Shown here: positions 1 to 53,651 of the stretch, piece by piece
Numbering within the stretch: the first letter of the stretch is position 1
How the letters are laid out: each line of letters begins with the position of its first letter
Assembly (NCBI GenBank): GCA_020432045.1
Contig: JAGQHB010000064.1
Coordinates: forward strand, 1 to 53,651
From: Dehalococcoidia bacterium
GTDB lineage: Bacteria > Chloroflexota > Dehalococcoidia > Tepidiformales > Tepidiformaceae
Direction: 5' to 3'
Length of the DNA stretch: 53,651 nt
Translations under genes and position numbers: made by a program
The notes under the pieces: generated by a model
Databases searched by the model: none
What the model was told of the DNA's origin: nothing
Seen by the model: the letters and a program-made list of their open reading frames with translations, nothing else

Positions 1-29
1 CACGCCGCTAGCACGCAAGGAGCCCAAAC

Positions 30-452
30 GTGGCAAAGAAAGTCCGGGCAGTGCTCACACTGCAACTCCCGGCCGGCAAGGCGACTCCCGCCCCCCCGGT
101 CGGCCCCGCCCTCGGCCAGCACGGCGTCAACATCATGGAGTTCGTCAAGGACTACAACGCCCGCACGGCCAACCAGACCGGCAACATCGTCCCCGCCCAG
201 CTCACCGTCTTCGAGGATCGTTCCTTCACGTTCATCCTCAAGACCCCGCCGGCCTCTGACATGCTCAAGAAGGCCGCCGGCATCCCCAAGGGCAGTGGCC
301 GCAACCGCCTCGAAAAGTCCGGCAAGGTCCGCGTTGCCGACCTTCGCCGCATCGCCGAAACCAAGATGGCCGACCTCAACGCCAACAGCATCGAAGAGGC
401 CATGAAGATCATCGAGGGCACCGCCCGCTCGATGGGCATCGAGGTCGAATAA
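30..452 (+). CDS. rplK: 50S ribosomal protein L11
   Basis: L11 binds the GTPase-associated region of 23S rRNA and forms the base of the L7/L12 stalk. The 140 residues have the normal family length. The N-terminal domain carries the proline-rich helix ([15 protein letters not shown], about residues 20-35), and the C-terminal RNA-binding domain contains the [11 protein letters not shown] segment. The start is GTG at 30, seven bases after AAGGAG, giving the typical MAKK N-terminus. rplA follows after two bases, so the two are co-transcribed. The preceding gene (often nusG) lies outside the window. Confidence 0.98.
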
Positions 453-454
453 CC

Positions 455-1183
455 ATGGCCGGCACTGCACTCTCCAAGAAGGGCCGCAAGTGGCAGGAAG
501 CTGCCGCAAAGGTCGATGCCACCCGCCTCTACCTCCCCGACGAGGCTATCGCCCTCGCCAAGGAAACCCACCCCGCGAAGTTCGACGAAACCGTAGAGAT
601 TCACATCAGGACCGGCCTCGATCCGCGTCACGCTGAACAGCAGATCCGCGGCTCTACCGTCCTTCCTCACGGCCTCGGCAAGGTCCTGCGCGTCCTCGTC
701 TTCACCGAGGGCGAACCCGCCTCCATCGCCCGCAACGCCGGCGCCGACCATGTCGGCAGCGACGACCTCATCAAGCAGATCGAAGGCGGCTGGACCGACT
801 TCGACGTCGCCATCGCCACGCGCGAGATGATGGGCCGCGTCGGCCGCCTCGGCCGCGTTCTCGGTCCCCGTGGGCTCATGCCGAACCCGCGCTCTGGTAC
901 CGTCGTCGCCCCCGAAGACATCGCCCAGGCCGTCACCGAAGCCAAGCAGGGTCGCGTCGAGTTCCGTCTCGACCGCCTCGCCAACATCCACGTCCCCATC
1001 GGCAAAGTCAGCTTCGAAGACGACCAACTCCGCGATAACCTCGCCGCCCTCATCGAAGCCGTGAACGCCGCCCGCCCGCGTGAAGCCAAGGGCGTCTTCG
1101 TCCGGAGCGTCACCATGACCACAACCATGGGTCCTGGAATCCGTATGGACCTGCCGCAGACCATGGCCCTCAAGCTCGCCTAG
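455..1183 (+). CDS. rplA: 50S ribosomal protein L1
   Basis: L1 forms the L1 stalk on 23S rRNA at the E site and in many bacteria represses its own operon by binding the mRNA leader. The 242 residues include the two-domain L1 fold, with the diagnostic segment [17 protein letters not shown] around residues 130-147. It starts two bases after rplK. A hairpin terminator follows within 50 bases, so rplJ and rplL, which commonly come next, are not part of this transcript. Confidence 0.98.
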
Positions 1184-1229
1184 CGAACGGGCTCCATTCG
1201 AGCTTTGGTCCCAGGCTTTTCTAGACAAC

Positions 1230-1262
1230 AACGCCGTCCCGGAACCCACGGGACGGCGTTTT
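1230..1262 (+). terminator. Intrinsic terminator of rplKA
   Basis: A perfect 12-bp stem (AACGCCGTCCCG at 1230-1241 with CGGGACGGCGTT at 1249-1260) closes a seven-base loop and runs into a short T tract. It lies 47 bases after the rplA stop. Confidence 0.85.
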
Positions 1263-1338
1263 GCATTGCCTGGCAGCGCGGCCCTTGGCCGTTCCCTGTA
1301 GGCTGCGCCAAAACAATCACCACCCAGGAGCCAACTTG

Positions 1339-2265
1339 ATGAAATTCGGAGCCCAGATCCCCGGAAACAACACCACGTGGGACGCAATGGTCGCCGTCGC
1401 AAAGACAATGGATGCAGGCCGCTGGGAAAGCGCCTGGACCTTCGACCACTTCGTCCCGCCCCTCGCCTTCATGGACGAAAGCGGCGACTGCCTCGAAGGC
1501 TGGATGGCCCTCGCCGGACTCGGCGCCGTCACCACCCGCCTCCGCCTCGGCACCGTGGTCACCGGTAACACCTACCGGAACCCCGCGCTCCTCGCCAAGA
1601 TGACCGCTACCCTCGACGCCATGACCGGCGGCCGCGCCATCCTCGGCATCGGCGCCGCCTGGCATGTCCGCGAACACGAGGCTTACGGCTGGGATTTCCC
1701 CTCCATCAAGGAACGCTCCGATCGCCTCGAAGAGGCCTGCGAGCTCATCCGTGCCCTCTTCCGAGCCGATGGCCCCGTCAACTTCCAGGGCAAGTACTAC
1801 CGCCTCGACAACGCCCCATTCGCCCCGCGCCACACCGGACCGAACCCGATTCCCATCATGGTCGGCGGCGGTGGCGAAAAGCGGACCCTCCGCACCCTCG
1901 CGAAATTCGGCGACATCCTCAACGTCGGCGGCTCCCCCGAAGACTTCGCCCGCAAAGTCGACATCCTCAACCAGCACTGCGCCGACGTCGGCCGGGACCC
2001 GTCCGAGATCACAAAGACCGCCTTCTCCGTGCTTGTCCTCCAGGATGACGAGGCCAAGGCCGAGGGCCTTCGCGAACGCTTCGCCCCCAACGCCGCCCCC
2101 GAAGATCGACGCCGCAACATGACCATCGGCAACGCTGAGCACATCGTTGGCGTCCTCCGCCGATACCAGGAAGCCGGCGCCGACGGAGCAATCTTCCAGA
2201 GCATCCCCAACAACCCCCGCCTCTACGAACGCATCAACGACGAAATCCTCGCCGCCTTCGACTGA
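1339..2265 (+). CDS. LLM-class F420-dependent oxidoreductase
   Basis: This is a 308-residue luciferase-like monooxygenase-fold protein. The N-terminus (MKFGAQIPGNN), the AWTFDHF segment near residue 35, the LRLGTVVTGNTYRNPALLAK segment, and MTGGRAILGIGAAWH near residue 95 are typical of the F420-using branch rather than the FMN-using luciferases. The substrate cannot be read from the sequence. ATG 1339 is chosen because AGGAG lies at 1326-1330 and because it gives the family N-terminus; an upstream in-frame start at 1261 would run through the rplKA terminator. The gene is monocistronic and converges on the large fusion gene. Confidence 0.9.
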   Translation: MKFGAQIPGNNTTWDAMVAVAKTMDAGRWESAWTFDHFVPPLAFMDESGDCLEGWMALAGLGAVTTRLRLGTVVTGNTYRNPALLAKMTATLDAMTGGRAILGIGAAWHVREHEAYGWDFPSIKERSDRLEEACELIRALFRADGPVNFQGKYYRLDNAPFAPRHTGPNPIPIMVGGGGEKRTLRTLAKFGDILNVGGSPEDFARKVDILNQHCADVGRDPSEITKTAFSVLVLQDDEAKAEGLRERFAPNAAPEDRRRNMTIGNAEHIVGVLRRYQEAGADGAIFQSIPNNPRLYERINDEILAAFD

Positions 2266-2272
2266 CGCCCCG

Positions 2273-5200
2273 CTACCCCATCATCTCGCCAATCTCTCGC
2301 AGCTGCGCCACAACGTCGTCGGGTAATACCGGCGGCGTGCGGCCGGCCGCATGGCAATCCAGCAGCGCTCCCGCCGTCTCCTCGATCACCGCAGTCATGT
2401 CCACCGCCCGGCGCAGCGAACTCGCTGCCACCAGCAGCCCGTGGTTCACGAGCAACACCCCGTTCCCGCTCCCCATCGCCGCCACGGCTGCGTCCGCTAG
2501 CTCATCTGTCCCCGGCATCGTGAACGGCACTCGTGCCAGCTCGCCAAAGAACGCCGCCTCCGTCGAGACCGGCAGAAAGGGCAGCCCTGCCAGCCCCAGC
2601 GCGAACCCCTTTGGACCATGGCTGTGCACCACCGCCTGCACCTCCGGTCTCGCCCGGTAGATCGCCGTGTGCATCAACTTCTCACTCGATGGAGACAGCG
2701 CCCCCTCGTCCAGCGACTCCCCGTCCATGCCGATTCGCACAAGCATCTCTGGCGAAAGGTGCCCCTTTGGTATCGCACTCGGCGTTATCCATGCCTCGTC
2801 CGGGTGTTCCGGCCGCCGGATGCTCACATTCCCACCGGTCGACGTCAGCAGGTGCGACGCATACAGCTCGTTCACCAGCGCCATCATCTCGTCCCGCTCA
2901 TCCCCAACGAGGGCCGGTCCGGCGTGGGCGGCTGGTGCCGCTGCTTCGCCTTGTTGTGGTCGACGCTGCGAAGAGGCTGCGCTAGAAACCACCGGCTCGT
3001 CACGCCCTATCGCTGCGGGCGGCTCCCCCATCCGCTCACGTGCTGTCCGGTACACCCTGTTCAGGTCCTTCTGCACCCGTTGCAGCGTCATCGCCCGCAT
3101 CGTGTTGCCCGAGAATGCCATCTTCCCGCCCATCGCTGCCTTCATCCCGCTAATCCGTTCCATGAACACGTCGTCCAGCACAGCCGACGTCATCCGCAGA
3201 GTCAGGTGCGGTGCAACGGCCGGCTCGCCCATCCCGGTAACCGGCGGGTCACCCGTAAACCCGGTGTGAAACACCAGGTTGAGGTCCTGCACGTGATACC
3301 GGACCACCACGTTCTTCCCGTTCGCAAACCGGCGTACCGCTTCGTCCGCCGCCACCCCACTCAAGAAATCAGCGAACAGCCGTTCCCAATAGGCAGCGTC
3401 TCCTCGCGGCACACCCGCAACCGGGACAGCGTCTGCGGCCGCGGCAGGCTTCCGCGCGGGAGGCATGTCTGGAGCACCTCCCTTCCGTCCTCTCCGCAGC
3501 AGGCCGCGCAGTCCCCGCGGTGTCCCGCGCTCCGGCGTAACCGCTGCCGCGGTGACCTCTTCCACCTCGAGATCCGTCACCGCCGGCCCCGTGCCCGCTG
3601 CAACCCGCGCAAGCTCCTCCCGTGACGGCTGACGCCGCGGCCCGCTCCAGCTAAAGGCTGCCATCGTCGCCCGGTTGAGGAGCGTCTTCGGCTCACGCCC
3701 GGCCAACAGGTCCTCCATCGCCTCGCAAACTAGTTCGCCTTGCCGCCGTGCCACCTCGCGCGTGTTGCCCCCAACATGCGGTGTCGCGATCACGTTCGGG
3801 AACTGCAGCAGCGGATGGTCCGCGCCCGGCGGCTCCTGCGAAAACACATCGAGTGCGGCGCCGCCAACCTTCCCCGCCTTCAGTGCCCCGATGAGCGCGG
3901 CCTCATCCACCAGCGCTGCGCGCGCCGTGTTCACGAAAAGGACGCCCGCCTTCATATGCGCGAACGCCTCCGCTCCGATCATCCCGCGCGTCGCTTCGTT
4001 CACCGGCGCATGCAGCGAGACCGCGTCCGCCTGCGACAGCAATTCTGCCAGCGACACGAGGTCCACCCCGGCGGCCGCTGCGACCTCGGGCCGCGCGAAT
4101 GGGTCGTGGGCGATCACCCGGCATCCGAACGGCTCTAACAGCCGCGCCACCTCCGATCCCACCTGCCCGAGCCCAACCAGCCCCACGGTCATCGCGCCCA
4201 GTTCGCCCGTCTCGAACTCTGCATGCGCCATGCCCATGCGTGCGATGTCGCCCGCCCCGGTAGCTTCGTCGTGCTGGAACCGGTCAGCCTCCAGTACCCT
4301 GCGCCGCAGAGTCAACAAGAACGCCACGGTCATCTCCGCAACTGCGCGAGCGTTCCTTCCCGGCGCGCTCATCACCGGGATCCCGTGCGCCGTACAGGCG
4401 GCGATATCGACGTTCACCGGGTCTCCCCGGCAGGTGAACACGGCCCGCAGCCGCGGCATCCGCGCCAGCGAGCCCCCATCCACGACATCCACCTCGGTCA
4501 CCAGCACATCCACATCGCCCGCCGCTTCGACCAGGTCGTCCTCGGTCAGCACCACCTGCGATTCCATGAACGGCGCGTAGCGCACCTCGCACGTCTCTCG
4601 TAGTCGCCCGAGCGACCGCTCGTTCATCGGGGCCGTAACCAGGACCGTCGGGCGAACATCGGTCCTGCTCATCGCTGGACGCAGTTCCGAACCCTCGGCG
4701 GCCATCCGTAGCACGAGACCTGCAGCCGCCTCGTCAGCATCCGCTCGCGCTTCCCGGATTTCACGCCACGTCCCATACAGCTCCTCGTAGAGTCGCGCTT
4801 GTTCCGGTCGCGGCTCGAAGGCGGTGCCCGGACCGCTCCACCGCGTTGCCGCTTCCTCCAGCGTGCTCGCTGTGCCCGCGCCCACGGCCGCGCAGAACGC
4901 CGCACCCAGCACCGAGACCCGGTACGTCTGCGGCCGTGCCACCTCCCGGCCCGTCACATCCGCCAGCAGCTGGTTCCACCAGTCGTCACGCGCCAGTCCG
5001 CCGCCGCTCACCAGCACCCCGCTGAGGCCGCCCGCCAACGCCGCTGCCTGTTCCAGGTTCGCTCGTGCCGCGAACGCGATCCCTTCCACTGCCGCGCGAG
5101 CGATGTTCCCCCGCGGGTTCGCCGCCACCCCGGCCGCGAGCGTCGAAAGTGCCACCGAACCAATCGGCAACTGCAGATTCGCAGCGTCAAAAATATCCGT

Positions 5201-6235
5201 GCCAAGCGTCGAAGTCGTTCCGCCCGCCCCCACCGGCGCCATCGCTGCTTCGCCAAGCAGCCGCCCGGTGCCGCGCTGGTCGTCTCCGAACATCAGCTTC
5301 GCCAGTAGTTCGAGCCCTAGACCGGCCGCTCCAGCGTTGGACTCCAACACCCAGCGGTCCGGAACCACGTGCCGGCCCGTCCACAGCCGCCGCGCTTCGT
5401 CCACCAGCGGCCGGCCGATCACTATCTGGACCGGCAATGTCGTGCCCGCGACAACGCCCGCGGACCCCGCTGTCAGTGCCCCGCCTCCTAGCAGCCCGCA
5501 CTGCGTGTCCGCTCCACCAACTACAACGGTGGTCCCCGCCGCCAGCCCAAGCGCTTCCGCTGCCTCAGGTGTCAGCTCACCACATGGGTCTCCACTTCGT
5601 CGGAATCCCGGCAGGATCGCCGCCGGGATCCTGAGTTTCGCCAGCAAATCGCCGCTCCAGCTGTCCGCTCCGAGGTCGAGCAGCAGCGATTCCCCGGCCT
5701 GCGAACGTTCCGTCACCGCCACTCCGCAGAGCCTCCAGGTTAGCCAATCGCTGACCGGCAACACTGTCCCTTCGCCCCGGAACCCCGCCCCCTCCGTGTC
5801 GAGCAGCCACTGTAGCCGTGGGGCCAGCAGCAACGGTGCCGGCCAGTGCCCCGTCCGGACATAGAGCTCCGGCCCCATCTCGCTCGCGAGCGCCGTCGCC
5901 TGCCCGGCCGCCCGCGCGTCACGGTTCGCTACCGCCACCACTTCCCGTCCCGCGCCATCGACCACCACCATCCCGTGCCGCATCCCCGTCGTCGCGATCG
6001 CCGCTACGTCGTCGGGCGCAGCCGCGGCCGCCGCGATTGCTTCTCGCACACACTCCGCCAGCAGCCGCCAGGCAGAGCGGTAATCGAAGTCCAGCCCCCA
6101 ACCATCAGTCCCCGGAACACTCGGATGGCGCCACGGACGCGTCGCCACCGTCACCGCGCCGGTATCAGTGTCCAGAACGAGGCACGATCCGCCACCGCCA
6201 CCCGCATCAAGCCCGAGTACGAACCGCTTGCTCAT
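2273..6235 (-). CDS. Four-module fusion: FGGY kinase, D-2-hydroxyacid dehydrogenase, SCP2-like, class II aldolase
   Basis: A single uninterrupted frame encodes 1320 residues. Residues 4-500 are an FGGY sugar kinase of the AI-2-kinase/xylulokinase type (GLDAGGGGGS near 8-17, GADTQCG near 241-247). Residues 525-865 are an NAD-dependent D-2-hydroxyacid dehydrogenase with GLGQVG at 688-693 and candidate catalytic Arg772, Glu801 and His820. Residues 940-1070 resemble an SCP2 sterol-carrier domain, after a Pro/Ala/Arg-rich linker. Residues 1110-1320 are a class II aldolase/fuculose-phosphate aldolase with TSTGGNVSIR at 1131-1140 and metal-ligand histidines 1204, 1206 and 1265. The modules suggest phosphorylation, redox conversion and retro-aldol cleavage of a sugar-like compound; the substrate is unknown. 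Start ATG 6235 is preferred over 6295 because it gives the kinase N-terminus after a GGGGACGGG stretch. It diverges from the gatD-like gene. Confidence 0.88.
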   Translation of the reverse strand: MSKRFVLGLDAGGGGGSCLVLDTDTGAVTVATRPWRHPSVPGTDGWGLDFDYRSAWRLLAECVREAIAAAAAAPDDVAAIATTGMRHGMVVVDGAGREVVAVANRDARAAGQATALASEMGPELYVRTGHWPAPLLLAPRLQWLLDTEGAGFRGEGTVLPVSDWLTWRLCGVAVTERSQAGESLLLDLGADSWSGDLLAKLRIPAAILPGFRRSGDPCGELTPEAAEALGLAAGTTVVVGGADTQCGLLGGGALTAGSAGVVAGTTLPVQIVIGRPLVDEARRLWTGRHVVPDRWVLESNAGAAGLGLELLAKLMFGDDQRGTGRLLGEAAMAPVGAGGTTSTLGTDIFDAANLQLPIGSVALSTLAAGVAANPRGNIARAAVEGIAFAARANLEQAAALAGGLSGVLVSGGGLARDDWWNQLLADVTGREVARPQTYRVSVLGAAFCAAVGAGTASTLEEAATRWSGPGTAFEPRPEQARLYEELYGTWREIREARADADEAAAGLVLRMAAEGSELRPAMSRTDVRPTVLVTAPMNERSLGRLRETCEVRYAPFMESQVVLTEDDLVEAAGDVDVLVTEVDVVDGGSLARMPRLRAVFTCRGDPVNVDIAACTAHGIPVMSAPGRNARAVAEMTVAFLLTLRRRVLEADRFQHDEATGAGDIARMGMAHAEFETGELGAMTVGLVGLGQVGSEVARLLEPFGCRVIAHDPFARPEVAAAAGVDLVSLAELLSQADAVSLHAPVNEATRGMIGAEAFAHMKAGVLFVNTARAALVDEAALIGALKAGKVGGAALDVFSQEPPGADHPLLQFPNVIATPHVGGNTREVARRQGELVCEAMEDLLAGREPKTLLNRATMAAFSWSGPRRQPSREELARVAAGTGPAVTDLEVEEVTAAAVTPERGTPRGLRGLLRRGRKGGAPDMPPARKPAAAADAVPVAGVPRGDAAYWERLFADFLSGVAADEAVRRFANGKNVVVRYHVQDLNLVFHTGFTGDPPVTGMGEPAVAPHLTLRMTSAVLDDVFMERISGMKAAMGGKMAFSGNTMRAMTLQRVQKDLNRVYRTARERMGEPPAAIGRDEPVVSSAASSQRRPQQGEAAAPAAHAGPALVGDERDEMMALVNELYASHLLTSTGGNVSIRRPEHPDEAWITPSAIPKGHLSPEMLVRIGMDGESLDEGALSPSSEKLMHTAIYRARPEVQAVVHSHGPKGFALGLAGLPFLPVSTEAAFFGELARVPFTMPGTDELADAAVAAMGSGNGVLLVNHGLLVAASSLRRAVDMTAVIEETAGALLDCHAAGRTPPVLPDDVVAQLREIGEMMG

Positions 6236-6311
6236 CCCGTCCCCTGCCGCCGCGGCGGAACCCGAGTATCCGCCGTCGCCGCGAGCACCGTCCAACCGCT
6301 ACATTGATCAT

Positions 6312-7082
6312 GTGGACACTTCTGGCCTTCAGATCCGCGTCGCGCACCTCTACCCCGACGTTATGAACATCTACGGCGACCGCGGCAACGTTATTGCCCT
6401 CCGGTACCGCTGCCGCGCCCGCGGCATCGAATGCGCGGTGGTCGAAATCACCATCGGTGACCCGTTCGTCCCGGCCGAATTCGACCTCCTGCTCGTCGGC
6501 GGCGGCCAGGACCGCGAACAGCGCCGGATCGCTGATGACCTTGTCGAAAAAGGCCCGGCCATCCGCGATGCTGTCGAATCGGATATGCCCGTCCTCGCCG
6601 TCTGTGGTGGCTTCCAGCTTTTCGGCCACCGCTACGTGGACCACCAGGGCGGAATTATCCCCGGCATCGGCATCTTTGACCTCGAAACGCATCACCCGGG
6701 CCCTCGTGCCGACCGAAGCATCGGCGACGTGGTCCTGGAGACGGACTTTGGCGAAATCGTTGGCTTCGAGAATCACGGCGGCCGCACCTATCTTGGTCCG
6801 GGAGCTGTTCCGTTCGGCACAGTCGTTCGTGGATTTGGCAACAACGCATCAGACGGTTCTGAAGGCGCGCGCTACCGCAACGCGATTGGCACCTACCTCC
6901 ACGGCTCCGTCCTGCCTAAGAATCCCGCCCTCGCCGATGCACTCATCCACCTCGCGCTCCGCCACCGCTACGGCCGTGAGATCGAGCTTCCACCCCTTGA
7001 TGACGCCACCGAATCGCGGGCTCACTCCTCAGCCTCGGCCGTCGCCGCTCGTCGCAGCCGTGAAACCCCTGCTCGCAGTTGA
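6312..7082 (+). CDS. GatD-like type 1 glutamine amidotransferase (lipid II isoglutaminyl synthase subunit type)
   Basis: A 256-residue CobB/CobQ-type glutaminase. The N-terminus RVAHLYPDVMNIYGDRGNV is characteristic of GatD, which supplies ammonia to MurT for amidation of the D-glutamate of lipid II. The nucleophile Cys is in AVCGGFQLFG (about residue 98), and the later ENHGGRTYLG and YLHGSVLPKNP segments are also typical. The start is GTG 6312, because the family N-terminus begins there and upstream sequence is low-complexity proline. MurT normally adjoins it but is absent here; the flanks are a divergent kinase fusion and a hydrolase. The C-terminal tail after about residue 232 is Ser/Arg/Ala-rich and may be unstructured. 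Confidence 0.85.
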   Translation: MDTSGLQIRVAHLYPDVMNIYGDRGNVIALRYRCRARGIECAVVEITIGDPFVPAEFDLLLVGGGQDREQRRIADDLVEKGPAIRDAVESDMPVLAVCGGFQLFGHRYVDHQGGIIPGIGIFDLETHHPGPRADRSIGDVVLETDFGEIVGFENHGGRTYLGPGAVPFGTVVRGFGNNASDGSEGARYRNAIGTYLHGSVLPKNPALADALIHLALRHRYGREIELPPLDDATESRAHSSASAVAARRSRETPARS

Positions 7083-7113
7083 TCCCTCCGCCGCATACCC
7101 GAAGATCATTTGC

Positions 7114-7983
7114 ATGATCCAACCCGTCTCCCGCCGTCTCAAAGGCGATGGTCTCGAAATCCAGGTCTACGAATGGCCGGGCGAGGGCCCCACGGTCTTT
7201 CTCGCGCATGCCACCGGTTTCCACGCTCGTTGCTGGGACGTCGTCGTTGATCGTTTGCCCGGTCGCCACGTCGTCGCCATCGACATGCGCGGCCACGGCC
7301 TCAGCGACAAGCCCGAACCTCCATACCCCTGGAAGAGCTTCGGCCGCGATGTCGCCTCGGTCATACGCGAGCTGAGGCTCCGTGATGCCATCGCCGTTGG
7401 TCACTCCAAGGGTGGCCACGCTGTCACCTACGCGGCCGCACTCGCGCCTGGCGCCTTCGCCTCTCTCCTCCTGGTCGATCCGGTGATAATGTCCTCAGAC
7501 ACCTACCGCCGCTCCGCTGAAGAAGGCACGGCGGGCGGCCAACACTTCGCCGCGCGTCGCCGCGACCGCTGGGCATCGCCCGGTGAAATGTTCAATCGCT
7601 TCGATGGCCGCTTCCCCTACAGCACCTGGCAGCCTGCCGCGCTGTGCGACTACTGCGACTATGGCCTGCTTCCCGCACCGGATGGCGAAGGATTCGTCCT
7701 CGCCTGCCCACCACGGATCGAGGCGGCCGTTTACATGGGCAGCTCCGGTGAACACGGTGATATCTCCGATGAGATCGCCGAACTCGACATTCCCGTACGC
7801 GTCCTCCGCGCCCGGCAGCGCTCCGGCGCAAGCTCCGGTGACTTTAGTGCTTCTCCCACCGACCCCGGCCTCGCCGGCCGCTTCCGCCACGGTGAGGACG
7901 TCCTCCTCCCCCATCTCACCCATTTCGTCCCGATGGAAGATCCGGCTCTGGTGGCGTGGCACATCCGCGATATCAGCCGCTAG
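7114..7983 (+). CDS. Alpha/beta hydrolase
   Basis: A 289-residue cytoplasmic alpha/beta hydrolase. The oxyanion segment HATGF is near residue 32 and the nucleophile elbow is GHSKGG with Ser98. An acid is expected after strand 6, and the catalytic His is probably His270 in LTHFVPMED. A cap region lies at about residues 135-205. It resembles the haloalkane dehalogenase/lactonase/esterase superfamily without a motif that decides the substrate. It follows gatD by 31 bases on the same strand and may be co-transcribed. ATG 7114 gives the first plausible N-terminus after the gatD stop. Confidence 0.82.
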   Translation: MIQPVSRRLKGDGLEIQVYEWPGEGPTVFLAHATGFHARCWDVVVDRLPGRHVVAIDMRGHGLSDKPEPPYPWKSFGRDVASVIRELRLRDAIAVGHSKGGHAVTYAAALAPGAFASLLLVDPVIMSSDTYRRSAEEGTAGGQHFAARRRDRWASPGEMFNRFDGRFPYSTWQPAALCDYCDYGLLPAPDGEGFVLACPPRIEAAVYMGSSGEHGDISDEIAELDIPVRVLRARQRSGASSGDFSASPTDPGLAGRFRHGEDVLLPHLTHFVPMEDPALVAWHIRDISR

Positions 7984-8019
7984 GGAACCGCTGCCAATCC
8001 GCGGACGTTGTTCCTTGTG

Positions 8020-8409
8020 ATGATGCGCCTCCTCCTTAGCTTCGTATGCTCGGCGTTCCTCCTACTTGGCTGTGGCGACGATGACGGCGTCTCCCTCCCC
8101 ATCGAACCTTCGGCACCGGCTGGTCTACCCTCTGGTTTGCCCGCGGTACTTCGTGCTGATCTCGCTATCCGGCTGGATATCGATGTGGCCAGCGTGCAAA
8201 TCACCGAGTTCTGCGGCGTTACCTGGCCCAACGCCAGCCTCGGCGTCGTCGAGCCTGACCGTGCCTACACCCAGGTCCTCATCGACGGCTGGCTGGCCAT
8301 TCTCCGTGCCGGCGGCAAGGACTATCGCTTCCACGGTGCCAGCGACCGCTTCATTGCCGCGGATTTTGTCGCTGGCGCTACTGTTCTCGATTCCACCCGC
8401 TGTCCCTGA
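8020..8409 (+). CDS. Small predicted lipoprotein
   Basis: The 129-residue product begins with a lipoprotein signal peptide: a hydrophobic stretch MMRLLLSFVCSAFLLLGC with the lipidated cysteine at residue 18, followed by Gly and three Asp. The mature part (about 110 residues) has a second cysteine pair and a segment (GVTWPNASLGV) of the kind seen in small secreted proteins of Actinobacteria and Chloroflexota, but I do not recognise a named family. The preferred start is ATG 8020; an in-frame TTG at 8008 would add four residues. Confidence 0.72.
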   Translation: MMRLLLSFVCSAFLLLGCGDDDGVSLPIEPSAPAGLPSGLPAVLRADLAIRLDIDVASVQITEFCGVTWPNASLGVVEPDRAYTQVLIDGWLAILRAGGKDYRFHGASDRFIAADFVAGATVLDSTRCP

Positions 8410-8430
8410 GGCGCTAGCATCAGCACTCTG

Positions 8431-8997
8431 ATGGCATCCACTTCCCTCTGGGTTGGCTCCCTTGTCCGCCTTCGCGCTACCGAAGCCTCCGACTGGGAAG
8501 CCTTCTGGCACGCCGCTGAGGACACAGGCTCCCAGCGCGACGGCTACCGGGTGCTTCTTCCCGAAAGCGTGTCGGCCGCCCGTGAGCGTTTCGAACGCGA
8601 AGCGACCGCCGATCCGGCCAATGCGGACCGCTTCGTGCTCACGATCGAATCGATCGGCGATCGGTCCATCGTTGGCTCCGTCAACGCCCACGGCATCGAC
8701 CGTCGCAACGGCACCTTCGAATACGGCATCACGGTGTTTCGGGAGTTCCGCGGCCGCGGGTTTGCTTCCGAAGCCATCCATCTCCTCCTGCGCTACTGCT
8801 TCGATGAACTTCGCTTTCAGAAAGCCAACGCCACCGTGTACGCCTTCAACGGCGCATCAATCGCGCTGCACCGGTCGTTGGGCTTCACCGAGGAAGGCCG
8901 TATCCGCAGCAATTACTACACCAACGGCGAATACCATGACGAACTCTGGTTCGGTATTACCGCCGCCGAGTTTCGCGCACGTACCGGGCCGTCCTGA
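8431..8997 (+). CDS. GNAT family N-acetyltransferase (RimJ/RimL type)
   Basis: A 188-residue acetyltransferase. It has the RimJ/RimL layout: VRLRATEASDWEAFW at the N-terminus, the acetyl-CoA pyrophosphate loop in FREFRGRGFASEAI (about 106-120), and the C-terminal NGASIALHRSLGFTEEGRIR block (about 145-165). The acceptor may be a ribosomal protein N-terminus, an antibiotic or a small amine; this cannot be told. It starts 21 bases after the lipoprotein gene and converges on the lut genes. Confidence 0.87.
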   Translation: MASTSLWVGSLVRLRATEASDWEAFWHAAEDTGSQRDGYRVLLPESVSAARERFEREATADPANADRFVLTIESIGDRSIVGSVNAHGIDRRNGTFEYGITVFREFRGRGFASEAIHLLLRYCFDELRFQKANATVYAFNGASIALHRSLGFTEEGRIRSNYYTNGEYHDELWFGITAAEFRARTGPS

Positions 8998-9013
8998 CTG
9001 TGCTCGGCTTCGG

Positions 9014-10762
9014 TTACCGCCCGCCCATCACCACCATCAGCTCTTCGCTCCCGTGGATCCCCCGCACGATGATCTTCTCAATGTCCGCCGTACGGCTCGC
9101 ACCTGTCAGGATCAGAGCGTCTTCATCCCCCAGCATCCCCGCCAGGTCGTGCGGGAAGCCCACCACCACATCCGGGTTCACCTTCACTACCACGCGCTGT
9201 GCGCCAAGGATCGCCCGCCGCGCTGCCGCACCTCCCGTTAGCAGCACACTCCCCGTCGACGCGATCGCTCCACTCGCCTCCAACACCAGGTCGCCGTCCC
9301 GGAATACGTGGGTGTCCACGACCTGGACGCCTAGCGACTCCGCACGCGCCCTGAACAGGCTCACGGCATCTGCGGAGATCGATTCCACCCCCGTCGGGGT
9401 TGCCTCTGCTATCGCCCGCGGTGCCCCGGCAAGTGCTACCGGGTCGCGCTTCACCTCAAACACCGGCAGCGCATGCCCGGTCCCCGCGAACGACCGCGTA
9501 CCGCTCACTCGTCCGGCGCCGCGCAATCCGAGCCTCGCTGCCGCCATCGCCAACCGCGCCCGCGTCGCGCCACCGAAGGTGAGTGCCCAGCCGCGCCACG
9601 CCGTCCGTTCCTTCCGGCTCCCCGCCCGGCCCGTCGCAACCGCGTCGGAACGCAGGTCCAGCAGCATCCGGTGGAGCGGGATCCCGACCGGGCAGACCTC
9701 CGTGCAACGCCCACACAGGCTCGATGCGAACGGCAGGTCCGCGTGTTCGTCCCCGGGCCACAACAGCGGCGAGAGCACCGCCCCGATCGGTCCCATGTAC
9801 GGCGACCCGTAGCTCAGCCCGCCGCCCGCGCGGTATACCGGACAGCCGTTCATGCATGCCCCGCAGCGAATGCACTTCAGAATGTCCGCGTACTTCGGGT
9901 CCTTCAGGATCCGCGACCGGCCGTTATCCACGAACACTACGTGGCGCTCCTGCCCTGGCGCGGGTGTCGAAAAGAAGTGCGAGAACGACGTCAATGGTTG
10001 GGCCGTCGCACTCGGCGCCAGCACTTCCAGGATCGAAAGTGCGGCTGCTTCGTCCGCCACCACCTTCTCAATCCCTGTGATTGCGATGTGCAGCCGAGGG
10101 TGGCTCCCGCTGAGTGCCACGTTGCCCTCGTTTTCGATCGCCATCACCCGCCCGCTCGAAGCCACCACCGCGTTTGCACCCGTGATCCCGGCGTCGCAGT
10201 CCTGGAAGAACGTCCCCACCACATCTCGCACATAACGCGAGAGCCGCACCGGGTCGTCGTTCGGCATCTCCGCACCCGTCCGGTTCAACATCGCCTGGAT
10301 CCGGGTCCGGTTGAGGTGAATCGCTGGCGCCGTGATGTGGCTCGGCCCTCGCCCTTCGATATCGACGATGTACTCCCCGATATCCGTCTCCAGGAGGTCG
10401 ATCCCCGCGCCCCGGAGCGCCCGCGTTAGCCCGACCTCTTCCCCCACCATCGACTTCGATTTCGCGACGCGCTTCGCCCCCTCCAGCAGCCGCAGCATGA
10501 TCGCCACCGCTTCCTCGGCCGTCGCCGCCCGGTGGTATCCGATTCCCCGCCGTGCGAACTGTTCCTTCACCTGTACATGTAGCGCTTCGAGATTGGCCAC
10601 CGAATACGCTCGTGCTGCCGTCGCCCTTGCCTTGGCGTCTTCCGGTCCGCGGCTCAGCATCGCCGCCGTGTCGTCCACCAGCTTCCGCATGATCGGCGTC
10701 AGCGTTACAGACGGCTGCTCGTTCTTGATTTCCGCCGCTGCCCGCGTTCGATAGCCGCTCAT
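9014..10762 (-). CDS. LutB-LutC-type fusion: LUD domain iron-sulfur lactate oxidation protein
   Basis: A 582-residue protein. Residues 1-290 are the LUD domain of LutB. Residues 297-307 hold the first 4Fe-4S Cys set (297, 300, 303, 307) and 350-357 the second (350, 353, 357). A helical region follows. Residues about 455-582 end in an ILTGASRTADIEKI segment, which is the C-terminal signature of LutC, so the chain combines LutB with a short LutC-like half. LutABC oxidises L-lactate to pyruvate. LutB is normally around 470 residues, so the extra 110 residues are the fused part. The ATG overlaps the lutA stop by four bases (ATGA), implying translational coupling. Confidence 0.86.
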   Translation of the reverse strand: MSGYRTRAAAEIKNEQPSVTLTPIMRKLVDDTAAMLSRGPEDAKARATAARAYSVANLEALHVQVKEQFARRGIGYHRAATAEEAVAIMLRLLEGAKRVAKSKSMVGEEVGLTRALRGAGIDLLETDIGEYIVDIEGRGPSHITAPAIHLNRTRIQAMLNRTGAEMPNDDPVRLSRYVRDVVGTFFQDCDAGITGANAVVASSGRVMAIENEGNVALSGSHPRLHIAITGIEKVVADEAAALSILEVLAPSATAQPLTSFSHFFSTPAPGQERHVVFVDNGRSRILKDPKYADILKCIRCGACMNGCPVYRAGGGLSYGSPYMGPIGAVLSPLLWPGDEHADLPFASSLCGRCTEVCPVGIPLHRMLLDLRSDAVATGRAGSRKERTAWRGWALTFGGATRARLAMAAARLGLRGAGRVSGTRSFAGTGHALPVFEVKRDPVALAGAPRAIAEATPTGVESISADAVSLFRARAESLGVQVVDTHVFRDGDLVLEASGAIASTGSVLLTGGAAARRAILGAQRVVVKVNPDVVVGFPHDLAGMLGDEDALILTGASRTADIEKIIVRGIHGSEELMVVMGGR

Positions 10763-11478
10763 CCCAGCGCCCTTGCCAGCAGTTCAGCGATCGTCCACGT
10801 CTCCATCTCGCCGCCACGCGCCCGGTCGCCCGTCTCCATGTGCGCCAGGCACGAGAAGTCAGTTGATACCACCACGTGCGCCCCCGTCGCCTCGATGTCC
10901 TCTAGCTTTGCCTTCAGCATCTCGCCCGAAACCTCCGGCAGCTTTGCGCTGAACGCCCCCCCGAATCCGCAGCACTCCGCCTCGTGCGTCAGACGCCGCA
11001 CTTCCAGGCCTTCCACCCGTGCCAGCAGTCCAAGGGCCGTCTGCGTCGATCGTAACTCCCGCCGGTAGTGGCAACTGTCGTGATATGCCACCACGCCCGC
11101 CAGCCGGAAAATGACGCTCTCCAGCTGCGGGTGGCCCGCAACGTACGACGTAAATTCGTGGACCCGCTCCGCGATCTTCGCCGCCCCGCCCGCCTTCGTC
11201 CCGCTGAACAGCCCCGGCAGATAGTGCTGCACCATGCTCGTGCACGACCCCGACGCCGTGACCACGACATCGAATTCCCGCGCCGCCCGCAGGAACTCCA
11301 GCCCGACCTTCCGCGCCTCATTGCGAAACCCGGAGTTAAACGCGGGCTGTCCGCAGCACCGTCCGTCTATCAGGACAACGTCGTCGCCCAACGTCTCCAG
11401 CACGCGCCGCGCATGCGCCGCGTCGGAAGGACGCAATGCTCCCAGGTAACACGGATCGAACAGGCCGACGCGAACCAC
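10759..11478 (-). CDS. lutA: LutA-like (Fe-S)-binding protein, CCG domains
   Basis: A 239-residue protein with two cysteine-rich CCG domains. The first contains the GRCCGQPAFNSG block (about 40-50) and the second contains YHDSCHYRRELR (about 132-143) with ECCGFGG (about 168-174). This is the LutA/GlcF-type heterodisulfide-reductase-like subunit of the lactate oxidation complex. It uses a GTG start at 11478 and overlaps the downstream lutBC fusion by four bases, so the two form an operon. No GntR-type lutR or lactate permease is next to them. Confidence 0.88.
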   Translation of the reverse strand: MVRVGLFDPCYLGALRPSDAAHARRVLETLGDDVVLIDGRCCGQPAFNSGFRNEARKVGLEFLRAAREFDVVVTASGSCTSMVQHYLPGLFSGTKAGGAAKIAERVHEFTSYVAGHPQLESVIFRLAGVVAYHDSCHYRRELRSTQTALGLLARVEGLEVRRLTHEAECCGFGGAFSAKLPEVSGEMLKAKLEDIEATGAHVVVSTDFSCLAHMETGDRARGGEMETWTIAELLARALG

Positions 11479-11602
11479 GCCGTCACGCTAGCTTCCCCGA
11501 CCCTCCGCGGCAACTGACTCCCGCGCTGACATCCCTCCGGGTGCCCTGTACGCTCGTCGAGTATTCGTTTCCCCGAAGGTTGGAACCGAAGGAGTAACAC
11601 CG

Positions 11603-11806
11603 ATGACAGACCTCGTAATCGAAATCCGTGACAACGGCCCCTACCGTATTCGTGGCGGAGTTACCGTCCGGGATGCCGGCGGCAACGTGTTGGAGACCGA
11701 TGGCGTGGTCGCCCTTTGCCGGTGCGGGCTTTCCCCAAAGAAGCCTTTCTGCGACGGCACCCATCGGAGCGCCGGCTTCGAAAGTGCCCCGCGCGCCAAC
11801 TCATAG
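11603..11806 (+). CDS. CDGSH iron-sulfur domain protein
   Basis: A 67-residue protein with the 2Fe-2S CDGSH motif. The ligands are Cys39, Cys41, Cys50 and His54 (CRCGLSPKKPFCDGTH). Proteins of this size usually act as small redox or Fe-S transfer partners; no partner is evident here. The start is ATG 11603, preceded by GGAG with normal spacing. It runs in the same direction as the enoyl-CoA hydratase gene 86 bases downstream. Confidence 0.93.
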   Translation: MTDLVIEIRDNGPYRIRGGVTVRDAGGNVLETDGVVALCRCGLSPKKPFCDGTHRSAGFESAPRANS

Positions 11807-11892
11807 TCGGAGCCGCGCCCGGGCGAAACGAATGGAACGCCGCGGAGCCAGCGCGTAAGCTCCCGCTCACTAACCAGACTCGGAGTCTGCTC

Positions 11893-12702
11893 GTGGCATA
11901 CGAACTCATCACCTACGAACGCACCGGCCGTGCCGGACTCATTACCCTCAATCGCCCCGAGCGGCTCAACGCCTGGACTCCCCAGATGATGGTCGAAATG
12001 CGCTCCGCGATCGAAGAGTCATCCGCCGACCCACAGATCGCCGCCACCGTCATCACCGGTGCCGGACGTGCCTTCTGCGCCGGTGCGGACATCGGTGACG
12101 TGTTCCAGAAGGCGGCCGATCAACGCGACACCGGTCAACAGGAAACGGCTGGCCAGGACTCTGGCGCTGGAGACTGGATCTCCTTCCTCCGTAGTCTCGA
12201 AAAGCCAACGATCGCCGCCGTCAACGGGTCAGCCGTCGGTATCGGCGTCACCCAGATCCTTCCGATGGACATCCGTATCGCCAGCGAAAACGCGAAGTTC
12301 GGCTTCTTCTTCGTGAAAATGGGCCTTGTCCCCGAACTCGGCAGCTCTACTCTCCTGCCCGGCATGATCGGCATGTCCCGCGCCATCGAATGGTGCCTCA
12401 CCGCCCGCCTTGTCCCGGCTCAGGAAGCGAAGGAGGCTGGACTCGTCGCCGACGTCGTCCCGCCTGAAAAGCTCCTCGACCGCTCCTTCGAAGTCGTTGC
12501 TCAGATCGCCCGCAATCCTGGCAACGCCCTTGCCGCGACCCGGAAGCTCCTCGTCCAGAACGTCCACAACGACGACATCTCTGCCGTCCAGCGTTCCGAG
12601 GGCAAAGCTCTCGCCGACCTTTACCGTGGCTGGCAACACAAGGAAGCCATCAAAGCCTTCTTCGAAAAACGCGAGCCGGACTTCTCGCAGCCGCCCGCCT
12701 GA
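11893..12702 (+). CDS. Enoyl-CoA hydratase/isomerase family protein
   Basis: A 269-residue crotonase-fold enzyme. The oxyanion-hole segments are GAGRAFCAGADI (about 56-67) and AVNGSAVGIGV (about 114-124). The usual catalytic-Glu position is filled in VPELGSS. This chemistry hydrates or isomerises enoyl-CoA in beta-oxidation; the exact substrate is not readable. The GTG 11893 start has CGGAG at 11881-11885, seven bases upstream, and gives the family N-terminus; the open frame extends upstream to 11716 but without coding character. Confidence 0.9.
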   Translation: MAYELITYERTGRAGLITLNRPERLNAWTPQMMVEMRSAIEESSADPQIAATVITGAGRAFCAGADIGDVFQKAADQRDTGQQETAGQDSGAGDWISFLRSLEKPTIAAVNGSAVGIGVTQILPMDIRIASENAKFGFFFVKMGLVPELGSSTLLPGMIGMSRAIEWCLTARLVPAQEAKEAGLVADVVPPEKLLDRSFEVVAQIARNPGNALAATRKLLVQNVHNDDISAVQRSEGKALADLYRGWQHKEAIKAFFEKREPDFSQPPA

Positions 12703-12716
12703 CGGCCGCCTCCTCC

Positions 12717-14006
12717 TTAGCCCGCCGCCGCTGGAGTACTCGCCGCCCCGCCCTTTGCCGGCGGATCGTGCTCTATTGCCTGCCCGATCTCGAAATTCCG
12801 CAGCTTCGGCATGAAGATCGCGACGATCGCCAGCACCACGATGCAGCCCACACCCCCGCTGACCACCGCGAACACCGGTCCGAACAGACTGGCCACCACT
12901 CCCGATTCGACCGCCCCAAGCCGGTTCGACGCACCAATGAACAGCATGTTTACGGACGTCACACGCCCTCGCAGTTCGTCCGGCGTCGCAAGCTGCACCA
13001 TCGTTTGCCGGCACACCACGCTCACCTGGTCCGACATCCCAATGAATGCGTACGCCGCCATCGAAAGCGGGAAGTAGCTCGATGCCCCGAACGCGATCAC
13101 GCCGATCCCGTAGAACAGCACCGCCACGATCAGCGCCTTCCCCATCCGCCGTATCGGCGGCAGCAGCACCAGTGCCACCGACATCCCCAGCGCCCCGACG
13201 TCGAGCGATGCTGCCAGCGCTCCGTATCCAGCCGGCCCTACATCCAGGATCTTCTCCGCGTAAACCGGTAACAACGCCACCGCCCCGCCGAAAATGACCG
13301 CGAACATGTCCAGCGTCATCGCCCCCAGGATCACCTGCCGCTGCCGCACGAACCGGATCCCCTCCAGCAATGCTCCGAGGCTTACAGCCCGCTTCGGCAG
13401 CTCCACAGGCAGCAGCCGTAGCATGAGCCACAGTCCGATCGAAATGGCCATGAATGCCGCCGCCACGCCGTAGGCCAGCTCGGGGCCGCCCTGCCAGATC
13501 AGCAGCCCAGAGAGCACGGGCCCTGAAACGAACCCAAGCTGCTGGAACGTCGAATTGACGGTGATAGCGTTCGGAAAAAGGTCGCGCGGCACGAGGGCGG
13601 GCAGGATTGCTCCGCGCGCCGGCGCCTCAAACGTATTCGCCGCCGCCATCAGGAATGCCGTCAGGTAGATCACCGGAAGGCTCACGTCGCCAGCCGCCGT
13701 CAGCGCTGACAGCGCCGCAAAGGCCACGAGCGTGATCGACTGCGAAGCAACTGCCAGCATCCGCTTGTCGTACCGGTCTGCCGCCACTCCGCCGACCAGT
13801 GTCAGCCCCACCGCCGGGACGAACTGCACCAGCCCGACCACCGCCAGCTGTGCCTCGGAATCCGAGATCTTGAAGACCTGCCAGAACACCGTGGACGTGA
13901 ACAGCATGACCGCCGTCGCGGACAGCAGGCGTCCGATCGCAAACGGCCGGTACGTGGGCAGACGAAGGACGGCCAGCGGGTCATGGCGCGGAGAAGGCTG
14001 CGTCAT
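12717..14006 (-). CDS. MFS transporter (enterobactin-exporter/DHA3 type)
   Basis: A 429-residue membrane protein with about 12 hydrophobic helices. The loop between helices 2 and 3 carries GGVAADRYDKRML (about 76-88), the MFS motif A position. The overall form (LRLPTYRPFAIGRLLSATA at the start, NAITVNSTFQQLGFVSGP in the middle) is that of the EntS/DHA3 exporter branch, which exports siderophores or drugs. It is monocistronic and converges on the enoyl-CoA hydratase gene. Confidence 0.87.
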   Translation of the reverse strand: MTQPSPRHDPLAVLRLPTYRPFAIGRLLSATAVMLFTSTVFWQVFKISDSEAQLAVVGLVQFVPAVGLTLVGGVAADRYDKRMLAVASQSITLVAFAALSALTAAGDVSLPVIYLTAFLMAAANTFEAPARGAILPALVPRDLFPNAITVNSTFQQLGFVSGPVLSGLLIWQGGPELAYGVAAAFMAISIGLWLMLRLLPVELPKRAVSLGALLEGIRFVRQRQVILGAMTLDMFAVIFGGAVALLPVYAEKILDVGPAGYGALAASLDVGALGMSVALVLLPPIRRMGKALIVAVLFYGIGVIAFGASSYFPLSMAAYAFIGMSDQVSVVCRQTMVQLATPDELRGRVTSVNMLFIGASNRLGAVESGVVASLFGPVFAVVSGGVGCIVVLAIVAIFMPKLRNFEIGQAIEHDPPAKGGAASTPAAAG

Positions 14007-14076
14007 CCGCGCCCGGACGCCACGTCATTCATCGCCGCGGATACTCCCCGCCAGCCGCCACTCCGTCAATCGTGTG

Positions 14077-14490
14077 TTAGGGGAGGCGCTCCAGCACCAC
14101 AACCGGGATCACGCGCGTCGTTTTCTGCTGGTATTCATTGAACGTCGGCATGATCGCCGCCTGGGCCGCATACAGCCGGTCCCGCTCGGCGCCCTCGGCG
14201 ACGCGCGCCTTCGCCCGGAAAGTTTCCGTCCCGAACTCTACGGTCGCCTCCGGGTTCGCGCGCAGGTTGTGATACCACGCCGGGTGCTCCGGCGCCCCTG
14301 CCTTCGACGCGATGATCACCAACCGGTCGCCATCCTGCGAACAGACCAGCGGCGTCGTCCGCTCTTCGCCGCTCTTCGCCCCCTTGGCCGTTAACAGCAA
14401 CATCGATGCCCCCGCGAAGTTGCCGCCGACCTTACCCGCGTTTGCCCGGAACTCCGTGATCACCTGCTTGTTGAAATCCATCATGTCCAT
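14077..14490 (-). CDS. Deazaflavin (F420)-dependent nitroreductase family protein
   Basis: A 137-residue protein of the Ddn/FDOR-A split-barrel family. Diagnostic features are LLLTAKGAKSGEERTTPLV (about 30-48, the cofactor-phosphate-binding part), GAPEHPAWYHNLRANPEATVE (about 65-85) and the C-terminal TTRVIPVVVLE. These enzymes use F420H2 to reduce quinones or nitro compounds. With the luciferase-like enzyme near 1.3 kb this is the second candidate F420 user in the window. Confidence 0.9.
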   Translation of the reverse strand: MDMMDFNKQVITEFRANAGKVGGNFAGASMLLLTAKGAKSGEERTTPLVCSQDGDRLVIIASKAGAPEHPAWYHNLRANPEATVEFGTETFRAKARVAEGAERDRLYAAQAAIMPTFNEYQQKTTRVIPVVVLERLP

Positions 14491-14593
14491 GACTGTTCCT
14501 CCTGCTTTCGTTCGCTGTGCAACGAACTCTACGCCAGACCGTGTGAACTGTCGTCAGGCGTCCGCACCGCTAGGAATGCTCAGCCCAAGATCA

Positions 14594-14621
14594 TTGTCCT
14601 TTACCAATAGGCTAGGATAAT
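14594..14621 (+). promoter_or_regulatory. Candidate sigma-70-type promoter
   Basis: TTGTCC at 14594-14599 and GATAAT at 14616-14621 are separated by 16 bases. Transcription would begin near 14628, downstream of the ATG at 14620 and upstream of the GTG at 14650, which is why the GTG is chosen for the following gene. Confidence 0.5.
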
Positions 14622-14649
14622 GCCACCCATCGACACAAGGATAAGGAAC

Positions 14650-15309
14650 GTGAACGCACTGAATTCGGTTCGCGCCGGCGGCATCGCGGGCATCGCGTTC
14701 GTGGTCGGCCTCGTTGTGGTCGGGTTTCTTGCTCCCCCGCCACCGGAGGCCAATGACCCGGCGGCCAAGTATCTGGATTACCTGCTTGATAACCGTTCCC
14801 TGCTCATGGTCCAGGCGTCTCTCAGCATTGTTCTCGCCGCCCCGCTCCTCCTGTTCGCTCCTTCCCTGTGGTCCACTCTTGCGAGCAAGGTTCAGGGGAA
14901 CAGGACGCTCGCGACCGCTGCCGCGGCCGGTCTCCTGCTGGGCTGGGCGTCCGGTTCTCTCCTGGCCCTGCTATTCGGTGGCCTGGCTTACCTCTCGGAA
15001 ACAACGCTCGACGCCAATAGCGCCCGCAACCTTATGGTGTTGGTCAACGTCGGCTACGGGAGTGCGGTGTTCTTCTGGGGCATGGCCACCCTTGCGTCCG
15101 GGCTGGTCCTCACCAGCGAGACCGGCTGGGAGCGCTGGCTCGGCTGGAGTGGCGTACTGGTCGCTCTCATCAGCACCGCAGTTCAGTTCACCTGGGCAGA
15201 TAGTGGGGCGTTCGCGCCAGGCTTCGCCCTCTTTGTCGGATATCTGCTAAGCATGGTGTACTTTCTCGCCCTTAGCGTGGTCCTCGTTCGCGCCCCTCGA
15301 ACCGCCTGA
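14650..15309 (+). CDS. Multi-pass membrane protein (DUF4386-like)
   Basis: A 219-residue protein with about six hydrophobic segments and a soluble loop (PPPEANDPAAKYLDYLLDN) after the first. The layout resembles DUF4386 proteins, for which no reaction is established. GTG 14650 is chosen over ATG 14620: AAGGA lies eight bases upstream of it, and the likely promoter -10 box overlaps the ATG. It is divergent from the deazaflavin-type reductase gene. Confidence 0.72.
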   Translation: MNALNSVRAGGIAGIAFVVGLVVVGFLAPPPPEANDPAAKYLDYLLDNRSLLMVQASLSIVLAAPLLLFAPSLWSTLASKVQGNRTLATAAAAGLLLGWASGSLLALLFGGLAYLSETTLDANSARNLMVLVNVGYGSAVFFWGMATLASGLVLTSETGWERWLGWSGVLVALISTAVQFTWADSGAFAPGFALFVGYLLSMVYFLALSVVLVRAPRTA

Positions 15310-15316
15310 CCGCGTG

Positions 15317-16105
15317 TCACAGTCTCCGTAGCAACGCCTCCGTCGCCTCGTCCGCCGGAAAGAACAGTTCGATCGCCAGCTCGTCCAGGGTCACATCCTG
15401 GGGCGTCCCAAAGGTCGTGATCGTCGTAAACAGCGACAACTCCACAGCCCCGCTGGCCAACCTGAAGGGCACCAGTACCGGCGCCTCACTCCACCCATCT
15501 CGCCCCATGCCCTTCTCCAGTGCTGCCACGTTCGGATAAGCCCGGACTTCGGCCTCCAGCGCCGCCAGTGCACGGTCTCCGGTCAGCACAACGGACCGCC
15601 GAAGCTGACCCAAAAGATACGCTGCCCATTCGGCAAAGTTCAGCGTCCGCCCCGCCAGCCCGTCCGGGTGCAGGCTCACGCGAAACACGTTCAGTGGCGG
15701 CCCCAGCACGTGTGCCGGCAGTCCCGCCGTCAGGGCTCCCGCCGACCGGTTCCCCAACACCACGTTCCACTGCCGGTCGATGACCACGCCCGGGTATGGG
15801 TCGTGCGCGTCCAGCATCCGCTGAATAGAAGCGCGTACGTGCGCCATCTCCGGCTCGTCCAGCCCCCGCTGCGAATACCTCGGCGCGTAGCCCGCGGCGA
15901 TCAGCAGAGTGTTCCGCTCCCGCAAAGGCACCTCCAGCTCCTCTGCGATCGCGATTACGAGCTGCGGACTTGGCCGCGACCGCCCCGTCTCCACAAAACT
16001 CAGGTGTCGTGGAGAAACGCCGATGTCCAACGCCAGGTCCATCTGGCTCCGCCTCCGTCGCCCGCGCCATTCGCGCACAAGTTCGCCAACTGCTGCTCTA
16101 CTCAT
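15317..16105 (-). CDS. XRE-family regulator with MmyB-like ligand-binding domain
   Basis: A 262-residue regulator. Residues 5-65 form an HTH_XRE domain (RRRRSQMDLALDIGVSPRHL, ETGRSRPSPQLV). The rest, from about residue 85, is the MmyB-like PAS-type domain (DAHDPYPGVVIDRQWNVVLGN), which in homologues binds fatty acid or acyl ligands. Start ATG 16105 matches homologues; ATG 16129 would add eight residues. It sits divergently from the lipase gene with about 200 bases between, and may regulate it or the convergent membrane protein gene. Confidence 0.85.
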   Translation of the reverse strand: MSRAAVGELVREWRGRRRRSQMDLALDIGVSPRHLSFVETGRSRPSPQLVIAIAEELEVPLRERNTLLIAAGYAPRYSQRGLDEPEMAHVRASIQRMLDAHDPYPGVVIDRQWNVVLGNRSAGALTAGLPAHVLGPPLNVFRVSLHPDGLAGRTLNFAEWAAYLLGQLRRSVVLTGDRALAALEAEVRAYPNVAALEKGMGRDGWSEAPVLVPFRLASGAVELSLFTTITTFGTPQDVTLDELAIELFFPADEATEALLRRL

Positions 16106-16311
16106 TCGCCGATCATCGCCACAATACATGGCAATGCAATTACCTCAGGTATCGTCGGTATGCCTCCGAATCGCCGCGTCAGGTCGCTAGACCGATGCCC
16201 GCGGCCTGTTCCCACGGGCTACGATGTACCAGTCGGGTTGTTGGGCCGCGGGCATCGGCTCCCCGAGCTACGCGAGAGGAAGTAACGGCGGCTCACGCCC
16301 GGGTCAGGCAT

Positions 16312-17511
16312 ATGCAGAGTCAAAGCCCACCGCAACACACACATGGTGTGGCATCACGTGCCTCCCGCCTCGCCATGACCCTTGTCGCAATCGCCGCCGT
16401 GATGGCGCTCGTTGCCTGCTCCAGCCGGCCCGAAGCCAGGACGCCTCAAGAGCTAAAAGTGCCTCCGGCTCTTCCACCTCCAGTCGGTATCGTCCTGGCC
16501 GCGCCCTCTATTGCTGACCAGGGTTATCCAATCACCGTCACAGGATATCTCCGACGCCTCGAGCTACCCGTCGCGGCGCACGTCCTCGTTGACTTCGGCG
16601 ATGGCACGGCCAGCCAGATCACCGTTGGCGGTGGCGGCAGTTTCGCGGTGGAGCACACCTACCGCCGCCCCGGTTCGTTCACCGTCGTCGCGGTCGCCCA
16701 CGCGGACGAACTGAGCCCAAACGCCGTTGAGCACCCAATCGTGGTCAATCCTCGCCGGATTGTCTTCATCCAGGGTGTGAACAGCTCCAGCCACTGCCCC
16801 GACGGCGCCGGATTCCTCACGCGCGCCCCCGAATGGCTGGAGCCCGGCCTGGTTGCAGATCTCGGCGCCCACGGCCTCGTCGTCTCCGAAGACCAGTTCT
16901 CGTATTTCAGCTACTCCGGGCGCTACTGTGGCCTCGCAGGCTCCGCTCCTGATTACGAAGTGAGCGACACCTGCGCCAGCCTTAGCGACGTCCAGGCTGC
17001 GCACCTCATGACCCTCGTGAAGGCCATCGGCCCCGGCAAGGTCACCCTCGTTGGCTTCAGCATGGGCGGTTTGCTGGCTGCCTACACGGTCGCAGCCAAC
17101 CCCGACTGGGCACACGAACGGATCGCCTCCGTCCTCACCTTCGACAGCCCGCTCGGCGGTATCGGATTCACCCGCACCACCTTCCTCGGCGCCGATGGTG
17201 TCTTTGGTCCGGATTGTGGCCCGCGCTCAAGCGCGCTCGATGACATGGGCGAAGGAAGTGCGGTCGTGCGCACCGCCGCGCTTGCGCCGGATGTCATCCC
17301 CGTCTACACCGTCGACGCGACATCCGCTGAGCCCGGTACCTTCGGGCGCATCGAGGCTGTCCCCGGCTCCGCGGCAACGCTCCGCGGGGCGGCTGCACAT
17401 CTCGAAGTCTCCCAACGCCATGGTGCCATCTGGAACGACCCGGGCGACGCCGTCGACGCCAAAGTCCGCTTCGTCGTCTGCGCCATAGTCGTCGCCCCGG
17501 CCTGCACCTGA
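16312..17511 (+). CDS. Secreted lipoprotein with PKD-like and alpha/beta hydrolase (lipase) domains
   Basis: A 399-residue exported protein. A long basic n-region precedes a hydrophobic helix and a lipobox with Cys36 (VMALVACSS). Residues about 50-140 look like a PKD/Ig-type fold (VLVDFGDGTASQI, EHTYRRPGSFTVVAVA). From residue 145 on there is a lipase-like alpha/beta hydrolase with IVFIQGVNSSS at its first strand and the nucleophile elbow GFSMGG (Ser250). It probably acts on lipids or esters outside the cell. ATG 16312 is used; ATG 16375 would give a shorter signal peptide and is possible. Confidence 0.75.
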   Translation: MQSQSPPQHTHGVASRASRLAMTLVAIAAVMALVACSSRPEARTPQELKVPPALPPPVGIVLAAPSIADQGYPITVTGYLRRLELPVAAHVLVDFGDGTASQITVGGGGSFAVEHTYRRPGSFTVVAVAHADELSPNAVEHPIVVNPRRIVFIQGVNSSSHCPDGAGFLTRAPEWLEPGLVADLGAHGLVVSEDQFSYFSYSGRYCGLAGSAPDYEVSDTCASLSDVQAAHLMTLVKAIGPGKVTLVGFSMGGLLAAYTVAANPDWAHERIASVLTFDSPLGGIGFTRTTFLGADGVFGPDCGPRSSALDDMGEGSAVVRTAALAPDVIPVYTVDATSAEPGTFGRIEAVPGSAATLRGAAAHLEVSQRHGAIWNDPGDAVDAKVRFVVCAIVVAPACT

Positions 17512-17542
17512 ACGTTCGTCTGCCGTCGTGCAATCCTCGTCC

Positions 17543-17570
17543 TTGAAGCGGGTGCTTCAGCCCGTAGAAT
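17543..17570 (+). promoter_or_regulatory. Candidate promoter giving a leaderless mRNA
   Basis: TTGAAG at 17543-17548 and TAGAAT at 17565-17570 are 16 bases apart. The expected start of transcription, six to seven bases after the -10 box, coincides with the ATG at 17577, and no Shine-Dalgarno sequence is visible. The downstream selenoprotein-like gene may be translated from a leaderless message. Confidence 0.45.
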
Positions 17571-17576
17571 GCCCCC

Positions 17577-18098
17577 ATGACCGATGCACCTGTGCCACGT
17601 CTCCGCTACGTCTCAGATGACGAACTTCCCGAGGATCTCCGCAACCGCCGCGACCCTGTTACCCGTGTCTTCGGCCACCACCCCGAACTGCTGAAAGCCT
17701 GGAACGAGTGGTACCGGCCGCTCATCCGCGACAACGCCCTCCCCGCAAGGCTTAAAGAGATCGTGAGGATGCGCGTCGCCCAGCTCAACGCCTGTAGCTT
17801 CTGACAGGCCGCTCGTATTCCCCTGTCAGGGGAAGGAGACACCCTCGAAGAGGAAACCGTCGCCATGGTCAGCACATGGAGCGACGCAGGCTTTTCTCTC
17901 GCCGAGATGGCCGCCCTCCACTACACGGAGCGCATGTTCATCGACCACGACAACATCGACCAGGAACTGTTCGACGAACTTCGCGAGCACTTCACCGAGC
18001 GCCAGATCGTCGAGCTTGGCTGGGCTGTCGTCAGCTACCTCGGCTTCGGCCGTCTCATCCATACCTTCGGACTCCGCAGCGACTCCCGGGTCGACTAG
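17577..18098 (+). CDS. Candidate selenoprotein: carboxymuconolactone decarboxylase/AhpD-like protein with CxxU motif
   Basis: Two parts in the same frame, 17577-17801 and 17805-18098, are separated by one UGA at 17802-17804. Read through, they give 173 residues of the CMD/AhpD-like fold: N-terminal helices (HHPELLKAWNEWYRPL), the active-site segment VRMRVAQLNACSF-U, then FSLAEMAALHYTERM and LREHFTERQIVELGW, matching family proteins of about 180 residues. The UGA stands where relatives have the second Cys of CxxC, giving Cys73-Ser-Phe-Sec76. A hairpin suited to a bacterial SECIS follows at 17818-17834. The expected activity is peroxide or disulfide redox chemistry. A nonsense mutation is the alternative, but both halves keep full coding character. 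No selA, selB, selC or selD lies in this window. Confidence 0.8.
17818..17834 (+). promoter_or_regulatory. SECIS-like hairpin downstream of in-frame UGA
   Basis: A perfect 7-bp stem (TTCCCCT at 17818-17824 with AGGGGAA at 17828-17834) closes a GTC loop. Twenty bases lie between the UGA and the loop, and the first loop base is G. Both fit the known bacterial SECIS pattern (small hairpin, loop about 16-37 bases after UGA, G in the first two loop positions). It lies inside the coding frame, as bacterial SECIS elements do. Confidence 0.65.
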
Positions 18099-18201
18099 GT
18101 ATCCCACGCTTACCGCATCGTAGACAGCAATTCGCCGCGGTGGTTTCCTTCCACGTATCGTGCCTCCCGCTACGCCTCCCCGCCTTGCGGATGCGGAGCA
18201 C

Positions 18202-19212
18202 GTGACTCGCCGGCGCCACCGTTTCCGTGCGGCCATTGTAGCCGTGGGGTTGCTGTTGCTCGCCGCGGTCACGTTCGTTCCCCTTGCTGCAGCTCAATCA
18301 GGGCCCCGGCTCACGCCGCGCCTCCGCGTCGCGCAGCTGTCCGCCGACCAGGGCCGTATCACGACGCTTCCCGGCCTCGGCTGTGCGGGCCATGCCCTTA
18401 CCGGCATCGATGCCGTCCGTAGCCTTGCCTCCGCTGGCCGCTCGCGTAGCTACCGCGTCTATCTCCCCACCACGTCGAAGCCCGGCATCCGCTTGCCCGT
18501 CGTTATCGATTTCCATGCCCTGGCCTCCAATGGCCAGCTCCAGGAGAGCCTTACCGGCTTCAGAGCGCTTGCCGAATCCGAAGGCTTCATCCTCGTCCAT
18601 CCCGATGGAGTCGGAACACCATCCGGCTGGAATGCGTTGCTCAACACCACCTCCGGCATCGATGACGTGCAGTTCACGTCCGACCTTCTCGACGACCTCC
18701 TGCGGGACTATTGCGTTGATGCCCGGCGTATCTATGCCACCGGCTTCAGCAACGGCGCCATGCTCGCTTCCCGTATCGGCTGCCAGCTCGGCTCCCGTGT
18801 CGCCGCCATCGCCCCCGTCGCTGGGTTCTACACGCCGGACGACAACTGCGTCGGCGTCGCTCCCGTCCTCGCTATCCACGGCACCAACGACGATGTCGTG
18901 CCCTTCGCGGGCGGCCTCACCGTGGGAGTTCCCTATCCAGGCGTCGAGGAGTCCCTGAAACAGTGGGCCGGCACAGTTGCGCACTGTTCAGGCGCCGAAT
19001 CCTCCTACTACATTGGGCCGGGCCTCCGCCTCGAATCCTACGAAGGCTGTGGCCGCGAACTCAGCTCACTCCTCATCGTCGAGGGCCTTGGCCACGCACC
19101 GCCCACCGGCGCCGTCGCCGAATACATCTGGTCTTTCTTCAAACAACAACAACTGCCCTGGCCCACGAGCTACGCTGCGAACGCCCCGGTCACCCCATCC
19201 GGTTTGCCATGA
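18202..19212 (+). CDS. Secreted PHB-depolymerase/feruloyl-esterase-like alpha/beta hydrolase
   Basis: A 336-residue exported esterase. The signal peptide runs from VTRRRHRFR through a hydrophobic core to LAAAQSG near residue 33. The fold is that of the LpqC/polyhydroxybutyrate depolymerase family: RSYRVYLPTT, VVIDFHALASN (oxyanion strand), the nucleophile elbow GFSNGA with Ser183, a catalytic Asp in IHGTNDDVVPF and His in GLGHAPP. It probably cleaves polymer or plant esters outside the cell. The GTG start at 18202 is chosen for a normal-length signal peptide; GTG 18160 is also possible. Its 3' end overlaps the convergent thioesterase gene by 23 bases. Confidence 0.82.
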   Translation: MTRRRHRFRAAIVAVGLLLLAAVTFVPLAAAQSGPRLTPRLRVAQLSADQGRITTLPGLGCAGHALTGIDAVRSLASAGRSRSYRVYLPTTSKPGIRLPVVIDFHALASNGQLQESLTGFRALAESEGFILVHPDGVGTPSGWNALLNTTSGIDDVQFTSDLLDDLLRDYCVDARRIYATGFSNGAMLASRIGCQLGSRVAAIAPVAGFYTPDDNCVGVAPVLAIHGTNDDVVPFAGGLTVGVPYPGVEESLKQWAGTVAHCSGAESSYYIGPGLRLESYEGCGRELSSLLIVEGLGHAPPTGAVAEYIWSFFKQQQLPWPTSYAANAPVTPSGLP

Positions 19213-20011
19213 TTGCCTGCGTGATACGTCCCAACGGCCCGTGAAGGTCGTGGACCACGGTATGGACAATGCCGAGACCCGTCGCCTCGGCTGAACCTCG
19301 CGCTTCGAGGCAGAGCCATTCGCCCTCTGGCAATCGCTGGAGATGGACGGAAATATCGGCGTTGATGAAGCCGGACTGACCACCCGTTCGGACACTGCCG
19401 AGGGGGCTGCCAAAGTCAGCGGTAGTGGCGAGCCGGGCGAACGGGCCCGTTTCCTCACCCAGGACGAGAGGCACCGGCATGCGGAGCCACGCGATCGTGC
19501 CGTCACTGCCGTGTGGGCTGACCCGGCGGACCTCGATTGTGGTGTGGAAGCCCTGGCGGTCCGGCCCACGGGGGCTGGCACCATCGGGAATCCCGGGCGG
19601 ACGCAGCGCGCCCATGAGGCCGGTGGTCGCTATGCCTTCGTATCCGGGGACGGACGGCGGCGCGTTCACGCCCTCCTGCAGTTCGACGCTCGAAGTCCGG
19701 AGGGCCAGCACCGCGGCGCGGCTGACCTCGACATCGCCGGCGAACACGGACACCTGCAGGGCTGCGAGGCGCTTGCCTTCGCGCACGGGGGTGACGACCG
19801 CGCGCAGGGGTTGTTTGGGCACCGGTCGGAAGAGGTCGACGGTGATGCGGACAGGCTGCAGCCCGGGGTCACCGGCAAGGTAGTGCTCAACGGCACGAGC
19901 CATGAGCCCCGCCGGAGGGCCGCCGTGGAGGAGGCCATCACCCCAGGGGCTGCCGGCGAGGTCAGTAGGCACGAACAGGTCGCCTTCACGGACGAAGATG
20001 GCATCGATCAT
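19190..20011 (-). CDS. Acyl-CoA thioesterase-like protein (double hotdog)
   Basis: A 273-residue protein of the TesB/4HBT_3-like double-hotdog type. The first half has GDGLLHGGPPAGLMARAVE (about 25-43) and VRITVDLFRPVP; the second has ATTADFGSPLG and GFINADISVHL, the usual catalytic region. It probably hydrolyses acyl-CoA. ATG 20011 is the start matching its divergent paralogue at 20093. The two genes stand head to head with 81 bases between. Confidence 0.8.
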   Translation of the reverse strand: MIDAIFVREGDLFVPTDLAGSPWGDGLLHGGPPAGLMARAVEHYLAGDPGLQPVRITVDLFRPVPKQPLRAVVTPVREGKRLAALQVSVFAGDVEVSRAAVLALRTSSVELQEGVNAPPSVPGYEGIATTGLMGALRPPGIPDGASPRGPDRQGFHTTIEVRRVSPHGSDGTIAWLRMPVPLVLGEETGPFARLATTADFGSPLGSVRTGGQSGFINADISVHLQRLPEGEWLCLEARGSAEATGLGIVHTVVHDLHGPLGRITQAIMANRMG

Positions 20012-20092
20012 GCGGCCGATCCTATCGGGCGCGGCTGCTATGGAAGCGTGGCGGCGTTCGCTCCTTGCGGGCGCCGCAGTGATGATCGGCCG

Positions 20093-20875
20093 ATGCTTGA
20101 AGACGCGTTTTTCGTCGCCGAGGGCGACTCGTTTGTCCCCCAACCTGTCTGCCGTGGGCCCTGGGATCCCAACTCCCTTCACGGACGCGTAATCTCAGGT
20201 CTCCTCGGCGCCGAGATCGAACGTCTCTATGGCGACCCCGCCTTTCAGTTCACCCGCATGAACGTTGACCTCTGGCGGCTGCCCGATTTCACCCCAATCG
20301 AAGTCAGGACCGAACTCCTTCGCGAAGGCGGCCGCATCAAGGTCGTCTCTGCCGAGGCCTTCGCCGGCGAGAAGTCGCTCGGGCGTGCCACTGGTGTCCT
20401 GCTCCGTCGCGGCGAACAGCCTGAAGACGAAGTCTGGAGCCCACCGGCCTGGGACATGGCCCCGCCACTCTCCTACCCGCCCTCCGAGCGACCGGAGAAC
20501 GCCCCAAAACTCGAGCCAATGTGGGAAACCCGCGGGCCTGGCCCCGTCTTCGGCGAAGCCGTCCGCAAACGCGTCTGGATGCGCGAAGTCCGTACCCTTG
20601 TCGCCGAACGCCCCCTTACCCCATGGCAACGCGTCGCCCTCGCCGTCGACTTCACCAGCCCGCTCGCCAACTCCGGTGCCAAGGGCCTCGACTTCATCAA
20701 CACCGACATCACCGTCTACCTGCACCGTGACCCGATTGGCGAATGGATCGGCTTTGACGTCGCCACCCACCACTCCACCGAAGGCGTCGCCTTCGGCGAA
20801 TGCGCCGTCTACGACGAACAGGGCCCGATCGGCCGCAGCCTTACCGCCGCCCTCGCCCAAAAGCGCCGCCCCTGA
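20093..20875 (+). CDS. Acyl-CoA thioesterase-like protein, paralogue of the divergent gene
   Basis: A 260-residue double-hotdog protein that is alignable with the divergent neighbour throughout: MLEDAFFVAEGDSFVP against MIDAIFVREGDLFVP at the start, MNVDLWRLPDFTP against ITVDLFRPVPKQP, and GLDFINTDITVYLHRDP against GFINADISVHLQRLP. The pair probably arose by inverted duplication and shares a short divergent promoter region. The substrate is not readable; acyl-CoA hydrolysis is inferred from the fold. Confidence 0.8.
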   Translation: MLEDAFFVAEGDSFVPQPVCRGPWDPNSLHGRVISGLLGAEIERLYGDPAFQFTRMNVDLWRLPDFTPIEVRTELLREGGRIKVVSAEAFAGEKSLGRATGVLLRRGEQPEDEVWSPPAWDMAPPLSYPPSERPENAPKLEPMWETRGPGPVFGEAVRKRVWMREVRTLVAERPLTPWQRVALAVDFTSPLANSGAKGLDFINTDITVYLHRDPIGEWIGFDVATHHSTEGVAFGECAVYDEQGPIGRSLTAALAQKRRP

Positions 20876-20958
20876 AGCCTGCCCAGCTTCCTCTCGTAAC
20901 CGCGGCCGCCCATGGCCGCTGGCTGTCCGGATCACGCCCGGCAGCCCGAAACACGCAT

Positions 20959-21014
20959 CTCCCCCTCGCCCTCGCCAGAGGGAGAGGGGCCAGGGGTGAG
21001 GGTCGCCACCGGCC
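20959..21014 (+). repeat. Dispersed intergenic hairpin repeat, copy 1
   Basis: A 56-base unit that contains CTCCCCCTCGCCCTC followed by GAGGGAGAGGGG, then GGGGTGAGGGTCGCCACC. The opposing pyrimidine and purine arms can form a strong hairpin. It matches the copy at 21103 with a single visible difference. Confidence 0.8.
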
Positions 21015-21102
21015 TAACACCCCGCCCGCCAGTCCCCACCACCGCCGCGAAGGGCAGGCTCCTGAACCGCGCGCGGGCACTACTCCGCACCGGAACGCCG
21101 CT

Positions 21103-21158
21103 CTCCCCCTCGCCCTCACCAGAGGGAGAGGGGCCAGGGGTGAGGGTCGCCACCGGCC
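21103..21158 (+). repeat. Dispersed intergenic hairpin repeat, copy 2
   Basis: The same 56-base unit as at 20959. Looser relatives with a GGGAGAGGG arm and a following TGAGGG-CGCCA tail occur at 27628, 50672, 50833 and 51640. Confidence 0.8.
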
Positions 21159-21221
21159 GAGCCACCCATGGATATCGTCGCCACCCCCAATGTTCAGTGC
21201 TACGATCGTGATGTAACAACC

Positions 21222-21455
21222 ATGCGAAAACGACTGATCATCGCCAGCCTGGTGCTGCTCACCCTCGTCGCCGCTAGCGCGATAGGCTTCTACCTGTTCG
21301 GAGCTTTCGGCCTCTTCCTGGGCATCGGCGTCGCGGTCGTCGCCATCTTTGGAAGCTCAGCGATCCACAATGAGTTCCACGCCAAGAACGCACTCTGGGA
21401 AGCAGATATCCACAAGCGTTCCGGCCAGGATTTCCGCGGCCGCTTCAAGCAGTAG
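21222..21455 (+). CDS. Small membrane protein of unknown function
   Basis: A 77-residue protein with two hydrophobic helices (about residues 5-22 and 25-42), then a soluble C-terminal part rich in charged residues (AIHNEFHAKNALWEADIHKR). I recognise no family. ATG 21222 follows a TAACAACC leader; an upstream in-frame ATG at 21168 would add 18 residues overlapping the repeat and is less likely. The next small reading frame begins 20 bases downstream on the same strand. Confidence 0.62.
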   Translation: MRKRLIIASLVLLTLVAASAIGFYLFGAFGLFLGIGVAVVAIFGSSAIHNEFHAKNALWEADIHKRSGQDFRGRFKQ

Positions 21456-21475
21456 ACTGAATCCGGAGCAACTGC

Positions 21476-21682
21476 GTGATCGAATCACACACCCGTAACA
21501 TCCGCATCCGCGGCAAGGACCTCATCGCCGAAGCATCCCTCAATAACTGAGGCGGCGTCTGGACCGCCGTGGTGCGGTCCCTCGACAAGTTCGTCGCTTC
21601 CGGCGCCGGCTCAACTCCGGAGGCCGCCCTCACCTCTGCAATCGACCGCGCGAGACAAGTCCTGCCCGCCAGCGCGAATTAA
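21476..21682 (+). CDS. Small reading frame interrupted by one in-frame UGA (second UGA candidate)
   Basis: From GTG 21476, with GGAG seven bases upstream, a frame of 69 codons runs to TAA 21680-21682 and contains one UGA at 21548-21550. Codons on both sides end mostly in C or G, like real genes here. The predicted product reads IRIRGKDLIAEASLNN, then UGA, then GGVWTAVVRSLDKFVASG and a helix ending in LTSAIDRARQVL. I do not recognise the family, so the residue normally at the UGA is unknown. It could be a nonsense mutation of a Trp, Arg or Cys codon, or selenocysteine. A hairpin of acceptable geometry follows. Confidence 0.42.
21561..21580 (+). promoter_or_regulatory. Hairpin downstream of the second in-frame UGA
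   Basis: GGACCGC at 21561-21567 pairs with GCGGTCC at 21574-21580 around a CGTGGT loop. Seventeen bases separate the UGA from the loop, and the second loop base is G, so the geometry is compatible with a bacterial SECIS. Such hairpins arise easily by chance in this GC-rich DNA. Confidence 0.3.
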
Positions 21683-21736
21683 CGTCCCGCACCCGGCCGC
21701 GCCAGCGGGGGCACTATCACGAATTGCCACCAGCCC

Positions 21737-22681
21737 CTACCACCAGATCTTCGTCTCCACTTCACCCGGCTGGTCTTTCCAGTCCACCGTCCATAGGTTC
21801 GAACTCAGGTACTTCCAACCCCCGTCCGCCAGCAAGCAGACGATGTGCTGTTCGCCCTCCAGCCGTTCCGCCGCCTTCAACGCCGCCTTCACCACCGCGC
21901 CACAGCTGATCCCGACGAAAAGGCCCTCCCGCTGCGTCAGCTCCTTCGACATCGCGAAGCTACTCTGGCTGTCCACCACGATTCGCCCGTCCAGGACGCT
22001 CTCGTCCAGCACCGGCGGGATGAATCCCTCTTCCAGTGCCCGCAGACCCTGCACCAGGTCGCCCGGGTGCGGTGCCGCCGCGATGATCCGCACGCTTGGC
22101 TTGAAGTCCTTGAGGTAGCGGCCCGCACCCGTCAGCGTCCCACCCGTCCCCAGTCCTGCCACGAACACCGTCGTCTGTGGCAAGTCTCGCAGGATCTCCG
22201 GCCCTGTCGTCTCGTAATGCGCTCGCGGGTTCGCTTCGTTCCCGTACTGGTAAGGGAAGTAGTACTTGCCGGGATTCTCCTCCACGACCTTCTTGGCCAG
22301 CGCGATCGACCCGTTCGAGCCAAGGTCCCCCGGCGAATAGATGATCTCCGCCCCAAACGCCTTCAGCAGGATGCTGCGCTCCTCGCTCACGCTCTCCGGC
22401 ATTACGCAGACTACGTGGTACCCCTTCACTCGCCCGATCATCGCTAGCCCGATTCCGGTATTCCCCGAGGTTGGCTCCAGGATCGTAGCTCCGGGCATTA
22501 GCTCCCCGCGTTTTTCCGCCGCTTCGATCATGAACTTTGCGATACGGTCCTTCACCGAGCCCGTCGGGTTCTGCCCTTCAAGCTTGGCGTAGATATGCAC
22601 ATCCGGCCGGGGCGCCAGCGACCGCAGCTCCACCATCGGGGTATTACCGATCATGTCCAACACCGAAGAATAGAGCGCCAT
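21737..22681 (-). CDS. cysM: Cysteine synthase, CysM type (sulfur-carrier-dependent)
   Basis: A 314-residue PLP enzyme of the O-acetylserine/O-phosphoserine sulfhydrylase family. The Schiff-base lysine is Lys44 in NPTGSVKDR, the substrate loop is PTSGNTG (70-76), and the PLP-phosphate loop is GTGGT. The C-terminal part (LLADGGWKYLSSNLW, then an acidic tail) resembles mycobacterial CysM, which accepts sulfur from the CysO thiocarboxylate. Its neighbour is a CysO-like carrier 29 bases upstream, supporting that role. It is the last gene of a minus-strand operon with rrf2, cysK, the E1 fusion and cysO. Confidence 0.9.
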   Translation of the reverse strand: MALYSSVLDMIGNTPMVELRSLAPRPDVHIYAKLEGQNPTGSVKDRIAKFMIEAAEKRGELMPGATILEPTSGNTGIGLAMIGRVKGYHVVCVMPESVSEERSILLKAFGAEIIYSPGDLGSNGSIALAKKVVEENPGKYYFPYQYGNEANPRAHYETTGPEILRDLPQTTVFVAGLGTGGTLTGAGRYLKDFKPSVRIIAAAPHPGDLVQGLRALEEGFIPPVLDESVLDGRIVVDSQSSFAMSKELTQREGLFVGISCGAVVKAALKAAERLEGEQHIVCLLADGGWKYLSSNLWTVDWKDQPGEVETKIWW

Positions 22682-22710
22682 CGCCGTGCCCCCGCCTATC
22701 CCGGTTCCGC

Positions 22711-23004
22711 TCAGCAGCCGCCGGCCAACGCCGGCAGGATGTCGATCGTGTCGCCCTTTTTCACCGGCGTCTCCGGTCCGCCCGTATAGCGGATGTCTTC
22801 GTCGTTCAGGTACACGTTCACGAAGCGGTGCAGCTTCTGGTCTTCTCCAAACATCTGCCCCTTGAACCCCGGATAGCGGTTATCCAGGTCCTCAAGGATC
22901 GCCCGCACGGTCGATCCGTTGGCCGAGACAGTCTTCTGACCGCCGACCAGCTTCTGCAGTACGGCCGTCACCCGCACCTGGACCTCTGGCGTTTCCACGC
23001 TCAT
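22711..23004 (-). CDS. cysO: CysO/MoaD-like sulfur carrier protein ending in Gly-Gly-Cys
   Basis: A 97-residue beta-grasp carrier. The segment STVRAILEDLDNRYPGFKGQMF and the NVYLNDEDIRY strand are typical of MoaD/ThiS/CysO proteins. The C-terminus reads PALAGGC: one cysteine follows the diglycine that should be adenylated and thiocarboxylated. CysO normally ends in GG. The encoded end is identical to the CysO-cysteine adduct formed during sulfur transfer, so maturation would need a Mec-type JAMM protease, which is not in this window. It lies between the E1 fusion and cysM. Confidence 0.88.
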   Translation of the reverse strand: MSVETPEVQVRVTAVLQKLVGGQKTVSANGSTVRAILEDLDNRYPGFKGQMFGEDQKLHRFVNVYLNDEDIRYTGGPETPVKKGDTIDILPALAGGC

Positions 23005-23052
23005 CTAAAAACCTCGCAAATATCGGTCGTCATTCGCTGGCAGCTCGTCCGT

Positions 23053-24162
23053 TTAGCCCCCGAAAGGCGCTTCGCGGTGCGGGATCGGAGCCCCGCAGAA
23101 TACTTCGTAGTCAATCAGCTCGCTGATCGTCGGGTTGTCGCCGCAAAGCGGACACTCCGGGTCCCGTCGCACCTTCACTACCCGGAACTCCAGCGACAAC
23201 GCATCGTACAGGAGCAACCGGTTTACCAGCGGTTCTCCGACACCAAGGATCAGCTTTAGCACTTCCGTCGCCTGGATGCTGCCGATCGTCGCGCACATTG
23301 CACCGAGCACGCCTGCTTCTGCGCAGCTCGGCACCATCCCCGGTGGCGGCGGTGCTGGGTACAAGCAGCGATAGCAGCCCTTGCCCGGCAGGTACGTGGT
23401 CGCCTGCCCGTCAAACATCAGGATCGAACCGTCGATCAGCGGCTTCTTCAACAGGTAGCAGGCATCGTTCACCAGGTAACGCGTCGCGAAGTTGTCCGCA
23501 CCGTTAATCACGTAGTCGTACTGGCCAATGATCTCGAACGCGTTGTCGCTCGTGATCGGCTCTTCGTGCGTCACCACTTCGACGTTCGGGTTGTGCGCAT
23601 TCAAGCGAGCCTTCGCCGAATCCACCTTCGGGATGCCGATGCTGTCGGTCACGTGCAAGATCTGCCGCTGCAGGTTCGATCGGTCGACCACGTCGAAGTC
23701 GACGATGCCGATCTTGCCGATGCCTGCCAACGCCAAATACAGCGCCACGGGCGACCCGAGCCCGCCCGCGCCGATGATCAGCGCGCTTGACTCGATGATC
23801 TTCCGCTGTCCGGCACTCCCGACCTGCGGCATGATCAGGTGGCGGCTGTAGCGGTCCACCATCTCCGGGGTCATCACCGTCGGGCCAGCACCCCCGGCCA
23901 GTGCCGGGATCACCGCGATCTCGTCTCCGTCGTTCAACGGTGTCGCCGCGCCCTGCAGATTCTCGATCTCCACCTGGTTCACATACACGTTGATGTGCCG
24001 CGCCAGGTGTCCCTGTGCATCCATCAACTGCGCATTAAACCCCGGGAACTGCGTGTCGAGGTCGCTCAGCGCTTCCATCACATTCGCGCCACGCGCGTGC
24101 ACACTCGCCCGGTTTCCCACCAGGTGACGAAACGGCGTCGGGATATACACACTTACTGACAT
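23053..24162 (-). CDS. MoeB/ThiF-type adenylyltransferase fused to an N-terminal sulfur carrier domain
   Basis: A 369-residue E1-like enzyme. Residues 1-91 are a beta-grasp carrier domain ending in PALAGG (Gly90-Gly91), and residues 95-369 a MoeB/ThiF adenylyltransferase with GAGGLG at 131-136, the catalytic Cys280 in PSCAEAG, and zinc ligands Cys263, Cys266, Cys337 and Cys340. There is no C-terminal rhodanese. It would adenylate carrier C-termini and form thiocarboxylate; whether the fused carrier is used in cis needs cleavage after Gly91. An AGGAGG stretch precedes the ATG. It lies between cysK and cysO. Confidence 0.9.
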   Translation of the reverse strand: MSVSVYIPTPFRHLVGNRASVHARGANVMEALSDLDTQFPGFNAQLMDAQGHLARHINVYVNQVEIENLQGAATPLNDGDEIAVIPALAGGAGPTVMTPEMVDRYSRHLIMPQVGSAGQRKIIESSALIIGAGGLGSPVALYLALAGIGKIGIVDFDVVDRSNLQRQILHVTDSIGIPKVDSAKARLNAHNPNVEVVTHEEPITSDNAFEIIGQYDYVINGADNFATRYLVNDACYLLKKPLIDGSILMFDGQATTYLPGKGCYRCLYPAPPPPGMVPSCAEAGVLGAMCATIGSIQATEVLKLILGVGEPLVNRLLLYDALSLEFRVVKVRRDPECPLCGDNPTISELIDYEVFCGAPIPHREAPFGG

Positions 24163-24258
24163 GTCAGGGTCTCCTCCTTAAGGTGCCGCTGCCGCCGGAC
24201 CTTTACCCCCGGCAGTTCGAAACCGCGCCGGCGTCGCTCCGGCGGAACATCGTGGTCG

Positions 24259-25191
24259 TTACAGGTTGACGCTCAGGTATCGCTCCCCCGTATCACATAG
24301 CATCGTCACGACCGTCTTTCCCGGCCCAAGCTTCGCCGCCACCATCCCCGCCGCCAGCGTGTTCGCAGCAGCAGAGATGCCGACCAGCAATCCTTCCTCT
24401 CGCGCCAGCCGCCGCGTCATCACCAGCGCGTCCTTGTCTTCAATGCGGATCACTTCGTCGTAGACGTCCCGGTCCAGCACACCGGGTATGAAACTCGCCC
24501 CGATGCCCTGGATCTGGTGGATCCCGGCTCTGCCACCGCTCAACACCGGCGACTTCGAAGGCTCCACCGCTACGATCCGCACGCCCGGCACCCGTTCCTT
24601 CAGGTAGTGCCCCACGCCCGTTACCGTGCCGCCCGTGCCCACGCCCGCGACGAACGCGTCAATCCTTCCACCCGTCGCTTCGAAGATCTCGGGCCCCGTC
24701 GTCAAGTAGTGCACTTCTGGGTTGGATGGGTTCTCGAACTGTTGCGGCATGAAGCAGGCCGGGTTCTTGTCCACCAGCTGCTTCGCCGCGAACACGGCTC
24801 CCGTCATCCCTTCGATTGCAGGTGTGAGCACCACTTCCGCTCCGTATCGCTCGAACAGCCTTCGCCGTTCCACCGACATGTCTTCGGGCATCGTCAACAC
24901 CAGCCGGTAGCCCTTCACCGCTGCGACCATCGCCAGCCCGATCCCCGTGTTCCCGGACGTCGGCTCCACGATCGTGGCGCCCGGCTGCAGCTTGCCGGCC
25001 CTTTCGGCCGCCTCCACCATCGCCAGCGCGATCCGGTCTTTCACGCTCCCTGCGGGGTTCAGATTCTCGCACTTCCCCAGTACCTCGGCGCTCCCGTTCG
25101 CGATTACCCGGTGCAGACGCACCAATGGTGTCCGTCCGATCAGTTCGAGTGCGGAATCGGCAATCGCGGGTCGTATCGTCTGCGCGCTCAT
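24259..25191 (-). CDS. cysK: Cysteine synthase A (O-acetylserine sulfhydrylase)
   Basis: A 310-residue PLP enzyme with the Schiff-base Lys51 in NPAGSVKDR, the PTSGNTG substrate loop, the GTGGTVTGVG phosphate loop, and the Gly-rich GISAAAN segment. This is the free-sulfide CysK branch, so the operon holds two different cysteine synthases. ATG 25191 gives the family N-terminus and overlaps the upstream rrf2 gene by four bases, so the two are coupled. Confidence 0.92.
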   Translation of the reverse strand: MSAQTIRPAIADSALELIGRTPLVRLHRVIANGSAEVLGKCENLNPAGSVKDRIALAMVEAAERAGKLQPGATIVEPTSGNTGIGLAMVAAVKGYRLVLTMPEDMSVERRRLFERYGAEVVLTPAIEGMTGAVFAAKQLVDKNPACFMPQQFENPSNPEVHYLTTGPEIFEATGGRIDAFVAGVGTGGTVTGVGHYLKERVPGVRIVAVEPSKSPVLSGGRAGIHQIQGIGASFIPGVLDRDVYDEVIRIEDKDALVMTRRLAREEGLLVGISAAANTLAAGMVAAKLGPGKTVVTMLCDTGERYLSVNL

Positions 25192-25625
25192 ATCACGTAC
25201 CGCCCGGTCGTCGCATGCGGTTCCTTCTCCAGGAGGTCGGCCACCGAATACGTCGCCAGGATCGATGTCGTCGCTTCCCGGATGCGCTCCCAGATCTCCC
25301 GCTGCCCGCACTGGTGGGGGTGGTCCGTCGAATCTGGCGGCTCATCAAGCCACGAAACCGGCGATAGGCTGCCTTCCAGCGCCTGGATGACCTCCAGCAC
25401 GGTCACGTCCCTCGGGTTCTTCACCAGCTCATGTCCGCCCGAAGGCCCGCGAATTGAACGGATGATCCCGGCCTTCCGCAACGTCGTCAGCAACTGGTCC
25501 AGGTACTGCTCCGGGATGTGCCGGCGCAGCGCAATCTCAGACGATTGCAGCGGCCCCTGCCCGAAATGGCCGGCCAGCTCAATCAGGGCGCGGAGCCCGT
25601 AGTCGCTGCGAGATGAGACGCGCAC
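25188..25625 (-). CDS. Rrf2-family transcriptional regulator (CymR/IscR-like)
   Basis: A 145-residue winged-helix regulator (MRVSSRSDYGLRALIELA, then IPEQYLDQLLTTLRKAGIIRSIRGPSGG). Only one cysteine remains in the C-terminal region where IscR has three, in HQCGQREIW, so it is closer to CymR-type sulfur regulators than to Fe-S-binding IscR. The GTG start at 25625 has AAGGA nine bases upstream. It is the first gene of the cysteine operon and overlaps cysK, so it likely controls this operon, possibly in response to cysteine or O-acetylserine. Confidence 0.9.
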   Translation of the reverse strand: MRVSSRSDYGLRALIELAGHFGQGPLQSSEIALRRHIPEQYLDQLLTTLRKAGIIRSIRGPSGGHELVKNPRDVTVLEVIQALEGSLSPVSWLDEPPDSTDHPHQCGQREIWERIREATTSILATYSVADLLEKEPHATTGRYVI

Positions 25626-25658
25626 GCGGTTTGTTCCTTCGAAAGTCGAGTAACTGTG

Positions 25659-26176
25659 TCAACAATTGTAGCGGGCTGCAACTCCACGGCGCAAGCACAG
25701 CCCCGCCGGTTGGTACGGAACCCGCAATTCGGCCGCATGAGCCTCCAGCTGCCCGAGCACACCGGTGACCACTTCTGCTAATGGCATCGGCGTCCCTCGG
25801 AAGACATGGGCCGCTCAGGTTGTTGCGGCGTCACGTGTGCCCCGCGGTGTTGCTCAAATTCATTGAGCAGCTCCGCAACCGATGCTTCACGCCGTTCCTT
25901 CACGCGTTCCGCGTTTCACCTGTGACATCCAGTTAAAGCTCGTTCTCTGTCTCGTCGTCCACCGTTTCCAATCCCGGCGCCTGTTCGGATTCGGGCGGTC
26001 GGCCGCAGGTCGTTCGCCGCTATGTGGGCCAGCAGCGGGCGCCCGGTCCAGGGGCCATCGCCCGCGTGCACCACGTCTTCTAAGCACTCCGCAGGCATGT
26101 TCAGCACGCATTTGCGGACGCGGCTCCCGGAGGCCGCCAACTCCGCCCCGAGCGACGCGAATTCCTCGTTCGTCAC
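25659..26176 (-). pseudogene. Decayed DinB/MDMPI-type protein
   Basis: The gene begins normally at GTG 26176 with GGAGG upstream: TNEEFASLGAELAASGSRV, then PAECLEDVVHAGDGPWTG and LLAHIAANDLRPTARIRTGAGIG, the N-terminal half of a DinB-like four-helix protein. After about residue 70 the frame shifts (VDDETENEL can be read in another frame), stops appear, and later pieces such as NAERVKERREASVAELLNEFE and PLAEVVTGVLGQLEAHAAEL, with family character, lie in changed frames down to a TGA at 25659-25661. At least three changes of frame or stops are needed, so it is not functional as a full protein. It lies upstream of rrf2 on the same strand. Confidence 0.72.
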
Positions 26177-26177
26177 G

Positions 26178-26453
26178 CTACCGCCTCCGCCCGCCACCTC
26201 GCACCGCCCCCAGCACCAGCAACACCACTACCGCGCCGATGAACGCCAACAGCAACGACCGGGCGTCGAATTCGCTCACGGTGCCCCAGCCCAGCGCCGT
26301 CCCCACCAACCCGCCGACGGCCGCGCCGACGATGCCCACCACAGTCGTCAGCGCAAGTCCCGTGCAGCCGCCCTTTCCCGGCGACTCCTTCGTCACCAGC
26401 TGGGCGAGCCATCCCGCCAGCAATCCCAGCACGAGCCAGCCAATGAGACCCAT
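26178..26453 (-). CDS. GlsB/YeaQ/YmgE family membrane protein
   Basis: A 91-residue protein with three hydrophobic helices and the family features MGLIGWLVLGLLAGWLAQLV, a Gly-rich GIVGAAVGGLVG turn, and a basic tail. These transglycosylase-associated proteins are linked to stress in other bacteria, but their activity is unknown. The downstream DinB-like pseudogene starts at its stop codon, so the two were once co-transcribed. A relative sits at 32285. Confidence 0.87.
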   Translation of the reverse strand: MGLIGWLVLGLLAGWLAQLVTKESPGKGGCTGLALTTVVGIVGAAVGGLVGTALGWGTVSEFDARSLLLAFIGAVVVLLVLGAVRGGGRRR

Positions 26454-26535
26454 CGTCTTCCACCTCGCTCGCCGAAGTCATCCCGGCGTACTCGGAGACT
26501 ACACTGGCTTCACACGCTAGCAGGAGAACGCACGC

Positions 26536-27549
26536 ATGGCACTCGAATACCGTCAGCTCGGCCGCACCGGCATCAAGGTCTCAAACCTCTGCCTCGGTTG
26601 CATGATGTTCGGTGGCAAGACCACCCCCGCCGACTCCGCCCGTATCATTGATCGCTCCCTCGATGCCGGGATCAACTTCCTCGACACCGCCAACGTCTAC
26701 AACCAGGGCCGTAGCGAAGAAGCCACCGGCGCCGCTATCGCCGCATCCGGCAAGCGCCAGCAGATCATCCTTGCCACCAAGGTCCACGGGCGCATGGGCG
26801 AAGGCGTCAACGACATGGGCAACACCCGCCGCCACATCATCGAGCAGTGCGAAGCCAGCCTCCGCCGCTTCGGCACCGACTACATCGACCTTTACCAGAT
26901 CCACCGTCCCGATCCCCACATTCCGATCGACGAAACCCTTCGCGCCCTCGACGACCTCATCCGCTCGGGCAAGGTCCGCTACATCGGCACCTCCACCTAT
27001 GCCGCCTGGCAGGTCGTCGAATCCCTCTGGGTCTCCAAGGAATACAACCTCAACCGCTTCGTCTGCGAACAGCCGCCGTACCACATCCTCGATCGGCGCA
27101 TCGAACGCGAACTCGTCCCAATGGCCCAGACCTACGGCATTGGCATCATCCCCTGGAGCCCCCTCGCCGGTGGCATGCTCACCGGGAAATATGAACGCGG
27201 CCAGGAGCCACCCGAGGACTCCCGTTGGGCTTCCTATGCCCAGAACCCCGCGCAGCGCCGCCGCTGGACCGACGCAATCTTCGATGCCACCGAAGCCCTC
27301 CTCCCAATCGCCGGCGAAAAAGGTTGCACCATGTCGCAGTTCGCGGTCGCCTGGGCGATGGCCCAGCCGGGCGTCACCAGCCCGATCATCGGCCCCCGCA
27401 CCTTCGAACAGCTCGAGGACAACATCGGCGCCTTTGACGTCGAGATCACCGAAGCCGACAGGAAAGCTGTCAATGCCATCGTCCGCCCCGGCAGCTACGT
27501 CTCCCCCTACTACGAAGCCGACTTCGGCCCTCACCCGAACCGAGTCTAG
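26536..27549 (+). CDS. Aldo/keto reductase
   Basis: A 337-residue TIM-barrel NADPH-dependent reductase. The catalytic tetrad is visible as Asp50 and Tyr55 (FLDTANVY), Lys82 (ATKVHG) and His123 (QIHRPD). The C-terminal cofactor site is present in SPIIGPRTFEQLEDN. It belongs to the AKR branch related to YajO/Tas and potassium-channel beta subunits. The substrate is probably a small carbonyl compound. CAGGAG lies just upstream of ATG 26536. It is a single gene followed by repeat-rich intergenic DNA. Confidence 0.93.
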   Translation: MALEYRQLGRTGIKVSNLCLGCMMFGGKTTPADSARIIDRSLDAGINFLDTANVYNQGRSEEATGAAIAASGKRQQIILATKVHGRMGEGVNDMGNTRRHIIEQCEASLRRFGTDYIDLYQIHRPDPHIPIDETLRALDDLIRSGKVRYIGTSTYAAWQVVESLWVSKEYNLNRFVCEQPPYHILDRRIERELVPMAQTYGIGIIPWSPLAGGMLTGKYERGQEPPEDSRWASYAQNPAQRRRWTDAIFDATEALLPIAGEKGCTMSQFAVAWAMAQPGVTSPIIGPRTFEQLEDNIGAFDVEITEADRKAVNAIVRPGSYVSPYYEADFGPHPNRV

Positions 27550-27563
27550 CCCCGGCCCCTGTA

Positions 27564-27599
27564 CCCGCAGCCACCCCTTGCCCTGCGGCTCTCTCAGCC
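27564..27599 (+). repeat. 36-base direct repeat, copy 1
   Basis: The unit contains CCACCCCTTGCC then TGCGGCT. The second copy at 27708-27743 differs at about four positions, and the two flank the hairpin repeat at 27628. Confidence 0.7.
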
Positions 27600-27627
27600 G
27601 GCAGAAGGCAACACCAACCATCGCAAA

Positions 27628-27668
27628 CCCTCTCCCGCGACAGTGGGAGAGGGCAGGGTGAGGGCGCC
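27628..27668 (+). repeat. Dispersed intergenic hairpin repeat, copy 3
   Basis: CCCTCTCCC at the left pairs with GGGAGAGGG after a short loop, followed by the CAGGGTGAGGGCGCC tail. It has the same plan as the copies at 20959 and 21103. Confidence 0.7.
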
Positions 27669-27707
27669 ATGGCCGCCTCACCCAGCTAGAACCAACGAAT
27701 CTCCACA

Positions 27708-27743
27708 CCCGCGGCCACCCCTTGCCTTGCGGCTTTCTCGGCC
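27708..27743 (+). repeat. 36-base direct repeat, copy 2
   Basis: Second copy of the unit at 27564-27599, 144 bases downstream. Confidence 0.7.
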
Positions 27744-27817
27744 AACCGAGGGCAAGTGCGGCACTGCTTAAGGGTGTTCGGCAGACGGTGACCTCGAGGA
27801 CTTCGCTTCACGCGCAG

Positions 27818-27994
27818 CTACACGATGTCCCGCCGCTGCACGGAGACGAGGCCCAGGGCAACCGGGATGACTGCCCAGGCGAGGAGGCGGGCAAGTGCAG
27901 CAAGGACGCCTGCCTCGTTGCCGGCGTCCTTGCGTCCGTTCCGAATCCCTTGCCACCGCCCAAGCGGCAGGGACCTCCGGAGGTTCAGTTTCAT
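27818..27994 (-). CDS. Possible small membrane protein
   Basis: From ATG 27994 the frame gives 58 residues: a basic N-terminal part (MKLNLRRSLPLGRWQGIRNGRK) and one hydrophobic helix (VLAALARLLAWAVIPVALGLVSV). The charge pattern suits a single-pass membrane protein, but no Shine-Dalgarno sequence is obvious and I recognise no family. It may be a remnant of a transporter gene. Confidence 0.28.
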   Translation of the reverse strand: MKLNLRRSLPLGRWQGIRNGRKDAGNEAGVLAALARLLAWAVIPVALGLVSVQRRDIV

Positions 27995-28018
27995 GCCCGT
28001 GCTGTCGAACATGACTGA

Positions 28019-30112
28019 GTGCAAGCCCGAGATCTGCCGTACGGCTTCGCTGCCCTCGCCCTCGAGGGCCTCTACGATGCTGTCGTCGTGCTCGACGGCG
28101 CCGGGTTAATAACCTACGCCAACCCGGCCGTGGAGATGGTCACCGGCATCCCACCTGCCGACATCATCGGGACACCAGCCTTCAGATTCACCCACCCCGA
28201 GGATCTTCCAGGCGTGCAGCGGGCCTTCGCCGCACAGTTCGGCACTGAAAAAATAGGCCCCCTCTTCGAATTTCGCACGCGGGGCGCCAACGATACGTGG
28301 GTCTCCGTTGAAAGCACCGCCGCCGTCGTCACCCAACACGGGCAGCCGTTCGTCGTCGTCTCCATGCGTCCCTTGCGTTCTCGCGGAGCCATCGAGGAAC
28401 AGGCGCGTTACGAGGCGCGCTTCCTCCGCAGCCTCCTTCGCGAAGTCCAGGTCGGCATCGTTGCCTGCGATGCAACGGGCCGTGTCGTAGCTTTTAACAA
28501 CGAACTCCGCAGCCACCACCCGCTCCCTGATGGACGCCTGGAAATTGACGATTGGATTCGCAAGGGGGAGTTCTTTGAGGCTGACGGCGCTACTCCCATG
28601 AGTGCCGAACAGGCTCCAATCTATCGTGCCTTTCGCGGCGAACACGTCCGCGACCTCGAGTATGGTATCCGCACGACCGATGGCTCCATTCGCCTCCGTC
28701 GAGCCAACGGTCACCCTCTCGTCGACGACGATGGCGTCTTCATCGGCGCCTTCGTGGCACTCCAGGACGTCACCGGGCAGCGTCAGGCAGAAGAGGCGCT
28801 TCGCAGGCAAGCGCTCTACGATGGCCTCACCGGGCTCCCCAACCGTACCCTCCTCCTCGACCGCCTCCATGCTGCAATTCAGCGCTGTGCCAGTCGTGGT
28901 AGCCCACTCGCCGTCTTCTTCCTCGATCTCGATAACTTCAAGTTCGTGAACGACAGCCTCGGCCATCCGGCCGGCGACAACCTGCTCGTCCAGGTTAGCC
29001 AACGTCTGACTGCCGCGGTCACGCCTGGCGACACCATCGCCCGGCTGGGTGGCGATGAGTTCGTCGTCGTCAGCGAATCCGTTACTGAGGAAGGCGACCT
29101 GCTCCACGAAGCCCAGCGGCTCATCGAGACCGTTTCTGCTCCCGTCACCCTCGCCGGTACAGAGGTTCGTGTCACGGCCAGCCTCGGCGTTGCCGTCTCC
29201 CACGGCCCCACGGATGACCCCGAACGTCTCCTCCGCGATGCCGACACCGCCATGTACCTTGCCAAAGACAGGGGCCGCAATCGCTGGGAAATCTTCGACC
29301 GCTCCCTTCGCGAAGCCGTCGTTCGCCGCATGGAGGCCGAACAATCCCTCCGCAGCGCTGTTGAAGAGGGGCGCCTCCACGTTCGCTTCCAGCCGATCGT
29401 CTCCGCCGCCGGCCATTCGATTCTTGGATTCGAAGCGCTCGCGCGGTACACATCGCTTGATGGCCGTGAGGTCCAGCCCGCCGACTTCATTGAGGTCGCA
29501 GAGGAGACGGGCGTCATCTCCCGCATCGACCTCTTCGTGCTCGAGGAAGCTGCTCGCTTCGCCAGTTCCCTGCCGCCAGTTCCCGCCGGGCAGCGCCCCT
29601 ACGTGAGCTGCAACTTCAGTGCTGCTACACTCGTCCGCGAAGACCTGACGGCGATCGTCGCCGATTGCCTGTCCCGCTTCGATCTTGAACCCGCCTGCCT
29701 GCGTCTCGAACTTACCGAGACTGCGTTACTCGCAGCGACCGCTCACACACGTGACGTCTTCGTCCAGCTGCTCAATATGGGCATCCACGTTGGCATCGAC
29801 GATTTCGGCACTGGCTACTCCTCCCTGAGCTACCTTCGCGACCTCGCCACCAGCTTCGTGAAGATCGATGGCTCGTTCGTCCAGGGGCTGCTCCTCTCCA
29901 CCGGCAACGCCGCCATCGTCCGCGCCATCGTCCGCCTCGCGCGGGCCCTGGGTAAAGACGTCATCGCCGAGGGCGTGGAATCCGTTGAGCAGGCGTTCAT
30001 CCTCGAATCATTTGGCTGCGGTGCGCTCCAGGGATTCCATTTTTCCCCGCCGCTCAGTCCGGCCGATGCCGCGGCTCTGCTTGCGGAGTTCTCCTGGCCC
30101 GTTGCCGCCTGA
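28019..30112 (+). CDS. PAS-GGDEF-EAL cyclic di-GMP signalling protein
   Basis: A 697-residue soluble protein without membrane helices. PAS domains occupy about 16-125 (DAVVVLDGAGLITYANPAVE) and 135-255. The GGDEF domain spans about 265-425 with RLGGDEF (GGDEF at 344-348) and no RxxD inhibitory site at the usual place. The EAL domain spans 440-690 with FEALARY (472-474), the IDDFGTGYSS loop (592-601) and EGVES (651-655). Both catalytic motifs are intact, so synthesis, hydrolysis or both are possible. The start is GTG 28019. The input of the PAS domains is unknown. Confidence 0.93.
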   Translation: MQARDLPYGFAALALEGLYDAVVVLDGAGLITYANPAVEMVTGIPPADIIGTPAFRFTHPEDLPGVQRAFAAQFGTEKIGPLFEFRTRGANDTWVSVESTAAVVTQHGQPFVVVSMRPLRSRGAIEEQARYEARFLRSLLREVQVGIVACDATGRVVAFNNELRSHHPLPDGRLEIDDWIRKGEFFEADGATPMSAEQAPIYRAFRGEHVRDLEYGIRTTDGSIRLRRANGHPLVDDDGVFIGAFVALQDVTGQRQAEEALRRQALYDGLTGLPNRTLLLDRLHAAIQRCASRGSPLAVFFLDLDNFKFVNDSLGHPAGDNLLVQVSQRLTAAVTPGDTIARLGGDEFVVVSESVTEEGDLLHEAQRLIETVSAPVTLAGTEVRVTASLGVAVSHGPTDDPERLLRDADTAMYLAKDRGRNRWEIFDRSLREAVVRRMEAEQSLRSAVEEGRLHVRFQPIVSAAGHSILGFEALARYTSLDGREVQPADFIEVAEETGVISRIDLFVLEEAARFASSLPPVPAGQRPYVSCNFSAATLVREDLTAIVADCLSRFDLEPACLRLELTETALLAATAHTRDVFVQLLNMGIHVGIDDFGTGYSSLSYLRDLATSFVKIDGSFVQGLLLSTGNAAIVRAIVRLARALGKDVIAEGVESVEQAFILESFGCGALQGFHFSPPLSPADAAALLAEFSWPVAA

Positions 30113-30119
30113 TCCCCCG

Positions 30120-30503
30120 TCAGTTGATTGGTGGCGGTAGGTTCGGCGGCGATTCATCCTGGCCGCCGTCGCCCCCCAGTTCATCGATGAGCCGGCGGGC
30201 AAGCTCATCCAGCTGTTCCTTCGAGATCCCCATCCGCTCCATGACTCGCTGCATCAGCCGCTGCACTTCTTCCATATCTTCCCGGATGAGCGCGTCTGCC
30301 ATCTCCAGCTGCGTCTCGATCGCCATGAACCGTTCGCGCCGGTCCGAATCGTTCTCCGTCGAGAGAATCGTCGACATCAATCGCGTGAACAGCGTGCAGG
30401 TCCGCGCGATTCGCACACGGTCATCCGGGTGCGGCGGAAACGTTCCCGTCACCGCCACTTCCAGTCCCGTATTCTTGTCCGATGCGATGTACTGTTCAGG
30501 CAT
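30120..30503 (-). CDS. Conserved hypothetical protein
   Basis: A 127-residue acidic protein without a signal peptide or membrane segment. A beta-rich start (YIASDKNTGLEVAVTGTFPPHPDDRVRIAR) is followed by a long helical part (RRERFMAIETQLEMADALIREDMEEVQRLMQRVMERMG) and a low-complexity Pro/Asp tail. The helical part may form a coiled coil. I do not recognise the family. It converges on the GGDEF-EAL gene with seven bases between. Confidence 0.7.
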   Translation of the reverse strand: MPEQYIASDKNTGLEVAVTGTFPPHPDDRVRIARTCTLFTRLMSTILSTENDSDRRERFMAIETQLEMADALIREDMEEVQRLMQRVMERMGISKEQLDELARRLIDELGGDGGQDESPPNLPPPIN

Positions 30504-30547
30504 CGCCTAAGTGTGCACCAACCACACCCCGCGGGCACCCGCCCTCA

Positions 30548-31282
30548 TCAACTTCCCGGAAAGCGTGACGCCACCTGCGCCTGGAAACGTGGCAGCACGA
30601 TGCTATACACCAATAAGTACAGCGCCACCAGCACCGCTGTAAACGAAATCGTCGTCCCCAGCAGGACATCATTTCCGAATGGGTCAGCCACCCGCACGCG
30701 GATCATCCCGGCGATCAGCCCCGGATCCCGGATCGCATCCCAGCTGTTCAAGCGCTGGTACCGCCCGAGGTAGATCCCGACCGCGCTCAACGCCAGCGTC
30801 CCATGCACGAGCCACCACGTCACCCGCTCGCCGAAGACGCATCGGCTCACCGCCTGCACGAGGTACAGCGAAGCAAACCCCAGCAGTACCCCTGTGACCG
30901 CGTACGCACTGATTGCCAGCGCGTCAAACGCGATCGCTCCGCCCTGGTGGCCGCTCGCGAGGTGCACATAATCCGTAAGAATGTACGGAGCATTCGGCAG
31001 AAACAGCAGCCATGCCACCGCTGCCAACCCTAAGAGCGGCCGCGGCCAATCCCGCCGGTACCCCACCCACAAACATACTGCCAGCACGAGCGGGACCCAC
31101 GCCAGCGCCAGGTTCCAGACCAGGAACGCGTAGCCCACATGCCCACTCAAGACGATCCGCAGCGCAATCAGGCCCACACAGAAGCTCGAAGCGGCCGCCA
31201 GCGCCAGCACCGCCGCCGGCCAATGGCTCCCGCGCAGCGTCTCCAGCGCACCGTCCCGCATTTTGATCGCGACACGTTCCAT
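30548..31282 (-). CDS. DUF1361 multi-pass membrane protein
   Basis: A 244-residue protein with about seven hydrophobic helices. The family signature WLLFLPNAPYILTDYVHL lies at about residues 91-108, and the preceding LAWVPLVLAVCLWVGYRRDW segment is also typical. The function of DUF1361 proteins is not established. It lies downstream of the hydratase gene at 31322 on the same strand, 39 bases away. Confidence 0.87.
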   Translation of the reverse strand: MERVAIKMRDGALETLRGSHWPAAVLALAAASSFCVGLIALRIVLSGHVGYAFLVWNLALAWVPLVLAVCLWVGYRRDWPRPLLGLAAVAWLLFLPNAPYILTDYVHLASGHQGGAIAFDALAISAYAVTGVLLGFASLYLVQAVSRCVFGERVTWWLVHGTLALSAVGIYLGRYQRLNSWDAIRDPGLIAGMIRVRVADPFGNDVLLGTTISFTAVLVALYLLVYSIVLPRFQAQVASRFPGS

Positions 31283-31321
31283 AATCGCCCGAGTCTACAT
31301 CAGCGCCGTCCGTGCCCGCGC

Positions 31322-32098
31322 TTACCGGAACGCAGCGAACGAACCATGCCGCCCTTCGCCCGCCGCAAACCGCGCGGCACCTTCCCTCGTCTCCCCACTC
31401 GCGATCGTCCCGCTTCCGTGCCGGTACTCGTTGTCGATCGCCGTTGGGAGGTCCATCGACCACTGCTCATACGAAGACAGCCGATCGCTTCGCAGGCACC
31501 GTTGCGGGAAGGCCGCGAGCATCGTCGCCATCTCCCTGGCGGCCGCCAGCGTCCCTCCTTTCTGTACTAGCCGGTTCGCCAGCCCAAACTGCAGCGCCTC
31601 GTCTCCGCTCACACCGCGCCCCGTCAGGATCATGTCGTTCGCTCTGCTCTGGCCTATCAGCCGCGGCAGCCGGATCGTCCCTCCGTCCACCAGCGGCACC
31701 CCCCAGCGGCGGCAATACACGCCAAACGTCGCATCGGCCGCGGCGATCCGCAGGTCACACCACAACGCCAGTTCCAGGCCCCCTGCCACCGCCCAACCCT
31801 CGACCGCCGCGATTACCGGCTTTGAAAGCAGCATCCTCGTGCATCCCAGCGGCCCCTCGCCCTCTTCTCGGACGCGGTTGCCCCCACCCTTAGCAACCAC
31901 CTTCAGATCTGCGCCCGCACAGAACGTCCCGCCGGCGCCAGTCAGGATCGCGACAGAAAGCGACTCGTCCGCATCGAAAGCCTTGAACGCGTGGAATAGC
32001 TGGTTCGCCGTCTCGCGGTCGACGGCATTTCGCACCTCTGGCCGGTTGATCGTCACGATCGCCACGGGCCCGTCCGTCTCGTACCGCACCGTATCCAT
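31322..32098 (-). CDS. Enoyl-CoA hydratase/isomerase family protein
   Basis: A 258-residue crotonase-fold enzyme (TDGPVAIVTINRPEVRNAVD, oxyanion-hole parts TGAGGTFCAGADLK and VEGWAVAGGLELAL). The catalytic Glu position reads WGVPLVDGGT, so the usual first Glu is replaced (Asp). ATG 32098 is preceded by AGGAGGTCACC. The first 28 codons and the upstream site also occur as a stub at 33615-33701, directly after the MFS gene, which suggests that this gene once followed that transporter and that the 1.5-kb stretch between them was inserted later. Confidence 0.9.
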   Translation of the reverse strand: MDTVRYETDGPVAIVTINRPEVRNAVDRETANQLFHAFKAFDADESLSVAILTGAGGTFCAGADLKVVAKGGGNRVREEGEGPLGCTRMLLSKPVIAAVEGWAVAGGLELALWCDLRIAAADATFGVYCRRWGVPLVDGGTIRLPRLIGQSRANDMILTGRGVSGDEALQFGLANRLVQKGGTLAAAREMATMLAAFPQRCLRSDRLSSYEQWSMDLPTAIDNEYRHGSGTIASGETREGAARFAAGEGRHGSFAAFR

Positions 32099-32118
32099 GG
32101 TGACCTCCTTCTGAGGCC
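32018..32118 (+). repeat. 101-bp direct repeat, copy 1 (start of the enoyl-CoA hydratase gene)
   Basis: This covers the ribosome-binding site and the first codons of the hydratase gene. It agrees with 33621-33721 except for about six positions. The two copies have the same orientation and bound a 1.5-kb islet. Confidence 0.85.
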
Positions 32119-32128
32119 CAAGCGTACA

Positions 32129-32142
32129 GGGCCCATGGGCCC
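32129..32142. repeat. Perfect 14-bp palindrome
   Basis: GGGCCCATGGGCCC lies 31-44 bases upstream of the hydratase start, just inside the islet boundary. It could be an operator or only a chance GC palindrome. Confidence 0.3.
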
Positions 32143-32284
32143 TTGCGGTGGCAGGACATCGGGTAATGCCGGCGACCGCCCTGCTGGTCTCATCGTATCG
32201 GCGGGTTTGGTCAGCGCTCGCGAAGAACCTTCGTCGCTACCTCGATCGGCGCGCGTTATGGAGTCCGGTTTCGGGGCGTCGTCA

Positions 32285-32551
32285 CTAGCGGGAATTGCGC
32301 TTGGATAGTTGCTGCCAGACCAGGACCACGACGATGGCGCCGAGACTGGCGATGACGAGGCTTCGAATGTTGAAGCCTGTCACGTCTCCCCAGCCCATCG
32401 CTGAACTGACAAATCCGCCCAGCACTGCTCCGCCGATGCCCAGCAGGATGGCGATGACGAGTCCGCGGAGACTACCCACGCCGCCGCCCACTACGAACTG
32501 CGCGATAACTCCGGCGACGAGGCCGACCAGGACCCAGGTAAGCAATCCCAT
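32285..32551 (-). CDS. GlsB/YeaQ/YmgE family membrane protein, islet copy
   Basis: An 88-residue protein with three hydrophobic helices: MGLLTWVLVGLVAGVIAQFVVG, the Gly-rich LLGIGGAVLGGFVSSAMGWG turn, and a final helix with a basic tail. It is clearly related to the protein at 26178 but not a recent duplicate. ATG 32551 follows GAAGGAACAAC; an in-frame start at 32575 would add eight hydrophilic residues. It lies inside the repeat-bounded islet. Confidence 0.86.
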   Translation of the reverse strand: MGLLTWVLVGLVAGVIAQFVVGGGVGSLRGLVIAILLGIGGAVLGGFVSSAMGWGDVTGFNIRSLVIASLGAIVVVLVWQQLSKRNSR

Positions 32552-33157
32552 GTGTTGTTCCTTCTCGGCCGGCAAGATTGCTCACAACGGTCGAACACCC
32601 TGAAAGGACCCATCTCGTGGCTCTAGCCGAACCGGGCGAGTCCCTCTGGCGTGTTAGTCGAGTATGTCGGCCAGGGGGTCTGCCGCAAAGGCCGGCTGGC
32701 CGTCTTGACGCGCCCGCTTGTCCCGGGTACGCGTTGGAGGGCCGGCGACGGGTGCGGTGCGGCGGCCCGGGAGCCTTCATCGAGGACTGCAGCAGGCCCC
32801 GTCCGCGGACTGATGGCGCGTTGCCGTCGACCCACGTCGTCGCGCGCCTGGCACGCTGCGACCGCGACGAGTCACGGCACGGATCAAGCTGCGGAGCGTC
32901 CGCCGGCTCCGGAACGCTCGCGGGAGCGCTCCCCTCCGTGTCCAACGCATTCGTCCCTTGCATCACGCCGTCGCCAGATTTCTGCCGCACTCTGATGGGG
33001 GAAAGCACCAAGACTATCGACGGCTATTTGTAATGATTTATCGCAATATAGACCAGTTTTTATGGAAATTTTTTATGATAGGAGGTGAGCAAGGGCTCGG
33101 AAGAGGCGAATCTTGAAAAAACCCTATGGCCAGGTACGCGAGAGGATCGCTCGAACA
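32552..33157 (+). other. Islet sequence without a recognisable gene
   Basis: Open frames on both strands here have Arg/Pro/Ser-rich translations with no family features and no good start sites. An unusually AT-rich patch (about 33030-33085) stands out from the rest of the window and contains AGGAGG at 33079-33084. Confidence 0.5.
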
Positions 33158-33262
33158 ATGGCCAGCTACGAAGAGGGCCAGACGTATGCATACGGCGGCG
33201 GAGGGCTCCTCGTCCTCGTCCTCGTCGTCGTAGTGGTATTGGTGGTTCTCCTCCTTCGCTGA
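33158..33262 (+). CDS. Tiny Gly-rich single-helix membrane protein
   Basis: A frame of 34 residues: MASYEEGQTYAYGGGG and then an uninterrupted hydrophobic run of Leu and Val (about 17 residues) ending LLLR and TGA. The pattern Gly-rich linker plus Val/Leu helix is that of small membrane proteins. An in-frame TTG at 33113 with AAGAGG upstream could add 15 residues (KKPYGQVRERIART). It is too short to assign, but the amphipathic composition is unlikely from noncoding sequence. Confidence 0.5.
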   Translation: MASYEEGQTYAYGGGGLLVLVLVVVVVLVVLLLR

Positions 33263-33423
33263 CCCGGCCAGCGCTCGCGCCCACACGGTGGGCGGAGCGC
33301 GGCCAGTTTGCGTTGGCGTGAATCGCCTGCGATGGCTCCGCAACCATCGTGTTCATTTCCGGCCGTCAGTGCTCCACCAGCGAAGTGCCCGCGCTCGGAA
33401 AACCTCAAACAAACACCGGAGAC

Positions 33424-33447
33424 CTGAAAGGGCAGCAGTCCTTTCAG
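33424..33447 (+). promoter_or_regulatory. Hairpin covering the PRC-barrel start
   Basis: CTGAAAGG (33424-33431) pairs perfectly with CCTTTCAG (33440-33447) around an eight-base loop. The last base of the stem is the G of the GTG start codon, and the GAAAGGG strand could be the ribosome-binding site, so folding would hide the start of translation. Confidence 0.4.
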
Positions 33448-33830
33448 TGAGCACGCTCATTGGCGACAAACTGAAGAACGTCAATGGGGAGGGCCTCGGC
33501 AAAGTCGAGGACATCGTTATTGACCTGGAAAGTGGCCGCGTGGCATGCGCGGTCCTCTCATTCGGCAGCGGCTTCTTGCACAGCGGCAAGTTCCTCGCGA
33601 TCCCCTGGGCCTCTCTAGCCGTCGACCGCGTTGCGCACCTCTGGCCGGTTGATCGTCACGACCGCCACGGGCCCGTCCGCCTCGTACCGCACCGTATCCA
33701 TGGTGACCTCCTTCGGAGGCCAGCCTACGCCGCCGCCGCCCGCTCCGGGCGATCTGGCCGCCTCACGAACAGGATCATCACACTCGATACGAAGCAACTT
33801 GCCGCGATGGCCAGGAACGCGCCGTCGTAA
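33447..33830 (+). CDS. PRC-barrel protein truncated by the islet boundary
   Basis: The first 58 or so residues (VSTLIGDKLKNVNGEGLGKV, ACAVLSFGSGFLHSGKFLAIPW) are a typical PRC-barrel domain as found in stress or photosynthetic-reaction-centre-related small proteins. After SLAVD the frame enters the antisense strand of the 101-bp direct repeat and then the MFS gene tail, giving an Arg-rich tail of about 69 residues that is not PRC-like. A normal protein would continue with about 20 more residues. The open frame ends at TAA 33830. It probably represents a truncated gene. Confidence 0.6.
   Translation: MSTLIGDKLKNVNGEGLGKVEDIVIDLESGRVACAVLSFGSGFLHSGKFLAIPWASLAVDRVAHLWPVDRHDRHGPVRLVPHRIHGDLLRRPAYAAAARSGRSGRLTNRIITLDTKQLAAMARNAPS
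33615..33701 (-). pseudogene. 5' stub of an enoyl-CoA hydratase gene
   Basis: From ATG 33701 the frame encodes 28 residues beginning MDTVRYEADGPVAVVTINRP, nearly identical to the start of the gene at 31322-32098, then a stop where the islet begins. Its AGGAGGTCACC ribosome-binding site is also copied. It lies 23 bases after the MFS stop. Confidence 0.8.
33621..33721 (+). repeat. 101-bp direct repeat, copy 2
   Basis: Second copy of 32018-32118 with about six differences. It joins the end of the MFS gene to the islet. Confidence 0.85.
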
Positions 33831-35047
33831 TTCCCGACTTTGTCAAAATAGAACGGCACCAACTGGACGACGATTGCACTCAATCCAATCGAAAATGGCA
33901 GTCCTGCGCTGCGGACGGCGCCGATGTAACGTCTCCCGAAATAGCTCGCCCACGTCACTTCCTGCAATGGGATCATGCCGCCCCAGCCGATGCCCAACAG
34001 GAAGAACGACATCCACACCGCTGGGTCCCAGCCGTTATGCACGGTCCACACGATGAGCGTCAGCGACCCGCCCGTCAGGACCGCGCTCAGCGAGCACAGC
34101 CGCTTCGGCTCCGTCCGGTCGATGAAGATCCCCCAGATAGGCTTTGAGATGAGCGCCGGGATAGACGTGACCGTGATCATCAACGATGCCGTCGACCGGC
34201 TATAGCCACTGTCCGTCATGAACGGGATCGTCTGGATCAACATCACTCCGATAGACACCGTGAACAGCGCAAACGCGAACACCAGCATGTAGAACTGCCG
34301 GCTCCTCACCGCTTCCCGTCGTGTTAGCGAGTTCGCGAAGTCTGCCGCCGCACGCTGCCCGGCGACCCCCTGCATCTGTTCATTCGTCCGCCCGTCCGGG
34401 TTCATCCCGTGATCCTCAGGTGCCCGCCTCATCAAAAGCGACACCGGGTACACGAGCGCAACCGCCCCGATGGCGAGCCAACGCCACCCCGCTCGCCACC
34501 CCCACTCATCCACAATCTGCGTTAGCACCCAGGGCAGAGCCACCCCGGCGAACGACACGCCCATCGAGGCAAACCCGACCATCCGCCCCCGCTTCTCCAC
34601 GAACCACTTCGCCAACGTCACGTTCACCACGAGGTTGCCGACCATCGCCGCACCGACGGTCAGGACCAGCCCGTTGAGGGCAAGCCACTGCCACAACTCC
34701 TGCACGTAACTGATCGCGAACAGCGCCCCGCCGAGGACAATCCCGCCTATCATCATCACGCGCCGTCCGCCGTGTCGGTCCACGTGCGCGCCAATAAAGA
34801 ACCCTACGAGAGCCATCACGAGTTGGCCCATCGTCCGCGCGAGCGTGAATTCGGCGCGGGTCCATGAAAGATCGTCCGTCATTGGCTTCAGGAACACGCC
34901 GACTACGTAGTTCTGCGCGCCAACCGAGACAAACTGCGCCACGAACGCCGCACCGACGATCCAGTACCCGAAGTACACGCCGCGGAGTCCTGAAACGCGA
35001 CCCTCACCCCCGGCCTCAACCCCCACCCCAGGCGCCTGCGTTGCCAT
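33725..35047 (-). CDS. MFS transporter (monocarboxylate/oxalate-formate antiporter type)
   Basis: A 440-residue membrane protein with 12 predicted helices. Typical for the OFA/monocarboxylate branch are the start YFGYWIVGAAFVAQFVS, DDLSWTRAEFTLA near residue 58, GAHVDRHGGRRVM as motif A (about 86-98), and GGMIPLQEVTWASYFGRRYIGAVRS in helix 10-11. It may carry a small carboxylate. In the inferred ancestral order it was directly followed by the enoyl-CoA hydratase gene now at 31322. Confidence 0.87.
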   Translation of the reverse strand: MATQAPGVGVEAGGEGRVSGLRGVYFGYWIVGAAFVAQFVSVGAQNYVVGVFLKPMTDDLSWTRAEFTLARTMGQLVMALVGFFIGAHVDRHGGRRVMMIGGIVLGGALFAISYVQELWQWLALNGLVLTVGAAMVGNLVVNVTLAKWFVEKRGRMVGFASMGVSFAGVALPWVLTQIVDEWGWRAGWRWLAIGAVALVYPVSLLMRRAPEDHGMNPDGRTNEQMQGVAGQRAAADFANSLTRREAVRSRQFYMLVFAFALFTVSIGVMLIQTIPFMTDSGYSRSTASLMITVTSIPALISKPIWGIFIDRTEPKRLCSLSAVLTGGSLTLIVWTVHNGWDPAVWMSFFLLGIGWGGMIPLQEVTWASYFGRRYIGAVRSAGLPFSIGLSAIVVQLVPFYFDKVGNYDGAFLAIAASCFVSSVMILFVRRPDRPERAAAA

Positions 35048-35147
35048 CGCGCGGACTCTATCACCTCATCGCCAATGGTGTAGGGATGGCTAACCAGTCC
35101 ACCGTTCGGCGTTGTCCTCGCGCCCGCCGGAATTCCCGGCCGGTTCA

Positions 35148-35156
35148 TTAGCACTC
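35148..35156 (+). promoter_or_regulatory. Orphan CIRCE half-site
   Basis: TTAGCACTC, identical to the left arm of CIRCE, 57 bases before the complete element and without a right arm. Confidence 0.4.
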
Positions 35157-35213
35157 TCCCCCCGGGATTGCTGAAAAACTCTTGCATCCTCGTCCCCGCT
35201 GTCGCACACTTCG

Positions 35214-35240
35214 TTAGCACTCACTGGCAGGGAGTGCTAA
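35214..35240 (+). promoter_or_regulatory. CIRCE operator (HrcA binding site)
   Basis: TTAGCACTC and GAGTGCTAA with exactly nine bases between form the complete CIRCE inverted repeat. A likely -10 box (TAATAT at 35238-35243) overlaps its right arm, so HrcA binding would block transcription of groL until heat shock. Confidence 0.95.
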
Positions 35241-35262
35241 TATTCTCCCTGCAAATCACTAA

Positions 35263-36891
<1,629 letters not shown>

Positions 36892-36892
36892 G

Positions 36893-36911
36893 TCCCGGGC
36901 TTTCCCCGGGA
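36893..36911 (+). terminator. Possible hairpin after groL
   Basis: TCCCGGG and CCCGGGA around a five-base loop begin two bases after the stop codon. There is no T tract, so termination is uncertain. Confidence 0.3.
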
Positions 36912-36965
36912 ACCCCGGCAGCCGAATCTCCTTACGAGAAACGCACCGCCGGCACGGGAAAACAT

Positions 36966-36997
36966 CGAGGGGGTGCGGCGCAAGCAGCACCCCCTCG
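36966..36997 (+). other. Strong hairpin between groL and the next gene
   Basis: A perfect 11-bp stem (CGAGGGGGTGC at 36966-36976 and GCACCCCCTCG at 36987-36997) around a ten-base loop. No T tract follows, and a very strong ribosome-binding site (AAAGGAGG) comes 17 bases later, so it may protect or process the mRNA or attenuate the following gene. Confidence 0.5.
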
Positions 36998-37026
36998 TCG
37001 ATCCCACCGCCCAAAGGAGGCGAATA

Positions 37027-37470
37027 ATGTTTACCGACAACGGCCTCGCCATCGACCCCGAGGCCCTTGACCAGGTCCTTCGAAAAGCCGATGTCCTCAC
37101 CATTGGGTTCGTCGCCTTTCCTGAACGTCTGCTCATCGATACTCGCCACAACCAGTGGGAGGGCCCACTCGTCGCCGTCGCCGAGCCCGTCGCCAGCGTC
37201 CAGGAACGCTACCTCTGGCTCGGCAGGCATCGCGGCTCGTTCGGAGCGCCCGAAGCCTTCTCCTTCTTCGTCTGGCCCCACTCCGTACGGACGCTCGTCG
37301 AGTCCGGCGTCCTCGCACCCATGCGAGACCGCCTCGCCGCCGTCTCCCTCGATTCCGACGCTGCCCTCGATGTCACCCTCGCTCGCTTCCTCGAACTCGA
37401 GCAGGAAGCCTGGCGCGGCGCCATCCGCGGCGACGAACGCTGGGCCACCGTCTGGCAGCGCGCGAGTTAA
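37027..37470 (+). CDS. Conserved hypothetical protein downstream of groL
   Basis: A 147-residue cytoplasmic protein without a signal sequence (MFTDNGLAIDPEALDQVLRK, then LTIGFVAFPERLLIDTR and an ERYLWLGRHRG segment, then a helical C-terminus). I recognise no family. ATG 37027 is preceded by AAAGGAGGCG at ideal spacing. Its position between the groL hairpins and a terminator suggests that it may be transcribed from the CIRCE promoter or a separate one. Confidence 0.68.
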   Translation: MFTDNGLAIDPEALDQVLRKADVLTIGFVAFPERLLIDTRHNQWEGPLVAVAEPVASVQERYLWLGRHRGSFGAPEAFSFFVWPHSVRTLVESGVLAPMRDRLAAVSLDSDAALDVTLARFLELEQEAWRGAIRGDERWATVWQRAS

Positions 37471-37498
37471 CCAAATGGCTCGCTGCCGGACGAGAAGA

Positions 37499-37533
37499 CA
37501 CGAAAGGGGCTGCGGCCAGCAGCCCCTTTCGTG
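37499..37533 (+). terminator. Strong hairpin between convergent genes
   Basis: A perfect 15-bp stem (CACGAAAGGGGCTGC at 37499-37513 and GCAGCCCCTTTCGTG at 37519-37533) around a five-base loop. There is no clear T tract, but its position between the convergent genes fits a two-way terminator. Confidence 0.7.
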
Positions 37534-37576
37534 TGCCGTAAGCTCGGCACGCGCGTCAGGGCGGTTTCGGCGCCGC

Positions 37577-38062
37577 CTACTGAAGCTTGAGATGCCCCCG
37601 GTAGTTGGCGTCACCAGTTTGGACATCGTCCTTGAAATCTACTCGACCGCTAATGGCCGCAAAGCCGCCCGTGCCCCCGACTATCGGATGCTGGCAGCGC
37701 CCGTGTATCTCAGATCCGTCCGTCGCGTACTTGGCCGTGAACTTATAGGTCGTGCTGAAAGTCCCGCACGTGGTGCCGTCCGCAAGGCAGCCGACGAAGG
37801 TCTCGGTCCCCCGTTCCTGGTAGATCCCGCTCGCTGTTTCCTGCACGACCTCAAACGACGTCGTGTACCAGCAACCGACGAGATCTCCCACCATCGTCAT
37901 GGTGAACAGGCTGGGGAGCTCGCTACATGTCTCGTCGGCGTCGAACCTTCCCACGCCCGAGATCTGAGTGTTACCCGTTGCCAATGCCGGGCCGGTCAAT
38001 GAGACGAGCGCCATGGCCGCTGCAGCCAGCACTCCAGCGGTGGTCTTTCTCCAGTTTCGCAT
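37577..38062 (-). CDS. Exported small beta-barrel-like protein
   Basis: A 161-residue secreted protein. The signal peptide is MRNWRKTTAGVLAAAAMALV to PALA near residue 28. The mature part has a beta-rich character, four cysteines, and the C-terminal VGGTGGFAAISGRVDFKDD block found in calycin-like or allene-oxide-cyclase-barrel proteins. GGAGG lies six bases before ATG 38062. A 69-bp element at 38128-38196, shared with the gene at 39025, lies upstream. The ligand or partner is unknown. Confidence 0.75.
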   Translation of the reverse strand: MRNWRKTTAGVLAAAAMALVSLTGPALATGNTQISGVGRFDADETCSELPSLFTMTMVGDLVGCWYTTSFEVVQETASGIYQERGTETFVGCLADGTTCGTFSTTYKFTAKYATDGSEIHGRCQHPIVGGTGGFAAISGRVDFKDDVQTGDANYRGHLKLQ

Positions 38063-38127
38063 GTGATCCTCCATGATCTGTTTCCGGCCCTTGGACCGGG
38101 GAGCCGAGTCTCCTCCTCGCCCTTCCA

Positions 38128-38196
38128 CCTGCCATCCACGGTTCCGTGGATTCTGACCGTGTAGATTTCTGCCGAAATACCCAGAACTATGTACGC
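38128..38196 (-). promoter_or_regulatory. 69-bp shared upstream element, copy A
   Basis: Aligned without gaps to 39692-39760, with 15 of 69 positions differing. On the minus strand it includes TTCTG, then GTATTTCGGCAGAAATC (inverted arms ATTTC and GAAAT), then ACACGGTCA. It ends 66 bases before the start of the downstream gene, almost the same as copy B. Confidence 0.7.
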
Positions 38197-38274
38197 GGCC
38201 CGCTGCCAGGCACGCCGCAACGACGCGGTACCCCCATGGCATCTGGCGTCGCCACGTCCTGGCCCTCCTTGGGT

Positions 38275-38958
38275 TTAGGCCGTCCTCGTAGCCGTGTCGT
38301 TTCTCCAGGGCAGCTGCCACTGGCCGATACCGAGCGTCCCGCCCTTCGCCATTTGAGTCACGGCGAGCAACGCCAGTGCTGTGGCCCCGAGATTGACCGT
38401 GAAGTGGAACCAGATTCGATACGTGGCCACCCACGCGTCTGGCATCGCCCCGAATCCGGTCGAGAAGCCCAAAGCCCTGCCGGCGCTGAGCACCGTGACG
38501 GTGAGGAGCACGTGTTCTGCTACGTGTGCGCTCTGCAGCCACATGACCGCCTTCAGACTGCGAGTTGGCGCTGTCCCCGCCTTTCGCGCCAGTAACCAGG
38601 TTCCTGCCAGTCCGGCCAGGAAGATCCCGTTCCCGAGCAGATGAAGCAGCTCCACCCCGATGGACGGTTTGCCAGTCACAACCCAGCTGCATCCCCAGGT
38701 GAGTCCGTCAGCCGCCGTCGCCGCCCACGGTGTGAGCCACGGCGCAGCGTCCATGTTTCGGAACCAGTAACCCAGCTGCAGGCCGTGCTCGACAAAGTGC
38801 ACACATTGGAACGCCAGTCCGCCCAGCGCTACCGCGGCGAGCGGCCACTCGTGACCCCTCGATCCGCGGCCCGAAAACACCAACGCGGCTGTCAGAGCGG
38901 CAGCGAGCAACGCGACACCGATTCCGGATACCGTCGCCGGTGACATCCATTCAGTCAT
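38275..38958 (-). CDS. Multi-pass membrane protein with His/Glu pairs
   Basis: A 227-residue protein with about six hydrophobic helices. Two helices carry a similar motif, VHFVEHGLQ (about 53-61) and HVAEHVLL (about 145-152), and there are other histidines in helices (ELLHLL, IWFHFTVN). Such pairs could bind metal or heme, but no named family is recognised. ATG 38958 overlaps no neighbour. It lies between the two genes for exported proteins on the same strand. Confidence 0.72.
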   Translation of the reverse strand: MTEWMSPATVSGIGVALLAAALTAALVFSGRGSRGHEWPLAAVALGGLAFQCVHFVEHGLQLGYWFRNMDAAPWLTPWAATAADGLTWGCSWVVTGKPSIGVELLHLLGNGIFLAGLAGTWLLARKAGTAPTRSLKAVMWLQSAHVAEHVLLTVTVLSAGRALGFSTGFGAMPDAWVATYRIWFHFTVNLGATALALLAVTQMAKGGTLGIGQWQLPWRNDTATRTA

Positions 38959-38986
38959 CTTCGTCTCCCGTCCTTCTACTCTGTCC

Positions 38987-39014
38987 GGGGGCGCGGCGCG
39001 GCCGTCGCGCCCCC
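38987..39014 (-). terminator. Possible hairpin after the 39025 gene
   Basis: GGGGGCGCG and CGCGCCCCC (nine bp) around a ten-base loop lie just after the stop codon of the gene at 39025-39621. No T tract follows on the minus strand. Confidence 0.35.
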
Positions 39015-39024
39015 CGGCTGGTTG

Positions 39025-39621
39025 TTAGCGGATCTTCAGTTCCACCCGGTTGTTGACGCCGTACGCACGGTCCTCTGGCTGAAGCCCAAGGAACGTCTGC
39101 GTCTGCACACCGTGGGCGAACTCGAACTTCTTGCCGGTCCCACCAGTGATCGCGCGCTGGAATGGGACGCCGACTTCCATCCGTTCAATGCCGTCGCTGA
39201 CGATCGTGCGAGCCCCGGTCTCGTCTCCGAACAGGAATGTCTGCGTGGTCACAACCACCGGTCCAGCCATTGGCTCGGCCGAGGCCCCCGGCAAGTACCA
39301 CCCACGGCATATCCAGGTGCCCAGCACTTTGTCGGGGAACTCCGGTGTCCCGTCCGGGTTCACACCATTGGTCCCGTCCAGCGTGCCGGCGGGGTACAGG
39401 TACCCAAGCGTGATGAACTCCGTTCCGTGCTGCGGCATCCTGTTCTCCGCCAGCTCCGGCGTTTCATCCACAACCCATCGGAACCCGTTCTCGGCCACGT
39501 CCAGTGCCAGGATCTCCGTCGCTTCGCCGCTCGCCGTCGAAATTAGCATGCCCCCGGTCGCACCGCCCAGCACGATCAAGGCCGCGACGGCCGCGAGCAC
39601 GATTCTCTTTCTCGATAACAC
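39025..39621 (-). CDS. Exported protein of unknown function, linked to a LuxR-STAND regulator
   Basis: A 198-residue protein with an N-terminal export helix (RKRIVLAAVAALIVLGGATGG). The mature part has TEFITLGYLYPAG, VLGTWICRGWYLP and a C-terminal AITGGTGKKFEFAHG segment that suggests a dirigent- or allene-oxide-cyclase-like barrel. GTG 39621 is preferred because GGGAG lies seven bases upstream. The 69-bp element copy B is upstream, and the regulator at 39801 is divergent. Confidence 0.72.
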   Translation of the reverse strand: MLSRKRIVLAAVAALIVLGGATGGMLISTASGEATEILALDVAENGFRWVVDETPELAENRMPQHGTEFITLGYLYPAGTLDGTNGVNPDGTPEFPDKVLGTWICRGWYLPGASAEPMAGPVVVTTQTFLFGDETGARTIVSDGIERMEVGVPFQRAITGGTGKKFEFAHGVQTQTFLGLQPEDRAYGVNNRVELKIR

Positions 39622-39691
39622 GGTTTGACTCCCGATCTTTGTTGTCACCTGCGTCAGCAGATGCAGGGCGAATCTGGCACGCGGTACCTTC

Positions 39692-39760
39692 CCTGCCATC
39701 CACGTTGCTGGTGAATTTGACCGTGTAGATTTCCGGCGAAATACACAGAACCATGTACGC
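39692..39760 (-). promoter_or_regulatory. 69-bp shared upstream element, copy B
   Basis: The counterpart of 38128-38196. It lies 71 bases before GTG 39621 and within the divergent region of the LuxR-STAND gene, so that regulator could act here and on itself. Confidence 0.7.
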
Positions 39761-39800
39761 CGTCGACTCCCGGTGACCTCTAAGATGACTGCAACCGGCC

Positions 39801-42800
39801 ATGACTCTCGAGAGAACTTCCCATGACAGCGATCGCACCGGCGGAAGCGGCGACCTCATCCACCTCACGCGCCGTGAACTCGAAGTGCTGGCCCACATAG
39901 CCGCGGGCCGCACGAACCGTCAGATTGCTACCGCCCTCACGATCAGCCTCCCCACGGCTGAACGGCACGTGCACAACATTCTCGCCAAGCTCAATTGCTC
40001 GAACCGCACCGAAGCAGCCGTCGTCGCGAGGAAACTCATCGAGGGCCAGGGTTCCGGGCTGGCCGCGCTCGCCGCCGTTGGCGGGGCCGTCACCGATCCC
40101 TCCAATGCCGTTGAACCCTATCCCGGCCTCCGGGCGTTTGGCGCTGACGACGGTCTGCTCTTCTTCGGCCGGGAGGAAGCGGTCGCACGCGCACTCGGGC
40201 GGCTCGAGTCCCATGGAATGGTGACGGTCGTCGGCGCATCAGGCAGCGGCAAGTCCTCGCTCGTCAGAGCCGGGCTCGTCCACGCCCTGCGGTCGGGCGC
40301 GCTCCCGGGGAGTAGCGAATGGACCTTCCTCGCCATGACGCCAGGATCCCATCCCATCGCCGAGCTCGCCGCCCAGCTGTCCACTGTCACCGGCACTTCC
40401 CCCGTCACGCTCCTCCACGACCTCGAGTCCGATGTTCGTTCCCTCGACATTGCTGTCCGCCAGCTCGCCGCCGGCTCGGACGATCGACGCGTCGTCCTCG
40501 TCCTCGATCAGCTCGAAGAACTGTTCACGATGTGTCATGAGCGCCAGCATCGCGACAGGTTCGTCGAACTCCTTCTCTATGCCGCCACCATGCTCGCCAG
40601 CCGCTTCATCCTGCTCGTCGCCGTACGCGCCGACTTCTACGGCGAATGCGCTGCGCTCGGCGGGTTCGCGGACTTGCTCGAATCGACCCACATGCTTCTC
40701 GGCCCGCCCAGCCAGGATGACCTCCGCGCCGCCATAGAAATGCCTGCCGAGGTCATAGGCGTCAGTCTCGAACCGGGTCTCACCGATCGTATCCTTGCCG
40801 ATATCGGCGATGCCCCCGGCGCCCTGCCGCTGCTCTCGCACGCGCTCCGGGAAACCTGGCTGCGTCGCGAAGGCAACACCATGACGAGAGCCGGCTATCG
40901 TGCTGCCGGTGGCACACGCCGCGCCATCGCCCAGACTGCCGACCGCGTCTTCCAATCGCTCACTCCCACGGAACAGGACGCTTGCCGCGACCTCTTTGTC
41001 CGCCTGACCGAACTGCGCGATGGTATCGAGGACACTCGCCGCCGCGTGCGCCTTCCAGAGTTGCTCTCCGCCGATGATGCCGGCTCTCCGAACCGTGAAC
41101 TCATTCGTCGCCTGGGCGATGCCCGCCTCCTCACCATCGAAGCGGACTCCGTCGAGGTCGTCCACGAAGCGCTGATCCGTGAATGGCCACGCCTCCGCCA
41201 GTGGCTTGACGATGACCGGGATGGCCACCGCATCGTCCGGCATCTCACTGAGTCTGCGCAGTCCTGGGACCGGATGGCGCGCGACAGCGGCGAACTCTAC
41301 CGGGGATTGCGTCTTGCCACTGCGAGCGATTGGGTGGATCGCCATAGCACTTCTCTTAACCCGCTCGAGCGGGAATTCCTCACCGAATCGCTAGACGCGC
41401 AGCAGCGCGAGCAGCGAGAAGCTGTCACGCGTCTGCGCCGCCTTCGCGTGCTCGTTGCCGGCCTCGCCATCCTCATTCTCGTTGCCGTCGCCGGTGCGTC
41501 CTTCGCCGTCCTCCAGCGCGACCGCGCGGGCAGCGCGCGTGATCGCGCTCAAGCCGCGGCAGTCGAAGCCGAAGCGCAGAAAGCGGTGGCCGAAGCTGCC
41601 GTCACAGAAGCTACACTCGCCCGGCTCGAAACCGAGATCCCTTTGCTCATGAAGTCCGACCGCAGCCTCGCGTTTGTCCTCGCCGCCGAAGCCTTCAAAC
41701 TCCATCCCAGTATCCGCACTGGTGCTCTTCTCAACCTCGTCCATGGAGATGATCCCCGCTACCTTGGTCGCATCTGGCCCGTCGAACCGGTTCTCGCGAA
41801 TTACGGGGAGAGCCCCGACGGCAAGTATCTCGCCACTGTCACCACCGGCGGCCTGGTTGAGTTGCACGACCTCGATACCCGCAGTGTCGTAGCCACGGCG
41901 AGGGGAGCACCGGGAGATGGTTCCGCCCTGATGGAATGGGCGGACGGCGGTTCCCTCCTCGTCACCGCCGCCCTTGATTCCGCGACGGAAACATGGGAGC
42001 TCATCGTCTTGCAGGTCCCCTCGCTCGTTGAAGTGGAGCGCCTCACGATCCCATCGGTTCAGTCCACCCAGCCTCCGTCGCTCTTGCCCGGTGGACTGAG
42101 TCTCGCGGTTGGCATCAACGGCGTGCAGCACGTATTCGGCCTGCGTGACGGCTCGGATACGGTGTTGTCCGGAGTGCCGTGGTCTGGCTCGGCTCAGTTT
42201 GACCCCTTGGGCCGGTTTGTCGCCTCGCAGCCATCCGATGCACCCACGGAAGTGCGAGTCTACGACGCTCATACCTATGAACTCCTTCGCACCCTCCCGC
42301 GGACAGGTGCACCGGGCATCGGTCCCGCCTACTTCACGGCCGGCGGCAACCTCGCCAGCGTGAGCTCCGGCCCCGCAGGGGGGCATGTGGACCTCTGGGA
42401 TCCGGCTACCGGCGAACTCCTCGGTAGCGCGCCCAGCACCCCGGTCCCCGGCTTCGCCTGGTTCAGCACGTCCACGAAGCTCGCAGTCTTCCCCTTGCCC
42501 GATGGGCATCTCTCGCTGCATTCGGTTCCTGGGCTTGCGCCCACCGGCGAACCTTTTTCGATGCTCTCGACCGCGTATTCGGCGCCATACATCGGAGCAG
42601 ACGACGAGCGCCTGTATAGCTGGAACGTTTCGGCCGCGCTTGAATACTGGGATCTCACGGGCGAAGGGTTGGTCAGCTCGTATACCGAAGCACCGGGGCC
42701 AGGTGAAGCCGCTCCTGCCCCCGATGGCACCTGGTTCGTGAAACAGTCCCCTGACGGCAGCTGGTCTCGCTGGTCTCTGCCCGGCCTTGCCCTCATCGAC

Positions 42801-43805
42801 CGCTCAACTTCAACGCCGGGTCCCGCAACATTGCCCGGAGGCGGGCAGGGTTCGCTCGGCCCCGTCGTAAGCAGCGATGGACAGTATTTCGCAACGGCAC
42901 ATTCAGACTGCCCGGCCGCCTCCCAGCTCGGCTGTGGCGCGCGCGTCATCGTCTGGGACGCCCGGACAGGTGCTCCGGTGGGCGAAGCCGTGGCCGTACC
43001 CAATCCTGCCCCCTCCCTACGTGGGCCGGTACTGATGGCCTTCCACCCCGATCTCCCGGTCCTCGCGATTGCTGGCCCCAACAATACGGTACGGGTGGTG
43101 ACCATTGATCGCGGGGCCCTTGACGTCGGACCTTCGTTCACAGTCCCGAACGGCGTCTCACCATTCGTCACGTCGATGGCGTTCGTCCCGTCGGCCCTCG
43201 CTCCTGTGCCTACGCTTATCACGTTCGCCGGTGCCTCAATATCCGCCTGGGATGTCGCTTCGGACATTCCCACCGGCCCCGCGCTCCTCTGGGAGTACGA
43301 CTGGCGTGGAAAGTCCGATCAGATCAGGGCATTCGCCATCAGCCGGGACGGATTCATTGCCCTCGCGGTAGGATCCGGCGCGCTCGAGTACTATCGGCTC
43401 GACGATTTCGCGGTTGAATGGGCTGTTGGCGACCCCGCCTGGTCGATTCCCGGCGTGTTCCCGCTTGGCAAACCGGTCTCGTTTGCCTTCTCGTCCGATG
43501 AGCGTTTGCTCAGCCTCCGCACTGCAGATGGGTCTGTGGCCGTCTGGGATATCGTGAGCCGCCAGCGCATCGGTTCGAGCTTCGCGCCCCAGAGGTCCAC
43601 GGATGCATGGCTTCTCGGGGATAGCGCCCTCCTCGTCTCCAGCGATTCGTCCGCAATCCTCTGGAAACTCGACACGCAGCTGTGGGCCACCACCGCCTGT
43701 CTCGCGGCGGGTCGCAACCTCACCCACGCCGAATGGACAAAGTACTTTCCTGGCCGCCCCTACGAAGTGACCTGCGACCATTGGCCAGCGGATCCCCACA
43801 CCTGA
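39801..43805 (+). CDS. LuxR HTH - nSTAND ATPase - transmembrane - beta-propeller regulator
   Basis: A 1334-residue protein. Residues about 20-82 are a LuxR/GerE helix-turn-helix (LTRRELEVLAHIAAGRTNRQ, LPTAERHVHNILAKL). Residues about 105-510 are a novel STAND-type NTPase: Walker A VVGASGSGKSS near 143, Walker B VVLVLDQLEELF near 231-242, and helical regulatory parts. A basic coiled segment precedes a single hydrophobic helix at about 549-570, followed by a charged coiled coil (ARDRAQAAAVEAEAQKAV) and about 700 residues of WD40-like propeller repeats (SPDGKYLATVTTGGLVELHD and similar). With the HTH inside, the propeller would lie outside the membrane. The HTH is at the N-terminus, unlike MalT-type proteins. 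It is probably a sensor that controls the adjacent exported-protein genes. Confidence 0.87.
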   Translation: MTLERTSHDSDRTGGSGDLIHLTRRELEVLAHIAAGRTNRQIATALTISLPTAERHVHNILAKLNCSNRTEAAVVARKLIEGQGSGLAALAAVGGAVTDPSNAVEPYPGLRAFGADDGLLFFGREEAVARALGRLESHGMVTVVGASGSGKSSLVRAGLVHALRSGALPGSSEWTFLAMTPGSHPIAELAAQLSTVTGTSPVTLLHDLESDVRSLDIAVRQLAAGSDDRRVVLVLDQLEELFTMCHERQHRDRFVELLLYAATMLASRFILLVAVRADFYGECAALGGFADLLESTHMLLGPPSQDDLRAAIEMPAEVIGVSLEPGLTDRILADIGDAPGALPLLSHALRETWLRREGNTMTRAGYRAAGGTRRAIAQTADRVFQSLTPTEQDACRDLFVRLTELRDGIEDTRRRVRLPELLSADDAGSPNRELIRRLGDARLLTIEADSVEVVHEALIREWPRLRQWLDDDRDGHRIVRHLTESAQSWDRMARDSGELYRGLRLATASDWVDRHSTSLNPLEREFLTESLDAQQREQREAVTRLRRLRVLVAGLAILILVAVAGASFAVLQRDRAGSARDRAQAAAVEAEAQKAVAEAAVTEATLARLETEIPLLMKSDRSLAFVLAAEAFKLHPSIRTGALLNLVHGDDPRYLGRIWPVEPVLANYGESPDGKYLATVTTGGLVELHDLDTRSVVATARGAPGDGSALMEWADGGSLLVTAALDSATETWELIVLQVPSLVEVERLTIPSVQSTQPPSLLPGGLSLAVGINGVQHVFGLRDGSDTVLSGVPWSGSAQFDPLGRFVASQPSDAPTEVRVYDAHTYELLRTLPRTGAPGIGPAYFTAGGNLASVSSGPAGGHVDLWDPATGELLGSAPSTPVPGFAWFSTSTKLAVFPLPDGHLSLHSVPGLAPTGEPFSMLSTAYSAPYIGADDERLYSWNVSAALEYWDLTGEGLVSSYTEAPGPGEAAPAPDGTWFVKQSPDGSWSRWSLPGLALIDRSTSTPGPATLPGGGQGSLGPVVSSDGQYFATAHSDCPAASQLGCGARVIVWDARTGAPVGEAVAVPNPAPSLRGPVLMAFHPDLPVLAIAGPNNTVRVVTIDRGALDVGPSFTVPNGVSPFVTSMAFVPSALAPVPTLITFAGASISAWDVASDIPTGPALLWEYDWRGKSDQIRAFAISRDGFIALAVGSGALEYYRLDDFAVEWAVGDPAWSIPGVFPLGKPVSFAFSSDERLLSLRTADGSVAVWDIVSRQRIGSSFAPQRSTDAWLLGDSALLVSSDSSAILWKLDTQLWATTACLAAGRNLTHAEWTKYFPGRPYEVTCDHWPADPHT

Positions 43806-43876
43806 GCCCCCTCGCCCTCCCCGCTCCTCCCCGGTAGGCTACCGCTCCAGGCCCAACCCACCCGCAGGAGCACCCC

Positions 43877-44629
43877 GTGGCACTCTATGTCCGTTTTCAG
43901 CGCCCCGATGGATCAGCCGCCGCCGGCATCCTCGAAGGCGACAGCATCGCCGTTGTCCAGGAACCCTACTGGGACGAGACAGTCCCCACCGGCGAGACCG
44001 TCATGCTCGAAGGCGTGCGCCTGCTCCCGCCCGCTGAGCCACGCTCCATCGTCTGCGTCGGTCTCAACTACGCCAGCCATCTCCAGGGTCGTCCTCTGCC
44101 CGATCCCCCGACCCTCTTCTTCAAGCCCCTCGCCTCCATCTCCGGCCCCGGCGACGACATTGTCCTGCCTGCCGGCGCCGGCCGCGTCGACCCAGAGGGC
44201 GAAGTCGTCATCGTCATCGGCAAGCACGTGAAAGGCGCCACGCGCGAAGAGGCAATCGACGCCATCTTCGGCTACACCGCCGGTAACGATGTCTCCGCCC
44301 GCGAGTGGCAGAGGGCCGACGGCCAATGGTGGCGCGCCAAGGGCTCCGACACCTTCGGCATCTTCGGCCCCGCCATCGTTACGGGACTCCAATACGACCG
44401 CATTGACCTGCGGACCCGCGTCAACGGCGCCGAAGTGCAGCACGCCCGCACCGATGAGCTCATCCGTGACATCCCCGAGATCGTCCGCTACGTCAGCGCC
44501 GTCATCAGCCTCGTCCCCGGCGACATCATCTATACCGGCACCCCTGGCGAACCGCAGGCGCTGAGCTCCGGCGACATCGTCGAAGTCGAGATCTCTGGTT
44601 GCCCCGTGCTTTCCAATCGCGTCGCCTGA
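43877..44629 (+). CDS. Fumarylacetoacetate hydrolase family protein
   Basis: A 250-residue member of the FAH family, which cleaves or decarboxylates beta-diketo acids in aromatic-acid degradation. The segments VCVGLNYASHL, PDPPTLFFKPLASI, DPEGEVVIVIGKH (metal-ligand acids), GYTAGNDVSAREWQ and GDIIYTGTPGE are in normal order. GTG 43877 has CAGGAG six to seven bases upstream. It precedes the CoA-transferase gene and may belong to the same catabolic set. Confidence 0.93.
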   Translation: MALYVRFQRPDGSAAAGILEGDSIAVVQEPYWDETVPTGETVMLEGVRLLPPAEPRSIVCVGLNYASHLQGRPLPDPPTLFFKPLASISGPGDDIVLPAGAGRVDPEGEVVIVIGKHVKGATREEAIDAIFGYTAGNDVSAREWQRADGQWWRAKGSDTFGIFGPAIVTGLQYDRIDLRTRVNGAEVQHARTDELIRDIPEIVRYVSAVISLVPGDIIYTGTPGEPQALSSGDIVEVEISGCPVLSNRVA

Positions 44630-44686
44630 ATCCTCTCTCGGGCCCGGCCCTGTAGAATCCGCTCCCGAACAATGGAGGTGACATCC

Positions 44687-45871
44687 ATGCCAGCACTCGA
44701 TGGAATACGAGTCCTTGACATGACCCAGTACGAAGCTGGGACATCCTGCACCCAGATGCTCGGCTGGATGGGCGCGGACGTCGTGAAGGTCGAATCCCCC
44801 AACGGCGACCCCGGCCGCGGTGTCACCCGTGACCCATCGAAGATCTCCCAGTACTTCCTCAACTACAACAGCAACAAGCGCAGCGTCGTCCTCGACCTTC
44901 GAAAACCGGAGGGCCGCGACCTCCTGCTCCGCATGGCGCCCAACTACCACGTCTTTGTCGAAAACTACGGCCCCGGCGTCGTCGAGCGGCTCGGCATTGA
45001 CTACGACGCAATGAAGGCCGCAAATCCCTCGATCATCTACGCCCGCGTCAAGGGGTTTGGCACCTGGGGACCCTACGCGAACTACAACTCCTACGACTGG
45101 GTAGCCCAGGCCTCCGCGGGCACCTTTTCAATCACCGGCGAACCCGGCGGCCCGCCCGTAATGGTCCAGCCGTCCTTCGCGGATTCCGGTACCGGTATCC
45201 AGACCGCCTACGCCATCCTCGCCTCCTACATCCGCATGCTTCGCACCGGCGAAGGCGAGTTGATCGAAGCCTCGATGCAAGAAGCAGTCACGTTCTTCAT
45301 GAAGACCGCCGGACTCGCAGCATGGGGAGAGGCTCCGCAGGAACGCATCGGCAACCGCCGCGGCGCGCCAAGCGGCATCTACCAGTGCAAGGGCGGCGGT
45401 CCCAACGATTACGTCTTCATCTTCACCGCAACCTCGACCCAGTGGGACACCTTCTGCGCCGTCATCGGCCAGCCCGAACTCTGCGACGACGCACGCTTCG
45501 CCACTGCTGCCGCGCGTGCCCAGAACGGCCAGTTCCTCTACGACCTCACCGGCGAATGGTGCCTCCAACGTTCCAAGTACGAAGCGATGCATGAGATGGC
45601 CGGCGCTGGCGTCCCCTGTAGTGCCATCTTCGACACGCTCGACCTTTTCCAGGACCCCCACCTCGTCGAACGCCAGCTTATCCACACCATCCAACACACG
45701 ACCGCCGGACCCGTAAAGGTTTTCCGCAACCCCGTCCTCATGCCCGAATCCCAGGCGCCCCTCAAGGCCGCGCCAACCCTCGGACAGCACACGGATGAAG
45801 TCCTGGCCTCCGATCTCGGCCTTGCCAGCGCCGATCTCGATTCCCTCCGAAGCAACGGAATCATCGGTTGA
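44687..45871 (+). CDS. CaiB/BaiF CoA-transferase family protein
   Basis: A 394-residue class III CoA-transferase. It has the typical start MPALDGIRVLDMTQYEAG, LGWMGADVVKVESPNGDPGR, NSNKRSVVLDLRKPEGRDLL, and a candidate catalytic Asp in SFADSGTG (about residue 163). These enzymes move CoA between carboxylic acids such as oxalate, carnitine or bile acids; the pair is not readable here. ATG 44687 follows GGAGGTGA. It lies after the FAH gene. Confidence 0.93.
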   Translation: MPALDGIRVLDMTQYEAGTSCTQMLGWMGADVVKVESPNGDPGRGVTRDPSKISQYFLNYNSNKRSVVLDLRKPEGRDLLLRMAPNYHVFVENYGPGVVERLGIDYDAMKAANPSIIYARVKGFGTWGPYANYNSYDWVAQASAGTFSITGEPGGPPVMVQPSFADSGTGIQTAYAILASYIRMLRTGEGELIEASMQEAVTFFMKTAGLAAWGEAPQERIGNRRGAPSGIYQCKGGGPNDYVFIFTATSTQWDTFCAVIGQPELCDDARFATAAARAQNGQFLYDLTGEWCLQRSKYEAMHEMAGAGVPCSAIFDTLDLFQDPHLVERQLIHTIQHTTAGPVKVFRNPVLMPESQAPLKAAPTLGQHTDEVLASDLGLASADLDSLRSNGIIG

Positions 45872-45968
45872 GACGGGGCACTTATGTGTGAACTTCGCCT
45901 GTGAGCCGCGTTGCCCTCGCGCGTATCATGGCGGCCAGAAACTGCGTGCCCTTCACAAGGAGGAGATC

Positions 45969-46502
45969 GTGCGTACCGTTCTCACTTTGGGACTTGTAGC
46001 CGCCCTCAGCCTCGGCTCCCTCGCTGCCTGCGGCGGAGATGACGACGACTTCAGCGATATCAAAGGCTCTGCTACCGCCGCTGCCACGGCCCAGCCCACC
46101 GCGACACTTACAGCGGATTCGTCGACCGGTGGAGATACGGCCGGCTACACGAAGAGCGTCCGCGACGAATCGACAGTCCTCAAGAAGGCCCTGAAAAAGC
46201 TCAACGAGGACATGCTGGCCGCTCAGCTCAACCAGGCGGATCCTGCCGTGCCCGCCAAGCTCAAAGCCGACGTTCAGGCCGTCAACGATTCCGTCGCGAA
46301 ACTCAAAGCCATGAAGGCACCCGAGTCCCTCTCCAAGTTCTCAACCGACCTCAATGCAGCCCTCGATCAGATCAAGAAAGGGGCCGACGGGATTGCCGAG
46401 GCCGTCGATACCAACAACCAGGGCACCGGCCTGGCTGCGTTCGCCGACCTTTCCGGCGGAGAAGCCAAGCTCGATGCCGCCATAGCCACCCTCCCCGCGT
46501 AG
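45969..46502 (+). CDS. Predicted lipoprotein with helical domain
   Basis: A 177-residue lipoprotein with the lipobox LAAC (Cys21) after a short hydrophobic signal, then a Thr/Ala/Gly-rich linker (residues 30-60) and about 110 helical residues (STVLKKALKKLNEDMLAAQL, then AKLKADVQAVNDSVAKLKAMKA). The amphipathic repeats suggest a helical bundle. GTG 45969 has AAGGAGGAG upstream. The function is not recognised. Confidence 0.82.
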   Translation: MRTVLTLGLVAALSLGSLAACGGDDDDFSDIKGSATAAATAQPTATLTADSSTGGDTAGYTKSVRDESTVLKKALKKLNEDMLAAQLNQADPAVPAKLKADVQAVNDSVAKLKAMKAPESLSKFSTDLNAALDQIKKGADGIAEAVDTNNQGTGLAAFADLSGGEAKLDAAIATLPA

Positions 46503-46542
46503 CAACCGACTCCCCGGGATGTGGTTCCCATGGCCGCTATTT

Positions 46543-46559
46543 GCTGGCGGGACGCCAGC
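46543..46559. other. Small perfect hairpin between convergent genes
   Basis: GCTGGCG and CGCCAGC around GGA, in the 152-base space between the lipoprotein and acyl-CoA synthetase genes. There is no T tract; it may help end both transcripts. Confidence 0.3.
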
Positions 46560-46654
46560 GGTAGGTTGCCGTCGGCTGTTCGATTCACGCCAGGCCTTCG
46601 GGACCAGGCCATGTTCCTTGTCCCAGAAGCACGTTCCAATCGCCAGCTGGACCC

Positions 46655-48790
46655 CTACCTCACCAGACCTGCCCCTCGTGCCCACCGGTACTTCGCCCCG
46701 AGCACCTGCACAGGGATCTCCGTCGAGTACGCATACGACGGGATGCCGTGCCGGTACAGGAATTCCGACGCCTCTTCCACCTCTACATCCCCCGCGAGCG
46801 ACGCCACGATCGGCTTCTCGATGCCTTTCGCCTTCATCTCTTCAACAATTTCAACCACCAGGTTCGCGAACACCATCGGCGGCGTAATGATCGTGTGCCA
46901 GTAGCCAAGGATGATCGAGTGGATCCTCTCGTCCTCCAGGGCCAGCTGAATCGTTGCCTTGTACGTCGCTGGCGGCTCCCCACCCGTGATGTCCACCGGA
47001 TTCCCGGCGGCCCCGAACGGCGGGATGAACTTCCGGAACGCCGCGTCCAGGTCGTCGGGCATCTTCATCAGCTCCAGCCCGTTATCCACGCAGGCATCAG
47101 AAAGCAGCACGCCGGACCCGCCCGCGCCCGTAATGATCACCACGTTTTCGCCCGTTGGCGTCGGAAGTACGGGGATGCCGCGTGCGAATTCCAGCATATC
47201 GCGCAGCGTGTAAGCCCTGATCACGCCCGCCGCCCGCAGGATGTCGTCGTATACCTTGTCGTCGCCTGCCAGCGCACCGGTGTGCGAACTCGCCGCCTTC
47301 GCACCCGCGGACGTCCGCCCTGCCTTCAGCGCTATGATCGGCTTCGTCTTCGATACCCGCTTCGCTACCTCGGCAAAGCCGCGCCCATCCTTCAGGTCTT
47401 CGAAGTGCTGTGCGATCACCTGCGTGTTCTCGTCCTGCTCGAAGAACGTCAGCAGGTCGTCCTCGTCTATGTCCGACTTGTTTCCGAGCCCAACGATCGC
47501 TGACACGCCCATCCCTGCGGACCGGCTGAAGCCCACGATCGCCATCCCGATACCGCCCGACTGCGAAGAGAGCGCCACCTCCCCTCGCACGTCATACGCC
47601 GTGCAGAACGTCGCGCACAGGTTCTTATGTGTGTAGTAGAAGCCGTAGATGTTCGGGCCCATCAGCCGGATGTTGTACTTCCGCCCGATCTCCTGCAGTT
47701 CCCGCTGTCCTTCGATATTCCCCGTCTCCGCGAACCCTGACGGGATCAACACCGCGCCGGGGATCCCCTTCTCGCCGCATTCGGTCAGCGCTCCCGGCAC
47801 GAATGCTGCCGGGATGGCGAACACCGCCACGTCGATTTCGCCCGGCACGTCCTTCACCGACTTGTAGGCTTTGATCCCTTCGATCGTCTCCGCCTTCGGG
47901 TGGATCGGGTAGATCGCACCCTCGTATCCCCCGTTGATCAGGTTCCGCATCACGGAATTGCCGATCTTCCCTTCCTCCGCCGAGGCCCCGATCACCGCGA
48001 CCGCGTCCGGCTTCATGATCCGGTTCATCGCTCGGACGATCTCGTCCTTGGGCGGCCGGTTCGGCATTTCCCGCTCCGCGAAGTCCACGGCTACCCTCAC
48101 ATCCACCGCACTCGCACCATCCTCGGTCGCGAACACCGGGTTCAGGTCCATCTCAGCAATCTCCGGGAAGTCCGACACTGCCTGCCCAACGGCAGTGATG
48201 ATCGAAACCAACGCGGCCTTATCTGCTGGTGGACCGCCCCGAATGCCATCCAGCAGCTTCGCCGCCCGGATCGAACCAAGCATCTCCGCTGCATCGGCTT
48301 CCGTCACCGGTGCGAGCCGGAAGGTCACATCTTTCAGCACTTCAACGAGCACGCCGCCCATCCCGAACGCCACCAGCTTTCCGAAGCTCCCGTCCGTTAC
48401 CGCTCCGACGATCACCTCCAGCCCCGGTGCCGCCATCTGCTGGACCTGGACGCCCGAGATCTTGGCGTCCGGTACGTGACGGCGTGCCCGGTCCATGATC
48501 GACGAAAATGCCGCCGCGACCTCCTCCGCGTTCTCCAGCCCCGCTACCACGCCACCGACGTCAGTCTTGTGCACGATCTGGGGCGCCACGATCTTCAGCA
48601 CCACCGGGTACCCGAACGACGCGGCCAGCGCAACGGCCTCGTCCGCGGTTGTCGCCAGGCCGTCCTTCGGCATCGGAATGCCATACGCGTCGCAAAGCAG
48701 CCGGGCCTCGGCCGGGCTCAGGTGGGCGCGTCCGTCGGCGCGCACGCCATCGAACATCGTGCGGATCGCTTCGCGGGCTGCGGAATTCAT
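46655..48790 (-). CDS. ADP-forming acyl-CoA synthetase (acetate-CoA ligase family)
   Basis: A 711-residue NDP-forming acyl-CoA synthetase. The ATP-grasp half comes first (about 15-245: LKIVAPQIVHKTDVGGV, EMDLNPVFA), and the CoA-binding (about 255-360: DAVAVIGASAEEGKIGNSVM) and ligase-CoA parts follow, with the phospho-His candidate in SSHTGALAG. The order beta then alpha is reversed from the Pat/YfiQ type. It makes or uses acyl-CoA with ADP and Pi. ATG 48790 is used; ATG 48802 is also possible. It is divergent from the MaoC pair. Confidence 0.92.
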   Translation of the reverse strand: MNSAAREAIRTMFDGVRADGRAHLSPAEARLLCDAYGIPMPKDGLATTADEAVALAASFGYPVVLKIVAPQIVHKTDVGGVVAGLENAEEVAAAFSSIMDRARRHVPDAKISGVQVQQMAAPGLEVIVGAVTDGSFGKLVAFGMGGVLVEVLKDVTFRLAPVTEADAAEMLGSIRAAKLLDGIRGGPPADKAALVSIITAVGQAVSDFPEIAEMDLNPVFATEDGASAVDVRVAVDFAEREMPNRPPKDEIVRAMNRIMKPDAVAVIGASAEEGKIGNSVMRNLINGGYEGAIYPIHPKAETIEGIKAYKSVKDVPGEIDVAVFAIPAAFVPGALTECGEKGIPGAVLIPSGFAETGNIEGQRELQEIGRKYNIRLMGPNIYGFYYTHKNLCATFCTAYDVRGEVALSSQSGGIGMAIVGFSRSAGMGVSAIVGLGNKSDIDEDDLLTFFEQDENTQVIAQHFEDLKDGRGFAEVAKRVSKTKPIIALKAGRTSAGAKAASSHTGALAGDDKVYDDILRAAGVIRAYTLRDMLEFARGIPVLPTPTGENVVIITGAGGSGVLLSDACVDNGLELMKMPDDLDAAFRKFIPPFGAAGNPVDITGGEPPATYKATIQLALEDERIHSIILGYWHTIITPPMVFANLVVEIVEEMKAKGIEKPIVASLAGDVEVEEASEFLYRHGIPSYAYSTEIPVQVLGAKYRWARGAGLVR

Positions 48791-49029
48791 CGGGTGTTGC
48801 ATCCTTCTACTGTCAGGTGTCTGTGCCGGGTATTACACCACGGGTCGTGCGAGATTCGCCTCGTGCCGTCGCATGCGTGACACCACTGGGGCTGTACACA
48901 GTTCCGCAGCAATCAGCACTCACTGGAATGCACACGGTTCTCACCCTTCTACGGCCGCCCGCCAACGAGTGTCAATTCCGCCCCGCCGCCGATGGAGTCA
49001 GACCCTCCAACCGCGTACGCTTTGCACTA

Positions 49030-49494
49030 ATGGCAGACCACTCCCTCCTGACCGAAGAACTCCGCGCCCACATCGGCCGGGCCGCCGATGCCAGGCACGC
49101 AACCGTGACCATCGAGCAGGTCCATCGCTCCATGGGTGTCTACGGTGGCGATATCAGCCGCCCCTTTGCCGACGGCGACATTGTCCCCGGATACGTCCTC
49201 ATGGGCCTCGTATCCGATGGTGAAGGCCTTCGCGTCCCGGTCCCGCTTCCCAAGTCGCTTCTCGTCAGCAACGAATTCACGGTCGAGCGGCCTATCCGCC
49301 TCGGCGAAAAACTCGTTGCCCAGCCCCGCGTCGCCGACATCACCGAACGCCTCGGCGGACAGTTTGGCCACGGCATCTACGTACGCACCGACATGGAGTT
49401 TCACGATCCGGATGGCGTGCTCGTCGGCCGCACCTCCAGCACCCTCATGCACTACGATCCCGCCGGCGCCCGCCGCGAAGAGGCACAGCCATGA
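49030..49494 (+). CDS. MaoC-like hotdog protein, first subunit
   Basis: A 154-residue hotdog-fold protein with the N-terminal hydratase half form (SMGVYGGDISRPFADGDIVP, PLPKSLLVSNEFTVERPIRLGEKL). It ends by four-base overlap with the next gene, which encodes a second half-size hotdog. Together they resemble a two-subunit enoyl-CoA hydratase or MaoC dehydratase. ATG 49030 is used. The upstream 200 bases separate it from the divergent synthetase gene and show no other gene. Confidence 0.8.
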   Translation: MADHSLLTEELRAHIGRAADARHATVTIEQVHRSMGVYGGDISRPFADGDIVPGYVLMGLVSDGEGLRVPVPLPKSLLVSNEFTVERPIRLGEKLVAQPRVADITERLGGQFGHGIYVRTDMEFHDPDGVLVGRTSSTLMHYDPAGARREEAQP

Positions 49495-49901
49495 GCACGA
49501 CCCCCGTCCAGGAAGGTGAGGAAATCACCCCGCTCGAAATGACGCCCGACATCCAGCATGTCCGTGCCTACTTCGGCGACGGCGCCCCTCAGACGTTCTT
49601 CTTCAACGACGACGCTGCGAAGGCCCAGGGTCTTCCCGGTCGCCCCGTCCCCGGGCCCCTCAAGGTCGGCATCCTCTACGGCGCCGTGGAGAACTGGCTC
49701 GGTAACCGCGGTTACGTCCGCACCGTCCGCGCCGCACATCGTCGCCCCGATGTGCAGGGCAACCCCATTGTTGTCACGGGCACCGTTGCCCGTGTCTTCG
49801 AAGAGGACGGCAAACAGCGCGCCGACCTCGAGCTCTACATCATCAATAAGGACGGCCAGCCCTCGGTCCGCGGTTCCGCAACAGTCGAGTTCTGGGATTA
49901 A
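49491..49901 (+). CDS. MaoC family dehydratase-like protein, second subunit
   Basis: A 136-residue hotdog protein. PVPGPLKVGILYGAVENWLG, VRAAHRRPDVQGNPIVVTGTV and the C-terminal PSVRGSATVEFW are typical of the catalytic half of two-chain MaoC hydratases. The ATGA overlap with the preceding gene implies coupled translation and a heteromer. The likely substrate is an enoyl-CoA or related thioester from the neighbouring acyl-CoA pathway. Confidence 0.85.
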   Translation: MSTTPVQEGEEITPLEMTPDIQHVRAYFGDGAPQTFFFNDDAAKAQGLPGRPVPGPLKVGILYGAVENWLGNRGYVRTVRAAHRRPDVQGNPIVVTGTVARVFEEDGKQRADLELYIINKDGQPSVRGSATVEFWD

Positions 49902-49906
49902 CCACC

Positions 49907-50611
49907 GTGTCTGAAGAGCGGCTCAACGACTTCGGCCAGCCTATCGGCTACGCCGTCGAAGCCTGGGTCGCTTGTCCGCACCCGCCCGCGATCGCCCTCG
50001 AAGGCCGCTACTGCATCCTCGAACCGCTCGATCTTGAACGTCACGCCGGCCACCTCTTCGCCGCTTACTCCGCAGATGACGGCCGCATGTGGACCTACCT
50101 CCCCTACGGCCCATTCACCAACCTCGAAGACTTCGAAGCCCACATCGAACGATTCGCCGGCCGCGACGACCCGCAATTCTATGCGATTCTCGACCGCACA
50201 TCCGGCCGTGCCCTCGGAGTCGCCAGCTACCTGCGCGTCGACCCGGCAATGGGCGTCATCGAAGTTGGCCATCTCGCCTACTCCCCAGCCCTCCAGCGCA
50301 CCGCCATCGCCACTGAAGCCATGTACCTGATGATGAAGAACGCCTTCGACCTCGGCTATCGCCGCTACGAATGGAAGTGCGACTCCTTTAACCTCCCATC
50401 CCGCGCCGCCGCCGAACGACTCGGCTTCCAATACGAAGGTACGTTCCGCCAGGCCGTCGTCACCAAGGGCCGCAACCGCGACACCGCCTGGTTCTCCATC
50501 CTCGATTCCGAGTGGCCAGCTCTCCGCGAATCCTTCGAACACTGGCTCGCCCCTGGCAATTTCGATACCACCGGCAACCAGCTCACCCCACTCCGCTCGA
50601 TCACCCTGTAG
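49907..50611 (+). CDS. GNAT family N-acetyltransferase
   Basis: A 234-residue acetyltransferase (LEGRYCILEPLDLERHAGHL, a VIEVGHLAYSPALQRTAIATEAMYLMM acetyl-CoA loop near 125-150, and RYEWKCDSFNLPSRAAAERLGFQYEG). It belongs to the RimJ/RimL-like type often found in Chloroflexota and Proteobacteria. GTG 49907 begins five bases after the MaoC gene. The 3' end is repeated: the last codons form part of the 161-bp tandem repeat at 50596. Confidence 0.88.
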   Translation: MSEERLNDFGQPIGYAVEAWVACPHPPAIALEGRYCILEPLDLERHAGHLFAAYSADDGRMWTYLPYGPFTNLEDFEAHIERFAGRDDPQFYAILDRTSGRALGVASYLRVDPAMGVIEVGHLAYSPALQRTAIATEAMYLMMKNAFDLGYRRYEWKCDSFNLPSRAAAERLGFQYEGTFRQAVVTKGRNRDTAWFSILDSEWPALRESFEHWLAPGNFDTTGNQLTPLRSITL

Positions 50612-50756
50612 CCACCGCCGCCCCGCGATCTGTCCTCTGAATTGCACCCTGCAGCAGCGATTCGGTCAGCCGTCCTCCCTCGCCCCCGTCCGGGGGAGAG
50701 GGACCGTGGGTGAGGGGCGCCACAGCTCACACCGTGTCCGTGGCCACGTGCTTGGG
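50596..50756 (+). repeat. 161-bp tandem repeat, copy 1
   Basis: This unit contains the end of the acetyltransferase gene and a dispersed hairpin repeat (CCTCCCTCGCCCCCG with GGGGGAGAGGG). The next copy follows directly, offset by 161 bases, with roughly a dozen or more differences. Confidence 0.8.
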
Positions 50757-50937
50757 CTCGATCACCCTGTAGCCACCGCCGCCCCGCGATCTGTCCTCTG
50801 AATTGCATCCTGCAGCAGCGATTGGGTCAGCCGTCCTCCCTCGCCCCCGTCAGGGGGGAGAGGGACCGTGGGCGAGGGGCGTCACAGATCGCACCATGTC
50901 CGTGGCGGCGTGCCTGTTTCCGGAACACCGCCCACGC
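50757..50937 (+). repeat. 161-bp repeat, copy 2 with longer right end
   Basis: Second copy. From 50771 to 50937 it also matches 51575-51742, including the GTTTCCGGAACACCGCCCAC end, so it forms a pair of direct repeats around the gene at 51089. No gene is seen in 50612-51088 beyond these repeats. Confidence 0.8.
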
Positions 50938-51088
50938 AACACCTGCACCTGCCCAGCACGAAGGCCGCTGACCCTTCTTGCGACGCATGGCTCAAGTCGA
51001 TAACGTCGGGCCGCTGACGGTTCGCGCCCATAGCGTTCGAGATTGACTGGCGCGATCAACCTGATGCGTCGGGAACGAGCAGCGCAAC

Positions 51089-51553
51089 GTGCGTGCATAC
51101 GACCAGACAACATTTGCTGACTTCATGAACCGCGTCTGGGCTGGTCGCAACTCGTTCGAGAGCATCCTCGGCCTGCATGTGGTCGAGGTTGGTCCCGATT
51201 CCGTCCGTTCAGAACTGGCGAAGAGTGCGTTCTCGTGGGTTGCTGAGACTGGCGCGTGGGGTGGCGAAGCTCTCGATCTCGCGATGTCTTTCACGGAGAT
51301 GGCGCTTGCAGCGTACGAAGCCGAACCGGGAGAAACGGGGATGATCCGATACGCCCTGGGGTCGCGTGTGACGAGGTACTTCCGGGCCAGCGGCAGTGCC
51401 CGAGTCCATCTCACCGCACGCGTCCGCTACCGGGGTCGTGCTCGACTCGTAATCGAATCCTGGGCAGAAGACGATGCCGGCCGTGAACTCCTCCGCGCCG
51501 ATAGCGAACACCTTCTCCGGCCACAGCCTTTCCCCTTCAACGCACCGTCGTAA
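51089..51553 (+). CDS. Thioesterase-like hotdog protein
   Basis: A 154-residue protein with the hotdog-fold pattern LGLHVVEVGPDSVRSELA, WGGEALDLAMSFTEMALAAYE (helix), YFRASGSARVHLTARVRYRGRARLVIES. It is weakly like the PaaI/4HBT group. The GTG start at 51089 may be followed by a later start such as ATG 51125. It lies between two direct repeats of about 167 bases, so its region may have been duplicated or rearranged. Confidence 0.6.
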   Translation: MRAYDQTTFADFMNRVWAGRNSFESILGLHVVEVGPDSVRSELAKSAFSWVAETGAWGGEALDLAMSFTEMALAAYEAEPGETGMIRYALGSRVTRYFRASGSARVHLTARVRYRGRARLVIESWAEDDAGRELLRADSEHLLRPQPFPFNAPS

Positions 51554-51574
51554 CCCCGGGCTCCCCCACCCCGC

Positions 51575-51742
51575 AGCCACCGCTGCCCCGCGATCTGTCC
51601 TCCGAATCGCGCCCTGCCAGCAGAGATTCGCTCGGCCATTCCTCCCTCGCCCCCGTCAGGAGGAGAGGGACCGAGGGTGAGGGGCGTCACAGATCGCACC
51701 ATGTCCGTGGCGGCGTGCCTGTTTCCGGAACACCGCCCACGC
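51575..51742 (+). repeat. Long direct repeat, copy 3
   Basis: Matches 50771-50937 with several substitutions and small gaps, including the hairpin repeat and the AGATCGCACCATGTCCGTGG region. It lies just downstream of the thioesterase-like gene. Confidence 0.8.
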
Positions 51743-51825
51743 CCGCCACCGGGCCAGCCGCCCCACCACGGATCGTCGTATCACTATCCCACGCCCACAA
51801 GCACGCCCTCCCATAGCCTCAACAC

Positions 51826-53577
51826 ATGGCTGCTGTCCCCGCCGCACGCCACGCCCTCCGTCCCCGCCAGGCTGAAGCCCTTCAGCGCTGGCGTGCCGCA
51901 CTTCGCGGAGGCTCCCGCTCCGAACTCGTCGTCGTCCCCGTCGGCTACGGCAAGACCGTCATTGGCGTTGGCTCCTTCGATGTCGCCGTAGACTCCGGAG
52001 TCGCCGATACGTGCCTCTACCTCACCCCGACGGACGTCCTCCGCAGTCAGGTGTACAGCGGCGTCGAAAAGGCGCTCGGTCTTCTCGAATCTGCGCTCCC
52101 GATCCGCAAGATCCTCGCCGACAACGCTGCCCCCGGCCGCGTCCGCGCTACCGGGGCCAACTTCGTTGTCGCCACCTACCAGCAGGTCGTGGCCGCACCC
52201 GGCTCCTTCGCCCTCCTCGGACGCGAACGCCGGCTCCACGTCGTCTGCGACGAAGCCCACCATCTCGCCGACAACGGCCGCTGGGCGGCCGCGATTGGGC
52301 AGATCGGTGCCCGCACTACCATTCTCCTCTCCGCCACCCCCGTCCGCCTCGACCGCGCCGCCATCGCCGGCGCGCGCTACAACCCCACGGCCGATGGCTT
52401 CCTCGAGATCGACCCCCTCCTTCAGGTCTCCATGCGCCAGGCCTGGCAGGAGCGCCGCATCCTCAAGCATCTGAACATGCAGATGAAGGACTACGCCGTC
52501 CAACTGCAGGGTGCCGAGGGCGAAATCATGGAGTTCACCGCCTCCCAGATGGCGGAACTCCCCGACTTTGACCAGCGCTGCGTCCGCCAGCAGCTCCGCT
52601 GGAACGATGACTACGTACAGCCTCTCGTCCGGGAGTTCGCCCTCACCCTCCAGGCCAAGATGGCGTCCGCTCCCGGCCAGCACCAGGGCCTCGTTTTCGC
52701 TGCCACCACCGGCCACGCCAACCATCTTGCGCGCGTCTTCGTACAGCACCACCCCGGCCTTCGCTGCGTCGTCGTCCACTCCGGCGAGATCAGCGACGCC
52801 GAAAACGAACGCCGCATGCGCGACTTCCACGCCCGCCGCTACGACGTCCTCATCCAGGTCCGCAAGGCCAGCGAAGGCTTCGACGCGCCCACCGTCAGCG
52901 TCCTTCTCAAGCTCGACGCGGTCTTCAGCCGGGAACCCGTCATCCAGCAGCTAGGCCGCGGCCTCCGCCACAACCACGACCTGCCGGAATCTGAAAATAT
53001 CCTCAACGTCTTCATCGGCCGCGACCCGCGCCTCGCTCCCATCATCGAACACCTCGAACGCGAAGTGCCGCCCATCCCCATCGCCGCCGCCACGCCTGGG
53101 CTGCTACTCGAAGACGCATCAGATGCCCTCTGGCAGGACGAAACCCCCGAGGATGAACTCGAGGATGAGCCAACCGGCCGCCCCGAGATCGTTGACGTCA
53201 TCGAAGCCGGTGACTCCTACCTGGACCACACCGGCCGCCTCGTCGACGGCCAGCAGCTCACCATGTTTGGCGTCGCCGCACCGCCTGTCCGTGGCTCAAA
53301 GTCCGAAGAGCCCGCCGTCGATCCAGAGCTTGGCCCCCAACGTCCAACGGTCGTGGACCTCGGTGCCGAGCTCCGCGAAGCCGTCGAATACTGCAAGACC
53401 TGGACCAGCCGCGCCGCTCGTCGCCGGGCAGAGCTCAACGGCCCCGGCGAGAATCACTACGCTGCCCTCAACCTGGCCTACTCCCGCGCCACCGGCCTCC
53501 GCGGCGCGCTCTCAACGCCCGGCCAGTACAGGGCAAAGGGCGACTGGATGAAGCGCCAGTTCGCGTCCTGGGGCTAA
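51826..53577 (+). CDS. SF2 DEAH-type helicase
   Basis: A 583-residue superfamily 2 helicase. Motif I is VPVGYGKT (37-44), motif II CDEAHH (DEAH at 142-145), motif III LSATP (168-172), motif V ASEGFDAPTVSVLL and motif VI QQLGRGLRHNHD (about 374-385). The start (LRPRQAEALQRWRAAL) is a type III restriction/RAD25-like Q-motif region. The C-terminus has an acidic Glu/Asp stretch and a helical Arg-rich part but no clear nuclease or zinc site. It may act in DNA repair or defence; no partner gene is visible in the window. Confidence 0.88.
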   Translation: MAAVPAARHALRPRQAEALQRWRAALRGGSRSELVVVPVGYGKTVIGVGSFDVAVDSGVADTCLYLTPTDVLRSQVYSGVEKALGLLESALPIRKILADNAAPGRVRATGANFVVATYQQVVAAPGSFALLGRERRLHVVCDEAHHLADNGRWAAAIGQIGARTTILLSATPVRLDRAAIAGARYNPTADGFLEIDPLLQVSMRQAWQERRILKHLNMQMKDYAVQLQGAEGEIMEFTASQMAELPDFDQRCVRQQLRWNDDYVQPLVREFALTLQAKMASAPGQHQGLVFAATTGHANHLARVFVQHHPGLRCVVVHSGEISDAENERRMRDFHARRYDVLIQVRKASEGFDAPTVSVLLKLDAVFSREPVIQQLGRGLRHNHDLPESENILNVFIGRDPRLAPIIEHLEREVPPIPIAAATPGLLLEDASDALWQDETPEDELEDEPTGRPEIVDVIEAGDSYLDHTGRLVDGQQLTMFGVAAPPVRGSKSEEPAVDPELGPQRPTVVDLGAELREAVEYCKTWTSRAARRRAELNGPGENHYAALNLAYSRATGLRGALSTPGQYRAKGDWMKRQFASWG

Positions 53578-53651
53578 CCCCCTGGTTTCCTCCGGCAAGG
53601 AGACCGTAAATTCCGCCCTCCTCGGCCCTTGCCGCTTCTGGCTCCCCTCCC

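What the first reader, a model, noticed from the sequence alone, without database searches (positions are those of the whole stretch)
17577..18098. CMD/AhpD-like gene with UGA at the second Cys of CxxC: likely selenoprotein
One in-frame UGA at 17802-17804 splits two halves that together make a complete CMD/AhpD-like protein. The UGA replaces the second cysteine of the active-site CxxC, giving Cys-Ser-Phe-Sec. A stem of seven base pairs with a GTC loop follows at 17818-17834, with 20 bases between UGA and loop and G as first loop base, as in bacterial SECIS elements. Codon use is gene-like on both sides. CxxU redox proteins, including AhpD-like ones, are known; what would be new is this family member in this lineage and its leaderless-type promoter.
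Basis: partly seen in the sequence, partly recalled or inferred. Interest (0 to 1): 0.9.

Follow-up and report, generated by a model that had tools for sequence, protein, structure and literature searches.

The report
Selenocysteine-containing AhpD/CMD-like redox protein gene
A bacterium of the Chloroflexota reads through a UGA 'stop' in this gene to place selenocysteine in a small redox enzyme of the AhpD/CMD type; it is a solid new member of a kind of selenoprotein already known since 2005.

Summary
The finding holds. Window 17577-18098 is one 173-residue CMD/AhpD-like gene with an in-frame UGA (17802-17804) at the second cysteine of CxxC, followed after 20 nt by a 7-bp hairpin with a GUC loop. 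The host genome (Tepidiformaceae, Chloroflexota) has SelA, SelB, SelD (itself UGA-containing) and tRNA-Sec. All 18 copies detected (window included; 16 in the family, two elsewhere in the class; 57-71% identical to the window's) carry UGA at this codon, while more distant homologues have Cys there. Both halves are under purifying selection; synonymous codons are frozen exactly over the hairpin; one stem pair changes U-A to C-G in two outgroup orthologues. A -10 box 6-8 nt before the start is conserved in 15 of 16 copies checked: the leaderless reading is well supported. CxxU AhpD-like and CMD-like selenoproteins are established families, so this is a new member or subfamily, not a new kind. 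Distinctive: the relay histidine of AhpD is an invariant arginine (CxxUxxxR), so 'AhpD proper' is not met; and no Cys orthologue was found. Substrate unknown; most likely a thiol/selenol redox enzyme (peroxide reductase or disulfide adaptor).

The parts
17543..17570 (+). sigma-70-like promoter: TTGAAG (17543-17548), 16-nt spacer, TAGAAT (17565-17570), placed so that transcription would start at or next to the A of ATG
   Evidence: consensus scan 1 found vs 0.1 expected; a TANNNT box 6-8 nt before the start is present in 15 of 16 copies against 0.7% background; the -35 box is not conserved
17577..18098 (+). coding sequence of the 173-residue CMD/AhpD-like selenoprotein, UGA read through, ending at UAG 18096-18098
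   Evidence: PF02627 E 7.5e-10, stretch 36-118 spans the UGA; orthologues
17793..17804 (+). active-site motif Cys73-Ser-Phe-Sec76
   Evidence: invariant C73 and UGA in all orthologues
17802..17804 (+). UGA codon, predicted selenocysteine 76
   Evidence: UGA at this codon in 18 of 18 copies; Cys in distant homologues
17814..17816 (+). codon for Arg80, at the place of the relay histidine of AhpD (CxxUxxxR)
   Evidence: invariant column R80; alignment to PA0269 places it at His55
17818..17834 (+). bacterial SECIS-like hairpin, 7 bp, loop GUC 17825-17827
   Evidence: synonymous codon identity 0.92 over codons 81-86 against 0.49 elsewhere

Best explanation
The gene encodes a selenoprotein of the CMD/AhpD-like superfamily. 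Shown: the UGA, the conserved hairpin, the Sec machinery, the conserved reading frame on both sides, the (predicted) fold, and the conserved leaderless-type -10 box. Inferred: SelB bound to the hairpin delivers Sec-tRNA(Sec) at UGA 17802-17804, giving a full-length 173-residue protein with a Cys73-x-x-Sec76 couple at the start of the active-site helix. Sec76 would be the attacking selenolate, oxidised by a hydroperoxide or another electrophile, and Cys73 would resolve it as a selenenylsulfide, re-reduced by a thioredoxin-like or AhpC-like partner. Glu61 keeps the place of the AhpD relay glutamate, but Arg80 replaces the relay histidine and Phe75 the Tyr/His, so the selenol (low pKa, general knowledge) would need less help from a proton relay, with Arg80 perhaps stabilising the selenolate. 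The true substrate is unknown. The gene stands alone, with its own leaderless-type promoter. The confidence given is for selenoprotein of the CMD/AhpD-like superfamily; for peroxide or disulfide chemistry it is about 0.6.
For: Sec machinery in the same genome: SelA E 9e-129, SelB above cut-off, SelD above cut-off with its own UGA, tRNA-SeC with anticodon tca. A single-contig relative, G011, has both this gene and SelA on one 2.4-Mb contig. 18 copies in 18 genomes, all with exactly this UGA. SelA present in 15 of 16 family genomes with the gene against 11 of 22 without it (one-sided Fisher p 0.004; the exception G018 is an 81% complete draft), and in both genomes outside the family. pN below pS on both sides of the UGA in all pairs tested. 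Synonymous conservation peaks on codons 81-86, permutation p 5e-5. 100% of hairpin cells pair, with one compensatory U-A to C-G change in the two outgroup orthologues and two G-U wobbles. Fold: D. radiodurans AhpD 6k40 Z 17.5 over 164 residues, PA0269 Z 15.9.
Against: No protein or selenium-labelling evidence. Covariation is thin because the hairpin is almost invariant (one pair with a two-sided change). Folding energy alone is unremarkable for the 41-nt stretch. No Rfam model matches. The catalytic part is inference: the His of the AhpD relay is missing, and no operon partner is conserved.
Confidence: 0.95

Rival explanations
1. Pseudogene or sequencing error: the UGA is a recent nonsense mutation or a miscall of a Cys codon (TGC/TGT).
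For: This assembly has 115 contigs, and a TGA differs from a Cys codon by one base.
Against: The same UGA occurs in 18 separate assemblies from ten genera of three families of the class, with purifying selection on both sides and a frozen downstream hairpin.
Confidence: 0.01
2. UGA is read as another residue (Trp, Cys or Gly recoding) or by unspecific read-through, not as Sec.
For: Some bacteria reassign UGA (general knowledge).
Against: Homologues have Cys here, not Trp or Gly; complete selA/B/C/D set present; UGA at SelD's own Sec place in the same genome; the hairpin is conserved.
Confidence: 0.02
3. Two separate genes: a 75-residue protein ending at UGA and a second ORF from ATG 17865.
For: A 77-residue ORF starts at 17865 in the same frame.
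Against: The region between UGA and 17865 is conserved at the protein level (QAARxPLSGEG), the CMD domain match spans the UGA, and residue 76 is the catalytic position of the family.
Confidence: 0.02
4. Selenoprotein, but its enzymatic role is not peroxide reduction: for example reductive chemistry on an organic electrophile, as with the CMD-fold debrominase Bmp8, or a disulfide isomerase or adaptor role.
For: Arg80 replaces the relay His; the predicted fold also matches Bmp8 6ohi/6ohj at Z 14.6-14.7; no conserved AhpC neighbour within 1.5 kb.
Against: Bmp8 is no closer than the peroxidase-related proteins (Z 17.5); no functional data either way.
Confidence: 0.35

Closest known systems
CMD domain-containing selenoprotein (PF02627, CxxU) of the Sargasso Sea set, and 'AhpD-like 2' (pfam02627, CxxU) of the GOS set (PMC1088965, PMC2398784; CMD-like protein in PMC13188914)
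   Same: Pfam family PF02627, Sec at the second position of CxxC, SECIS directly downstream
   Different: their sequences were not compared here; this group comes from the Tepidiformaceae and is not covered by a curated NCBIfam model above cut-off
NF053654 'GroundWater_YciW', YciW-related (seleno)protein (NCBIfam)
   Same: best NCBIfam match, E 1.3e-14 over residues 52-148
   Different: 54 bits against a cut-off of 310, so not a member
AhpD-like proteins PA0269 (2ijc/2o4d) and peroxidase-related AhpD of Deinococcus (6k40, 2oyo)
   Same: fold, Glu-Cys-xx-Cys helix hairpin
   Different: Sec for the second Cys; Arg80 where the relay His stands; 17-28% identity
M. tuberculosis AhpD (1gu9, 1knc)
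   Same: active-site helix pair (Z 9.0); Glu118/Cys130/Cys133 places kept as Glu61/Cys73/Sec76
   Different: different chain topology (PMC3141380); His137 and His132 not kept
Cys homologues: G022 of the same family (39% identical, CDVCQSVR), Massilia plasmid (CKACQLAR), Caulobacter plasmid (CPVCQIAR)
   Same: same CxxCxxxR motif, Cys at the Sec place
   Different: Cys instead of Sec; distant (35-39% identity)

Membership tests
Bacterial selenoprotein | in-frame UGA at a position held by Cys in homologues | tested here: met
   18 copies with UGA, distant homologues with Cys
Bacterial selenoprotein | selA, selB, selC, selD in the genome | tested here: met
Bacterial selenoprotein | SECIS hairpin just downstream of UGA with G in the first two loop bases | tested here: met
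   hairpin 17818-17834, loop GUC, 20 nt from UGA, conserved; bSECISearch itself not available
Bacterial selenoprotein | selenium in the protein | not testable with these tools
   needs mass spectrometry or 75Se labelling
CMD superfamily (PF02627) | match above Pfam gathering score across the active site | tested here: met
   39.1 bits against 23, residues 36-118
AhpD-like peroxidase-related proteins | CxxC (here CxxU) at the start of the active-site helix, with a Glu 12 residues before the first Cys | tested here: met
   E61, C73, U76 invariant; aligned to PA0269
AhpD-like peroxidase-related proteins | invariant relay His four residues after the second Cys (His55 of PA0269, His137 of Mtb AhpD; PMC3141380) | tested here: not met
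   Arg80 in all orthologues of the alignment
AhpD-like peroxidase-related proteins | peroxidase activity | not testable with these tools
   no assay
NF053654 YciW-related (seleno)protein | score above curated cut-off 310 | tested here: not met
   54.4 bits
TIGR01926 peroxidase-related enzyme | score above curated cut-off 81.8 | tested here: not met
   32.9 bits

The most novel reading that the evidence does not exclude
An unnamed subfamily of CMD selenoenzymes, CxxUxxxR, that uses Sec with no Cys orthologue known and has traded the AhpD proton-relay histidine for arginine, perhaps with a chemistry other than peroxide reduction, in a family whose genomes hold up to five UGA-containing CMD paralogues.
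Probability: 0.35. Interest if true: 0.5.

Novelty: new member of a known kind. Interest (0 to 1): 0.33.

Why it matters
It corrects a gene that ordinary annotation would cut into two fragments in at least 18 genomes, adds an apparently always-Sec subfamily to the CMD/AhpD selenoproteins, and points to the Tepidiformaceae as a Sec-using lineage in which one genus (g13) lacks both SelA and this gene. It offers a natural case to ask what Sec does when the AhpD relay histidine is absent. It does not open a new principle.

Tried and rejected
Sequencing error and pseudogene: rejected by 18 copies in separate genomes. Two genes: rejected by the domain match across the UGA and conservation between the halves. 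Rfam search for SECIS models: no match even at E 10, which says little, as bacterial SECIS elements are diverse. Folding energy alone: weak. Conserved operon: none within 1.5 kb in the orthologues; flanking ORFs resembled the window only in overlapping frames of the gene itself, apart from two g7 genomes whose neighbours resemble window genes far away and two weak matches in wider flanks. Search of more of the phylum (400 genomes drawn evenly): no further orthologue at E 1e-25. L034 has a different hairpin (CCCCUGUC-GUC-GACAGGGG, 23 nt from UGA), so it was left out of the pair count.

Full report
What is there. The window is contig C13 of a 3.48-Mb genome. At 17577-18098 a single reading frame with one internal UGA gives a 173-residue protein, MTDAPVPRL...LNACSFUQAARIPLSGEG...GLRSDSRVD. 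It matches Pfam CMD (PF02627) over residues 36-118, across the UGA, E 7.5e-10. Of 1277 UGA triplets on both strands of the window, 8 have a hairpin of seven or more perfect pairs at a SECIS-like distance with G among the first two loop bases, so the hairpin alone is suggestive, not proof.

Sec machinery. The same genome has SelA, SelB, SelD and tRNA-SeC with anticodon tca. SelD itself has an in-frame UGA at its N-terminal active-site place (TSCGGU), with a hairpin behind it. The parts lie on different contigs (C69, C68, C2, C54) of a draft with 3.7% contamination, but in the relative G011 this gene and SelA lie on one 2.4-Mb contig.

Orthologues. A search of 60 relatives found 14 orthologues at 62-71% identity, each with UGA at the same place (the extra TAA reported for G009 is the gene's own terminal stop, since the slightly shorter profile hit has the UGA only). 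A profile search of 393 genomes of the class raised this to 18 genomes, window included: 16 in the family and two in other families; L053 is the same sequence as that of G275. Every one has UGA; none has Cys. A wider draw of 400 genomes of the phylum found no more. The nearest homologue with Cys (G022, 39% identical) reads CDVCQSVR, and plasmid-borne relatives in Massilia and Caulobacter read CKACQLAR and CPVCQIAR, so the UGA stands at a cysteine. Non-synonymous change is below synonymous change on both sides of the UGA (window vs G011: pN/pS 0.21/0.64 upstream, 0.21/0.47 downstream). In the family, 15 of 16 genomes with the gene have SelA, against 11 of 22 without it (p 0.004). All six genomes of genus g13 lack both.

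Hairpin. Among non-redundant orthologues, pairs of identical residues use the same codon in 92% of cases in codons 81-86, which encode the hairpin, and 49% elsewhere; this is the highest six-codon window of the gene (p 5e-5 at the fixed place; no permutation in 1000 reached it anywhere). All 84 hairpin cells in 12 distinct sequences form standard pairs. One pair is U-A in ten and C-G in two sequences, and two pairs show a G-U form. In G009 (L034) the sequence differs and offers another hairpin, again with a GUC loop, 23 nt from UGA. The conserved protein stretch PLSGEG is thus probably conserved partly because of the RNA.

Start. TAGAAT ends with six bases between it and the ATG, and a TTGAAG lies 16 bases further up. 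A TANNNT box 6-8 nt before the start codon is present in 15 of 16 copies inspected, in two of which the start is GTG; over all ATG/GTG of the window the rate is 0.7%. The sequences around it are otherwise not alike. The outgroup orthologue L053 lacks the box. This fits a leaderless transcript, untested by experiment. No neighbouring gene is conserved, so the gene appears to be a unit of its own. Its window neighbours are an alpha/beta hydrolase-like ORF upstream (16150-17508) and another esterase-like ORF downstream (18160-19212).

Protein and mechanism. AlphaFold2 with 14 orthologues gives pLDDT 82 (Cys stands in for Sec). Best solved matches are D. radiodurans AhpD 6k40 (Z 17.5, rmsd 2.7, 164 residues), D. 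geothermalis 2oyo, PA0269 and Bmp8; M. tuberculosis AhpD scores Z 9.0. In AhpD-like proteins the relay consists of Glu, Cys, Tyr or His, Cys, His; the two Cys and the last His are described as invariant (PMC3141380). Here Glu61, Cys73 and Sec76 keep these places, Phe75 stands for Tyr/His, and Arg80, invariant, for the His. I therefore call it CMD/AhpD-like by fold and active-site position, but not AhpD by its relay. The most likely chemistry is attack by Sec76 and resolution by Cys73, on a hydroperoxide or disulfide. This step is inferred; the substrate is open.

Known or new. AhpD-like and CMD-domain selenoproteins with CxxU were published from the Sargasso Sea in 2005 (PMC1088965), extended in GOS (PMC2398784), and are listed in a 2026 review (PMC13188914). 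Chloroflexi selenoproteins were counted in 2006 (PMC1794560). Of the four papers in the library that name the Tepidiformaceae, the one I searched does not mention selenium (PMC10284905); the others were not read. No NCBIfam model claims the protein above cut-off. Hence: a new member, perhaps a new subfamily, of a known kind. Interest is moderate.

Noticed in passing
L077 (G000:C92:27500-30800), match at G000:C92:28932-29285, minus strand: A second CMD/AhpD-like gene with in-frame UGA in the same genome, motif CPFUMDTNT, with a hairpin (ACACUGC-CGGGA-GCAGUGU) behind the UGA; a distinct paralogue (29% identical).
   Followed up: partly
G035, G020, G025, G031, G033 (table): Genomes of genus g12 carry up to five CMD/AhpD-like genes with one in-frame UGA each, some next to a UGA-free paralogue (e.g. 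G035:C1:42993-43406 and 43547-43951): an expanded set of candidate CMD selenoproteins.
   Followed up: no
genus g13 (G012, G021, G026, G029, G032, G034): All six genomes lack SelA and this gene, and several have UGA-free CMD paralogues with CGFCRQVR: looks like loss (or absence) of the Sec trait in one genus of the family.
   Followed up: partly
L011:1501-2433 (G000:C2): selD of this genome contains an in-frame UGA (TSCGGU), so SelD is itself a likely selenoprotein.
   Followed up: yes
L034 (G009): The orthologue has a rearranged hairpin, CCCCUGUC-GUC-GACAGGGG, three bases further from UGA, keeping the GUC loop: possible natural SECIS variant.
   Followed up: partly
window, one UGA of unrecorded position: One UGA in the window is followed by a perfect 16-bp stem at SECIS-like distance; probably an inverted repeat, not looked at.
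   Followed up: no
window 20930-21215: Two near-identical stretches that read LALxRGRGARGEGRHRP in one frame and LSPSPSPEGEGPGVRVATG in another: a GC-rich intergenic repeat.
   Followed up: no

What the first reader, a model, noticed from the sequence alone, without database searches (positions are those of the whole stretch)
22711..23004. Sulfur carrier encoded with Cys after the Gly-Gly end
The CysO-like protein ends in AGGC. Established CysO chemistry produces a CysO-cysteine adduct with the same sequence after S-to-N shift, cleaved by a Mec-type JAMM protease. An encoded Cys would make the primary product equal to this adduct, requiring the same protease for maturation and releasing a cysteine once. 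Similar C-terminal processing is known for some other sulfur carriers. Mec is not in this window.
Basis: partly seen in the sequence, partly recalled or inferred. Interest (0 to 1): 0.75.

Follow-up and report, generated by a model that had tools for sequence, protein, structure and literature searches.

The report
Capped sulfur carrier for cysteine synthesis
This bacterium encodes its cysteine-making sulfur carrier with one extra cysteine after the working Gly-Gly end; such removable caps are common and already described in relatives, so it is a real but largely ordinary feature that the usual JAMM protease should trim.

Summary
In detail: 22711-23004 (-) is a 97-residue ThiS/CysO-type carrier that ends ALAGGC (GGC GGC TGC TGA). 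It lies in an operon with Rrf2, a CysK-like synthase, a ThiS-ThiF fusion and a CysM of the M. tuberculosis type. The genome has one Mec-type JAMM gene, outside the window.

The Cys is one of many caps. Of 110 orthologues in the class, 27 end exactly in GG and 83 carry 1-30 extra residues (single ones: A 8, C 6, Q 5, L 5, R 4, S 3, N 3). Cys caps arose repeatedly (at least 5 changes in a 184-row tree) and recur in other phyla. A single-Cys cap after GG was already reported: PtmS3 of Streptomyces platensis, whose thioacid pathway needs a JAMM gene (PMC6006322).

Best reading: a JAMM/Mec protease uncaps the carrier, and the same cut releases cysteine in each cycle, so any cap the protease accepts is tolerated. 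New support: the residue after GG is never P, W, F, Y or H (0/122, against 10/78 at the next cap position). Cys is over-represented there (9/122 against 1.1% background). That fits, but does not prove, a protease that prefers its natural GG-Cys substrate. New member of a known kind.

The parts
22711..23004 (-). CysO-type sulfur carrier, 97 aa, ends ALAGGC
   Evidence: ThiS PF02597 62 bits; PDB 4n6e_B 94 bits, 3dwg_C (Mtb CysO) 84 bits
22711..22716 (-). the encoded Cys cap (TGC) and the stop codon TGA
   Evidence: GGC GGC TGC TGA
21737..22681 (-). CysM-type cysteine synthase (O-phosphoserine sulfhydrylase type), 314 aa
   Evidence: PALP; best PDB match is Mtb CysM 3dki, 301 bits, aligned to the C-terminal Trp; the residue at Mtb CysM Arg220 is Arg here too
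23053..24162 (-). ThiS-ThiF fusion, 369 aa: a second carrier domain (...ALAGG) running directly into an E1-like ThiF domain, no rhodanese domain found
   Evidence: PF02597 47.5 bits residues 5-91 and PF00899 282 bits residues 105-338, no other family
24259..25191 (-). CysK-like cysteine synthase
   Evidence: PALP 255 bits; start placed at the internal ATG of the 350-aa ORF
25188..25625 (-). Rrf2-family regulator, likely regulator of the operon (inferred from position)
   Evidence: PF02082 124 bits

Best explanation
The gene encodes a CysO-type sulfur carrier in a capped form. A Mec-type JAMM metalloprotease, encoded elsewhere in the genome, cuts after Gly-Gly. The E1-like enzyme then adenylates the exposed glycine and it becomes a thiocarboxylate; CysM joins it to an aminoacrylate made from O-phosphoserine to give CysO-Cys; and the same JAMM enzyme releases cysteine and regenerates the carrier. 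Because that protease is needed in every cycle anyway, the gene can keep any short cap that the protease accepts. Cys is one such cap, and here it happens to equal the adduct. Shown here: the sequence, the operon, the presence and motif of the JAMM gene, cap variability, and the restricted residue after GG. Inferred: the cleavage, the sulfur transfer, and that this JAMM protein is the protease. The sulfur donor is not identified.
For: The carrier has Mtb CysO among its best solved matches and the synthase has Mtb CysM as its best. The genome has one Prok-JAB protein with the complete motif HSHTGSEARPSPTD and an upstream Glu. In its family 34 of 38 genomes have the JAMM gene, with about 4 absences expected from incompleteness alone (summed by hand). 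In the class at least 54 genomes have CysO and JAMM within 5.4 kb of each other (median 2.6 kb; read from the tables, tallied). The first cap residue is never P/W/F/Y/H (0/122; next position 10/78, Fisher p 5.6e-5; all later cap residues 53/359), as expected of a P1' site. CysO also occurs fused in frame to CysM (L314, L250) and to E1 (L184), which needs a cut after GG to work. Published precedents: QbsD uncaps QbsE, and deleting JAMM ptmS1 abolishes the products that capped carriers PtmS2 (MV) and PtmS3 (C) are inferred to supply (PMC6006322); DRJAMM cuts MoaD-MoaE to expose Gly (PMC8832034); Mec releases cysteine from CysO-Cys (PMC3227635).
Against: No cleavage was tested. In this genome the JAMM gene is not linked to the operon but sits by folate genes. 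G141 (94% complete) has a capped CysO (GGR) and no JAMM hit, though this may be a gap in the assembly. MoaD proteins elsewhere in the class are also capped, so caps are not confined to carriers that form amino-acid adducts. Another peptidase could do the trimming; the protease that cuts MoaX in mycobacteria was unidentified in PMC4326299.
Confidence: 0.78

Rival explanations
1. The Cys cap is under positive selection because it makes the newborn carrier identical to the natural Mec substrate, so maturation uses the best possible cleavage site.
For: Cys is the first cap residue in 9 of 122 dereplicated caps against 1.1% background (p 6.5e-6 if independent). 10 changes on the tree, at least 5 forced by well-supported branches. 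It recurs in Chloroflexota, Actinomycetota and Acidobacteriota.
Against: Most caps are not Cys; the nearest relatives of this carrier carry a 14-residue cap or none. One of 22 capped MoaD proteins also has Cys (L194), so it is not specific to CysO. TGC/TGT may arise easily by mutation of a TGA stop or by duplication of CTG in GGCTGA. The contrast with later cap residues is weak (Fisher p 0.07).
Confidence: 0.15
2. The cap is plain drift at the gene end with no constraint; the residue after GG means nothing.
For: Caps change length and sequence even within a genus: g3 has Q and R, g6 has none and ARS.
Against: The GG motif was found in every class orthologue scored, and the next residue excludes P, W, F, Y and H and nearly excludes V, I and T, unlike later cap residues.
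Confidence: 0.05
3. The terminal Cys thiol itself carries sulfur as a persulfide, so the carrier works without a free Gly-Gly end.
For: The thiol lies next to the normal sulfur site (sequence).
Against: Most orthologues in the same operon have no Cys there, while GG is kept throughout.
Confidence: 0.01
4. Assembly or annotation error; the true gene ends at GG.
For: It is a single extra codon at the gene end.
Against: GGC ends occur in many separate assemblies with different codons and stops.
Confidence: 0.01

Closest known systems
CysO of Mycobacterium tuberculosis (with MoeZ, CysM, Mec)
   Same: Mtb CysO and CysM are among the nearest solved relatives of carrier and synthase; E1-like, synthase and JAMM genes are all present in the genome.
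   Different: The gene encodes Cys after GG, whereas Mtb CysO ends in GG (3dwg_C, 93 aa). The E1 here is fused to a second carrier domain and shows no rhodanese domain. The JAMM gene is unlinked.
PtmS3 and PtmS2 of Streptomyces platensis (capped carriers, JAMM PtmS1)
   Same: PtmS3 has a single Cys after GG, exactly as here; the pathway needs the JAMM gene (PMC6006322).
   Different: There the carriers were studied as sulfur donors for a natural-product thioacid; here the carrier lies in a cysteine operon of a Chloroflexota bacterium.
QbsE / QbsD of Pseudomonas (thioquinolobactin)
   Same: A capped carrier whose cap is removed by the protease QbsD (cited in PMC6006322).
   Different: From memory the QbsE cap is Cys-Phe, two residues; siderophore pathway. 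The original paper was not held.
MoaD-MoaE fusions cut by JAMM (Deinococcus DRJAMM) and MoaX of M. tuberculosis
   Same: A cut after Gly-Gly is needed to expose the carrier end (PMC8832034, PMC4326299).
   Different: The cap is a whole enzyme domain; molybdenum cofactor pathway; the MoaX protease was unidentified.

Membership tests
CysO-type sulfur carriers | ThiS/MoaD beta-grasp family with a Gly-Gly motif at the end of the domain | tested here: met
   PF02597 62 bits; the P-A-x-x-GG motif was found in all 110 class orthologues
CysO-type sulfur carriers | The encoded protein ends in Gly-Gly | tested here: not met
   Ends GGC; uncapping is needed first. 83 of 110 class orthologues share this deviation
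[quoted passage not shown]
CysO-type sulfur carriers | Mec-type JAMM protease in the genome | tested here: met
   One gene over the cut-off, G000:C96, complete motif
CysO-type sulfur carriers | Thiocarboxylate and CysO-Cys adduct are formed | not testable with these tools
   needs mass spectrometry
Capped (JAMM-matured) sulfur carriers | One or a few encoded residues after GG | tested here: met
   one residue, Cys
Capped (JAMM-matured) sulfur carriers | A JAMM protease removes the cap | not testable with these tools
   gene present, cleavage not shown
CysM O-phosphoserine sulfhydrylase | Arg equivalent to Mtb CysM Arg220 (phosphate binding, from memory) | tested here: met
   Arg aligned to Arg in the 3dki alignment

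The most novel reading that the evidence does not exclude
Encoded caps of CysO carriers evolve towards the natural product-side residue of their own protease: Cys is gained again and again because GG-Cys is the best Mec site, so the carrier is born in the form of its own reaction intermediate.
Probability: 0.15. Interest if true: 0.5.

Novelty: new member of a known kind. Interest (0 to 1): 0.3.

Why it matters
It shows that in this class a CysO-type carrier ending exactly in GG is the exception. Gene finders and experimenters should expect a cap and should remove it, or supply the JAMM enzyme, before assays. The restricted residue after GG gives a testable guess at the P1' preference of Mec-type proteases.

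Tried and rejected
(1) Cys conserved because of function: rejected as stated; 104 of 110 class orthologues do not end in a lone Cys. (2) MoaD as a clean negative control: in the same family 21 of 24 MoaD proteins end exactly in GG, but elsewhere in the class most MoaD proteins examined are capped or fused to MoaE, so caps are not specific to CysO. (3) Cap origin by stop-codon loss alone: does not fit well, since W, Y, K and E single caps are absent while A and N are frequent; not modelled further. (4) Absence of JAMM in capped genomes as a refutation: the 4 of 38 absences match expected incompleteness. (5) Acidobacterial caps ending in RC: the last codons CGA TGT TGA hold an ATG TTG frame, so overlap with the next gene's start probably explains them; overlap not confirmed. 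(7) The Godert 2007 and Sasaki 2014 papers are not held. Structure prediction was not used: sequence evidence was enough and it would not show cleavage.

Full report
What is there. The minus-strand ORF 22711-23004 encodes 97 residues ending ALAGGC; the last codons are GGC GGC TGC TGA. It is a ThiS-family protein, and its best solved relatives include M. tuberculosis CysO. The minus-strand gene order is Rrf2 regulator, CysK-like synthase, ThiS-ThiF fusion, the carrier, then a CysM-type synthase whose best solved relative is Mtb CysM along its whole length, including the C-terminal Trp and the residue at Arg220. The genome (G000) has one Prok-JAB protein over the cut-off, on another contig next to folate genes (the folate genes were recognised by eye), with the complete JAMM motif. 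Relatives with named records are Dehalococcoidia and Tepidiformaceae of the Chloroflexota.

Is the Cys special? A census of 110 orthologues from the same class shows 27 ending exactly in GG and 83 with 1-30 extra residues; 38 caps are single residues: A 8, C 6, Q 5, L 5, R 4, S 3, N 3, and one each of G, M, V, I. The two carriers nearest to this one on the tree carry ADWRPRDEAAKDAK and no cap. Caps change within a genus.

Cys does recur. On a tree of 184 carriers, 13 Cys-first caps need 10 changes, at least 5 forced by well-supported branches (short alignment, many weak forks). In search tables a match reaching query residue 97 marked Cys in all 12 extra cases read, including genomes from the phylum of the Actinomycetota locus L171. 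After collapsing near-identical carriers, Cys begins 9 of 122 caps against 1.1% background. These p-values assume independence, and caps were sampled mostly from hits close to the query.

A constraint at the cut site. The residue after GG is mostly small: A, S, G or C in 77 of 122. P, W, F, Y and H never occur (0 of 122), against 10 of 78 at the next cap position (Fisher p 5.6e-5) and 53 of 359 over all later cap residues. This is what a P1' preference of a processing protease would leave. In-frame fusions of CysO to CysM (L314, L250) and to ThiF (L184) also begin with A or S after GG.

The protease. In the own family 34 of 38 genomes have the JAMM gene; summed incompleteness predicts about 4 absences. 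In the class, at least 54 genomes place JAMM within 5.4 kb of CysO. In the own family the two tables show it unlinked. In the own genome five other ThiS-family proteins (L035-L039) end exactly in GG, while L033 (with a threonine synthase-like and a NIL-type gene, identified by eye) ends GGS.

Prior knowledge. Mec hydrolyses CysO-Cys to free cysteine (PMC3227635). PMC6006322 reports that PtmS3 of Streptomyces platensis has a single Cys after GG and PtmS2 has MV, that capped carriers typically need a protease such as QbsD, and that deleting the JAMM gene ptmS1 abolishes the products. DRJAMM cuts MoaD-MoaE (PMC8832034); MoaX is cut after Gly82 (PMC4326299); and JAB trimming of ThiS/MoaD fusions was predicted, and a Ub-like-ThiF fusion beside cysteine synthase was described, in 2006 (PMC1779556). 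The present gene is therefore a new member of a known kind.

Verdict. Observation confirmed; interpretation partly supported. The most likely mechanism is uncapping by the JAMM/Mec enzyme that the CysO cycle needs anyway. That Cys is favoured because it equals the natural adduct is open (about 15%).

Noticed in passing
L314 and L250: In-frame fusions of a CysO-type carrier to a CysM-type synthase (VLPAVAGG-AAHDSILDAIGNTPVV with no start codon between in L314; LPAMAGG-AVTTERRGLYRDIVEAIGHTP in L250, where an internal GTG could still start CysM).
   Followed up: partly
23053-24162 (-): A ThiS domain runs straight into an E1-like ThiF domain (ALAGGAGPTVMTP...); in some relatives the upstream ThiS-type carrier is a separate short protein with its own cap.
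   Followed up: partly
L215, L218, L219: MoaD appears fused to MoaE; many class genomes show MoaD in open frames of about 240 aa, which would also need a cut after GG.
   Followed up: partly
L033 1489-1767 (G000:C16): A third carrier in this genome, beside threonine synthase-like and NIL-type genes, ends GGS; its pathway is not established here.
   Followed up: no
L194: A MoaD of the same family (genome G288) also ends GGC.
   Followed up: no
25188-25191: The CysK-like ATG overlaps the Rrf2 stop by four bases (ATGA), suggesting translational coupling.
   Followed up: no
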